Below are positions 1 to 44,649 of a stretch of 44,649 nucleotides of DNA, piece by piece (within the stretch, counting starts at the first letter, position 1; each line of letters begins with the position of its first letter). A model generated the notes under the pieces. It was not told the origin of the DNA. It ran no database searches and saw only the letters and a program-made list of their open reading frames with translations. The position numbers and the translations under genes were made by a program. The stretch is from Propionibacteriaceae bacterium (GTDB lineage: Bacteria > Actinomycetota > Actinomycetes > Propionibacteriales > Propionibacteriaceae): assembly GCA_030532575.1 (NCBI GenBank), contig JAUNKV010000025.1, positions 1 to 44,649 on the forward strand, in the 5' to 3' direction.

Positions 1-157
1 CCACTAATGGCCCTGCGCACGAGGAACCGAGCAATACGATGCGAGACCCGCGATGGTTGACGCCCAGGTGCCGAGCACCAAATGCCCTCCACCTACCCAG
101 AACCAGCAATGATTTCCGGTATTGTAGAGAAAGGCGCGCAGGCACAAGGAGTTTGAA
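1..157. other. Sequence upstream of dapA, no gene recognised
   Basis: The first frame stays open for only about 20 codons before a TGA near base 58. It could be the tail of an upstream gene (thyX or dapB would be usual neighbours), but nothing in it is recognisable. A weak TTGACG at 57-62 could be a -35 element, without a convincing -10. The useful signal is the AGGAG Shine-Dalgarno sequence just before the dapA ATG. Confidence 0.4.
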
Positions 158-1036
158 ATGGCAGCCTTTCCCCAATTGATGACCGCAATGGTGACCCCCT
201 TCACCGCAGAAGGGGCGGTAGATACCGAGGCCGCAGCCAAACTGGCCAACCATCTCATCGATCAAGGCTCCCAGGGGTTGGTGGTTACCGGTACCACGGG
301 CGAGAGTGCCACCATGACCAATGAAGAAGATGAGCTCATGTGGCGCTGTGTGATGGATGCTGTGGGGCATCGGGCCACGGTGATCGCCGGTGTGGGGCTC
401 AACGACACCGCCGAGAGTGTGCACCGGGCAGTGAACGCCCAAAAAGCGGGGGTCCATGGGATCATGGCGGTGGCCCCCTACTATGTCAAACCCAGCCAGC
501 AAGGAATGTTGCGCCATTTCACTACCATTGCGGCTGCTACAGAACTGCCGGTGCTGCTGTACAACATCCCTGGTCGCACGGGTATTGAAATTCTTCCAGA
601 AACCCTGCTCTCCTTGGCTGATGTGCCCAATATTGTGGGGGTTAAAGACGTAGTGGGCAGTGTAGAAAAAACCACGTGGCTGATGAATCGCGCCCCCGAG
701 GATTTTGGTGTTTGGAGTGGCGATGATGGCTCACTGATCGCTTGGCTGGCCATCGGGGCGGCAGGGATCGTGAGTGTGGCCGGGCACCTGGTTTCGCCAC
801 AAATGGCCGAAATGATTAAGGTTTTCCCCACCGACCCTGCGCGCGCCCTGGCTATCCATCGTGAATTGAGTGATCTTTGCTCTGTACTCTTTAGTGAGCC
901 CAACCCAGCCCCGGTGAAGGCAGGATTGCACGCGCTTGACTATTGTTTAGAAGTTCTCCGTTCGCCCATGGTTCCGGTTTCCGATGAAACCCGTGACAAC
1001 GTGATCGCTGCCATGAAGACAATTAATTTACTTTAA
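158..1036 (+). CDS. dapA: 4-hydroxy-tetrahydrodipicolinate synthase
   Basis: DapA condenses pyruvate with L-aspartate semialdehyde in the cytoplasm, the first committed step to lysine and meso-diaminopimelate. The 292-residue protein has the usual family length and TIM-barrel landmarks. GTTGES lies at about 45-50, YNIPGRTG at about 135-142 supplies the catalytic Tyr, and GVKD holds the Schiff-base Lys at about 163. The ATG at 158 follows AAGGAG at good spacing. rnj starts 18 bases downstream, giving the dapA-rnj-ftsK order common in Actinobacteria. Base composition is clearly lower in GC than the DNA after 3.8 kb, with many A/T-ending codons. The gene therefore belongs to the first, apparently foreign, segment of the contig. 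Confidence 0.95.
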   Translation: MAAFPQLMTAMVTPFTAEGAVDTEAAAKLANHLIDQGSQGLVVTGTTGESATMTNEEDELMWRCVMDAVGHRATVIAGVGLNDTAESVHRAVNAQKAGVHGIMAVAPYYVKPSQQGMLRHFTTIAAATELPVLLYNIPGRTGIEILPETLLSLADVPNIVGVKDVVGSVEKTTWLMNRAPEDFGVWSGDDGSLIAWLAIGAAGIVSVAGHLVSPQMAEMIKVFPTDPARALAIHRELSDLCSVLFSEPNPAPVKAGLHALDYCLEVLRSPMVPVSDETRDNVIAAMKTINLL

Positions 1037-1054
1037 TCCCTATTGAGGTGACTG

Positions 1055-2728
1055 ATGACACAGGCGCTTGCTACCGCGCTGCCCACGGATGGGACCACGA
1101 TTAGTTTTTATGGTGGCCTCGGTGAGATTGGGGCCAATATGTGTTCTATTGAACACAATGGCCATGCCATCATTGTTGATATTGGGGTGACCTTTCCTGA
1201 TGCCAACCATCCCGGCGTAGATTTAATTCTTCCCAATTGGGAAGATCTTATTCAACGTAAACCAGAGATTGACGGGGTTGTGCTCACCCACGGGCATGAA
1301 GATCACATTGGGGCGGTGCCCTTCTTTCTTCGTGATTTCCCTGGTGTCAAGGTGTATGGATCAAAACTCACCTTGGGATTATTACGCGCCAAATTAGAAG
1401 AACATCCCGGCACCCAATTAGAAGCCATTGAGGTTGAAGCTGGCGAGAGCCTCCCAGTGGGTAATTGGGATTTAGAATTCATTGCCGTTAATCACTCGAT
1501 TCCCGACTCCCTTGCGGTAGCTATCCATGGCCCCGACGGCACGATTGTGCATACCGGGGATTTCCGTATGGATCAAACCCCAATCGATAATCGCACCACC
1601 GATCTACCCCACCTCGCCCAACTCGGTGACCATGGAGTCGACCTGCTGTTGGCTGACTCCACCAATGCGTGTGTACCCGGATTGGTGCCGAGTGAACGAA
1701 CGGTAGGGGCCACCTTGCGTCGGGAGTTTGCGCGCGCCCATGGCCGGATCATCGTGACCACCTTTGCCAGCCATATTCACCGGGTTCAACAGGTGCTGGA
1801 CGCAGCCTTGGAAACCGGTCGAAAGGTAGCGTTTGTGGGTCGGTCGATGGTGCGTAACCTGCCCATCGCCCGTGCCCTGGGCTATGTGCACTACGAAGAC
1901 AGTGACATTGTTGATATTGAAGACGCCACCTCCCTGCCTGACCGTGAAGTCGCCGTATTGTGCACCGGTAGCCAAGGTGAACCCTTTGCAGCCTTAAGTT
2001 TGATGGCGGCGGGCACCCATCGATTCATCGCGATTGAATCAGGCGACACTGTGATCATGGCGTGCAGCCAAATCCCAGGCAATGAGGCCGCCATTTCGAA
2101 GGTAATCAACGGTTTGTACCGCCAAGGTGCCCGGGTGGTCGATTCGCGCAAAGAAAACGTGCACGTGTCTGGCCATGCGTCGGCAGATGAATTGTTGCTA
2201 TTCCACAATGTGGTTCGACCGCGTGCCTTTGTGCCGGTGCACGGGGAATACCGCCACCTCGTTGAACACGCCGAACTGGCCCGTCAAGCCGGGGTACCAG
2301 ATGACCAGGTGCAGGTGTGTTCGGATGGTGACCGCATCGTGATGCGTAAAGGGCAAGGTATTAGCCGTGCCCTTGGGTTTGCCCCCGGGCGCACCATGGT
2401 TGATGGCCTGAGCGTGGGTGATGTGGGTGCCAATGTGCTGCGTGCCCGCCAGCGCTTGAGTGCCGAGGGTGTGGTGATTGTGGCCGTACGCACCGACCGG
2501 AACGGCAAACTTGTGGAACGCCCCGAGATTATGCAACAAGGTTTGTTCTTTGAAGATGAACATCCTGAGCTGATCAGCCAAGCCGAAGATGCGGTGGCCC
2601 GTGCGTTGGCGCATCGGGCTGGGCCACGCACCGTGGCTGAACGGACTATCCACCAGACCATGGCGCAGTTCTGGCGTGAGATTCTGGGGCGCAAACCGGT
2701 TATCGTGCCGGTGGTGATGGAGGCTTAA
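1055..2728 (+). CDS. rnj: Ribonuclease J (metallo-beta-lactamase/beta-CASP family)
   Basis: RNase J is a cytoplasmic endonuclease and 5'-3' exonuclease that matures rRNA and degrades mRNA. At 557 residues it matches actinobacterial RNase J in length. The zinc site is visible as THGHEDH at about 78-84, with further ligands in NHSIPDS (about 146-152) and TGDF (about 167-170). The beta-CASP region follows (CTGSQGEP, then VSGHAS), and the final HGEY motif lies near 395. The ATG at 1055 has GAGGTG upstream. The stop shares its last A with the ftsK ATG, so the two are probably translationally coupled. Stretches such as 1381-1440 are below 50% GC, unlike anything in the later 40 kb. Confidence 0.95.
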   Translation: MTQALATALPTDGTTISFYGGLGEIGANMCSIEHNGHAIIVDIGVTFPDANHPGVDLILPNWEDLIQRKPEIDGVVLTHGHEDHIGAVPFFLRDFPGVKVYGSKLTLGLLRAKLEEHPGTQLEAIEVEAGESLPVGNWDLEFIAVNHSIPDSLAVAIHGPDGTIVHTGDFRMDQTPIDNRTTDLPHLAQLGDHGVDLLLADSTNACVPGLVPSERTVGATLRREFARAHGRIIVTTFASHIHRVQQVLDAALETGRKVAFVGRSMVRNLPIARALGYVHYEDSDIVDIEDATSLPDREVAVLCTGSQGEPFAALSLMAAGTHRFIAIESGDTVIMACSQIPGNEAAISKVINGLYRQGARVVDSRKENVHVSGHASADELLLFHNVVRPRAFVPVHGEYRHLVEHAELARQAGVPDDQVQVCSDGDRIVMRKGQGISRALGFAPGRTMVDGLSVGDVGANVLRARQRLSAEGVVIVAVRTDRNGKLVERPEIMQQGLFFEDEHPELISQAEDAVARALAHRAGPRTVAERTIHQTMAQFWREILGRKPVIVPVVMEA

Positions 2729-3903
2729 TGGCTCGACCAAAAACCAGCCAGGCGGATGCGCGCTGGCGGAGTATTGCTGGCGTTTTCTCATTAACTCTGG
2801 GTGCCCTGATCGCCCTTGGGATGTGGACTGGGGGAGCGGCAGGTGAAGTAGGCCGTTTGATCCACTTGGCGGTCCGCTGGGCCTTTGGCACCCCTGGGAT
2901 GGTGGTGCCCATCTTGTTAATTGGGCTGGGCATCTTGCAATTCCGCCGAGATGTGGATGAGATTGGCCCCCGGTTGGTATTTGCCACCTTATTAACCTTT
3001 ATAAGCAGCACCAGTCTGTGGCACTTGTTCGCGGGCATGCCCAGTGCCGAGACCGGCCTGGATGCCCTTCGTCACGCCGGTGGGGTGGTAGGGGCTACCG
3101 CCACCTTGAACTTGGCCAAAGCATTCTCGGTGTTTGGGGCTGGGTTCATTTTGGTGGTGCTCACCATCGCTGGGGTCTTGTTGCTCACCAATACCAGCGT
3201 GGCCACCGTGGTCGGCAATGCTCATCGTGCCCTCGATAAAGCCAACCATATGCGGCTTGTGGGCCAGGATGCCTTTGGCCAGTGGCAAGATAAGCGGGCC
3301 GAAGCTAAAGCCCTCAAGGCCGAACGTGACGCGCGCTTTGCACAAGAACAAGCCGCCCAGGCTGCTATTGATGCCTTCGAAGAGCAAGAAGCGGCACTAG
3401 CCACTGGCCATGGCACCCCAGCTGATAGTGAGCTCGCCCCACCCACCTTTGTTACTGATTTTGAAGCCGATAGCTACGGGGATGATCCGCTCGCCGACGG
3501 TTATGACGTTGACCCCTATGGTGACGAAGCCTATGCCGAGGGCTTGGAGGATGACGATCCCAATGCGATGACCATGGTGGATATGCCGCGGATTCAAGCA
3601 GGCAAACCCCCCGTTGAACGCACCCTGTTGCACCCGAGCCCCAACATCACAGGGGCTAATGCTCGGGTTGGGCGTAGTGTTCCAGCCTCACCCAATCCCA
3701 ACGCGCCGCACCGGAGTGGTGGGGTGGGGGCCCCCCGCACCCACAACAACCCGGCCCCACCCCCCCCCCCACATCTGCCGCGCTTCTCGGCCTCAGGCCG
3801 TGGCCTCCTCGGCCTTCGCGGTCACCGTCGCCGCGATGGGAGCACCCACCTGGGTCAGCGCCCAGCCGACGAGGGCGAACAGCAGGCCGAGCCCAGCCAC
3901 TAG
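2728..3903 (+). CDS. ftsK: DNA translocase FtsK, N-terminal membrane fragment only
   Basis: FtsK anchors at the division septum and pumps chromosome dimers to dif with a C-terminal RecA-like motor. Only the N-terminal part is present. There are about four membrane segments within residues 10-165, then a charged linker rich in Glu, Ala and Asp, then a Pro-rich stretch that ends in the C run at 3760-3770. The alpha, beta and gamma motor domains, some 500 or more residues, are absent. Beyond about 3770 the open frame to 3903 merely reads the opposite strand of the next gene, so the last 45 or so residues are not FtsK. The ATG overlaps the rnj stop. The truncation coincides with the abrupt composition change, so I favour a contig artefact over a natural pseudogene. 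Confidence 0.8.
   Translation: MARPKTSQADARWRSIAGVFSLTLGALIALGMWTGGAAGEVGRLIHLAVRWAFGTPGMVVPILLIGLGILQFRRDVDEIGPRLVFATLLTFISSTSLWHLFAGMPSAETGLDALRHAGGVVGATATLNLAKAFSVFGAGFILVVLTIAGVLLLTNTSVATVVGNAHRALDKANHMRLVGQDAFGQWQDKRAEAKALKAERDARFAQEQAAQAAIDAFEEQEAALATGHGTPADSELAPPTFVTDFEADSYGDDPLADGYDVDPYGDEAYAEGLEDDDPNAMTMVDMPRIQAGKPPVERTLLHPSPNITGANARVGRSVPASPNPNAPHRSGGVGAPRTHNNPAPPPPPHLPRFSASGRGLLGLRGHRRRDGSTHLGQRPADEGEQQAEPSH
3720..3792. other. Composition break / probable assembly or recombination junction
   Basis: A G-rich then C-rich palindromic stretch (3715-3745) and a run of 11 C (3760-3770) mark the end of recognisable ftsK. From 3793 an intact, very GC-rich gene lies on the opposite strand. 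The left side uses A/T-ending codons freely and the right side hardly at all. The exact breakpoint cannot be placed better than about 3740-3792 by eye. Confidence 0.7.
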
Positions 3904-4287
3904 GGCGGAGACGCCGAAGGCCATCACCGAGGTGAGCAGCGAGGAGCGCACGAAGTTGCCGGTCTCCACCATGGTGCGGGTCTTCTGAAGCTCCTCGGCC
4001 TTCTCCTTGTCCCCGGCCTGTTCGGCCTTGCTGACCTCAGCACCCAGCTCCGCATAGGTGAGCCCGTTAGAGGCCTGCATCGTGTGCTTCTTGACGACCT
4101 CGGCCTGGGCGAAGGCCGTGAGCGGCCCCTTCACCTCGGCCCCGGCGAAGTTGTCGGCATCCGGGGCAACGGTGATCTTCTCAGAAGCCAGCTGGGAGGA
4201 GGTGAGACCCCAGGTCATGGCTCCGGAGATGAGCATGACGACCCCGGCCGCGAGGACGAGCAGCCCAATGATCTTTGACGATTTCAT
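3793..4287 (-). CDS. Small two-helix membrane protein (often labelled 'aromatic ring-opening dioxygenase LigA')
   Basis: This 164-residue protein starts MKSSKIIGLLVLAAGVVMLISG, so an N-terminal hydrophobic helix lies at about 7-25. A second helix pair follows at about 118-145 (SVMAFGVSALVAGLGLLFALVGWAL). Between them lies a soluble segment with TYAELG and a Lys/Glu-rich stretch. I recognise the pattern from a common actinobacterial family carrying the LigA dioxygenase name in databases. No dioxygenase residues are visible and the name looks like a propagated error. Function is unknown, possibly at the cell envelope. It is the first intact gene right of the composition break and runs tail-to-tail with the ftsK fragment. 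Confidence 0.7.
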   Translation of the reverse strand: MKSSKIIGLLVLAAGVVMLISGAMTWGLTSSQLASEKITVAPDADNFAGAEVKGPLTAFAQAEVVKKHTMQASNGLTYAELGAEVSKAEQAGDKEKAEELQKTRTMVETGNFVRSSLLTSVMAFGVSALVAGLGLLFALVGWALTQVGAPIAATVTAKAEEATA

Positions 4288-4436
4288 GATGATGCCTGCT
4301 TTCAGGAACTAGATAGATGAACTTTCAAGTATTTACCTGACAAGAGTCCCTCACATCTCCGCTCAATGCAAGCAGGCCAGCCAATCGGCTGACAGATCTG
4401 GAGATTTCGCAGGCCCTCCCGACCCTCCCCCACAAA

Positions 4437-4509
4437 GCACGAATCGCCGAGAACGAACGCCTCACCGTCACATCACGACGCGCCAACGCTTTTCACCGGC
4501 GATTCGTGC
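4437..4509. repeat. 73-bp palindromic element, copy 1
   Basis: The element begins GCACGAATCGCCG and ends with the exact reverse complement CGGCGATTCGTGC, giving 13-bp perfect terminal inverted repeats. The interior is non-palindromic. A second copy lies exactly 100 bp on. Together they fill most of the 362-base gene-free stretch 4288-4649, in which I see no gene; the part from 4288 to 4436 shows nothing else I recognise. Confidence 0.8.
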
Positions 4510-4536
4510 CCAAACCCCACCGACAGGCCCAGACCA

Positions 4537-4609
4537 GCACGAATCGCTGAGAACGAGCGGTTCGCCGTCGCATCACGACGCGCCAGCGCTCTTCACCGGC
4601 GATTCGTGC
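4537..4609. repeat. 73-bp palindromic element, copy 2
   Basis: The length is again exactly 73 bp and the orientation matches copy 1. The interior is closely similar (shared CATCACGACGCGCCA). The left terminus has one change (GCACGAATCGCTG), while the right terminus is CGGCGATTCGTGC. The element lies about 40 bases beyond the stop of the permease gene on the minus strand, so it could also act as a 3' stem-loop for that transcript. Confidence 0.8.
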
Positions 4610-4649
4610 CCGGGTCTGAGCGACGGGGAGGCCCCGGGGCGGCTGCGGG

Positions 4650-6194
4650 TCAGCCGATCAGGGCCAGCAGCGGACCCTGCAGGAAGTAGACGACGAACAG
4701 TCCCGCCACCACGTACATCAGGGGGTGGACCCGGCCCGCGTGGCCACGGATCACCTTGATGAACACGTGCGCCAGGAAGCCGATCCCGATGCCGACGGTG
4801 ATGGAGTAGGAGAAGGGCATCAAGATGATGGTCAGGAACGCCGGGATGCCGACCTCCGGGTCGTTCCAGTCCACGTCCACCACCTGGGCGATCATCAGGA
4901 AGCCGACGAAGACCAGCACCGGGGCCGCGGCCTCCGAGGGCACGATGTTGACCAGTGGTGCGATGAACACCGAGGCCAGGAACGCCAGCCCCGTCACCAC
5001 CGAGGCGAACCCCGTACGGGCCCCCTCCCCGACACCCGCCGTCGACTCGATGTAGCAGGTGTTCGACGACACCGAGCCCAGACCACCGGCCACCGCACCG
5101 AAGGAGTCCACCAGCAGAATTCCGGTGACGTTCTCCGGCATCCCCTGATCGTCCAGCAGTTTGCCCTCGCTACCAACCGCCACCACGGTGCCCATCGTGT
5201 CGAAGAAGTCCGCCAACAGCAGCGAGAACACCAGCACCATCAGCGCCAGGAAGGTGGGGAAGGAGAACTTCCCGTCCACGAAGAATCCACCGACCATGTC
5301 CACCCGGAGCAGCAGCCCGAGGTCCGGGGCCTGGAAATTCGACAGCGCGGGTACGTTGAGCGCCCATCCGGTGGGGTTCTCGGTGCCGATGTGCGCGCCG
5401 AGGTGCAGGACGGCTTCGATGACCACCGCCAGCACCGTCGCCGCGATGATGGAGATCAGCATCGCGCCCTTGACCTTCAGCACGTGCAGCGCAACCAGCA
5501 GGAAGAACCCGACGATGAAGACCAGGATCGGCCACGACGACAGCGAACCGCCTATCCCGAGCTCCACCGGCGGGGCCCCGAGCGGCTTGCGGACCACTCC
5601 GGCGTTGATGAGGCCGACGAAGGCGATGAACAGCCCGATGCCCACCGAGATGGCGGTGCGGAGGGTCTTCGGCACCGCCTTGAACACCGCCGTGCGGAAC
5701 CCGGTGAGCACCAGGATGGCGATGATGATGCCCTCCCAGACCACCAGCCCCATCGCCTGCGGCCAGGTCATCTGCGGGGCGAGGGCGAAGGCGACGAGCG
5801 CGTTGAGGCCGAGCCCCGTGGCGATCCCGATGGGGAACCTCCCGATCACCCCCATGAGTATGGTCATCAGCCCCGCGATGAGCGCCGTTGCCGCCGCGAC
5901 CATACCGATGGAGGCGGCAATCGCGGCCCCGTTCTCCTCAGTCATCGCCGCATCCAGGAACTTCGGGGCACCCGAGATCAGCATCCCGTCACGGTCCGCA
6001 GCGGTGCCGATGATGAGCGGGTTGAGCGCGATGATGTAGGCCATCGCGAAGAACGTCACCAGGCCGCCACGCACCTCCCGGGCGAGCGTGGAACCACGTC
6101 GAGCGACACCGAAGTGCCGCTCGATCCAGGTTGCTTTGTCAGACGTGTCTGCACCGTCGTTGCGGCGCGCTGCTTTGGGGGATTTCATGACCAC
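4650..6194 (-). CDS. AzgA-type NCS2 purine permease (adenine/guanine/hypoxanthine)
   Basis: This 514-residue, about 12-14-helix membrane protein is probably a proton symporter for purine bases. The family signature GGLVTFFAMAYIIALNP lies near 44-60. The later SNTCYIESTAGVGEGARTG segment matches the substrate-site region of AzgA/PbuG/GhxP proteins. Length is slightly above the usual 430-480 because of an N-terminal tail and a long central loop. The start could be GTG at 6194 or ATG at 6188; neither has a strong Shine-Dalgarno sequence. No purine gene is adjacent, so the exact substrate cannot be read from context. Confidence 0.88.
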   Translation of the reverse strand: MVMKSPKAARRNDGADTSDKATWIERHFGVARRGSTLAREVRGGLVTFFAMAYIIALNPLIIGTAADRDGMLISGAPKFLDAAMTEENGAAIAASIGMVAAATALIAGLMTILMGVIGRFPIGIATGLGLNALVAFALAPQMTWPQAMGLVVWEGIIIAILVLTGFRTAVFKAVPKTLRTAISVGIGLFIAFVGLINAGVVRKPLGAPPVELGIGGSLSSWPILVFIVGFFLLVALHVLKVKGAMLISIIAATVLAVVIEAVLHLGAHIGTENPTGWALNVPALSNFQAPDLGLLLRVDMVGGFFVDGKFSFPTFLALMVLVFSLLLADFFDTMGTVVAVGSEGKLLDDQGMPENVTGILLVDSFGAVAGGLGSVSSNTCYIESTAGVGEGARTGFASVVTGLAFLASVFIAPLVNIVPSEAAAPVLVFVGFLMIAQVVDVDWNDPEVGIPAFLTIILMPFSYSITVGIGIGFLAHVFIKVIRGHAGRVHPLMYVVAGLFVVYFLQGPLLALIG

Positions 6195-6251
6195 GAGCGG
6201 GATTCTAGACCCACCACGCCGCCACGGCCTCCCCTCTTTCAGCCAGAATTT

Positions 6252-7025
6252 TCAGTCGAACAGTTGCTGGTCGATTCCGATGGTGTCGAAGACCGGTGCG
6301 GGGAGCTCCCGGGCGCGCTCGGCCCCGACGACATCGGAGTGACCACCGCAGCCGTGGCCGAGGCTGACCACCTTCGCATCCGACGGCGAGTACTCGTTGG
6401 CGCAGGCTCCGAACAGGGTGCCGAGCGAACCCCGAAGCGGCACGAAGTAGCCGCAGGAGGCACACGAGGCCGGAGCATGACGGCTGGCCTCGTCGTCGGC
6501 CCCGGGGGGACCGGCCAGCCAACGCTCGACCGCCGCGTCCCGGCCCGCCCGGGACAGCACCCGCTCCCGACCCAGCCCCAGCTCCGCGACGGTGGTGCGC
6601 AACTGCGCCCACTCGGTGGGGTCCGCGTCGGCGGGTAGATCGGTGGCCGCGAACCCCGGGTCCAGCCTGGGATCGTTGTCCGGAGTGGCCATGAGCATCC
6701 CGGGCCCGATGTCCCCGGCCTGGATGCGCTCCTCCCATGGCACCCACGCCGGAGCCAGCAGCGCCTCCTCGCCAGGCAGCAGCACGACCTCGTTGACGGT
6801 GGCGGCCCGGGCACGCGAGGCCCGGACCAGGGTCACCGCCCAGTGCCAGTCCCGGTAACCGTCCAGCAGGCAGGCGAAGGAGTGGGTGACCACACGGTCC
6901 TCCTCGGCCACCACCCCGAGGTGGTCGCCGACGGCCCGGGCGCCACCGGTCTCGACGGCGGCCTCCCGGGCCAGTTCCACGGCTCCGGCCGCAACGGAAT
7001 CCAGTTTCGCCACCGCCATGATCAC
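6252..7025 (-). CDS. DUF3027 family protein
   Basis: This 257-residue soluble protein belongs to an actinobacterial family of unknown function that I recognise from its conserved central part (VTHSFACLLDGYRDWHWAVT, then WVPWEERIQAGD). The C-terminal portion has two Cys in CASCGYFVPL and further Cys/His in GACANEY and GHGCGGHSD, which could bind a metal. That is inference from residue spacing. Its start overlaps the stop of the cold-shock gene upstream by four bases (ATGA), so the two are very likely translated together. The pairing suggests a role linked to RNA or stress response, but nothing in the sequence shows a reaction. Confidence 0.8.
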   Translation of the reverse strand: MIMAVAKLDSVAAGAVELAREAAVETGGARAVGDHLGVVAEEDRVVTHSFACLLDGYRDWHWAVTLVRASRARAATVNEVVLLPGEEALLAPAWVPWEERIQAGDIGPGMLMATPDNDPRLDPGFAATDLPADADPTEWAQLRTTVAELGLGRERVLSRAGRDAAVERWLAGPPGADDEASRHAPASCASCGYFVPLRGSLGTLFGACANEYSPSDAKVVSLGHGCGGHSDVVGAERARELPAPVFDTIGIDQQLFD

Positions 7026-7405
7026 AGCTCCAACTCGTCAGCCACCCGACGCAGCACCGTCGCGACCTTCGCCCCGTGTTTGTCATCGGGGTGGCGGCCA
7101 CGCCGGTAACCGTTGCCGAGCGAGTCCAGCATCTTGATCAGATCCTCGACGATCACCGCCATCGCCTCCGGCTTCTTGCGCGTGGCCTTCGACAGCGAGG
7201 CGGGCTGCTCGATGAGCCTGACCGACAGCGCCTGCTCACCGCGTCGCCCCTCCATCACCCCGAACTCGACCCGCTGGCCCACCCTGAGCGTGGTCACGCC
7301 GTCGGGCAGCACACCGGAGCGGACGTAGACGTCGCCGCCGCCGTCCTTGGAGATGAACCCGAACCCCTTGTCGGGGTCGAAGAAACGGACCTTTCCCGTG
7401 GGCAT
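7022..7405 (-). CDS. Cold-shock-domain protein with C-terminal extension
   Basis: Residues 1-65 form a cold-shock domain (MPTGKVRFFDPDKGFGFI), a five-stranded OB fold that binds single-stranded RNA or DNA. The RNP1 motif KGFGFI is intact. The RNP2 position reads VYVRSG instead of the usual VFVH, so the His is lost and one ring is replaced. A Lys/Arg-rich linker and a helical tail of about 60 residues follow, making 127 residues rather than the 67 of a classic CspA. The ATG is preceded by AAGGA at nine bases. The gene overlaps the DUF3027 gene by four bases. It may act as an RNA chaperone or regulator rather than a true cold-shock protein. Confidence 0.88.
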   Translation of the reverse strand: MPTGKVRFFDPDKGFGFISKDGGGDVYVRSGVLPDGVTTLRVGQRVEFGVMEGRRGEQALSVRLIEQPASLSKATRKKPEAMAVIVEDLIKMLDSLGNGYRRGRHPDDKHGAKVATVLRRVADELEL

Positions 7406-7482
7406 GGCAGTGGATCCTTCTGGTTGAGTTGATGGCAGGCCAGTCTATCGCGCCCGGCCAGGAGCACCAACGGGGAGGCCGA

Positions 7483-8271
7483 TCAGTGCCTCGACTCGGC
7501 GACCCCCGCCCGGTTCGCCACGATGTGGCGGAAGTAGTCCGCGTAGTGGAGCTTCGACGCGGCCGCCTCGTCCAGCACGACCAGAGCGCTCGGGTGGAAC
7601 TGCAGGATCGAGGCCGGGCACACCGCCGCGACCGGCCCCTCCACCATCGCCTGGACCGCGTCGGCCTTGTGCTCGCCGGTGACGACCATCACCAGGTGCC
7701 TGGCCTCCATGATGGTGCCGAGCCCCTGGGTGACGCAGTGAGTGGGAACCTGCTCCCCCTCGGCGAAGAACCGTGCGTTGTCGTCGCGGGTGCGCTGGGT
7801 GAGGGTCTTCACCCGGGTGCGCGAGGCGAAGGAGGAGGTGGGTTCGTTGAAGCCGATGTGGCCGTTGCTGCCGATGCCGAGCACCTGCACGTCGACGCCG
7901 CCGGCGTCCTTGATGGCCTGGTCGTACTCCGCTGCCGCGGCCGCCAGGTCCTGGGCGCTGCCGTTGGGGACGTGGACGCGGGCGGGGTTCATGCGCAGCG
8001 GTTCCACGACGGTGCGTCGGATGGTCTGCTTGTAGCTCAGCTCGTGTTCCGGGTCGATGCCGACGTACTCGTCGAGAGCGAACCCGACCGCGTGGGAGAA
8101 GTCGATGTCGCCGAGAACCGCACGGCGTGCCAACTCCTCGTACAGGGCCAGCGGCGAGCTTCCCGTCGCGAGGCCGAGCACCGGGGTGGGGAGACCTAGG
8201 AGCCAGTTGATCACCCGATCCGCCGCGACCTCGCCGACCTGACGTTCGTCGGAACAGATGACAACTTCCAT
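7483..8271 (-). CDS. nagB: Glucosamine-6-phosphate deaminase
   Basis: NagB converts glucosamine-6-phosphate to fructose-6-phosphate and ammonia, feeding amino sugars into glycolysis. The 262-residue length is typical. Landmarks are LATGSSP (phosphate binding, about 34-40), FALDEYVG with the catalytic Asp near 69, and GIGSNGHIGFNEP around 130-142 with the catalytic His. The ATG has a perfect AGGAGG six bases upstream. No nagA or nagE lies beside it, so the gene stands alone. A 26-bp inverted repeat sits about 35 bases upstream and may be an operator. Confidence 0.95.
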   Translation of the reverse strand: MEVVICSDERQVGEVAADRVINWLLGLPTPVLGLATGSSPLALYEELARRAVLGDIDFSHAVGFALDEYVGIDPEHELSYKQTIRRTVVEPLRMNPARVHVPNGSAQDLAAAAAEYDQAIKDAGGVDVQVLGIGSNGHIGFNEPTSSFASRTRVKTLTQRTRDDNARFFAEGEQVPTHCVTQGLGTIMEARHLVMVVTGEHKADAVQAMVEGPVAAVCPASILQFHPSALVVLDEAAASKLHYADYFRHIVANRAGVAESRH

Positions 8272-8305
8272 CGTTGGCCTCCTGGATCATTTCTTCCCGC
8301 AGAAT

Positions 8306-8331
8306 TGTTCACACGGGATGCGAAGTGAACA
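8306..8331. promoter_or_regulatory. Inverted repeat TGTTCAC-N12-GTGAACA between divergent nagB and a membrane protein gene
   Basis: Two perfect 7-bp arms are separated by 12 bases, placed 35 bases from the nagB start on the minus strand. A second small palindrome, CTCAGT-N5-ACTGAG, follows at about 8335-8351. Location and symmetry suit a repressor site, for example for a GntR- or LacI-type amino-sugar regulator. No regulator gene is adjacent, so the protein is unknown. Confidence 0.35.
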
Positions 8332-8425
8332 TTACTCAGTCAGAAACTGAGCAGCATCACTGGCCGGAGGTTCACCCGGCAAATGCTCAACCCGGGTGCG
8401 CGCAGGGCGCGATACTGTAGCTGTC

Positions 8426-9145
8426 ATGGCTTCCTGGACCGACGGCGCGGCGTACGCCCCCATCACGCGACCAGACGGTTTCGCCGAGCCCTTGGCGGAG
8501 CCGCTGCCGCAGGCCGAGCCGACGCCTGCGGTCACCGCAGGGGCGGTGCCGCCGCCTGCGGGGTTCGCTCCCATGCCGCCTGCCCCTGCGCTGTCGGAGC
8601 TCGGGGTGCCGGTGCAGTTGAGCCGCAATCCGGGTCAGCCCTTCGAGGTGCGTTCCGCGCTGCTCACCCAGGCTCCCGGTTTCCTTGGCGCGCGCGACCC
8701 CAGGGTGCCGTTCCAGATCACCTCGACGCTTGGCGCCCCCGGTCCTGCGGCGCAGCCCCCGGACCCGGGCCAGTTGATCGTGGCCCCACCGTACGGTGCG
8801 CCGTCGGCCCCCTATGTCCCGTCGGCCCCTGCCCCGTTGCCCCCGGACCAGCTCCATGCGCAGCGTGGCCTCATCGTGATCGCAGGCTTCGCCTTCCTGT
8901 TGACGATGCTGGTGCCACAGGCCGCCCCCTACCTGTTCATCACGGCAGGGGTGTTGCTGCTGCGCATCTCCCGCGAGGGACAGCAGTTCGCGTGGGCGGC
9001 CTTCGGGATCGCGGCGCTGATCTGGTTGGCGGTCTTCGCCGGGGCGGCGACGCTCGCGGCCGATCTGGCGCGCTGGATCGGTGCCTGTTTCGGCATCACC
9101 TGCCTGGTGTGGGGACTCAGGCGTCGCCCGGGACGGCATCACTGA
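8426..9145 (+). CDS. Pro/Ala-rich N-terminus membrane protein, unknown function
   Basis: This 239-residue protein has two parts. Residues 1 to about 145 are very rich in Pro, Ala and Gly and probably disordered. Three hydrophobic segments lie at about 150-170, 172-190 and 195-225. The ATG at 8426 is chosen over an in-frame ATG at 8396 because GATACT at 8411-8416 would be a -10 element placing transcription start at or near the ATG (leaderless), and no Shine-Dalgarno sequence is visible. The last 29 bases overlap the end of the Nudix gene on the other strand. I do not recognise a family beyond generic actinobacterial Pro-rich membrane proteins. Confidence 0.7.
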   Translation: MASWTDGAAYAPITRPDGFAEPLAEPLPQAEPTPAVTAGAVPPPAGFAPMPPAPALSELGVPVQLSRNPGQPFEVRSALLTQAPGFLGARDPRVPFQITSTLGAPGPAAQPPDPGQLIVAPPYGAPSAPYVPSAPAPLPPDQLHAQRGLIVIAGFAFLLTMLVPQAAPYLFITAGVLLLRISREGQQFAWAAFGIAALIWLAVFAGAATLAADLARWIGACFGITCLVWGLRRRPGRHH

Positions 9146-9656
9146 CCTGTTGCCATTCCGCCCGGGTGAGGGGCACCGTCGACTCCTCACGGAGGGCGCA
9201 GCTCAGGGGCTGCGACGGTGTGGCCGCCAGCAGCTCCGGCAGGTGCCCGGGCCAGCAGTTGGCGGGCAGGGAGTCGTTGCGATGCCAGGCCGCGCCGCAC
9301 ATCCGCTGCTTCTCCCAGGGGGTCCAGCGGCTGAAGTCCGGGGTGAAACGTGGCACCTCGGCGCGGTGGAACACCTCGGCCTGGACCCTGATCCGGTCCG
9401 AGTAGCCGTGGACCACGATTCCGCTGCCCACCGGACCGATCAGTTGAGAAGCTTCGAGCTGCAGCCCCGTCTCCTCGAACACCTCACGGCAGGCCGCCTC
9501 GAGTGGAGATTCGCCGTCGTCGATGCCGCCGCCGGGGATCACCCACCAACTGGAGCCGGGAATCCCGGGGTCGGAGTCGTTGATGAGCAGTACCTCCGGT
9601 CCTGCCACGAGCATCACCCGCACACCGTGCCGGAACTTGATCGGCCTCACTGGCAC
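9117..9656 (-). CDS. Nudix hydrolase
   Basis: Nudix enzymes hydrolyse nucleoside diphosphates linked to another moiety, using Mg2+ held by the Nudix box. The box is complete here: GG near 43-44 opens it, and REVFEETGL near 58-66 supplies the metal-binding Glu pair. It is preceded by SSWWVIPGGG, a typical substrate-side strand. The protein has 179 residues. Its start overlaps the cutC stop by ten bases, so it is probably cotranscribed with cutC. Its end overlaps the convergent membrane protein gene by 29 bases. The substrate cannot be predicted from the sequence. Confidence 0.88.
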   Translation of the reverse strand: MPVRPIKFRHGVRVMLVAGPEVLLINDSDPGIPGSSWWVIPGGGIDDGESPLEAACREVFEETGLQLEASQLIGPVGSGIVVHGYSDRIRVQAEVFHRAEVPRFTPDFSRWTPWEKQRMCGAAWHRNDSLPANCWPGHLPELLAATPSQPLSCALREESTVPLTRAEWQQVSDAVPGDA

Positions 9657-10363
9657 GCTGTGCGCTCCCGTTCGTGGGCAACCTGTTCGTCGATGAGTTC
9701 CCGCCAGGTGCGCACCAGGTCCGCATCCACCCAGGCCTTGTAGCTGCCGCCGGGGCGGGCAGGGCTGCCAATGTGGAAGGCCCGCACCCCGGCGCGGACC
9801 AGCCAGGGCACGTGTTCGGGTTGCAGGCCACCCCCGGCCATGATGAGGGCCGCGACGCGGGGGGTGGCGCGGGCACGGCGCAGCAGGTCGTCCAGCCCGT
9901 GTTCGACGCCGCGGACGGAGCCAGCGGTGAGCACCTGGTCGAGGCGGGGCATCGTCAACAGGTCGGCCCAGGCCTCGTCGCTTTGAAGACAGTGGTCGAT
10001 GGCGCGGTGGAATGTCCAGGGCCAGTCCCCGCCGTCGAGCAGTTCGCCGCAGACCTCCAGGTCCACCCCGGCGTGGCCGTTGAGGAAACCGAACACCACC
10101 CCGTCGGCCCCCTCCCCCAGGTAGGCGGAGATCAGCCCCTTCAGCCGGGTGAGCTCTCCCCCATCGGTGCGGAACCCCTCCCGCAGGCGCAGCATGGGGC
10201 GAATCTGGATGGAGGTGGCCCGCCTGGCCTTGGCGACCATACGGGGCTCCGGCGAGAGGCCGTCGTGGTCCATGCTGCCCAGCAGCTCGATGCGGTCGGC
10301 CCCGCCCTCCTCCGCGCGACGGGCGTCGTCGGCGTGGAGCGCAATCACTTCCAGCAGGCTCAT
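9647..10363 (-). CDS. cutC: CutC family protein (copper homeostasis)
   Basis: This 238-residue TIM-barrel protein matches CutC from the first residues (LLEVIALHADDARRAEEGGA) through DRIELLG, IQIRPMLRLR, the FHRAIDH strand and the late ALIMAGGGL. CutC has been linked to copper tolerance, but its biochemical role is unsettled. The ATG at 10363 is preferred over upstream starts because homologous sequence begins exactly there; the upstream in-frame extension is low-complexity Arg-rich sequence. It overlaps the downstream Nudix gene by ten bases. No copper transporter or chaperone gene is close. Confidence 0.9.
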   Translation of the reverse strand: MSLLEVIALHADDARRAEEGGADRIELLGSMDHDGLSPEPRMVAKARRATSIQIRPMLRLREGFRTDGGELTRLKGLISAYLGEGADGVVFGFLNGHAGVDLEVCGELLDGGDWPWTFHRAIDHCLQSDEAWADLLTMPRLDQVLTAGSVRGVEHGLDDLLRRARATPRVAALIMAGGGLQPEHVPWLVRAGVRAFHIGSPARPGGSYKAWVDADLVRTWRELIDEQVAHERERTACQ

Positions 10364-10609
10364 GGCACCAGTGTGCCCCAAACAGTCACGCCCGGGATGA
10401 CCGTAGGCAATTAGAGGGTGCGCGAATAGGCGGAATCTACTGCGGTCGCCCTGGTGACCCCCTGGCTGCGTTGTCCTCCTCGAACGCACGATCCAGTGCG
10501 ATCTTCGTCGTTCGCCTTGCCAGGAGCCCACCATGACGATCCTCGTGACGACCCCTCCTATCCGCGCACCCTCTTAGCCGATGTCCATGTGACCGCTGAT
10601 GGTCGTCGT
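10364..10609. other. Gene-free stretch between cutC and fic
   Basis: I see no convincing gene here. A short minus-strand frame reading KIALDRAFEEDNAARG before its stop near 10437 looks protein-like for some 20 residues. It could be a decayed remnant, perhaps of an antitoxin, but it lacks a plausible start. Confidence 0.3.
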
Positions 10610-11389
10610 TCATCGACTCACGCCGGGTCCGTCGTTGCCTGGCCCACGACGACCCTGTCCCGGCCTGGGCACACCGGGGCGTGCCCTCGACGCACCTGAC
10701 GGGCTTGTCCGGGACTTTCGTACTGTCTCGGCAGCACTCATGGGAAACGCACGCTCTGCAGCACGCCACGCGGCGTCTCGTTCCTTTGGCGGGGTCACTT
10801 CACTGACGATCTGATCGAACATCTGGCGCAGTGGCCCGAAGTCCTGCTGCTCAGCTGCCGCTCGACTCGCCTGATCGTTGACCGCACCGTGCACGGTGCG
10901 CCAATCGAGCTGCCAACCAGCGTCGCGGGCGACACGGTTCCAGAACACTCGTTGCACTCTGCCGTTCCCCTCACGGAACGGGTGCACATAGTTGAACTGA
11001 TCGTAGTGATGCGCCAGACGCTCGATGAACTGCTCACGATTCATCCCCCGTAGCTCATCGTCGGCGCGCAGCTCCTCCGCACAGTACGCAGCTGCGCGTC
11101 CAATCATCGACACGGGAAGGAAGAACTGGGCTCCCTCCACGTTCTTGCGGATGTCGACCGTGCGCAACTCTCCAGCCCAGTCGTAGACGTCCTGGAACAG
11201 GTGACGGTGGATCGCGCGCAACTCGTTGAGATCGCTGGTCGGCGGCACCGGGTGTTCCATGAGTTGCACCAGGCGAGTGAACGAAAGATCGCCCTCCATC
11301 AGGTCGAGAGCCTGCTGTGTACGTGCGCCGACCTTGTTCCTCAGCAGTCCCGTCTCAGGGTCGAGATACGGGTCGACGAACTCAGTCAA
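10610..11389 (-). CDS. Fic domain protein, toxin of a VbhA/Fic-type pair
   Basis: Fic proteins transfer AMP (or another nucleotide part) to hydroxyls of target proteins such as DNA gyrase or topoisomerase IV. The catalytic motif HPFREGNGR is intact around residues 147-155, giving the His, the acidic metal ligand position and the Arg. Upstream lie the conserved IHRHLFQDVYDWAGELR strands. The start is uncertain. TTG at 11389 gives MTEFVDPYLDPETG and overlaps the antitoxin stop, suggesting translational coupling; GTG at 11410 is the alternative. The last 40 or so residues are Gly/Pro/Arg-rich and unlike the family, so the 3' end may have drifted or been replaced. Left unchecked it would probably inhibit growth. 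Confidence 0.88.
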   Translation of the reverse strand: MTEFVDPYLDPETGLLRNKVGARTQQALDLMEGDLSFTRLVQLMEHPVPPTSDLNELRAIHRHLFQDVYDWAGELRTVDIRKNVEGAQFFLPVSMIGRAAAYCAEELRADDELRGMNREQFIERLAHHYDQFNYVHPFREGNGRVQRVFWNRVARDAGWQLDWRTVHGAVNDQASRAAAEQQDFGPLRQMFDQIVSEVTPPKERDAAWRAAERAFPMSAAETVRKSRTSPSGASRARPGVPRPGQGRRGPGNDGPGVSR

Positions 11390-11579
11390 GGCCGTAGCGC
11401 GCCCGGGCACGGGCCACCAGCTCGTCGGAGTCGATGCGGCCAGCGATGTACTCCTGGGCATCCTCACGACAGGCCTGGCTCACTGACAGCCCTTCCATCT
11501 CATTGCTGTGGATCGCCTCGGCCACGTACCGCTCGCGCTCGGCTTCGGTCGTGGTGGTGGTCGCTGATTCGGTGGCCAC
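11382..11579 (-). CDS. VbhA-like antitoxin of the Fic toxin
   Basis: This 65-residue helical protein carries HSNEMEG, which fits the class I Fic inhibitor motif [S/T]xxxE[G/N] exactly. The Glu of this motif is known to push into the Fic ATP site and block catalysis. The C-terminus SDELVARARARYGL resembles that of VbhA. The GTG at 11579 is chosen because AGGAGGAG lies at ideal distance; longer frames read into non-protein-like sequence. It precedes the toxin and overlaps it by about eight bases, the usual antitoxin-first order. Confidence 0.88.
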   Translation of the reverse strand: MATESATTTTTEAERERYVAEAIHSNEMEGLSVSQACREDAQEYIAGRIDSDELVARARARYGLD

Positions 11580-11837
11580 GGGTGCTCCTCCTGCTCGGTA
11601 CCACGTCCATTCTAGAGAGTTCAGGAACAGGAGTTCGGGGCTCCAGGATCGCCCCCAGACCGACCTCTGCAATCCATTGTGGACCGTGAATCGTCTTGGA
11701 GTTCCTTGGCCAACCTTGAGCAGTCGAGCACGCAGAACGGCGATTCGTGCCCATGAGGAGGGGCTGGGGAGTTGGCAGCCAGCGGCGCTGTTCGCGCTTG
11801 TTCGCGCCTCATCGCACCCATCCCCAGCGGGTGCACA
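11580..11837. other. Intergenic region upstream of the VbhA/Fic pair
   Basis: No gene is seen. On the minus strand TAGAAT (11609-11614) could be the -10 of the antitoxin promoter, with no clear -35. CGGCGATTCGTGC at 11738-11750 matches one terminus of the 73-bp palindromic element perfectly. The other end is not recognisable, so this looks like a solo or decayed half copy. Confidence 0.4.
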
Positions 11838-11875
11838 GACGACGGGGCGGCCCCGGCTGGGACCGCCCCGTCGTC
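11838..11875 (-). terminator. Terminator hairpin after groEL
   Basis: A perfect 13-bp stem (GACGACGGGGCGG with CCGCCCCGTCGTC) surrounds a 12-base loop, 14 bases beyond the groEL stop. It lacks a clear U tract, as is common in high-GC Actinobacteria. Confidence 0.75.
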
Positions 11876-11889
11876 AAGGGTTCAGCGGA

Positions 11890-13694
<1,805 letters not shown>

Positions 13695-13716
13695 CACATG
13701 GCACCTCCGGAGGACA

Positions 13717-13734
13717 TGCACACTTTTCTGTACA
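13717..13734 (+). promoter_or_regulatory. YefM-type operator (TGTACA core plus TGCACA)
   Basis: CTGTACAG at 13728-13735 contains the TGTACA core recognised by YefM-YoeB complexes. A near copy, TGCACA, lies at 13717-13722, exactly 12 bases away. As I recall, the paired palindromes of the E. coli operator are also 12 bp apart. The site lies 15 bases before the yefM start, which suits autorepression. Confidence 0.6.
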
Positions 13735-13748
13735 GCAGGAGGTGCAGG

Positions 13749-14006
13749 ATGACAACCATGACCTGCACGGAATCCCGAGCCAGGTACGCAGAGGTGCTCG
13801 ACGCCGTGGTGGACGACCGCGAGGAGATCGTCATCACACGCTCCAATCACGACCCGGTGGTGATCGTCTCCCTGGCCGAGTACGAATCACTCCGCGAAAC
13901 TGCCATGCTGCTCCGCTCCCCCGCGAACGCACGCCGCTTGCTGGATGCGGTGGAGCGGCTGGAGTCCGGCGGTGGCACGGTGCACGACCTGCTCGAGGAC
14001 GACTGA
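13749..14006 (+). CDS. yefM: Antitoxin YefM (Phd/YefM family)
   Basis: YefM binds and neutralises YoeB and represses its own operon. The 85-residue protein has the Phd/YefM N-terminal DNA-binding fold. ESRARYAEVLDAVVDD lies near 6-21, ITRSNHDPVVIVSLAEYESLRET follows, and the C-terminal helix ending VHDLLEDD is the toxin-wrapping part. The ATG at 13749 has AGGAGG six bases upstream. It is followed by yoeB with one base between stop and start, so the pair is translationally coupled. A TGTACA-type operator lies just upstream. Confidence 0.92.
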   Translation: MTTMTCTESRARYAEVLDAVVDDREEIVITRSNHDPVVIVSLAEYESLRETAMLLRSPANARRLLDAVERLESGGGTVHDLLEDD

Positions 14007-14007
14007 G

Positions 14008-14265
14008 ATGGACCTCGCTTGGGACGACACCGCGTGGGAGGACTACCTCTGGTGGCAGGCGCAGGATCGCCGCGTCCTGAAGCGGATCAACCAGCTGGTG
14101 CGAGACATCCAGCGCAACGGCAACGAAGGCATCGGCACACCCGAGGCGCTGCGTCACGGACTGACTGGCCACTGGTCCCGTCGGATCACCGACGAGCACC
14201 GGCTCGTGTACCGGATCGAAGCCGACCATGTGAGAATCGCCGCCTGCCGTTACCACTACGGCTGA
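14008..14265 (+). CDS. yoeB: Toxin YoeB (RelE-fold mRNA interferase)
   Basis: YoeB enters the ribosomal A site and cuts mRNA, stopping translation. The 85-residue protein shows every family landmark: a Trp-rich start (LAWDDTAWEDYLWW), a helix with RRVLKRINQLVRDI, the PEALRHGLTGHWSRRI strand containing the catalytic Glu and Arg, ITDEHRLVYRI, and the C-terminal CRYHYG with the essential His-Tyr. It immediately follows yefM. Nothing suggests inactivation, so it should be an active toxin held by its antitoxin. Confidence 0.95.
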   Translation: MDLAWDDTAWEDYLWWQAQDRRVLKRINQLVRDIQRNGNEGIGTPEALRHGLTGHWSRRITDEHRLVYRIEADHVRIAACRYHYG

Positions 14266-14289
14266 GCAGCCGAGCAGTACCATCCGAGC

Positions 14290-14634
14290 ATGACGAAGCG
14301 GCAGGCCCCGGCTGAGAAGAAGGCTCTCGACCGCAGACGGCGGATCGACTCGTGGGGCGAGAACCAGAAGTCGTCGCGCCGCAACATCCCGTTGAGGCGA
14401 CGGCGACTCGAGAAGGCCCATCGTCGACGGGTCAGCGCTGAGCTACGGCTGGGGGTCGACGCCGAGCCGGGCGCGATCCGTCGCGAGGCGATGCACAAGT
14501 GGGCCGGGGAGACCCTGGCGGATGCGATCGATCGAAAGCTGGAGCGTCGCGCCCGGGACGCCGACCAACCGCGCCGGAGCGTTTCCGCCCGGGCCAGGCG
14601 GGCCGCCCGACGTCACCACCGCTCCCGGCACTGA
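14290..14634 (+). CDS. Small Arg-rich basic protein, unknown function
   Basis: This 114-residue protein is extremely basic, with clusters such as LDRRRRID, LRRRRLEKAHRRR and ARRAARRHHRSRH at the end. The middle (MHKWAGETLADAIDRKLERRA) looks helical. No family is recognised. The charge suggests binding to nucleic acid or ribosome, but that is only inference. It starts 24 bases after yoeB and ends 12 bases before the next gene, so it may be transcribed with them. High Arg content is common in shadow frames of GC-rich DNA, hence moderate confidence. Confidence 0.5.
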   Translation: MTKRQAPAEKKALDRRRRIDSWGENQKSSRRNIPLRRRRLEKAHRRRVSAELRLGVDAEPGAIRREAMHKWAGETLADAIDRKLERRARDADQPRRSVSARARRAARRHHRSRH

Positions 14635-14646
14635 GAGGAACCACCC

Positions 14647-15138
14647 ATGATCTGGCTGCGCAACCTGGCCAACCTGGCCAACCTCAGCACCCAGCTGGGC
14701 CTGGTGCTCGCCGTCGCCTTCCGGGGGCGGCTGCGCGTGCATGGCGGCCTGATCTGGGCCGAGCACGCCCACGTGCCGCTGCCCGCCGGGGCGATCACCG
14801 TCGGCTCGGTGGTGCTCATCCCGCGCCAGGGCCTGGACGATCTCATGGCCTGGAACCCCGCGGTGGTGGGCCACGAGTCGGAGCACGCCTGGCAGTACAC
14901 CTACTGCCTGGGCCTGCCGTTCATCCCCGCCTACCTGGCGACGATGGCCTGGTCGTGGCTGCGCACCGGCGACCGGGCAGCGGCGAACCACTTCGAGGTA
15001 CAGGCCGGGCTGGTGGAGGGCGGCTACCGGGAGCTCCCGAAACGCCCACTTCGCGACGGGCTGCGGGAGCTGCGACGGCTCATCAGCCGGGCAGCCGGAC
15101 GAGCACGTGACTCATCCCGGTCAGCTCCTCGTCGATGA
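14647..15138 (+). CDS. Putative membrane-associated protein with HExxH motif
   Basis: This 163-residue protein contains HESEHAWQYTYCLG at about 78-91, a canonical HExxH zinc-binding pattern. It is followed by a hydrophobic stretch (LPFIPAYLATMAWSWL) and, about 30 residues later, NHFEVQAGL, whose Glu could be a third ligand. The layout resembles minimal DUF4157-like metalloprotease relatives. Protease activity is not shown. The ATG has AGGAA upstream at proper distance. The last 56 bases overlap the convergent macro-domain gene, so the Arg/Ser-rich tail is probably not functionally important. Confidence 0.65.
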   Translation: MIWLRNLANLANLSTQLGLVLAVAFRGRLRVHGGLIWAEHAHVPLPAGAITVGSVVLIPRQGLDDLMAWNPAVVGHESEHAWQYTYCLGLPFIPAYLATMAWSWLRTGDRAAANHFEVQAGLVEGGYRELPKRPLRDGLRELRRLISRAAGRARDSSRSAPRR

Positions 15139-15538
15139 TCACCTGAATCCGACCCCAGTCACCCCCGGCGAGCCCCGCCCCGATCAGCGGATACCCGACC
15201 CTGGCGTCGGGGAAGTCCCGCGCCACGGCCCGGAAGACCGCCCGCACGGCGTCGTAGTCCACCTTCGGCCCTGCGCCCCGGTGGGTGAACTGCGTGTAGG
15301 CGTTGACGACGGTGAAGCTCACGCCGTCGCGCTCCACTAGGGCGCTGGAATAGGTACCGAGTTTCCCCCGGTCGCCTCGCTCGGTGGTCTGATCGGCCTG
15401 CCAGGCCTCCGGGAAGCGCTGCTTGATGGCCTTGGCGATGCCCGCCCCCATCGTCACGAAACAGTTGCAGCCGTGGACGATGACGTCGAACTCCCCAGCC
15501 AGGGCGAGCTCGATCAGGTCTCCGGTGATGATCCTCAT
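15083..15538 (-). CDS. Macro domain protein (ADP-ribose-1''-phosphate phosphatase-like)
   Basis: Macro domains bind ADP-ribose and related metabolites. Some, such as yeast Poa1p, remove the phosphate of ADP-ribose-1''-phosphate, and others reverse ADP-ribosylation. The 151-residue protein is a single domain. It has MRIITGDLIELA at the start, VIVHGCNCFVTMGAGIAKAIKQRFPEA (the Asn/Gly ligand loop) at about 20-46, and VGYPLIGAGLAGGDWGRI near 115-132, the second phosphate loop. The ATG at 15538 is fixed by homology. It overlaps its convergent neighbour by 56 bases. No ADP-ribosyltransferase partner is adjacent, so a DarTG-type toxin-antitoxin system is not supported. Confidence 0.88.
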   Translation of the reverse strand: MRIITGDLIELALAGEFDVIVHGCNCFVTMGAGIAKAIKQRFPEAWQADQTTERGDRGKLGTYSSALVERDGVSFTVVNAYTQFTHRGAGPKVDYDAVRAVFRAVARDFPDARVGYPLIGAGLAGGDWGRIQVIIDEELTGMSHVLVRLPG

Positions 15539-15555
15539 GTCGTCTTGGAGGGCAC

Positions 15556-15822
15556 TCAGCCCTGGAGGCGACGGGCTGAGCGCGCAGCCTGACGCTGGGA
15601 GCGAACCCGGCGCAGCCTTTTCACCAGCAGCGGCTTGTGCTCCAGCGCGGCGGGGTCGTCGAGGAGTTCGTTGAGGCGCTGGTAGTAGCGGGTGGCAGAA
15701 CACCCGAACCGCTCCATGATGGCCTGGTCCTTCGGCACGTCGAGGGTGAACCAGCGCTCCTCGAAGTCCAGCATCGCGGCGTCACGTTCACTCAGGCTGG
15801 CTTGGATGGTGGCCTCGGTCAT
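15556..15822 (-). CDS. DUF3263 family protein
   Basis: This 88-residue protein matches an actinobacterial small-protein family that I recognise from LSERDAAMLDFEERWF, then FGCSATRYYQRLNELLDDP and a basic C-terminus (LRRVRSQRQAARSARR). The middle resembles a helix-turn-helix, so it may bind DNA. Function is unknown. It lies 17 bases upstream of the macro-domain gene on the same strand, so the two are probably cotranscribed. Confidence 0.85.
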   Translation of the reverse strand: MTEATIQASLSERDAAMLDFEERWFTLDVPKDQAIMERFGCSATRYYQRLNELLDDPAALEHKPLLVKRLRRVRSQRQAARSARRLQG

Positions 15823-15963
15823 ACCCGAAAGCCTACGCCACGACGCACCTGAATCACATCCGTGTCATTCCCGCGCCCCCTCCGCTGTCCTCCATTCGGT
15901 GGCCAGCTTGAGAAGCACCCCCACACCCGGTTCACTTGACGGCAAAACCATTGGGAGGAAGCG

Positions 15964-17142
15964 ATGCTTGAGCTGAGCGGAGTGCGCCAGAGCTACGCCT
16001 GGGGTACCACCGACGGGATCGCACACCTGCTGGGTCAGGAGAGCGACGGCGCCCCCTGGGCGGAGCAGTGGTTCGGGGCGCATCCGTTCGGGGACTCCCC
16101 CACCCCCGACGGCGACACCCTGACCGGGCACCTGGCCCGGCGACCGGATCACCTGGGCACGGCCTGCATCGACGCCTTCGGCGTGCGGCTGCCCTTCCTC
16201 ATCAAGCTGCTCTCGGCAGCGACCCCGCTCAGCCTGCAGGCCCACCCGTCGCGTGAGCAGGCCCGACAGGGTCACGCCCGCGAGTCGCTGCTGGGGGTGC
16301 CCCTGTCCGCCGCCGAGCGTTCCTTCAAGGACGACTGGCCCAAGCCTGAGACCATCGTCGCCCTGACCCCCTTCGAGGCACTGGTCGGATTCCGTGACCC
16401 ACACCGCACCGCCGACCTGTTCGAGGCGCTGGGGGTGGGCGAGGCCCTGGCCTCGGTGATCGGGCCGCTGCGGGACCGGGAGGGCTCCCCCGCCCTGCAG
16501 GAGGTGTTCCTGGACGTGCTGAGCCTCGGCGAGCGCCAGCATCTGGTCAACGAGGTGCTGGCGGCGGCGGTGAAGAAACTCGACGCCCCCGGCGAGCTCG
16601 GGGTCTTCGCCCGCACCGCCGTCGAGATCGACGAGTCGCACCCCTCCGATCCCGGCATCCTCGCCGCGCTGCTGCTCAACCACTTCTCGCTGGAGCCGGG
16701 GCAGTCGTTGACGCTCTCGCCGGGGATCATGCACAGCTATCTGCGGGGCACCTGCGTGGAGGTGATGGCCAACTCCGACAACGTGCTGCGCGGCGGCCTG
16801 ACCACGAAGCACATCGATGTGGACGGCCTGCTGCAGGTGGTGAACTTCGAGTCCGTGCCGATCACCGTCGACACCCCCCACGGTTCCGACGGCACCTACG
16901 TGTTCCCGTCGCGGTTCGATGAGTTCGAGCTGTGGCTGCAGCAGCCGACCTCCCTCCATGAGCTGCAGGTGCCGCGCGACGACTCGGCCAGGATCGCGCT
17001 GGTGACCTCCGGGGAGTTCCAGCTGCGCACCGAGCGGCAGAGCGTGACGCTGCGGCCCGGCCACGCGGTGTTCATCCCCGCCCACGAGGTGGTCGGGGCC
17101 TCGGGTCACGGACAGATGTTCGTCGCGGCCTCGGGGGTGTGA
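15964..17142 (+). CDS. manA: Mannose-6-phosphate isomerase, type I
   Basis: ManA interconverts fructose-6-phosphate and mannose-6-phosphate in the cytoplasm, supplying mannose for mannosylated lipids and glycoproteins or allowing mannose use. The 392-residue cupin protein begins YAWGTTDGIAHLLG after a short lead. It contains SLQAHPS (zinc ligands Gln and His, near 93-99) and the signature EVMANSDNVLRGGLT, followed by KHID, at about 261-278. The ATG at 15964 follows GGGAGG at six bases. It is a single-gene unit followed by tRNA-Thr. Confidence 0.94.
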   Translation: MLELSGVRQSYAWGTTDGIAHLLGQESDGAPWAEQWFGAHPFGDSPTPDGDTLTGHLARRPDHLGTACIDAFGVRLPFLIKLLSAATPLSLQAHPSREQARQGHARESLLGVPLSAAERSFKDDWPKPETIVALTPFEALVGFRDPHRTADLFEALGVGEALASVIGPLRDREGSPALQEVFLDVLSLGERQHLVNEVLAAAVKKLDAPGELGVFARTAVEIDESHPSDPGILAALLLNHFSLEPGQSLTLSPGIMHSYLRGTCVEVMANSDNVLRGGLTTKHIDVDGLLQVVNFESVPITVDTPHGSDGTYVFPSRFDEFELWLQQPTSLHELQVPRDDSARIALVTSGEFQLRTERQSVTLRPGHAVFIPAHEVVGASGHGQMFVAASGV

Positions 17143-17181
17143 CTTGTTCCCCTCCGGTTGCGAGGGCACAATGTAGCGACT

Positions 17182-17254
17182 GCCTCCGTAGCTCAGCGGC
17201 CAGAGCGCTCGCCTTGTAAGCGAGTGGTCGAGGGTTCGACTCCCTCCGGGGGCT
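17182..17254 (+). tRNA. tRNA-Thr (anticodon TGT)
   Basis: A complete cloverleaf can be folded by eye. The acceptor stem is GCCTCCG with CGGGGGC (one T-G pair) and the D stem is GCTC/GAGC. The anticodon stem CTCGC/GCGAG encloses loop CTTGTAA, so the anticodon is TGT. The T arm is GAGGG-TTCGACT-CCCTC. The discriminator base is T and no CCA is encoded. It decodes ACA and probably ACG. Confidence 0.95.
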
Positions 17255-17290
17255 CGACAGGAACCGGGTGTCGCGGCACAATGACGGACC

Positions 17291-17914
17291 ATGACGCCTG
17301 AGCCGAGCCAGTGGGCCCGCATGATCGCGGCCGATCCCGACCACTCCCACCGCTACATCCAGCGCTTCAAGAACATGGAGGCCGCCGGTCACGACCTCTA
17401 CGGCGAGGCCCGGCTGATCGACGCGATGGCGGGGCGCGGGGCGCGCATCCTGGATGCGGGGTGCGGGCCGGGCAGGCACTGCGGTTGGTTGAGTGAGCGT
17501 GGCCATCAGGTGGTGGGGGTGGACCTCGACCCGGTGCTGATCGACGCCGCCCGGCAGGATCATCCCGGCCCCACCTACGTGGTGAGCGACCTGGCGGAGC
17601 TGGATCTGGCTGCCCACGGCGTCGAGGCGGGTTTCGACCTCATCTTCAGCGCGGGCAACGTGATGGGTTTCCTCGCCCCCTCGACCCGCATCGAGGTGCT
17701 GCGCCGCCTGGCCGCGCACCTGGCCGACGACGGCCGCGTCGTGATCGGTTTCGGGGCTGGGCGCGGCTACGACTTCACCGAGTTCATGGGCGACGCCGAG
17801 ACCGCCGGTCTCGTGGCGCAGCAGGCGTACTCCACCTGGGATCTCCGCCCGTTCCAGCCGGACAGCTCCTTCCTGGTGGCGGTGTTCGGGCTCTCTCAGG
17901 CTGCGGCGGCGTAG
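17291..17914 (+). CDS. Class I SAM-dependent methyltransferase
   Basis: This 207-residue protein has a Rossmann methyltransferase fold. Motif I is ILDAGCGPGRH near 53-63. The acidic end of strand 2 is VVGVDLDPVLID near 76-87, strand 4 is FDLIFSAGNVMGFL near 118-131, and strand 5 is DGRVVIGFGAGRGYDF. The substrate is unknown; a small molecule is likely since no extra RNA- or DNA-binding domain is present. The last 19 bases overlap the convergent gene on the other strand. Confidence 0.85.
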   Translation: MTPEPSQWARMIAADPDHSHRYIQRFKNMEAAGHDLYGEARLIDAMAGRGARILDAGCGPGRHCGWLSERGHQVVGVDLDPVLIDAARQDHPGPTYVVSDLAELDLAAHGVEAGFDLIFSAGNVMGFLAPSTRIEVLRRLAAHLADDGRVVIGFGAGRGYDFTEFMGDAETAGLVAQQAYSTWDLRPFQPDSSFLVAVFGLSQAAAA

Positions 17915-18852
17915 CGGTCCCTGAGGTCGGCGGGCATGTGGGCCAGGTGATCCTCCAGGGTCAGTTGGACCTGCTGGAGGCTCGGCCCCTGCGCCGGTGG
18001 ACGGTTTCCCCAGGCCTGTTCGCACAGCGTGACCAGGGCATCCCCGTCGATCAGGACCATTCCGGCCTGGCTGGCGTGGACCTCGGCGTCCGTCGTGAAG
18101 CCCGCCGTGGTCACCACGATCAGGCGCTCGGCCGGGGTCGGGTTCGCCTCGGCCAGCTCCTGCAGCCGCTGCTCCTCCACGAGCTGGGAGGGTGGCAGGC
18201 ACAGGCACTTCACCAGGGCCTCGCCCTCGGGGTCGGTCACGCTGAGGCCACATCCGGTGTTCGACGGGGCGGCCTCCACGTGGTGCCCGAGCTCCCGGTA
18301 AAGCTCCGCACAGAACTGCTCGAACTGCGCAGGGTCGGCGGCGAAGCGCTGATGGATGTGACTGCGGCTGACCCCGGAGCCGCGCAGGTGGTCGCGTTCG
18401 GTGAAGCGGGTCAGCTTCTCCGCCTCCTCGTCGGACAGGGCGATCACGTGACCTCGTTCGCGCAGCGCCACCACGAAGTCGTAGAACCCGACGACGGAGC
18501 GCGACGCGAGCCGCCACCGCCCGATCTCCAGCATCGAGAATCCTTCGACGACCTCGTTGTCGAGGCAGCGGAGGTTGCAGGTCCCGTCCTGCTTGGCCAG
18601 CTGCCAGCGCGGGTAGACCAGGGCGAAACAGCCGGGGCTGTGCGTGGTGCGGCTGGACCGGACCCTGAACCCCGCAGGAATCCGCACGCCCAGCTGTCGC
18701 TGCGCCTGGAGTCGTCGAATCCCGACCTGCGCCCGGGCCGCGCCCCACAGCGTCGCGAGCACACCGAACAGCACCGCGTACCCCCAGAGCACCGGCACCA
18801 ACGTCCTGCCGAGGAAATCCCCAACCCCGGCTGCGGCATCACTGAACATCAT
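17896..18852 (-). CDS. Membrane-anchored protein with degenerate Mrr-like restriction-endonuclease domain
   Basis: This 318-residue protein has an N-terminal membrane helix at about 18-40 and a central region of unknown type. Its C-terminal domain (about 170-275) follows the pattern of Mrr_cat nucleases: FEQFCAELYRELGHHVEAAP, a beta segment, VVTTAGFTTDAEVHASQAGMVLIDGDAL. The catalytic residues do not look conserved. Where active Mrr proteins have a GGxD-type strand this one reads GCGLSV, and where QxK is expected it reads VKCL. I infer an inactive nuclease fold, perhaps a DNA or protein sensor at the membrane. The start is ATG 18852, with another ATG one codon later. Confidence 0.72.
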   Translation of the reverse strand: MMFSDAAAGVGDFLGRTLVPVLWGYAVLFGVLATLWGAARAQVGIRRLQAQRQLGVRIPAGFRVRSSRTTHSPGCFALVYPRWQLAKQDGTCNLRCLDNEVVEGFSMLEIGRWRLASRSVVGFYDFVVALRERGHVIALSDEEAEKLTRFTERDHLRGSGVSRSHIHQRFAADPAQFEQFCAELYRELGHHVEAAPSNTGCGLSVTDPEGEALVKCLCLPPSQLVEEQRLQELAEANPTPAERLIVVTTAGFTTDAEVHASQAGMVLIDGDALVTLCEQAWGNRPPAQGPSLQQVQLTLEDHLAHMPADLRDRYAAAA

Positions 18853-19021
18853 GCTGTCCCCCTTTCAGCCGAGGGAAGCATAGTGAGAGCTGTCAAGCAG
18901 CGCCCACAACTGCGCATCTGAAACGGATCGTCACACCTTGGGTCACGAGACAGCGGCCGTCAGGAGACCTCGACGACGAGCCAACGTGCACGAACCGCCG
19001 TTCTGCTCGCTCCGGTGGTCC

Positions 19022-19729
19022 TCACTTCTTCTTCATCATGCTGCCGATCACGATGAACAGGATCAGGCCCATCGCCACGTAGCCCGCGATCTTGGCGTAG
19101 GCCTCCAGGATCGCCACGATGGGCTCGCCGAAGGCCCCGCCCAGCGTGAAGTACAGGGCCAGCCACAGGGTGCTGGCGATGACGTCGTAGAGCAGGAACC
19201 GCTTGATGCTGAGCCCGGTGGCGCCGGAGAGCACGAAGACCACCTGCATGATCGGCAGCGGGATCGGGACGTAGGCGATGAAGAACCCGAACGGCCCCAG
19301 CTTGCGCGCCCAACGCTCGGCGACGGCGTAACTCTTCGCGGCGCGTTTGCTGCGTCCGGCCCAGACCTCGATCATGCCGCGACCCCACAGCTTGCCCGCC
19401 CACCAGAAGAGCCAGTCCAGCTTGATGCTGGCAACCGAGGCGACGGCGAACACGATGGGCCAGTGTGGCATCAGCCCCTGGGAGGCGTGCGCCCCGACGG
19501 CGGCCACCGCGGTACGGCTGCCGGAGACCATCGCCAGGATGTCAGGACCGGCCGCGATCAGCCAGGCCCGCAACGGCAGCATGGCCAGGCCGTACACCGT
19601 CGCGATGCCGAACCACGTCATGCACGCGATGTCGGCCCGACCCGGTTTCTGCTTCCACGGCATACCCTCGGCCTGCCACCACTCGGTGGTCTCGGTGTCC
19701 TCCCCCTGGGGCTGCTTCTCGTCGCTCAC
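19022..19729 (-). CDS. DedA-like (VTT domain) membrane protein
   Basis: This 235-residue membrane protein has about five hydrophobic segments and ends in MMKKK. The stretch GPFGFFIAYVPIPLPIMQVV, with an LSGATGLSIKRFLLYD helix after it, resembles the DedA/VTT core, in which re-entrant loops carry Pro and Gly. DedA proteins flip or transport phospholipids or undecaprenyl phosphate. The GTG at 19729 is the first sensible start, followed by an acidic lead peptide; no strong Shine-Dalgarno sequence is seen. It diverges from the MsiK-like gene with 142 bases between. The 169 bases between it and the previous gene hold nothing recognisable. Confidence 0.62.
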   Translation of the reverse strand: MSDEKQPQGEDTETTEWWQAEGMPWKQKPGRADIACMTWFGIATVYGLAMLPLRAWLIAAGPDILAMVSGSRTAVAAVGAHASQGLMPHWPIVFAVASVASIKLDWLFWWAGKLWGRGMIEVWAGRSKRAAKSYAVAERWARKLGPFGFFIAYVPIPLPIMQVVFVLSGATGLSIKRFLLYDVIASTLWLALYFTLGGAFGEPIVAILEAYAKIAGYVAMGLILFIVIGSMMKKK

Positions 19730-19871
19730 CCCAGCGATGGTACGCGAGTCACCCGGAAACCCCGGGGGGCTTCCGCTGCTGGTTTGCAAGCTGTTAGCCT
19801 TGTCAACCGGAAGGACCCTTCCACCACTACGGATCGTCGGGCACGTACCTGCCCGTGGAAAGGAATGTGGC

Positions 19872-20969
<1,098 letters not shown>

Positions 20970-20978
20970 TCGTCGCTT

Positions 20979-21018
20979 CGAGGGGGGCTCCCGCAGGCTG
21001 CTGCGGGAGCCCCCCTCG
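20979..21018 (+). terminator. Strong terminator hairpin after the MsiK-type gene
   Basis: A perfect 18-bp stem (CGAGGGGGGCTCCCGCAG and its complement) with a GCTG tetraloop begins ten bases after the stop. This is the strongest simple hairpin in the window. Confidence 0.9.
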
Positions 21019-21081
21019 GCGTTTGCGACGATGAAAGTCCTGTCTCACCTGTGACGTATAGCCTTCGTAAAACAAAACCTG

Positions 21082-21319
21082 AGGGCGTTATTCATCACAG
21101 GCTGAGCCAGCCCCGCCACCTCCGCTGGTCGAGCCGGGCCCGGAGTTCTACGGAGGGCCCGTGTCGAGACCTCTGGCGCACGGTGCTGGGTCTTGAGCCC
21201 GGCGGGGTTGGTCGGGGGTCAGGTCCCTACGCACGGTTGCCAGGTCTCGACACGGGCTCCCTCGCTGAAGCATCGGGATCCCGGTGTGAGCAGCGGAAAA
21301 AGGGCATGAATAACGCCCT
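21082..21319. repeat. 238-bp element with 14-bp terminal inverted repeats (GGTCGAG repeat family)
   Basis: The ends are AGGGCGTTATTCAT and ATGAATAACGCCCT, exact inverse complements. Inside is a diverged copy of the repeat also found at the right end of the window: CCGCTGGTCGAGCCGG near 21122, GTGTCGAGACC, then GGTCTCGACACGGG and CTCCCTCGCT. The whole could fold into one long imperfect hairpin. No transposase is encoded and no target duplication is obvious. It occupies most of the 374-base gene-free stretch 20970-21343, whose remainder is the terminator. Confidence 0.7.
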
Positions 21320-21343
21320 GACACTGGAAGGGAGATGTGCTCC

Positions 21344-21496
21344 ATGAGTCCCGGCACCGAGGGTGAGAACATCCACAAGATCACGCCCGAAGGATTGGAC
21401 GACCTACTGGAACGGGTCCATGCCGAGCTGACCACGACAGACGACCCACTGGACTTCAAATCCCTCTACGACCCGAATACGGGGCTTCCCCGGTGA
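21344..21496 (+). CDS. Small protein of 50 residues, unknown
   Basis: The reading frame begins MSPGTEGENIHKITPEG, continues with an acidic, probably helical stretch (LDDLLERVHAELTTTDDP) and ends DPNTGLPR. A GGAG sequence lies about nine bases before the ATG. Composition is balanced and protein-like rather than Arg/Pro-rich. No family is recognised. It begins 25 bases beyond the inverted-repeat element, whose insertion may have changed its upstream region. It could also be the tail of a disrupted gene. Confidence 0.45.
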   Translation: MSPGTEGENIHKITPEGLDDLLERVHAELTTTDDPLDFKSLYDPNTGLPR

Positions 21497-21532
21497 CCAC
21501 CAGGTGGATTGTTCTGCCCGCTGTGACCAGCC

Positions 21533-22327
21533 TCAGTCAGCGCGCGCCAGCACCTCGCCGTGGACGACCGCGAACCAGCCGTTGTTGTCCTTGGCCCAGC
21601 GGCGCCAGTCGGCGGCCATCTGCTCCAGGTCGGCGCGGGTGGCGAGTCCCAGTTCGACGGCGCGCGGGCCGAAGGAGGTGACACAGCGTTCCGCCCAGGT
21701 CTCCGCCCACCACGCCCGCTCCTCGTCGGTGCTGTAGCACCAGGTGCTGGCCGATGCTGTGACCTCGTCGAACCCGGCCTCGTGGCACCAGGCCTTGAGA
21801 CGGCTGCCTGCGTCAGGTTCCCCGCCGTTGGCCCGCGCCGTCGCGATGTAGATCTCCTGCCAGGCAGTCATGCCCTCATACTGGGGGTACCAGGTCATGG
21901 CGGAGTAGATCGCGTCACGGGCCGCAACGATGCCGTCCGGACTCGTCACCCAGAGCATCTCCTTCAGTGCCGCAACCGGATCGGGCAGGTGCTGGAGCAC
22001 CTGGTGGGCGTGGACGACATCGAAGTACTCATCGGGCCAGAGCAGCTCGTACACATCCCCCTTGACCAGCTTCACCCCGTCGACTCCCCGGGCCTGCAGG
22101 GTGGCTCGCGCCGCATCCAGGGCCGCCTCGACGTTGTCCAGCCCGATGACCTCACCAGGCGCGACGAGTTCCGCCAGGTCGGCGGTGATGGTGGCTGGAC
22201 CGCAGCCGACGTCCAGTACCCGCTGGCCGGGCCTCAGGTACGGCAGCAGGTACGCGGCGGAGTTCGCCGCGGTGCGGCTGGCATGGGAAGCCAGCACCGC
22301 TTTGCCGTGGCCGTGGGTGTAGGTCAT
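21533..22327 (-). CDS. Class I SAM-dependent methyltransferase (UbiE/Methyltransf_11-like)
   Basis: This 264-residue methyltransferase has RVLDVGCGPATITADLAEL (motif I, near 36-54), EVIGLDNVEAALDAAR, GDVYELLWPDEYFDVVHAHQVLQHLPDP near 92-119, then a long C-terminal half with several Trp. The spacing is that of small-molecule methyltransferases of the UbiE type. The ATG at 22327 has AGGAGG directly upstream. It diverges from the metB-like gene, and a 19-bp inverted repeat lies between them just upstream of its ribosome-binding site. A shared link to methionine or SAM level is suggested by that layout but not shown. Confidence 0.85.
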   Translation of the reverse strand: MTYTHGHGKAVLASHASRTAANSAAYLLPYLRPGQRVLDVGCGPATITADLAELVAPGEVIGLDNVEAALDAARATLQARGVDGVKLVKGDVYELLWPDEYFDVVHAHQVLQHLPDPVAALKEMLWVTSPDGIVAARDAIYSAMTWYPQYEGMTAWQEIYIATARANGGEPDAGSRLKAWCHEAGFDEVTASASTWCYSTDEERAWWAETWAERCVTSFGPRAVELGLATRADLEQMAADWRRWAKDNNGWFAVVHGEVLARAD

Positions 22328-22344
22328 CTCTCCTCCTTCTCCCC

Positions 22345-22406
22345 GTGTTTTCAGCCATTCTTCACGCTGCAAGGCTCACCACCAGCCGAAGAATGGCAGA
22401 AAACAC
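22345..22406. promoter_or_regulatory. Long inverted repeat between divergent methyltransferase and metB-like genes
   Basis: GTGTTTTCAGCCATTCTTC (22345-22363) and GAAGAATGGCAGAAAACAC (22388-22406) are complementary at 18 of 19 positions, separated by 24 bases. They are AT-rich islands in GC-rich DNA. On the minus strand the repeat lies right before the AGGAGG of the methyltransferase. On the plus strand its right arm ends 20 bases before TACATT (22427-22432), a possible metB -10. It is either a two-site operator for a regulator or an RNA stem-loop. Confidence 0.6.
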
Positions 22407-22456
22407 CGCAGACCAGCCAGTGTCGCTACATTGGAGCGGATCGTTTGGGAGGACGC

Positions 22457-23626
22457 ATGGCAGAACTGGGACGCTGGACGCGCGCGATGCGCACCGGGCT
22501 GGGCACCGACACCGCGCATCGGGCGGTGGTGCCGCCTGTCCACCTGTCGACGAACTACGTCTTCGACGCCCCCGATCAGCCGGGCCGCTACGACTACTCG
22601 CGCGCCGGGAACCCCACCCGCGACCTGCTCGCCGAGGCCTTGGCCGAGCTGGAGGGCGGGGCCGGGGCGGTCCCGGTGGCGACGGGGTTGGCAGCCATCA
22701 CGCTGCTGGTGGAGGGAGTCGTCCCCGTCGGTGGGGTGGTGGTGTGCCAGCACGACTGCTACGGCGGCACCTGGCGACTGCTCGACCACCTGGCCGGGAA
22801 GGGCCGTCTGGAGGCACGTTTCGTCGATGTGGGCGACTCCGACGCTTTCACCCGGGCCCTCGACGGTGCGTCGCTGGTGCTGGCTGAGTCCCCGTCGAAT
22901 CCGCTGCTTCGGATCACCGACATCCGGGCCACCGCCGAGGCCACCCATGCTGCCGGGGCAGTGCTGGCGGTGGACAACACCTTCTGTTCGCCGCTGCTGC
23001 AGCGCCCCCTGGAGCTGGGGGCCGATCTGGTGCTGCACTCCACCACGAAGTTCATCAACGGCCACTCCGACGTGGTGGGTGGCGCATTGATCGCCGGGGA
23101 CGCGGAGCGGGCCGAGCAGCTGCGCTGGCTGGCGAACGTGTTGGGGCTGACCGCGGGCGCGTTCGACTCCTACCTCACGCTCAGGGGGCTTCGCACCCTC
23201 GATGCCCGGCTCAGGATGCACGCGCTCGGCACCGAGGCCGTCATCGAGGCCGCGCTGGGACACCCGGCGGTCGCGGCCCTGCACTGGCCCGGCCTGCCCG
23301 ATCACCCCGGTCACGAGCTGGCCAGGCGTCAGCAGTCGGGCTTCGGCTCGCTCATCAGCATCGACCTTTCCGGTGGCCGCGCGGCCGTCGAACGTTTCCT
23401 CGACGGCCTGCCGATCTTCCACCTGGCCGAGTCCCTGGGCGGGGTGGAGTCGCTGATCTGCCATCCCGCGACGATGACCCACGCCGGGATGTCTCCCGAG
23501 GCCCGGGCCACGGCGGGCATCACCGACGGGCTGGTGCGTCTCAGCGTCGGCCTGGAATCCCCCGAGGACCTGGCCCGGGCCATCCGCGAGGCCCTGGACC
23601 GGGCAGTGCAAGAACCTCCTTGTTGA
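22457..23626 (+). CDS. metB: Cys/Met metabolism PLP-dependent enzyme, cystathionine gamma-synthase-like
   Basis: This 389-residue fold-type I PLP enzyme joins an activated homoserine with cysteine to make cystathionine, or possibly acts as a lyase of the same family. Visible landmarks are YDYSRAGNPTRDLLAEALAE near 42-61, the PLP-ring Tyr in CYGGTW, the Asp in VDNTF, and the Schiff-base Lys198 in STTKFINGHSD. The C-terminal RLSVGLES segment binds the substrate carboxylate. The ATG has GGGAGG upstream. MetB, MetC and MetY/MetZ relatives are hard to separate by eye, so the symbol is a best guess. The gene ends seven bases before a convergent toxin-antitoxin operon. Confidence 0.82.
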   Translation: MAELGRWTRAMRTGLGTDTAHRAVVPPVHLSTNYVFDAPDQPGRYDYSRAGNPTRDLLAEALAELEGGAGAVPVATGLAAITLLVEGVVPVGGVVVCQHDCYGGTWRLLDHLAGKGRLEARFVDVGDSDAFTRALDGASLVLAESPSNPLLRITDIRATAEATHAAGAVLAVDNTFCSPLLQRPLELGADLVLHSTTKFINGHSDVVGGALIAGDAERAEQLRWLANVLGLTAGAFDSYLTLRGLRTLDARLRMHALGTEAVIEAALGHPAVAALHWPGLPDHPGHELARRQQSGFGSLISIDLSGGRAAVERFLDGLPIFHLAESLGGVESLICHPATMTHAGMSPEARATAGITDGLVRLSVGLESPEDLARAIREALDRAVQEPPC

Positions 23627-23633
23627 GGCCCCA

Positions 23634-24296
23634 TCAACTGAGCTCTTCGCTCCCTTCCAAGCTCACCGCCCAACGCTTGATGCGCTCTTTCAGTGCTTCC
23701 AGTTCGGTTGCTGAGACACCGTAGGCCATCACATCACGAGGGGTGACCCGCTGAACCGCTGCCAGCTGGATGGCAAACATCCGGGAGTCGAACCCCGGTT
23801 CCCTCTCTGCTGCAGCCTCCAGCAGCTCTTGATCTGTGAAAAGCCCTGCCTGACGGATCGAGTCAACATCAAGGTAGTCCCGAGGCTCAGCCCGTGAGTA
23901 GAGGGCAGAAATTTTGTTGCCGACAGCATCCTCCACAGCAAGCACTGGCCCCACTTCGAGGGCGACGGGCTCTCGTTCACGCCAATCGATGCCCATGTCA
24001 AGGTCGAGGTCCACTCCATCCGGCGTTCGGAGTTGAAGGCGCGTGAATCCTGCTGCTCGCCGCTCCACTTCAACCACGCAACCGGCCTGCCGCAGGTCTC
24101 TCATGACCTGATCCACAGCGTTGTCGAAGGTTTCTGGCTCCGGGTTCGAGGTGAACAAGTCCACATCCTCCGTCGGCCGCTCTGTGAGTCCGTGCGCACG
24201 GATGGCACCCGAGCCTGCCAGCGCAAACCCGGCTTCCTTCACGCTGTGAAGCGCTATCCGAGTCACCTCCTGTTGAGCCCCACTGACCGAGGTCAT
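23634..24296 (-). CDS. AbiEii/AbiGii-type nucleotidyltransferase toxin
   Basis: AbiEii proteins are Pol-beta-type nucleotidyltransferases that act as toxins in type IV toxin-antitoxin and phage-exclusion systems. Homologues modify tRNA acceptor ends. This 220-residue member has LAGSGAIRAHGL then ERPTEDVDLF near 27-47, the GS motif and DxD of the active site, and a third acidic position in VDLDLDMG near 97. NKISALYSRAEPRDYLDVDSI is the conserved mid-region. The ATG at 24296 follows AGGGGG and overlaps the upstream gene by four bases. Its GC content is lower than the flanks, consistent with transfer. Confidence 0.85.
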   Translation of the reverse strand: MTSVSGAQQEVTRIALHSVKEAGFALAGSGAIRAHGLTERPTEDVDLFTSNPEPETFDNAVDQVMRDLRQAGCVVEVERRAAGFTRLQLRTPDGVDLDLDMGIDWREREPVALEVGPVLAVEDAVGNKISALYSRAEPRDYLDVDSIRQAGLFTDQELLEAAAEREPGFDSRMFAIQLAAVQRVTPRDVMAYGVSATELEALKERIKRWAVSLEGSEELS

Positions 24297-24622
24297 GACA
24301 CCCCCTGGCACAGTTCCGGGAAACGCTCCTCCCAGAGGTCCTTGGCGCGTCGAGGAAGCAGCAGAACACTCCACACCTCGATCAGCCGCTCTTTGTTGAG
24401 TACTGCAATCTGATCCGCAACGGTGCCCTCTGATATGACGGCCCGATAGGCCAAGCCCACCCCGCCCGGCTCCTCCAGGTCGATGTGCCGACTCCCCGGC
24501 GCCCAGAGCACTGAGTGACGCAGTTCAACCAGCCCGTTCCTGGGGCCACGCAGGTCCGCCAAGCTCTGGGGAACCGCATAGGGCTTGATGTCCCGGAAGT
24601 GAACCCGAGCTTCATTCGTCAT
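24293..24622 (-). CDS. Partner protein (putative antitoxin) of the AbiEii-type toxin
   Basis: This 109-residue protein is the first gene of a two-gene operon, its stop overlapping the toxin start by four bases. It contains SLADLRGPRNGLVELRHSVLWAPG and ends with RAKDLWEERFPELC. It is shorter than a full AbiEi (about 200-280 residues) and lacks an obvious N-terminal winged helix, so it could be a stripped-down or different antitoxin. GGAGAGGAG precedes the ATG. I assign the role only by position. Confidence 0.6.
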   Translation of the reverse strand: MTNEARVHFRDIKPYAVPQSLADLRGPRNGLVELRHSVLWAPGSRHIDLEEPGGVGLAYRAVISEGTVADQIAVLNKERLIEVWSVLLLPRRAKDLWEERFPELCQGVS

Positions 24623-24672
24623 GTCATCTCCTCTCCAATGCCGGTGTGTCAACGCCGAGCACAATCTTGAGA

Positions 24673-25950
24673 TCACGCATCTGGGCTGAGTTTACCGGTT
24701 TCGTCCTTCTGGTTTCCGCCCGTTTCCCACAGCGACGCAACCGGCAGCGCCCACAGGCGGTCCCCTGCCCTGGCCGAGGTCGCCGAGTTCAGCACCACCC
24801 CGGCCAGGAACTCATCACCCAGGCGTTCCCGCAGCGTGATGAGGTGCTTGAAGTGCGCTTGGGTCGGGCTGATCGCTGCTTTCACCTCCACGGCGATGAT
24901 CCCCATCGGGGTCTCGATGATGAGGTCCACCTCACCCCCATGTCGGTCCCGATAGTGGGAGAGTTCAAACGTGGTGGCGCTCCAGCCCTGCTGACGCAAC
25001 AGTTCATTCACGACGAAGCACTCCAGGAGCATCCCGAAATGTTCAGCCCCACTCATCGTGGACAAGTGCTCAGCCCCAAGCCCCAGGTGTGCAGCCGCAA
25101 GTCCTGAGTCGGTGACCTGAATCTTGGGGCGGCCCACCTGACGACGAGTCAGACTGCGTGACCATGCCGGGATCAGACGCACCAGGAACAACGACTCCAG
25201 GATGTCCAGATAGCGGCGAACCGTTGGGCGCGAGATTCCCAGCGCCTCCGCGAACCGCTCCTGGACCAGCTCTCCCCCGGCAGAACTCATGATCAGCCCG
25301 AGGAGCCGACGCAGCACCGGAACCTGGAGCGTCCCCAGATCAGCTGAATCCCGCTCGAGCAACCGATCGACGTAGTCCCTCAACCAGATCTGACGGGAGG
25401 ACTCGGACAGCTGTTGCACCCTGGGATAGCCACCCTTGGCGACCCGCTGCACCAACTCCACCCGGTCACCGACCGGCGGCAACTCTGACACCCCCGTGAC
25501 GAAGGTGACCCAATCGTCGCGGCGCTGCTCCATCTCTCCCTGTGAGAAGGGGTGCAGCCGCAGGGTGAGGGCGCGTCCTGCGAGGGAGTCCTCCGCACCG
25601 GGGACCCGCAGCAGGTTGGCGGAGCCGGTGAGGATGAACCTACCCGGCCTCGGGTCCACGTCCACGATGTACTTCAGTGGTAGCACCAACTCAGGAGTCC
25701 GCTGCACCTCGTCGATGATGATTCTGCGTTCTCCTGCTTGTTGCAGGAAGCCGACGGGGTCCTCGCGGGCCAGCTGTCGGGCCAGTGGATCATCCATCGT
25801 GACCTGCATCGCGTCCCCAGCATCAGCAAGCATGGCGGCCAGCGTGGACTTGCCCACCTGCCTGGCCCCCTCAACCACGACGACAGGGCTGAACTGGAGC
25901 AGCTCCACAAGGCGCTCGGAAAGATGTCTGGGTACCAGTTCCACGCCCAC
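24673..25950 (-). CDS. AAA ATPase with DUF4143 C-terminal domain
   Basis: This 425-residue protein has an AAA_14 ATPase domain: Walker A GARQVGKST near 28-36, Walker B RIIIDEVQ near 75-82, and sensor ILTGSANLL near 105-113. A winged-helix-like segment (ISRPTVRRYLDILESLFLV) follows, then DUF4143. Its end (GGEVDLIIETPMGIIAVEVKA) has the D-(x)n-ExK layout of PD-(D/E)XK nuclease folds. The role of this widespread family is unsettled; it is often found with mobile or defence genes. The GTG at 25950 is the likely start. It lies 50 bases upstream of the AbiE-type pair on the same strand. Confidence 0.87.
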   Translation of the reverse strand: MGVELVPRHLSERLVELLQFSPVVVVEGARQVGKSTLAAMLADAGDAMQVTMDDPLARQLAREDPVGFLQQAGERRIIIDEVQRTPELVLPLKYIVDVDPRPGRFILTGSANLLRVPGAEDSLAGRALTLRLHPFSQGEMEQRRDDWVTFVTGVSELPPVGDRVELVQRVAKGGYPRVQQLSESSRQIWLRDYVDRLLERDSADLGTLQVPVLRRLLGLIMSSAGGELVQERFAEALGISRPTVRRYLDILESLFLVRLIPAWSRSLTRRQVGRPKIQVTDSGLAAAHLGLGAEHLSTMSGAEHFGMLLECFVVNELLRQQGWSATTFELSHYRDRHGGEVDLIIETPMGIIAVEVKAAISPTQAHFKHLITLRERLGDEFLAGVVLNSATSARAGDRLWALPVASLWETGGNQKDETGKLSPDA

Positions 25951-26047
25951 ACCTTAGCCTCGACTTCCGGTTCGCCGCGCCAAAACTTTCGTTTCGCCGT
26001 CCCGAGAGTTGCGTTTCGCTACAGCTCGGGCGGGCTATCCTGAACCG

Positions 26048-26869
26048 GTGCCGACGACCCTCACCGACGACTTCGACCCCGCCGTGGTCCAGCAGATCCA
26101 GGCCCGCCTCGACGAGGTGGAGGCCGAACACGGGGTCGCGGTGGTCTGGGCGGTGGAGTCGGGCAGCCGGGCCTGGGGGTTCCCCTCACCCGACTCGGAC
26201 CACGACTGCCGCTTCCTCCACGTCCGCCCCGTCGAGGACTACCTGTCGCCCTGGCCGCCGCGCGACGTCATCGAGACCCCACTCGATGCGGTGCTCGACG
26301 TGAACGGCTGGGACCTCATCAAGGCCGTGCGTCTGGCCACCGCCAGCAACGCCACCGTCGTGGAGTGGCTGCAATCCCCCTTCGTCTACCGCGGGAACTC
26401 CGATTTCGCCGCCGAGCTGCTCCAGCTCTGCCGCGAGGTCATGTCCCTGCCCGCCGTCACCCGCCACTACCACCACGTCGGCCGTTCCCACTGGAACCGC
26501 TCCGGCGCCGCGGAAGGCAACACCATCGCGCTGAAGAAGCTGTTCTACGCCATCCGCCCCGCAGCCGCCCTGCACTGGATGAGGACCCACGCCTCTCCGC
26601 TGCCGCCGATGCACCTGCCGACGCTGCTGGCCGAGGCGCCACCCGCGCGCGATGTCGTCGATGCCATCGCCGAACTCATCGACGCCAAGGCCACCACGCG
26701 GGAGCTGGGCGAGGGCGTGGTCCCGGACCCGATCCGTCGCTTCGTGATGCACGAGTTCGCCCTGGCCGAGGAGGCCGGTCATCGCCCCTCCCCCAAGGAG
26801 CACGCCCTGGCGCGGGGAATCTTCATCGACCTGGTGCGGCGCTTCGCTCCCGGATCACCCACATCGTGA
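26048..26869 (+). CDS. Pol-beta-type nucleotidyltransferase (COG3541/YcgL-like)
   Basis: This 273-residue protein has the active-site pattern ESGSRAWGFPSPDSDHDCRFL near 37-57: GS, a helix, then DxD. After it come conserved DVNGWDLIKAVRL and TIALKKLFYAIRPAAAL. The family is predicted to act in RNA repair or as a toxin-like nucleotidyltransferase, with no settled substrate. GTG at 26048 is chosen because homology starts there and TATCCT (26036-26041) would place transcription at or near the GTG, making it leaderless. Two similar 14-base direct repeats (TTTCGTTTCGCC-like) lie just upstream and may be a regulatory site. Confidence 0.78.
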   Translation: MPTTLTDDFDPAVVQQIQARLDEVEAEHGVAVVWAVESGSRAWGFPSPDSDHDCRFLHVRPVEDYLSPWPPRDVIETPLDAVLDVNGWDLIKAVRLATASNATVVEWLQSPFVYRGNSDFAAELLQLCREVMSLPAVTRHYHHVGRSHWNRSGAAEGNTIALKKLFYAIRPAAALHWMRTHASPLPPMHLPTLLAEAPPARDVVDAIAELIDAKATTRELGEGVVPDPIRRFVMHEFALAEEAGHRPSPKEHALARGIFIDLVRRFAPGSPTS

Positions 26870-26945
26870 GAAAAACTCTCACAAAAATCGCACGGCATCG
26901 ACCGAAATCGCCGGATCGGGCCGTCAAACGCTCTAAACTTCATCC

Positions 26946-28316
26946 GTGCCCAGGTTCCTCGCAGCGAAGCCCGATGCAGCGCTGATCCGCCTGCCGTGGA
27001 ACACCCCACTGGCGGATTGGCCCACCCAGTACCTCGTCGCCCTGCCACGAGGCATCTCCCGCCATGTCGTCCGGTTCATCCAGGTGGGCGAGGACATCCT
27101 GGCGGCCAAGGAAATCCTGGAGGAGGTCGCGGTCCACGAGTACCGACAGCTCACCGAGCTGCGACGCCTCGGGGTGCCCTGCGTCGAGCCGGTCGGGGTG
27201 GTACTCGGCCGCACCACCAGCGATGGCGAGCCGCTGGACCCGATCCTGCTGACCCGGCACCTGCCCTTCTCCCTGCCCTACCGCGCCCTGTTCTACTCGG
27301 GTGTGAAGCTGGAGACGGTCAACCGGCTGCTGGATGCGATGGTCGCGCTGTTCGCGCGGCTGCACCTGACCGGGTTCTACTGGGGCGACGTGTCGCTGTC
27401 CAACATCTTGTTCCGACGCGACGCGGGCGAGTTCGCCGCCTACCTCGTCGACGCCGAGACCGGCGAGGTCCACGAACGGCTGACCAACGGGCAGCGCGCC
27501 CACGACCTGCAGATCGCCCGCACCAACCTGTTCGGCGAGTTCTGTGACCTGGAGGCGGGCGGGATGCTCGACCCGTCGCTGGACCCGCAGTGGCTGGTGG
27601 AAACCATCGAGGAGCGCTACCACAGCCTGTGGGCGGAGCTGACCGGAGTCGAGGAATTCTCCGAGAAGGAGATGTACCGCCTCGAAGGGCGGGTGCGACG
27701 GCTCAACGCACTCGGCTTCGACGTCGCCGAGATCGACGTGCGAACCTCCCCGGACGGTCGCACCATCACGATGCAGCCGAAGGTGGTGGAAGCCGGCCAC
27801 CACGCCCGTCGCCTGATGCGACTGACCGGACTCGACGCCGAGGAGCATCAGGCCAGGCGACTGCTCAACGACATGGACACCTTCCGGGCGAAACTACCGG
27901 GCACGATGAGCGAATCGGTGGCGGCCCACAAGTGGCTCATCGAGGTCTTCGAGCCCGCGGTGAGCCGCATCCCGGCCCATTTGCAGGGCAAACGCGAGCC
28001 CGCGCAGTTCTTCCACGAGCTGCTGGACTACCGCTGGTACCAGTCGCAGCGCGAGAACCGGGAGGTCTCGACCGAGGAGGCCGCCGCCGGGTACATCGCG
28101 GACGTCCTGGCGACCCTGCCGGATGAACACATGGGCAACGTGGAGCCGGTCGGCCAGGAGCTGGTCAACAAGTACGACCCGTCGCACGGTTTCATCGACG
28201 ACGACTACGAGAAGCCCTACGACCCGTGGGAGGACGAGGCCAACGACCCGGAGGTCCCGGTGATGTTCGGCTTCGACATCGAGGCCCTGCGCGCCAAGGC
28301 CGCGAAGGGGCAGTGA
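26946..28316 (+). CDS. DUF4032 protein with kinase-like (lipopolysaccharide-kinase-type) domain
   Basis: This 456-residue protein begins with a domain resembling small-molecule kinases. A Lys in ILAAKEILEEVAVHEY near 50-65 could bind ATP. GFYWGDVSLSNILF near 139-152 looks like the catalytic loop with Asp and Asn, and YLVDAETGE near 162-170 occupies the DFG-like metal site. The C-terminal half (about 230-456) is the DUF4032 domain, ending in an acidic tail. The family is widespread in Actinobacteria with unknown substrate. GTG at 26946 lies eight bases after TAAACT, a possible -10, suggesting leaderless expression. Confidence 0.85.
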   Translation: MPRFLAAKPDAALIRLPWNTPLADWPTQYLVALPRGISRHVVRFIQVGEDILAAKEILEEVAVHEYRQLTELRRLGVPCVEPVGVVLGRTTSDGEPLDPILLTRHLPFSLPYRALFYSGVKLETVNRLLDAMVALFARLHLTGFYWGDVSLSNILFRRDAGEFAAYLVDAETGEVHERLTNGQRAHDLQIARTNLFGEFCDLEAGGMLDPSLDPQWLVETIEERYHSLWAELTGVEEFSEKEMYRLEGRVRRLNALGFDVAEIDVRTSPDGRTITMQPKVVEAGHHARRLMRLTGLDAEEHQARRLLNDMDTFRAKLPGTMSESVAAHKWLIEVFEPAVSRIPAHLQGKREPAQFFHELLDYRWYQSQRENREVSTEEAAAGYIADVLATLPDEHMGNVEPVGQELVNKYDPSHGFIDDDYEKPYDPWEDEANDPEVPVMFGFDIEALRAKAAKGQ

Positions 28317-28326
28317 GAAGCCGCGG

Positions 28327-28659
28327 ATGACGAAGGCTACAGACCGCGTGACGGCTTGGCGTGATGTGCGAGCCAGGCGTCCTGTTGACGAGCAGGCCGT
28401 TGCCGCACACATCACACGCATGGAGACAGCGGAACGCGCCTGGCGCCTCCGAGAGGTCCGCGAGGAGCAGGGTCTGACCCAGAAGGAACTGGCTGAGCGC
28501 ATGTCTCTCACCCAACCAACAATCTCCGCGCTGGAATCTGGAGACCTTGATCGTTCCGGCCTCGCTACCCTCAGGTCCTATGTCGAAGCCCTTGGCGGCA
28601 CCATTGAGGTCACCGCCACCTTCGGTGATCGTACGCTGGTCCTCCTGCCTCGCACCTGA
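28327..28659 (+). CDS. XRE-family helix-turn-helix protein (HigA-like)
   Basis: The C-terminal half of this 110-residue protein is a classic XRE DNA-binding domain: LREVREEQGLTQKELAERMS, then LTQPTISALESGD. It is followed by a short beta tail (LGGTIEVTATFGDRTLVLL) typical of HigA-type antitoxins. These are normally preceded by a HigB/RelE-like toxin, but the gene ten bases upstream is DUF4032 and no toxin frame is present. It is therefore either an orphan antitoxin or a free-standing regulator. A shorter start at METAERAW is possible. Confidence 0.82.
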   Translation: MTKATDRVTAWRDVRARRPVDEQAVAAHITRMETAERAWRLREVREEQGLTQKELAERMSLTQPTISALESGDLDRSGLATLRSYVEALGGTIEVTATFGDRTLVLLPRT

Positions 28660-28733
28660 AATCCTGCTGACCACCCGCGGACCACGGCCGCGCTGAACAC
28701 GTGGGAGAGGTCGGCTCCAGTAGACTGCTGCGG

Positions 28734-30164
28734 GTGACGCTACGCCTGTACAACACCGCCACCCGCACGGTCGAGCCGTTCCAGCCCTTGGTTCCGGGCA
28801 AGGTCTCGATCTACCACTGTGGCCTGACCGTGCAGGCCTCCCCGCATCTGGGCCACATCCGCAAGGAGGTGGTCTTCGACGTGCTGCGACGCTGGCTCAC
28901 CCACTCCGGCCTCGAGGTCACCGTCGTGGCCAATGTCACCGACATCGACGACAAGATCCTCGCCAAGTCCGCCGAGGCCGGGGTCGAGTGGTTCGCCCAC
29001 GCCTACCGCTACGAGCGGGAGCTCCACGACGCCTACGCCGCCCTCGGCTGCCTGCCGCCCACCTACGAGCCCCGCGCCACCGGCCACATCCCCGAGATGA
29101 TCGAGCTGATGGAGGCCCTCATCGAACGCGGCCACGCCTACGTCGCCGACGACGGCTCGGGGGATGTCTACTTCGACGTGCGGTCCTGGTCGCGCTACGG
29201 CGAGCTGTCGGGGCAGAAGCTCGACGAGATGGCCCCCGCCGACGACGCCGACCCGCGCGGCAAACGCGACCCCCGCGACTTCGCCCTGTGGAAGGGCCAC
29301 AAGGAGGGCGAACCGCTCACCGCGTCGTGGCCCACCCCGTGGGGCCGCGGCCGCCCCGGCTGGCACCTCGAGTGCTCCGCGATGGCGGGCAAGTACCTGG
29401 GCGATGTCTTCGACATCCACGGCGGCGGCATCGACCTGCGCTTCCCCCACCACGAGAACGAGCTGGCCCAGTCCGCCGCTGCCGGGCGCGGTTTCGCCCG
29501 CATCTGGATGCACAACGCCTGGGTGACGATGGCTGGCGAGAAGATGAGCAAGTCGCTCGGCAACACCGCCCTGGTCGCCGAGGTCACCAAGACCTTCAAC
29601 CCGCGCGCCGTGCGGTTCTTCCTGCTGGCCCCGCACTACCGCAGCCAGATCGAGTTCTCGCCCGCCGACGACGACGCGCGCGGTTCCCTGGCCGAGGCGG
29701 AGAAGGGCATCCAGCGCATCGACGCCTTCCTGGCCGCCGCGAAGGAGCAGGGAATCATCGCTGGCACAGTGTGCGGGTCGCAGTGGGAGGCCTTCGCCGC
29801 CGCCCTCGACGACGACCTCGCCACCCCCGCCGCCGTCGCTGCCCTGTTCGACGCGGTGCGCGCGGGCAACAAAGCGCTGGCCGATCACGGCCCCGAGGCG
29901 GCGAACCTGTACGCCACCGTCGCCCAGATGACCAGTGTGCTCGGCATCAACCCCGACGACGAGCCGTGGTCGCGCACCGCCGCCACCGATGCCCTGAGCC
30001 CGGTGGTGGATCAGCTGGTGGCCACCCTCCTGGCCGAACGCGCCGAGGCCCGGGCCGCCAAGGACTGGTCCCGCGCCGATGCCATCCGTGACACCCTGGC
30101 CCAGGCGGGCCTGACCATCACCGACACCCCCGACGGGGCACGTTGGAGTCTGGAGAAGAACTGA
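28734..30164 (+). CDS. cysS: Cysteinyl-tRNA synthetase
   Basis: CysRS charges tRNA-Cys in the cytoplasm. The 476-residue length separates it from the shorter mycothiol ligase MshC. The HIGH motif is HLGH in [16 protein letters not shown] near 28-43, a variant of the usual CGPTVYDxxHIGH. Zinc ligands are the Cys in that motif, the Cys in WHLECSAMA and the His pair in [13 protein letters not shown] is exact near 267-271. The C-terminal helical domain ([17 protein letters not shown]) is complete. The GTG start gives MTLRLYNT and follows TAGACT by seven bases, so the mRNA may be leaderless. Its stop overlaps the rlmB start. Confidence 0.95.
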
Positions 30165-31111
30165 TGCCCGGAAATTCACAGCGACGCGGCGCAGGCCGTC
30201 GCGGCAGGTCCAACACCGCCGGTTCCGGCGGGCGCATCCGGCGTTCCCTGGAGGGCAAGGGCCCCACGCCGAAGGCCGAGGATCGCGTCTACCACAAGGC
30301 CTACAAGGCCAAGCAGGAGGCGCTGCGCAGGCAGGCGAACCGTCCGAAGGCCAAGACCACCCGAACCGCCGTCGGCGCCGACTGGGTGGTGGGCCGCAAC
30401 CCGGTGCTGGAGGCGCTGGAGGCGGGGCTTCCCGTCAAGCAGGCCTACGTGGCCGACGGCGCGGAGCGTGACGACCGGCTGCGCGACATCCTGAAGTTTG
30501 CCGCCGAGCACTCGCTGCCGCTGCTGCAGGTGACCCGCGCCGAGCTGGACCGCGCCACCGGTGGGCTCGCCCACCAAGGGGTGGCGCTGCAGCTGCCCGC
30601 CTTCGACTACACAGATGTCGAGGACATCTTCGATGCCGCCTTCGAGTTCCCCGCCCAGGGTCTGGTGGTGGCCCTCGACGGCGTGACCGATCCTCGCAAC
30701 CTGGGCGCGATCATCCGCTCTGCCGCCGCCTTCGGCGCGCAGGGGGTGGTGATCCCGGCCCGCCGCTCCGCCTCGATGACGGCGGCCGCGTGGAAGACCT
30801 CCGCCGGGGCTGCGGCCCGTATCCCGGTGGCGAAGGTCACCAACCTGAACCAGATGCTGCGGAAGGCCTCTGATGCGGGCTTCACCGTCGTCGGCCTGGC
30901 CGGTGAGGGCGAGACCCCGCTGAATGCCGTACCCGGCGGCGACGGCCCGGTTCTGGTGGTGGTCGGCTCCGAGGGCGAGGGTCTGGCCCGGCTGGTCCGG
31001 GAGAATTGCGACCTTCTGGTCTCGATCCCCATCGCGAGCGCCGTCGAATCCCTCAACGCCTCGGTGGCGGCCTCCATCGCGCTGTACGAGATAACCCAGC
31101 AACGCGCCTGA
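30164..31111 (+). CDS. rlmB: 23S rRNA (guanosine-2'-O)-methyltransferase, SpoU family
   Basis: This 315-residue protein has a basic N-terminal tail (about 1-75), a substrate-binding domain starting VVGRNPVLEALEAG near 76-89, and a C-terminal SpoU/SPOUT catalytic domain. The three SPOUT motifs are DGVTDPRNLGAIIRSA (near 178-193), VLVVVGSEGEGL (near 263-274) and IPIASAVESLNASVAASI (near 286-303). RlmB methylates G2251 in the peptidyl-transferase region of 23S rRNA. The ATG shares its A with the cysS stop and has GGAGAAG upstream. cysS-rlmB is a usual actinobacterial pair. A perfect hairpin follows. Confidence 0.94.
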   Translation: MPGNSQRRGAGRRGRSNTAGSGGRIRRSLEGKGPTPKAEDRVYHKAYKAKQEALRRQANRPKAKTTRTAVGADWVVGRNPVLEALEAGLPVKQAYVADGAERDDRLRDILKFAAEHSLPLLQVTRAELDRATGGLAHQGVALQLPAFDYTDVEDIFDAAFEFPAQGLVVALDGVTDPRNLGAIIRSAAAFGAQGVVIPARRSASMTAAAWKTSAGAAARIPVAKVTNLNQMLRKASDAGFTVVGLAGEGETPLNAVPGGDGPVLVVVGSEGEGLARLVRENCDLLVSIPIASAVESLNASVAASIALYEITQQRA

Positions 31112-31114
31112 CAG

Positions 31115-31150
31115 GCACGGCCCCGCCCGGGAGACCGGGCGGGGCCGTGC
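31115..31150. terminator. Bidirectional terminator between rlmB and the peptidase gene
   Basis: A perfect 16-bp stem GCACGGCCCCGCCCGG with its complement and a GAGA loop lies four bases after the rlmB stop and 13 bases before the end of the convergent peptidase gene. It can serve both transcripts. Confidence 0.88.
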
Positions 31151-31162
31151 TGGGGCCGAAGG

Positions 31163-32860
31163 TCACTCGCTGAACGGTTGCCAGCCGTCGTCGCAGCGGA
31201 CGTTGTAGTCGTCCTTCGGGTCGATGAGGTAGCTGTCCATCGCCTTGGTGGCGCATTCGCTGCGCCGGTAGGCGATGTGTCCCCAGCTGTTGGCGAGCAC
31301 CACGCGGGAGTTCGGCAGCAACTCCCCCACCTCGACGGCGTTGTGGAAGTTGGTCGCCGGGTCGAATTCGTTGCCGACGATCATCACCGGGGCCGAGGTC
31401 CGCTTGTTGAACGGGCCACGGAAGGAGTCCTCGTCGCGAACCTTCCAGCCGGGTGAGGCACAGGCCGCCTGGTTCCAGTGCCACTTCGCCCCGAAGTACG
31501 GCGACCAGAGTGCGTAGGCCTTGCCGTAGTTGCGCATGGCACGCTCACTGGGGTGGGAGCCCTCGGAGCAGATGACGGCCATCATGCGGCTCTCGCGCTG
31601 CAGCTTCGTCAGCTCCGCCTCCGCGACACGCAGGTCATTGGGGGGTGCGATGCCCTCGGCGACGGTGTGCCCGGCCTGCTCCTCCAGCTTCAGGAAGGAG
31701 CTTCCCAGCGCAGCCCGCTCGGTGTCGGGCAGGGGAGAATCCGGGCGAAGTTGATCGACGACCCCGATGTACTCCGCGACGTTCTCCACCGACTCCGGGG
31801 CGTACAGGAGGGCGAGCATGACACTGGTGAAGCGCTGGTAGGTGATGACCTGCTCCTTCCCGTCGGGGCCTGGGAAGGTCACGGGGGCCTGCTTCAGTTG
31901 CTGCATGACCCGGTCGAGGGCCTCGGTCGGGTCGCTCAGGGGGCAGTCGTCGACCTTGGCGCAGCGCTCCATCAAGGTGGTGATGGCGTGGTCGGCACCG
32001 AACCCGGAGCCGATCCGCAGCCCGAAGGGGATCGTGGCGGTGGTGAAGCTGCCGAGCCATTCGGTGGGGTTGAGCACCCCGTCGATGCCCACGGCCCGCA
32101 GCCGGTCCGGGTACATGTTGGCGTAGACCTGGCCGAGGTAGCTGCCGTAGGAGAAGCCCAGGTAGGTCAGCTTCTCATCGCCCACCGCGCGTCGCAACAT
32201 CTCCATGTCGCGCGCCACCTGGGAGGTGCTCATCGCCGAGGCCATCTCACGGCCGTGCCCACCGCAGGCCTGGCCGACGGTGCGCATGCTCTTCTGGAAG
32301 GTGGTGGTCTCCTCCTCGGTGACGGGGAACTCCATCTCCCAGGCCGGTTTCAGGGCGGCGACGGCGGCATCGGGGTCGTCGTAGCAGTTGAGGGGGCTGC
32401 TCTGTCCGATGCCGCGCGGGTCCATGCCGATGATGTCGAAGCGCTCCAGCACCTCAGGGCTGAGGAAGTTCTCGGCCCCGGCGACGAAGTCCATGCCGGA
32501 GCCTCCCGGCCCGCCGGGGTTGACGAAGAGGCTGCCGATCCGTTGCTCCTGGTTCTTGGCGGGCACCTTCAGCACGGAGACGGTGATCCGGGTGCCGTCC
32601 GGTTCGTCGTAGTCGAGCGGGAGGCTGACCTCGGCGCACTGCCGGTCCTTGTGCTGGACCTGGGTGCAGGGTTTCCACTCCAGGCCCGGCGTGGGCAGGT
32701 TGTCCACCCGGGCGGCCTCCTCAGGGGAGGTCACGTCGTGGGGCGGCGGCTCGTCGGCGACGGCGAGGGGCTGCGGGATGCTGATCCCGGCCCCCACCAC
32801 GGCGGCGGCCAGGAGGCTCGCCCTCAGTCGTGTTCGTCGTGTCGTTGGGGTTCTTCTCAT
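31163..32860 (-). CDS. Secreted alpha/beta-hydrolase, tripeptidyl aminopeptidase-like
   Basis: This protein of about 565 residues has a twin-Arg-containing, Ala-rich signal peptide at about 1-36 (RASLLAAAVVGAG, cleavage near ADE). The hydrolase domain carries VNPGGPGGSG (oxyanion region), DIIGMDPRGIGQS, the nucleophile Ser in GFSYGS, the Asp in GNEFDPATN and the His in WGHIAY. The C-terminal part is the TAP-like domain. Related Streptomyces enzymes remove tripeptides from exported proteins or peptides outside the cell. ATG 32860 (MRRTPTTRRT) is preferred because GAAAGG lies before it; ATG 32878 is six codons longer. It is a single-gene unit. Confidence 0.9.
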   Translation of the reverse strand: MRRTPTTRRTRLRASLLAAAVVGAGISIPQPLAVADEPPPHDVTSPEEAARVDNLPTPGLEWKPCTQVQHKDRQCAEVSLPLDYDEPDGTRITVSVLKVPAKNQEQRIGSLFVNPGGPGGSGMDFVAGAENFLSPEVLERFDIIGMDPRGIGQSSPLNCYDDPDAAVAALKPAWEMEFPVTEEETTTFQKSMRTVGQACGGHGREMASAMSTSQVARDMEMLRRAVGDEKLTYLGFSYGSYLGQVYANMYPDRLRAVGIDGVLNPTEWLGSFTTATIPFGLRIGSGFGADHAITTLMERCAKVDDCPLSDPTEALDRVMQQLKQAPVTFPGPDGKEQVITYQRFTSVMLALLYAPESVENVAEYIGVVDQLRPDSPLPDTERAALGSSFLKLEEQAGHTVAEGIAPPNDLRVAEAELTKLQRESRMMAVICSEGSHPSERAMRNYGKAYALWSPYFGAKWHWNQAACASPGWKVRDEDSFRGPFNKRTSAPVMIVGNEFDPATNFHNAVEVGELLPNSRVVLANSWGHIAYRRSECATKAMDSYLIDPKDDYNVRCDDGWQPFSE

Positions 32861-33019
32861 TGCTTTCGGCCTTTCCATGCCTCGTTGCGGAAGCGTTTGG
32901 GGCTCAGCCTAGGAAGGCCTGGGGTCACATCCGGGGCGCCAGGTTTCGTCTGGACACCTGGCCGACAACCCCAACCCAACCCCGGCCGTTCGGCCCACCC
33001 CTGCGGCCCACCCGTCCGA

Positions 33020-33092
33020 GCACGAATCGCCGACAAAAACCGCTGGCGCGTCACCATGCGACGGCAAACCGTCCCTGCCCGGCGATTCCTGC
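33020..33092. repeat. 73-bp palindromic element, copy 3 (inverted)
   Basis: It starts GCACGAATCGCCG and ends CGGCGATTCCTGC, again exactly 73 bp, with one change in the right terminus. Its interior (CTGGCGCGTC, then GCGACGG) matches the reverse complement of copies 1 and 2, so this copy is inserted in the opposite orientation. It lies in the 360-base gene-free stretch 32861-33220 together with a short direct repeat and a DtxR-like box. Confidence 0.75.
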
Positions 33093-33105
33093 ACGAGGTG
33101 ACATC

Positions 33106-33128
33106 TGCGCAGTCACGTGCGCAGTCAC
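33106..33128. repeat. Short tandem repeat TGCGCAGTCAC x2
   Basis: Two exact 11-base copies occur with a 12-base period, about 50 bases before the DtxR-like box. They could be an activator site for the downstream transporter operon or chance. No regulator is known to me for this motif. Confidence 0.4.
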
Positions 33129-33180
33129 ACCTTGGATGCGCATTTCCCGACCCCGCTGAAGCTTCACTCACCCCCATGGG

Positions 33181-33199
33181 TTACGTTAGCCATACCTCT
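33181..33199 (+). promoter_or_regulatory. DtxR/IdeR-like iron box before the ECF/ABC transporter operon
   Basis: TTACGTTAGCCATACCTCT matches the 19-base DtxR/IdeR consensus TTAGGTTAGCCTAACCTAA at 14 positions, including the central GTTAGCC and the right-hand ACCT. It lies 21 bases before the first start codon of a four-gene transporter operon, where a bound Fe(II)-repressor would block transcription or initiation. The match is by eye and the regulator gene is not in the window. Confidence 0.6.
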
Positions 33200-33220
33200 G
33201 ATGAGAAAGGAAAGCTTCCA

Positions 33221-33820
33221 ATGTCGGCGGCCGAGCATCTGACCCCCCAGATCCACACCGCCAGGACCGGTCGGCTCGAGAACTCGGTCCTGCACACCCG
33301 AACCCTCATGACCGTCGCCGCCTGCGCCATCGTCGGAGCAGTCGTCACGATCCCCCTCAGCTACGTCAGCATCGCACTGGCCGTCTCCCCGGCAGGCATC
33401 ATGGCCGTGTGCGCCATGATGGGCCTCTGGCTGCTGCCCTACCTGCTCCCCGGCGCACTGACCCGCAAACCCGGAGCCATCATGATCGCCGCCCTGGTGC
33501 TGGGGATCATCGGCACCTTCACCACCCCCAGCGGCGTCACCTCCATCATCGGCAACCTGATCGGCGGTGCCCTGCTCGAGGTCCCGCTGGCCCTGCTGCT
33601 CTACCGCCAGTGGAACTGGTTGGGCTACGGGCTGGCCGCCCTGACATTCGGGCTGTTCAACGGCCTGCTGTACTCGACGACGCTCCAGATCCAGGTCCCC
33701 ATCGCCGAACTGCTCCTGATGGCGGGGCTCTCAGTGGCCTCCGCACTCGTTGGTGTCGCCATCACCTTGTTCATCGTGCGACGGCTCCGCCGAGTCGGCA
33801 TCGGGGTCAAGGCGCACTGA
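33221..33820 (+). CDS. ECF transporter S component, YkoE-like
   Basis: This 199-residue integral membrane protein has about five to six helices. The region LLPYLLPGALTRKPGAIMIAAL followed by IGGALLEVPLALLLYRQWNW resembles the YkoE family of ECF substrate-binding subunits (LPGLL.G...RKPGA and G.G.E...LL.RYR.W). YkoE itself is linked to the thiamine precursor HMP. Here the operon has an iron-type operator and exporter-like ABC genes, so I do not infer thiamine. The ATG follows AAAGGAAAG. The stop is three bases from the next start, so the S subunit and the energising protein are made together. Confidence 0.8.
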   Translation: MSAAEHLTPQIHTARTGRLENSVLHTRTLMTVAACAIVGAVVTIPLSYVSIALAVSPAGIMAVCAMMGLWLLPYLLPGALTRKPGAIMIAALVLGIIGTFTTPSGVTSIIGNLIGGALLEVPLALLLYRQWNWLGYGLAALTFGLFNGLLYSTTLQIQVPIAELLLMAGLSVASALVGVAITLFIVRRLRRVGIGVKAH

Positions 33821-33823
33821 ACG

Positions 33824-36298
33824 ATGCTCCGCCCCAGCGAGAACCTGGCCTTCTGTCACGAGGTCGGTGTCCGCCACGCCGGACGCGAGGTCTGGCAGCC
33901 CGACAGCGCAACCTTCACCATCACCCCCGGTAAACTCATCGCCCTGATCGGTCCCTCCGGTTGTGGCAAGTCGTCACTGACCCTCACCCTCAACGGTTTG
34001 GTTCCCCACTCGGTTCCCTCCGCGTATCGGGGCGCCGTGCTGATCCGAGGCCAGGAGGTGGCCGAGCAGCGGATCGCACACCTGGCCACCGACGTCGCGA
34101 TGGTGATGCAGGACCCGGACTCACAGATCGTCACGACGAGTGTGCTCGACGAGGTGACCTGGGGACCGAGCAACCTCTGTCTACCCGTCGAGGAGATCCA
34201 CAACCGCGCCAGACAGGCCCTGTCCCAGGTGGGGTTGCTCGAACACGCCAACCGCAACCCGTGGGAGCTCTCCGGTGGGCAACGGCAACGCCTGGTGCTG
34301 GCCGCTGCCCTGGCGATGCGTCCCGCCCTGCTGGTGCTGGACGAGCCGACGGCGAACATCGACCCCACCACCGGCGCAGGCATCCACCGGCTCCTCGCCC
34401 GGATCACCGGACAGGGCACCGCGGTGCTCATCGTGGAGCACGACCTGGACCCGATCATCGGGGATGTCGACGAGGTGATCGCCCTCGACGCCGACGGCGC
34501 CACCCTGGCCCAGGGGCCACCCCGGGATGTGCTGCACCGGCACCGCGAGGCCCTGAGCGCTGCGGGGATCGCGTTGCCGACCTGCGTCCAACTGGCATCC
34601 CACATCCCGGAGCTCGGGGACTCCCTCACCCTCGCCGAAGGCATCGAGGCCCTACGGCGGTACCCGGCGGCACGTGACAGACTCACCGAGCAGGTGGCGG
34701 CCTCGGCCTGGCCCGCCGTGGAAACCCCCGGGCTCACGGTGGAGAGCCTGAGCCTGTCACTTCGGGAACGGATCGTGCTGGACGGGGTGAACCTCCACGC
34801 CCCGGCCGGAGCCCTGACCACCGTCATCGGGGTCAACGGCGCAGGCAAGTCGTCGCTGCTCAGCAGCCTGGCCGGGCTGCACCCGAAAGCTCGGGCCGAA
34901 TCCTGCGGCACACCCTCCGGCCCGCTCCGCCTGACCGCACCGGACAGCCGCGTCGGATACGTGTTCCAGAACCCACAGCACCAGTTCCTGTACCCGACCC
35001 TGCGTGAGGAACTGTCCCATTCGGGGCATCTTCTTCGGGTTCCCGAGGAGGAACTGGCCCCCCGGGTGGACGAGCTACTGGCCGATCTGGGCCTGGCCGA
35101 CCGGCAGGAGCAGAGCCCATTTCTGCTCTCCGGCGGGCAGCAGCGTCGCCTGTCGGTGGCCACCGCCCTCAGCGAAGGCCGCGAGGTGCTGTGTCTCGAT
35201 GAACCCACCTTCGGGCAGGACGCCGCCTCCACCCACGCCCTGATGGAGCTGCTGTCACGCACCGCAGCCCAGGGCACCACCGTCATCATGGCCACCCACG
35301 ACCTCGGCCTGGTGCTGAAGCACGCAGCCCACGTGGTGCTGCTGCACGAGGGCCGGGTCGTCGTCGAGGGCCGCCCCATCGATGTCCTCACCGATCCGCG
35401 GCTGATCGACTGCGGGTTGACTCCCCCACCGTTGCTGCAACTCCTCGCGGAACCCGACGATGCGGCTGAGGCTCCCCCTGCCCCGCAGGACGCAACACTC
35501 CCGGAGCCACCTCGCGCCCGGCTCGGTCCCCTGACGTTGTTCCTCGGGGTGCTTCCCGCCCTGGCCCTGGTGCTGATGACGAGACGACCCGAGTTCTCAC
35601 TGGGCTGTCTGACCCTCGGTTCGGGATTCCTGCTGTGGAAGGGGCGCGGCTCCATCCTCGGACGAGCGACGCTGGTGGCTGGGCTGTGGCTGCTGGCGGC
35701 GCTGCTCACCTGGTCAGGGATGCTCTCCTACCGGTTCGACCTGCACGGCCTCACCACCCCCATCCAGGTGGGCCCTTTCACCGTCGATGAAGGACAGTGG
35801 CTGGCCGGACTCAGGGTGGGGCTGCGGATCGCGGCGCTGCTCGGGCTGGTGCTGGTCTCCGGCACCCTCACCTCGCCCCAGGATCTACTGAAATCCCTCA
35901 CCCGCACCTTCCACCTCCCGGTGCGTGTCGCCCATGCCGGTCTGGCCGCCGTCGCCTTCGTGGAGCGGTTCCGCACCGAGCACCGCATCATCCGGCAGGC
36001 CCGACGCCTCCGCGGGACCCGCGCTCCCGGTTGGCTGGCCCCGGCCTCGATCTGGATCGGCTCGATCATCCCACTGCTGGTCAGCGCCGTTCGCCACGCC
36101 GAACGGGTCTCGATGGCGATGGATGCGCGCGCCTTCGGAGCCCAGCGCCGACGCACCGAGCTCCACATCGTCCGATGGCGGCTCCTCGACACCGTCGTCC
36201 TCGTCACCGTGTGGGTCGTGATCCTCGTCCTGGCCCTCACCCTCCACCACTTCGACCTGCTCGGAAGGATAAGCCTTGAGTTCGAACACCACGGGTGA
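33824..36298 (+). CDS. ECF transporter energising module, ATPase-ATPase-transmembrane fusion
   Basis: This 824-residue single protein replaces the usual three ECF subunits. The first ATPase has Walker A GPSGCGKSS (43-51), signature LSGGQRQRL and Walker B LLVLDEPTANID. The second has Walker A GVNGAGKSS (about 336-344), LSGGQQRRL and LCLDEPTFGQD with the HDLG switch. From about 565 a T-type membrane domain follows (several helices, then FRTEHRIIRQARRLRGTRAPG, and AMDARAFGAQRRRT near the end, the coupling region that contacts the ATPases). YkoD fuses two ATPases, but the added T domain is less common. It starts three bases after the S gene and overlaps the next gene by 23 bases. Confidence 0.9.
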   Translation: MLRPSENLAFCHEVGVRHAGREVWQPDSATFTITPGKLIALIGPSGCGKSSLTLTLNGLVPHSVPSAYRGAVLIRGQEVAEQRIAHLATDVAMVMQDPDSQIVTTSVLDEVTWGPSNLCLPVEEIHNRARQALSQVGLLEHANRNPWELSGGQRQRLVLAAALAMRPALLVLDEPTANIDPTTGAGIHRLLARITGQGTAVLIVEHDLDPIIGDVDEVIALDADGATLAQGPPRDVLHRHREALSAAGIALPTCVQLASHIPELGDSLTLAEGIEALRRYPAARDRLTEQVAASAWPAVETPGLTVESLSLSLRERIVLDGVNLHAPAGALTTVIGVNGAGKSSLLSSLAGLHPKARAESCGTPSGPLRLTAPDSRVGYVFQNPQHQFLYPTLREELSHSGHLLRVPEEELAPRVDELLADLGLADRQEQSPFLLSGGQQRRLSVATALSEGREVLCLDEPTFGQDAASTHALMELLSRTAAQGTTVIMATHDLGLVLKHAAHVVLLHEGRVVVEGRPIDVLTDPRLIDCGLTPPPLLQLLAEPDDAAEAPPAPQDATLPEPPRARLGPLTLFLGVLPALALVLMTRRPEFSLGCLTLGSGFLLWKGRGSILGRATLVAGLWLLAALLTWSGMLSYRFDLHGLTTPIQVGPFTVDEGQWLAGLRVGLRIAALLGLVLVSGTLTSPQDLLKSLTRTFHLPVRVAHAGLAAVAFVERFRTEHRIIRQARRLRGTRAPGWLAPASIWIGSIIPLLVSAVRHAERVSMAMDARAFGAQRRRTELHIVRWRLLDTVVLVTVWVVILVLALTLHHFDLLGRISLEFEHHG

Positions 36299-38063
36299 CC
36301 CCGTCACAACCACCCCCGCCACGGTGTGGGACCTCATCTCCAGCGCCCGGGGCTCGATGATCCTCGGTTTCTGCCTGGCCGCCGGTGGTGCGGTGGCCAA
36401 GGTGATGCCATACATCGCCCTGGTGGAGATCGCCCGCCGACTCCTGTCCAAAGAACTGGCCCCCGGCCCGCTGTGGACATGGGTGCTGGTGGCGGTGGGG
36501 TCAATGCTGCTCCACGGCGTGCTCTACAGCACCGCGCTCAGCCGGAACCACCATGCGGAGGCCCGCCTGCGAGGGGAGCTGCGGGAACGCCTCGTGGACA
36601 AACTGGGACGGGTCAACCTCGGCTGGTTCAGCTCCCGCAGCTCAGGCCAGATCCGCAAATCGGTCGCGAAGGACACCGCCGAGATCCACGTTCTGGTGGC
36701 TCACCTGGCCGGGGACCTGGCCAATGCTGTCGTCAGCCTGCTGGCCTGCCTGGTGTACCTGTTCTGGCTGGACTGGCGTTTCGCCCTCATCCTGTTCGGC
36801 GGCACCCTCGGCCTGCTCGTGGTCGTCTACCTCCTCAGCATGACTGGGCTGGCCGACGTCTTCCGAGCCTATGGCCAGTCCGAGCGGGAGCTGTCCCATG
36901 CCGCCATCGAACTGGTGGACGGCATCAAGGAGGTGAAGAACTTCGGGATGACCGATGAGGTCTTCGGCCGTTTCGATCGGGCCCAGAAACACCACGAGCA
37001 GATATCGGTGAAGTGGTTGGAACGGCAGGGCCTCGGCATGGCACTGCTGGCCGCTGCGATGCAGCCCGCCGTCGTCTTCTCCGTCACCGCCGGACTGGGG
37101 CTGTTGTTCACCCTCCAGGGTTGGCTCAGCCCCATCACGGTGGTGGCCTTCGCCCTGGTGTGGGTGGGGCTGCCGGAGGGGCTGCTGACCCTCGGCACCA
37201 TGTCCCAGCTCCTGTACACCGCCAAACAGGCTGCGACGAACACGCTGACCATCCTGCAGGCCCCGGAACTACCGGAACCCGATGACTCGCATCCCAGCAT
37301 CGAGGGCTCCCCCGCCGTCGAACTCCGTGATGTCTCCTTCGCCTACGAGAAGGGAACCAACGTCATCGACGGTCTGTCACTGAGCTGCCCGAGAGGCAGC
37401 GTCACCGCGCTGGTCGGCCCGTCAGGGGGCGGCAAGTCAACGGTGGCGAAACTCGTGGCCCGGTTCTGGGACGTCGATTCCGGGGCGGTGCTGGTGGGGG
37501 GTCGCGACGTGCGGCAGCTGCGGAACACCGACCTGATGGCCTCGATGTCCTTGGTGTTCCAGGAGGTCCAGCTCAGCCATGACACCATCCGCACCAACAT
37601 CGCGCTCGGGCGCGAGAACGCCACTGACCAGGAGATCGAGGAGGCCGCACGAGCCGCCTGCATCCATGATCGGATCATGCAGCTGCCCGACGGCTACGAC
37701 ACGGTGATCGGTGAGGGCGCGCATCTCTCCGGTGGTGAGGCGCAGCGTCTGACCATCGCCCGGGCGTTCCTCGCAGCTGCCCCCATCCTGATCCTGGACG
37801 AGGCGACAGCCCAGGCGGACACCCACTCCGAGCGGCTGATCCAGCAGGCCATCAGCAATCTGGCGGACGGCCGAACCGTCATCGTCATCGCCCACCGGCT
37901 GGGCACCATCCAGGGAGCCGACCAGATCGCCGTCATCGACGACGGCCGGCTGGTCGAGTGCGGCACCCATGCCGACCTGCTCACCGCTGAGGGACGCTAC
38001 GCCCAGATGTGGCGGGGGCAACAGCAGCCGGTGGCCCAGCACTTCGAGGAGGAATCATGCTGA
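36276..38063 (+). CDS. ABC half-transporter (membrane plus ATPase), IrtA/YbtP-like
   Basis: This 595-residue protein has a type IV ABC membrane domain of six helices (about 25-315) and an ATPase domain: Walker A GPSGGGKST near 378-386, Q loop VFQEVQ, signature LSGGEAQRL near 486-494, Walker B ILILDEATAQAD and switch His in AHRLG. Exporter-like half-transporters paired in iron operons (IrtAB, YbtPQ) are known to import ferric siderophores. The TTG at 36276 follows GGAAGG; it overlaps the fusion gene by 23 bases and the next gene by seven, so all are coupled. The signature Ala in place of Gln is unusual but still a valid signature. Direction of transport is not visible in the sequence. Confidence 0.88.
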   Translation: MSSNTTGDPVTTTPATVWDLISSARGSMILGFCLAAGGAVAKVMPYIALVEIARRLLSKELAPGPLWTWVLVAVGSMLLHGVLYSTALSRNHHAEARLRGELRERLVDKLGRVNLGWFSSRSSGQIRKSVAKDTAEIHVLVAHLAGDLANAVVSLLACLVYLFWLDWRFALILFGGTLGLLVVVYLLSMTGLADVFRAYGQSERELSHAAIELVDGIKEVKNFGMTDEVFGRFDRAQKHHEQISVKWLERQGLGMALLAAAMQPAVVFSVTAGLGLLFTLQGWLSPITVVAFALVWVGLPEGLLTLGTMSQLLYTAKQAATNTLTILQAPELPEPDDSHPSIEGSPAVELRDVSFAYEKGTNVIDGLSLSCPRGSVTALVGPSGGGKSTVAKLVARFWDVDSGAVLVGGRDVRQLRNTDLMASMSLVFQEVQLSHDTIRTNIALGRENATDQEIEEAARAACIHDRIMQLPDGYDTVIGEGAHLSGGEAQRLTIARAFLAAAPILILDEATAQADTHSERLIQQAISNLADGRTVIVIAHRLGTIQGADQIAVIDDGRLVECGTHADLLTAEGRYAQMWRGQQQPVAQHFEEESC

Positions 38064-39796
38064 AGCAGTTCCAGCGTCACCTGGATCGACCCCAGGCCTT
38101 CTGGCTCACGGTGGTGGGGTACACGGTCTCGGCCGTGCTGCAGGGCCTCACCTTCGTGGTCATGGTCCCATTCCTGCGTGCTTACCTGGGTGACGACCCC
38201 GCCTCGGCACTGCCGTGGCTGTGGCTGCTGCTGGGGCTCGCGGCCGGGGCCTTCCTGACCCAGTTCCTCACCCTGTACCGTTCCCACCGGGTCTCGGTGG
38301 TGGATGTGTGCGGAAACCTCATCCACAAGGTCGGCAAGAAGGTCGCCGGGCTGCCACTCGGCTGGTTCAACGCCGCCACCCCGGGGCGGGTTGCCGCGCT
38401 CACCTCGACCCAGGTGAACGTGCTGTCCCATCTGGGATCCATCATCCTGCCCGGTCTGCTGGGCGCGACCGTCGTTCCCGCGACGGTGCTGGTGGCCTTG
38501 CTGTTCGTCGACTGGCGGATGGCGCTGGTGCTGGCCGTGGCCGTGCCCGCCGGGTGGCTGGTGTGGCGGTGGGGCCTGCAGGTGCTGCGGGTGGAGCAGG
38601 AGCAGGAACCCCGACTCGCCGCCGCCAGTGCCGGTCGGCTGATCGAGTACGCGCAGCTGCAACCAGTGCTGAGAGCCCGTGGCCTGCACGGACTGGCCTG
38701 GCAGCCCCTCCGTCGGACCCTGACCGAGGAGAACACGGCCATGACCCGGGTGCTGCGGCTCCAGGGGCCACCACTCGGCGCATCAGCGCTGCTGGCCCAG
38801 GCCCTCTTCGCGGCGGTGCTGGCGGTGGGGCTGTGGTTGCTGCTCGGCGGCTCCCTGGATGTCGCGACATTCCTCGCCGTCGCATTGCTCAGCACCCGGT
38901 TCACCACCCCGCTGGGCCAGGCGCTGCTGTTCCAGGGGGAGGTGCAGAAGGCCGGTATCGCACTGCAGGAGATGGATGCGGTGCTGGACGAGCCGGAGCT
39001 GCCCGACGGCGACGAGCCACGACAACTGAGCGGATTCGACATCGAGTTCCACGACGTGGGTTTCAGCTACGAACCGGGACGGCCACTGCTGGACGGGTTC
39101 TCGTTGTGCGCCCCACAGGGCCGGATCACAGCGCTGGTGGGACCGTCGGGGTGCGGCAAGTCGACATGTCAGAAGCTGGTGGCCCGGTTCTGGGACGTCG
39201 ATTCCGGACGCATCACCATCGGTGGGGTGGACGTACGGGAACTACCCACCGAGCAACTGATGGGGATGATCTCCATGGTGTTCCAGGACGTGTACCTGTT
39301 CGACACCACCATCCTGGACAACGTGCGGCTGGCCCGGCCGGACGCCACCGACGAGGAAGTGGCCGAGGCGGTGCGTCGTGCCAGGTTGGACTCGATGGTG
39401 GCACGGCTTCCGGAGGGGCTTCAGACGCGGGTCGGTGAGGGTGGGCTGAGACTGTCCGGCGGTGAGCGGCAGCGGGTGTCCATCGCTCGAGCATTTCTGA
39501 AGGACTCCCCAATCCTGCTGCTGGACGAGATCACCTCGGCGCTGGATGCGGAGAACGAGGCGCTGCTCACCCGGACCCTCGCGGAGCTGTCGGAGGGCCG
39601 CACCGTCGTGGTGATCGCCCATCGGCTGACCACCATCATGAATGCCGATTCGGTTGCGGTGCTCTCGGGTCGGGAGAAGGGCGAGGCAACCCGCATCGTC
39701 GAGCAGGGGTCCCCCGAAGAGCTGCAGGCCGCCGGGGGGCTGTTCGCCGAGCTGGTGGCGGACTCCACGGCCGTGAGCCGCTGGCGGCTGGGGTGA
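38057..39796 (+). CDS. ABC half-transporter (membrane plus ATPase), IrtB/YbtQ-like
   Basis: This 579-residue partner of the preceding half-transporter begins MLKQFQRHLDRPQAFWLTV, an elbow helix followed by six membrane segments to about 310. The ATPase domain carries Walker A GPSGCGKST, the Q loop VFQDVYLFD, signature LSGGERQRV, Walker B LLLDEITSALD and the switch His in IAHRLTT. The two ATPase domains share the unusual segment VARFWDVDSG, suggesting origin by duplication. The ATG has AGGAGG upstream and overlaps the previous stop. It ends exactly where the convergent SUKH-like gene ends, with no base between. I infer a heterodimer importing an iron-related ligand. Confidence 0.88.
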   Translation: MLKQFQRHLDRPQAFWLTVVGYTVSAVLQGLTFVVMVPFLRAYLGDDPASALPWLWLLLGLAAGAFLTQFLTLYRSHRVSVVDVCGNLIHKVGKKVAGLPLGWFNAATPGRVAALTSTQVNVLSHLGSIILPGLLGATVVPATVLVALLFVDWRMALVLAVAVPAGWLVWRWGLQVLRVEQEQEPRLAAASAGRLIEYAQLQPVLRARGLHGLAWQPLRRTLTEENTAMTRVLRLQGPPLGASALLAQALFAAVLAVGLWLLLGGSLDVATFLAVALLSTRFTTPLGQALLFQGEVQKAGIALQEMDAVLDEPELPDGDEPRQLSGFDIEFHDVGFSYEPGRPLLDGFSLCAPQGRITALVGPSGCGKSTCQKLVARFWDVDSGRITIGGVDVRELPTEQLMGMISMVFQDVYLFDTTILDNVRLARPDATDEEVAEAVRRARLDSMVARLPEGLQTRVGEGGLRLSGGERQRVSIARAFLKDSPILLLDEITSALDAENEALLTRTLAELSEGRTVVVIAHRLTTIMNADSVAVLSGREKGEATRIVEQGSPEELQAAGGLFAELVADSTAVSRWRLG

Positions 39797-40813
39797 TCAG
39801 GATCGGGTGGACTCCCCACCACTGGGGTGGATCACCTCGAACGGGTCGTCGTCGTTCGCACACCGGGCGACGATGAGACGGTCGCCCCAGGTGGGGGCCA
39901 GCGTCGCGATGAGGGCAGCCACGAGGGGGTCGGGGTCGTCGGTGCGCAGGGTCATCTCGTGCCTTGGCTCCGGCTCCTCGTGGGTCCTCGTGGTCATCCC
40001 GGTGCTGAGGGACAGCACCGTGGCCATCGCCTCGATCCCCTGCTCCAGCCACGGGTCGAATCTGCCGCCCGCGCTGAATCGCGCGTGTTCGTCAGGGGTG
40101 ATGCCGGTAATCTGCGCAACGACCGTTGGCTTGCTGCCGCTTCGCCCGAGGAGCTGCTGGATTCGGGCATGGGCGACGTCGGAGGTGGTGAACCACTCGA
40201 GGATGTCGGTGCCATTGACGCGAATGATGGTCTCGTCGTCGCCGTACCAGGCATCCCACATCGGGGACAACGGCCACGGCAGTTCCGGGTAGTGCTGCTT
40301 GACGGCCTCGAAGGTGGCGGCGTTGATCTGGTCCTGGGGGCCATCGCCGCGCACCTCGGGGCGGAACTCGCCGAGCGGGCCGGTCCCGTCGTTCCACTCC
40401 CACATGGCGCCGAGGCATTCCGACATGAGCATTCCGGTCAGCCACTGGCTGGTCGGCAGTTCGTGGGGTGAGAACTCGAGTTCTGCGAGGGGGTCGTCGC
40501 CACCCGGGGGAACCAGCAGCTGCCAGGCTCCCTGGTCCTCGGTCCAGATCACGATCCGGTCGTCCTCGACGCTGATGGTCTCCGGGGTCGCGGCCTCGTC
40601 CTGGACCCTGCGGAGGCGGTGGCCGAGGAGCTCGAACCACTCCTGGACGACGGTGGGCAGCGGCAGGCCGAGACGTTCCTCGATGGCGGTGAGTTCGCGC
40701 GCTGTGCAGCCGTCGGCGGCGACGAGGGGGTCGCGGTGCCAGCTGATGATGCGCCCCACCTGCTCCCAGCGGGGTTTGGCCAGGAGCTCCTGCTGACGGG
40801 TGGACATGCTCAT
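39797..40813 (-). CDS. SUKH/SMI1-KNR4-like domain protein
   Basis: In this 338-residue soluble protein an N-terminal region (about 30-75: [29 protein letters not shown]) matches the start of SMI1/KNR4 (SUKH) domains, which often act as immunity proteins against contact-dependent toxins. The rest (about 100-338) is acidic with many Trp and has no motif I recognise. No toxin gene is adjacent, so an immunity role is only a possibility. ATG 40813 has AAGGTG upstream; ATG 40807 is an alternative. It diverges from glyA. Confidence 0.65.
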
Positions 40814-40879
40814 GGGGTACACCTTAGAGGGCTGGGCGGGATAGATTGGGGGCACCGTCGTCTTCCACCAGGAGTCATC

Positions 40880-42310
40880 GTGACCGAGCAGTTGTCCAGT
40901 GCCTACCAGACTCTCCTAGCCGCGGTCGAGGCCGTCGAGCCCCGCATCGCGCAGGCCACCCGCGACGAGCTGCGCGATCAGCGCGCCTCGCTCAAGCTCA
41001 TCGCCTCCGAGAACTACGCCAGCCTGCCCGTGCTCGCCACGATGGGGACCTGGCTGAGCGACAAGTACGCCGAGGGCACCGTAGGGCACCGCTTCTACGC
41101 GGGCTGCCAGAACGTCGACACGGTCGAGTCCGTGGCCGCCGAGCACGCCCGGGAGCTGTTCGGCGCGGAGTACGCCTACGTGCAGCCGCACTCCGGGATC
41201 GACGCGAACCTCACCGCCTACTGGGCGATCCTGGCCCACCACGTGGAGACCCCAGCGCTGGCGGAGTTCGGCGCGAAGAACGTCTCCGAGCTGAGCGAGG
41301 CCGACTGGGAGACGCTGCGGGCCCGGTTCGGCAACCAGCGACTGCTGGGGATGAGCCTGGACGCGGGCGGTCACCTGACCCACGGCTTCCGGCCCAACGT
41401 CTCGGGCAAGATGTTCCACCAGCGCTCCTACGGCACGGACCCTGAGACCCAGCTGCTGGACTACGACGCCCTGGCCAAGCAGGCCGCCGAGTTCAAGCCG
41501 CTGGTGATCGTCGCCGGGTACTCGGCCTATCCGCGTCGGGTGAACTTCGCCAGGATGCGGGAGATCGCGGACTCGGTGGGCGCGGTGCTGATGGTGGACA
41601 TGGCCCACTTCGCGGGGCTCGTCGCGGGCAAGGTGTTCCAGGGCGAGGAGAACCCGGTGCCGTGGGCCGACGTGGTGACCACCACCACCCACAAGTCGCT
41701 GCGCGGCCCCCGCGGTGGCCTGGTGCTGGCGACGAAGGACTACGCGGCCGATGTGGACCGCGGCTGCCCGATGGTGCTGGGCGGCCCGCTGTCGCACGTG
41801 ATGGCGGCGAAGGCGGTGGCCCTGGCCGAGGCCAGGACCGAGGCCTTCCAGGACTACGCGCACCGGGTCGTCGACAATGCCCGGGCGCTGGCCGAGGGCC
41901 TGATGAAGCGCGGCGGGAAGCTGGTCACCGGTGGCACAGACAACCACCTCGTGCTGCTGGACGTCACGAGCTTCGGCCTGACGGGCCGTCAGGCGGAGTC
42001 GGCTCTGCTGGATGCGGGCATCGTCACCAACCGCAACTCGGTGCCGAACGACCCGAACGGCGCCTGGTACACCTCGGGCGTGCGGCTGGGCACCCCGGCC
42101 CTGACCTCGCGTGGCTTCACCACCTCCGACATGGACGAGGTGGCCGCCATGATCACCGACGTGCTGACGGCCACCGAGCCCACCGCGACGAAGGACGGCA
42201 AGCCGGGCAAGGCGAAGTACACCATGCCGGAGAACCTGGCCACCACCACCCAGGACCGGGCGGAGAAGCTGCTGGAGATGCGCCCGCTCTACCCGGGCTT
42301 CACCCTCTGA
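40880..42310 (+). CDS. glyA: Serine hydroxymethyltransferase, long form
   Basis: SHMT interconverts serine and glycine while loading tetrahydrofolate with one carbon. PLP Lys272 lies in [14 protein letters not shown]. Other landmarks are [35 protein letters not shown] and [11 protein letters not shown]. The protein has 476 residues against about 415-430 for most bacterial SHMT. The excess is an insertion of roughly 40-50 residues around 125-170 ([20 protein letters not shown] and following). The GTG start has AGGAG upstream. A perfect terminator follows, so it is a single-gene unit. Confidence 0.94.
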
Positions 42311-42320
42311 GCCCTCTCCT

Positions 42321-42359
42321 CGACGATGCCCCCGCAGCTGGCCTGCGGGGGCATCGTCG
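42321..42359 (+). terminator. Terminator hairpin after glyA
   Basis: A perfect 17-bp stem, CGACGATGCCCCCGCAG with its complement and a five-base CTGGC loop, starts ten bases after the glyA stop. The 200 bases that follow, up to the next promoter, contain no gene I can support. Confidence 0.9.
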
Positions 42360-42577
42360 CTTGTCAGAAGCTTTTCAAGACGCCACAGCGCCTATCCAGC
42401 TTTAGAGGGTCCGCGAACACCAATGAGGTGTTCTGCTGCGTCGGCGAGGCGTGGCGCTGCCTGCAGTGGGAGTATCGCGATGAGGAGGAGAACGTCACGG
42501 CTACTCCCCTGACCTCACCCCCACATCTGCAGGTGCCCGGAGCCTGGAAATTTTTCATGAGAATTCTCGATTACCCC

Positions 42578-42606
42578 TTGTGTTCGAACATCTTATCTAT
42601 TAGAAT
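42578..42606 (+). promoter_or_regulatory. Leaderless promoter of the HNH gene, overlapping palindrome TGTTCGAACA
   Basis: TTGTGT (42578-42583), 17 bases, TAGAAT (42601-42606), then seven bases to the ATG at 42613. With no Shine-Dalgarno sequence at proper distance, transcription probably starts at or next to the ATG. The perfect 10-bp palindrome TGTTCGAACA (42581-42590) overlaps the -35 and could be a repressor site. Its half-sites are related to, but in the opposite order from, the actinobacterial LexA box. Confidence 0.65.
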
Positions 42607-42612
42607 GGGGGC

Positions 42613-43968
42613 ATGAGCACTCCTCTTCCCGCCACTGCCGCCGAGGCCTTCGATGCCTTGGCCGATGCGGCTGCGCATCTGCGCGCCGCGGAGGTGGCCG
42701 AGGTGCTGGCGATTGCCCGGGCTGTTGAGGCGTACCGGATCGACCAGGCCGCGGTTGAAGAGGCCTTCGAGGACTGCCACGCCGGTCACGTGGATGCCTC
42801 CTTCGGTGTGGGCCAGTTCCTGGCCCTCGAGGTGGGCGCCATCCTGGGCGTCTCACCCCGGGCGGCCATCTGCCGGATCGCCGATGTGATCGCGGTGCGG
42901 GACCGGTTCCCGTTCCTGTGGCGCACCTTCCTGGTCGGAGACCTGCGGTGGTGGCAGATCACCGACGCGATCCACCGGCCGGGAGTCTCCACACTCAGCC
43001 TGGAGGGGGCTCGTTGGCTGGATCACCAGTTGAGCATCGCGATGCGCACCAGCTCCTGGCAGCAGGTCAGGGGCCGGATCGCGGGCTGGGTGCTCCAGGC
43101 GGACCCGGTGGCCGCGGCCGAGCGTGAAGCCGCTGCACGACAGAGCCGGTTCGTGTGGGTGGACAGGATCGACAACGGTCACTGCTCCCTCTACGGCCGC
43201 CTGGCAGCTCGGGACGCAGTGGATTTCGACCATGCCCTGGCCAGCGTCGCAGCAACCATCCCCACCGAGGCCGGAACCCTGGACCAGCGCCGTGCCGCAG
43301 CAGTCGGGGTGCTCGCCCGGCAGGCAGTCGGGCAGGACACCCTCCCCGAGGTGACCCTGGTGGTCCACATCGACGCCGACGACCCGGCGCTGTCCGGTGA
43401 GAACGAGTCCTGCGGAGTTGCGGAGATCGAACGCTGGGGCTCCCTGCTCACCACCCAGCTGCCGGAATTCCTGGCCGACTCCAAGGTCACCGTCCGGCCC
43501 GTGATCGATCCCTGGCGGATCAGCCCGCAGAACCGTCACGACCCTTCTGTCGCTCTGTGGACGGCAGTCACCGCCCTCATGCCGGTGGACATGTTCCCCT
43601 ACGGGTCGATCTCCTCCCGACGCTGTGACATCGACCACACCATCCCACACACCAACAGCCCTGATGACGGGGTCGGCTTGACCCGGTGGGGAAACCTCGC
43701 ACCCCTGTCGCGCAGGGCCCACCTCGGCAAGACCTTCGGCGGATGGCAGATGACCCAACCTGCCCCCGGAGTGATCCACTGGCGCTCCCCAGCCGGGTTC
43801 GAGTACCTGGTCACCGCATGGACAGGCACGATCCGGCTCCGCAGACCGCAGCCGACACCCCGGCTCGAGGAACCACCCCCACCGTGGCTGGAACCACCCG
43901 AACCACCGGAAGAACCCAACCTCGAAACCGAGGCGTGGGAGTGGGTCCAACACACCCTCACAGCCTGA
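42613..43968 (+). CDS. DUF222 / HNH endonuclease protein (13E12 repeat family)
   Basis: This 451-residue protein has an N-terminal helical DUF222 region (about 1-290, with VGVLARQAVGQDTLPEVTLVVHID) and a C-terminal HNH nuclease: RRCDIDHTIPH near 338-348, then GNLAPLSRRAHLGKTFGGW near 360-378, giving the Asp-His, Asn and final His. The first Cys of the Cys pairs seen in many relatives is missing, so metal structure binding may differ. A Pro/Glu-rich tail follows. Family members are multicopy in Actinobacteria, including REP13E12 of Mycobacterium. It is followed at once by long inverted repeats. Confidence 0.88.
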   Translation: MSTPLPATAAEAFDALADAAAHLRAAEVAEVLAIARAVEAYRIDQAAVEEAFEDCHAGHVDASFGVGQFLALEVGAILGVSPRAAICRIADVIAVRDRFPFLWRTFLVGDLRWWQITDAIHRPGVSTLSLEGARWLDHQLSIAMRTSSWQQVRGRIAGWVLQADPVAAAEREAAARQSRFVWVDRIDNGHCSLYGRLAARDAVDFDHALASVAATIPTEAGTLDQRRAAAVGVLARQAVGQDTLPEVTLVVHIDADDPALSGENESCGVAEIERWGSLLTTQLPEFLADSKVTVRPVIDPWRISPQNRHDPSVALWTAVTALMPVDMFPYGSISSRRCDIDHTIPHTNSPDDGVGLTRWGNLAPLSRRAHLGKTFGGWQMTQPAPGVIHWRSPAGFEYLVTAWTGTIRLRRPQPTPRLEEPPPPWLEPPEPPEEPNLETEAWEWVQHTLTA

Positions 43969-43979
43969 AACAGCCGCTT

Positions 43980-44649
43980 CCCACTGAACAGAGGCTTCGC
44001 ATCGGACTCCCAGCTCGCCCAGCGGACCCCCCGCTGGCCGAGCTTCAGCGCCCCAGCGCCCGACAGTCGAGACCTCTCTTTCTTCCGCTGGTCGAGCCGG
44101 TTCCGGAGCTCTGCGGAGGAACCGTGTCGAGACCCCTGACGCCCGGCGCAGTGACTTGAGCTGAGCAGGGTTGGTCCGGGGCTGGGTTTCTGCGCATGGT
44201 TGCGGGGTCTCGACACGGGATTCCCTCGCTCCGCATCGGGACTCCCGGCTCGACCAGCGGAAAGGAGGGTCCAGCTCGACCACCGGAGGGGAGACCGTCC
44301 CCCTTCCCCGCTGGTCGAGCTTCAGCGCCCCAGCGCCCGATTGTCGAGACCTCTCTTTCTTCCGCTGGTCGAGCCGGTTCCGGAGCTCTGCGGAGGAACC
44401 GTGTCGAGACCCCTGACGCCCGGTGCAGTGACTTGAACCGAGCGGGGATGATCTGGGGCTGGGTTTCTGCGGATGGTTGCGGGGTCTCGACACGGGACTC
44501 CCTCGCTCCGCATCGGGACTCCCGGCTCGACCAGCGGAACCCCCGCTGGTCGAGCTTCAGCGCCCCAGCGCCCGATTGTCGAGACCTCTCTTCCTTCCGC
44601 TGGTCGAGCCGGTTCCGGAGCTCTGCGGAGGAACCGTGTCGAGACCCCT
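43980..44649. repeat. Tandem long repeats of the GGTCGAG/GTGTCGAGACC family
   Basis: CCGCTGGTCGAGCCGG starts at 44085, 44362 and 44597, giving unit lengths of 277 and 235; the 42-base difference is extra spacer around 44263-44305. Each unit has GTGTCGAGACC, then GGTCTCGACACGGG, CTCCCTCGCTCCGCATCGGG and CGGCTCGACCAGCGG, so left and right halves are largely complementary and could form one long hairpin. The last unit is cut by the end of the window. No open frame in it looks protein-like, and this is not a CRISPR. Confidence 0.85.

What the first reader, a model, noticed from the sequence alone, without database searches (positions are those of the whole stretch)
33181..39796. Iron-box operon joining a YkoE-like S subunit, an A-A-T fused ECF module and two IrtAB-like half-transporters
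Four genes overlap or nearly touch behind a DtxR-like box. ECF modules normally use separate A, A' and T subunits and serve vitamins or metals, whereas IrtAB/YbtPQ-type pairs take up ferric siderophores. Their coupling suggests one iron-regulated uptake route in which the S subunit might capture ligand or release product for the exporter-fold pair, or two transporters for one siderophore or haem. The combination with a three-domain fused energising protein seems little described.
Basis: partly seen in the sequence, partly recalled or inferred. Interest (0 to 1): 0.85.

Follow-up and report, generated by a model that had tools for sequence, protein, structure and literature searches.

The report
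Predicted iron-regulated twin transporter cassette
A four-gene set in an Arachnia-like actinobacterium, probably switched by iron, encodes two ATP-driven transporters that most likely take up iron bound to siderophores made by other microbes; similar pairings are known, but this one uses a receptor related to a thiamine carrier that has lost key parts of its thiamine pocket.

Summary
Behind a DtxR-like box (33181-33199) lie four tightly packed genes: a YkoE-family S subunit, a fused A-A-T ECF protein, an IrtA-like and an IrtB/YbtQ-like half-transporter.

Best reading: two co-regulated transporters for ferric xenosiderophores, not one relay, since ECF and pair also occur apart. The pairing has a 2008 precedent (equibactin); the A-A-T fusion is ordinary. 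New: the YkoE-type iron clade and its swap with MptD-type ECFs. Substrate and direction are inferred.

The parts
33181..33199 (.). DtxR/IdeR-like box, 14 of 19, 21 nt before the S start codon
   Evidence: sites of 14, 15 and 17 at the matching place in three congeneric operons (alignment)
33221..33820 (+). S subunit, YkoE fold (PF09819), iron clade, key thiamine contacts lost
33824..36298 (+). fused ECF module: ATPase A, ATPase A', transmembrane T
36276..38063 (+). IrtA-like half-transporter with the three-His metal site (H92, H138, H143), no N-terminal SID
38009..39796 (+). IrtB/YbtQ-like half-transporter (GTG 38009 as listed; ATG 38057 likelier)

Best explanation
An operon repressed by DtxR when iron is plentiful, encoding two separate ATP-driven transporters for ferric siderophores made by other microbes. 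(1) Fe-DtxR on the box 33181-33199 blocks transcription (inferred from the shared box). (2) The YkoE-fold S subunit binds a ferric siderophore or similar chelate in a pocket that has lost key polar thiamine contacts (loss shown; ligand inferred). (3) The A-A-T protein docks S and drives its toppling and release inside (fold and motifs shown; mechanism from general ECF knowledge). (4) The IrtA/IrtB-like heterodimer imports a ferric siderophore by its own path (IrtA three-His site shown; direction inferred). (5) Iron is freed by separate SIP-type reductases, of which the host has three, one with a DtxR-like box, since H1 lacks the SID domain (genes shown; role inferred). The two transporters share regulation and substrate class rather than forming one machine.
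For: Box: 21 of 37 related loci at 14/19 or more within 250 bp upstream, 0.65% of 4174 background windows, 0 of 28 canonical loci. In the host, two of the three other loci hit by the box pattern open with a Peripla_BP_2 binding protein followed by permease/ATPase frames of ferric-siderophore type (Pfam for the binding proteins; the rest read). One PF02742 regulator; three FAD_binding_9 reductases, one with a 15/19 site just before it. S: 61 iron-clade rows split from 31 canonical and 2 class rows, 100/99; Gln95 column Q in 29 of 31 canonical, 0 of 37 cassette rows; Asp131 column E/D in 31 of 31, 0 of 37. TPP riboswitch at 17 of 20 canonical loci given, 0 of 9 cassette loci given. H1: IrtA His356/402/407 aligned with H92/H138/H143; HHH in 27 of 28 H1, 3 of 3 IrtA-side proteins of siderophore loci, 0 of 6 other host exporters, 0 of 5 E. 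coli exporters. The three plasmid relatives opened lie in two salicylate synthase/NRPS clusters and one TonB siderophore operon. SIP in 6 of 20 sister ECF regions. No PF00668 or PF04183 in the host. ECF and pair also apart.
Against: No ligand, transport or expression data. The window's own box is weak; 16 of 37 loci have no 14/19 site directly upstream; in four of these a site of 15-17 lies 3.1-3.7 kb upstream. The 37 cassette S rows are not one clade: 34 group together, L038/L040 and L041 branch apart. Two of the five thiamine contacts (Glu77, Tyr46) are not conserved in the canonical rows either, so they tell nothing. In equibactin the YbtPQ-like pair is dispensable for import and may export (PMC3672683). 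The three-His site shows kinship to IrtA, not direction. No SIP gene lies in the window.
Confidence: 0.6

Rival explanations
1. Import by the ECF, export by the pair: S-A-A-T brings in the ferric siderophore and the IrtAB-like pair returns the stripped siderophore or exports a siderophore.
For: Equibactin: EqbHIJ needed for iron uptake, EqbKL not, and medium of the eqbKL deletion strain is twofold less active (PMC3672683, passages). The type IV fold is mostly an exporter fold.
Against: Full IrtA metal site in 27 of 28 H1; the nearest one-half solved chains are the importers IrtA, YbtP, YbtQ, IrtB. No PF00668 or PF04183 in the host, so no own siderophore of those kinds to export.
Confidence: 0.22
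2. Haem or another iron porphyrin is the ligand of the S subunit, as for LhaSTA.
For: An iron-regulated haem ECF importer exists in Staphylococcus lugdunensis, with others cited in streptococci and lactobacilli (PMC7299338, passages).
Against: SIP reductase in 6 of 20 sister regions points to siderophores; no PF01126 in the host (IsdG type not tested); the three plasmid relatives of the pair opened lie in siderophore loci.
Confidence: 0.1
3. The S subunit still carries a vitamin (thiamine or a precursor) and its place beside the pair is incidental.
For: YkoE fold; the stacking tryptophan is kept in 36 of 37.
Against: Gln95 and Asp131 positions changed in 37 of 37, separate clade, DtxR-like boxes and no TPP riboswitch, while the host keeps a canonical ykoE with a TPP riboswitch.
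Confidence: 0.05
4. One relay machine: the S subunit hands ligand to, or takes product from, the exporter-fold pair.
For: Linked in 27 of 37 loci; related pairs also lie next to ECFs with an unrelated S family.
Against: ECF without pair and pair without this ECF, each with box-like sites; in L070 and L073 a site of 15 and 14 lies in front of H1 inside the cassette. No physical evidence.
Confidence: 0.03

Closest known systems
Equibactin locus eqbA-N, Streptococcus equi (PMC3672683, passages read)
   Same: DtxR-like control; an ABC importer called ferric-siderophore-like (eqbHIJ) beside a YbtPQ-like pair (eqbKL); iron uptake shown
   Different: Carries siderophore synthesis; separate subunits; family of EqbH not tested here; on an integrative element of a streptococcus; pair dispensable for import
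IrtAB of Mycobacterium (PMC10246721, passages and section 8 read)
   Same: H1 aligns with IrtA including all three metal-site His; H2 close to IrtB
   Different: H1 lacks the N-terminal SID; here linked to an ECF module
YbtPQ, yersiniabactin importer
   Same: H2 closest to YbtQ among one-half solved chains; H1 35% identical to annotated YbtP
   Different: YbtP has Asp in place of the third His (PMC10246721); H1 has His
YkoEDC thiamine ECF transporter (PMC5037267, passages read)
   Different: Separate clade, key thiamine contacts lost, DtxR-like box instead of TPP riboswitch
MptD (Trep_Strep) ECF plus half-transporter pair, Corynebacterium plasmid NZ_CP068167
   Same: S, T, double ATPase, then two half-transporters, behind a 16/19 site
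   Different: S of another Pfam family (PF09605 kind); T separate
LhaSTA haem ECF transporter (PMC7299338, passages read)
   Same: Iron-regulated ECF importer
   Different: Haem ligand; no exporter-fold pair mentioned in the passages read

Membership tests
ECF transporter | S subunit with the S-component fold | tested here: met
ECF transporter | Two ATPases with intact motifs and a T subunit with Ala-Arg-Gly motifs | tested here: met
YkoE thiamine S component | PF09819 membership | tested here: met
   57.4 bits over cut-off 25.2
YkoE thiamine S component | Thiamine contacts Trp49, Glu77, Gln95, Asp131, Tyr46 (PMC5037267) | tested here: not met
   profile alignment with 5edl (positions counted by me): Trp kept; Gly, Gly, Tyr, Met at the others. 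Glu77 and Tyr46 columns vary in canonical rows too. Gln95 and Asp131 columns: 0 of 37 cassette rows keep them
YkoE thiamine S component | TPP riboswitch control | tested here: not met
   none in the window or in 9 cassette loci; 17 of 20 canonical loci have it
IrtAB | Nearest to IrtA and IrtB/YbtQ among one-half exporter-fold chains | tested here: met
IrtAB | Three-His metal site in IrtA | tested here: met
   alignment; counts
IrtAB | N-terminal SID flavin domain on IrtA | tested here: not met
   H1 residue 24 aligns with IrtA residue 289; no FAD_binding_9 in the Pfam scan
IrtAB | ATP-driven import of ferric siderophore | not testable with these tools
   needs a transport assay
Equibactin-type locus | Siderophore synthesis genes alongside | tested here: not met
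   no PF00668 or PF04183 in the genome
DtxR/IdeR regulon | Box shared upstream of related operons | tested here: met
   21 of 37 at 14 or more; 16 of 37 not
DtxR/IdeR regulon | Iron-dependent binding and repression | not testable with these tools
   needs gel shift and RNA data

The most novel reading that the evidence does not exclude
A clade of YkoE-fold S subunits has been converted from a vitamin carrier to a ferric-siderophore receptor, giving actinobacteria a membrane-embedded siderophore uptake route that needs no separate binding protein. It pairs either with an IrtAB-like transporter (this window) or with a siderophore reductase encoded inside the ECF operon, and in the first case the two transporters handle two forms of one siderophore, for example the soluble ferric complex and a stripped or membrane-held form.
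Probability: 0.35. Interest if true: 0.75.

Novelty: new variant of a known kind. Interest (0 to 1): 0.58.

Why it matters
If right, vitamin-type ECF S subunits have been turned to iron chelates in several actinobacterial lineages (Arachnia, Actinomyces, Schaalia, Mobiluncus and a further family), and the changed pocket positions give a concrete place to test it. The window offers a compact system in which to ask why ECF modules and IrtAB-like pairs are so often neighbours, a question left open since equibactin. The three-His signature is a simple sequence test for IrtA-type half-transporters.

Full report
WHAT IS THERE. The window is contig C46 of a 3.19 Mb genome. The nearest named relative for this operon is Arachnia propionica OH887_COT-365 (L048, S 77% identical). 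S is a PF09819 (YkoE) protein; the second gene has two ABC domains and CbiQ; the last two are exporter-fold half-transporters. ATPase motifs are intact. The cassette is patchy: in the family sample 83 of 147 genomes have PF09819, and 10 of 147 carry a low-scoring copy (46.7-75.7 bits) that I took as the divergent kind; one 27-bit fragment was left unassigned.

THE BOX. The window's site scores 14 of 19. It is the only such site in 44.6 kb, but 7 of 100 shuffles reach 14, and a stricter search finds nothing. Related operons decide. I took 37 non-redundant loci: the window, nine from the family sample and 27 of the 32 (five duplicates dropped). From 250 bp before the S match to 30 bp inside it, 21 of 37 reach 14 or more, against 0.65% of 4174 background windows of the same loci; in 25 of 37 the site beats every background window of its locus. 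Of 28 canonical ykoE loci (400 bp before the profile match), none reaches 13. Sixteen of 37 miss 14. In four of these a site of 15-17 lies 3.1-3.7 kb upstream: in L065 and L066 it is at the start of H1, which there precedes S, and in L057 and L059 another ECF precedes S, with an MptD-type (Trep_Strep) S shown by Pfam in L059 and by similarity in L057. In L070 and L073 a site of 15 and 14 lies in front of H1 inside the cassette. In the host, two of the three other loci hit by the box pattern open with a Peripla_BP_2 protein followed by permease and ATPase frames that read as ferric-siderophore transporters, and one of three SIP-type reductases has a 15/19 site just before it. The host has one PF02742 regulator.

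THE PAIR. In the 60 best PDB rows, two-domain exporters score higher in sum; among one-half chains H1 is nearest to IrtA and H2 to YbtQ/IrtB. With the membrane half of H1 alone the ten best rows are IrtA chains (6tej_A by its partner's name) and 6p6i_A, the YbtP partner of YbtQ; the next row falls from 78 to 39 bits. IrtA binds a metal through His356, His402 and His407, the last being Asp in YbtP (PMC10246721, section 8). All three align with H92, H138 and H143 of H1. HHH is found in 27 of 28 H1, 3 of 3 IrtA-side proteins of siderophore loci, 0 of 28 H2, 0 of 6 other host exporters and 0 of 5 E. coli exporters. In the tree (73 rows) 27 H1 with three siderophore-locus proteins, and 26 H2 with the other three, form two clades (each 100/100) apart from host and E. 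coli exporters; the Mobiluncus mulieris pair L163 falls outside both. The siderophore loci hold salicylate synthase and NRPS genes in two Streptomyces plasmids and a TonB siderophore receptor in Azospirillum. H1 has no SID domain.

ONE MACHINE OR TWO. The pair lies within 8 kb of S in 27 of 37 loci, L051 counted on H1 alone at a contig end; L041 could not be judged. Eight of the 32 named loci lack it. Their genomes have H1-like genes elsewhere: five at 682-888 bits of the H1 profile, three weaker at 424-483 (in-operon copies 921 and 1000). In five of the eight (L158, L160, L161, L162, L164) a site of 14-17 lies directly before H1; in L157 and L159 none does. In L158 the pair is sister to the window's yet follows an MptD-type ECF; in L163 a looser pair lies beside another. 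A 20.7 kb Corynebacterium plasmid carries MptD-type S, T, double ATPase and two half-transporters behind a 16/19 site. Of 20 regions read from the class sample (17 of one unnamed family), none has the pair nearby, 10 have a site of 14 or more at or near the ATPase gene, and 6, all of that family, have a siderophore-interacting protein between T and S. So ECF and pair look like partners, not parts.

WHAT IT DOES. The host has no NRPS condensation domain, no IucA/C domain and no PF01126 haem oxygenase. The likeliest role is uptake of siderophores made by others. The precedent is equibactin: deleting eqbHIJ stops siderophore-dependent iron uptake, deleting the YbtPQ-like eqbKL does not, and the authors think eqbKL may export (PMC3672683, passages). 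An ECF importer beside an equibactin-like NRPS in S. lugdunensis (PMC12709192, passages) and a C. difficile island with an Ecf gene, ABC genes and an equibactin-like cluster (PMC6814731, passages) are further cases. The precedent supports the ECF as importer and leaves the pair's direction open; the IrtA metal site leans to import.

VERDICT. Real, conserved and iron-linked by prediction; a new variant of a known kind. The A-A-T fusion is not special. The most novel parts are the YkoE-type iron clade, its exchange with MptD-type ECFs beside related pairs, and the reductase-bearing sister operons.

Noticed in passing
L121:9731-10603; also L117, L118, L120, L123, L124 and L100: SIP-type siderophore reductase between T and S of ECF operons in an unnamed sister family (L100 a short locus, context not read); a stronger hint of siderophore ECFs than the window itself. 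The frame is split in L120.
   Followed up: partly
L167:8138-14528 (NZ_CP068167): Mobilizable 20.7 kb Corynebacterium plasmid with an MptD-type ECF and a half-transporter pair behind a 16/19 DtxR-like site.
   Followed up: partly
L057:5001-7874 and L059:4854-7821: MptD-type ECF directly upstream of the YkoE-type cassette in two Actinomyces.
   Followed up: partly
L120 (G511): Two iron-clade S genes close together; G511 has four S hits in all.
   Followed up: no
window 19809-19868 (+): msiK RNA motif (RF01747, 51.9 bits); also in L054 and L058. A gene of the kind at window 26946-28316 lies in L048, L049, L054 and L058 too, so part of the flank is shared with Schaalia.
   Followed up: no
window 43599-44493: Frames with repeated text downstream of the ORF at 42613-43968, perhaps a repeat array (seen only).
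   Followed up: no
L069:4796-5008: Cobalamin riboswitch about 3 kb upstream of the S gene in Propionimicrobium lymphophilum, whose S gene lacks a DtxR-like site.
   Followed up: no
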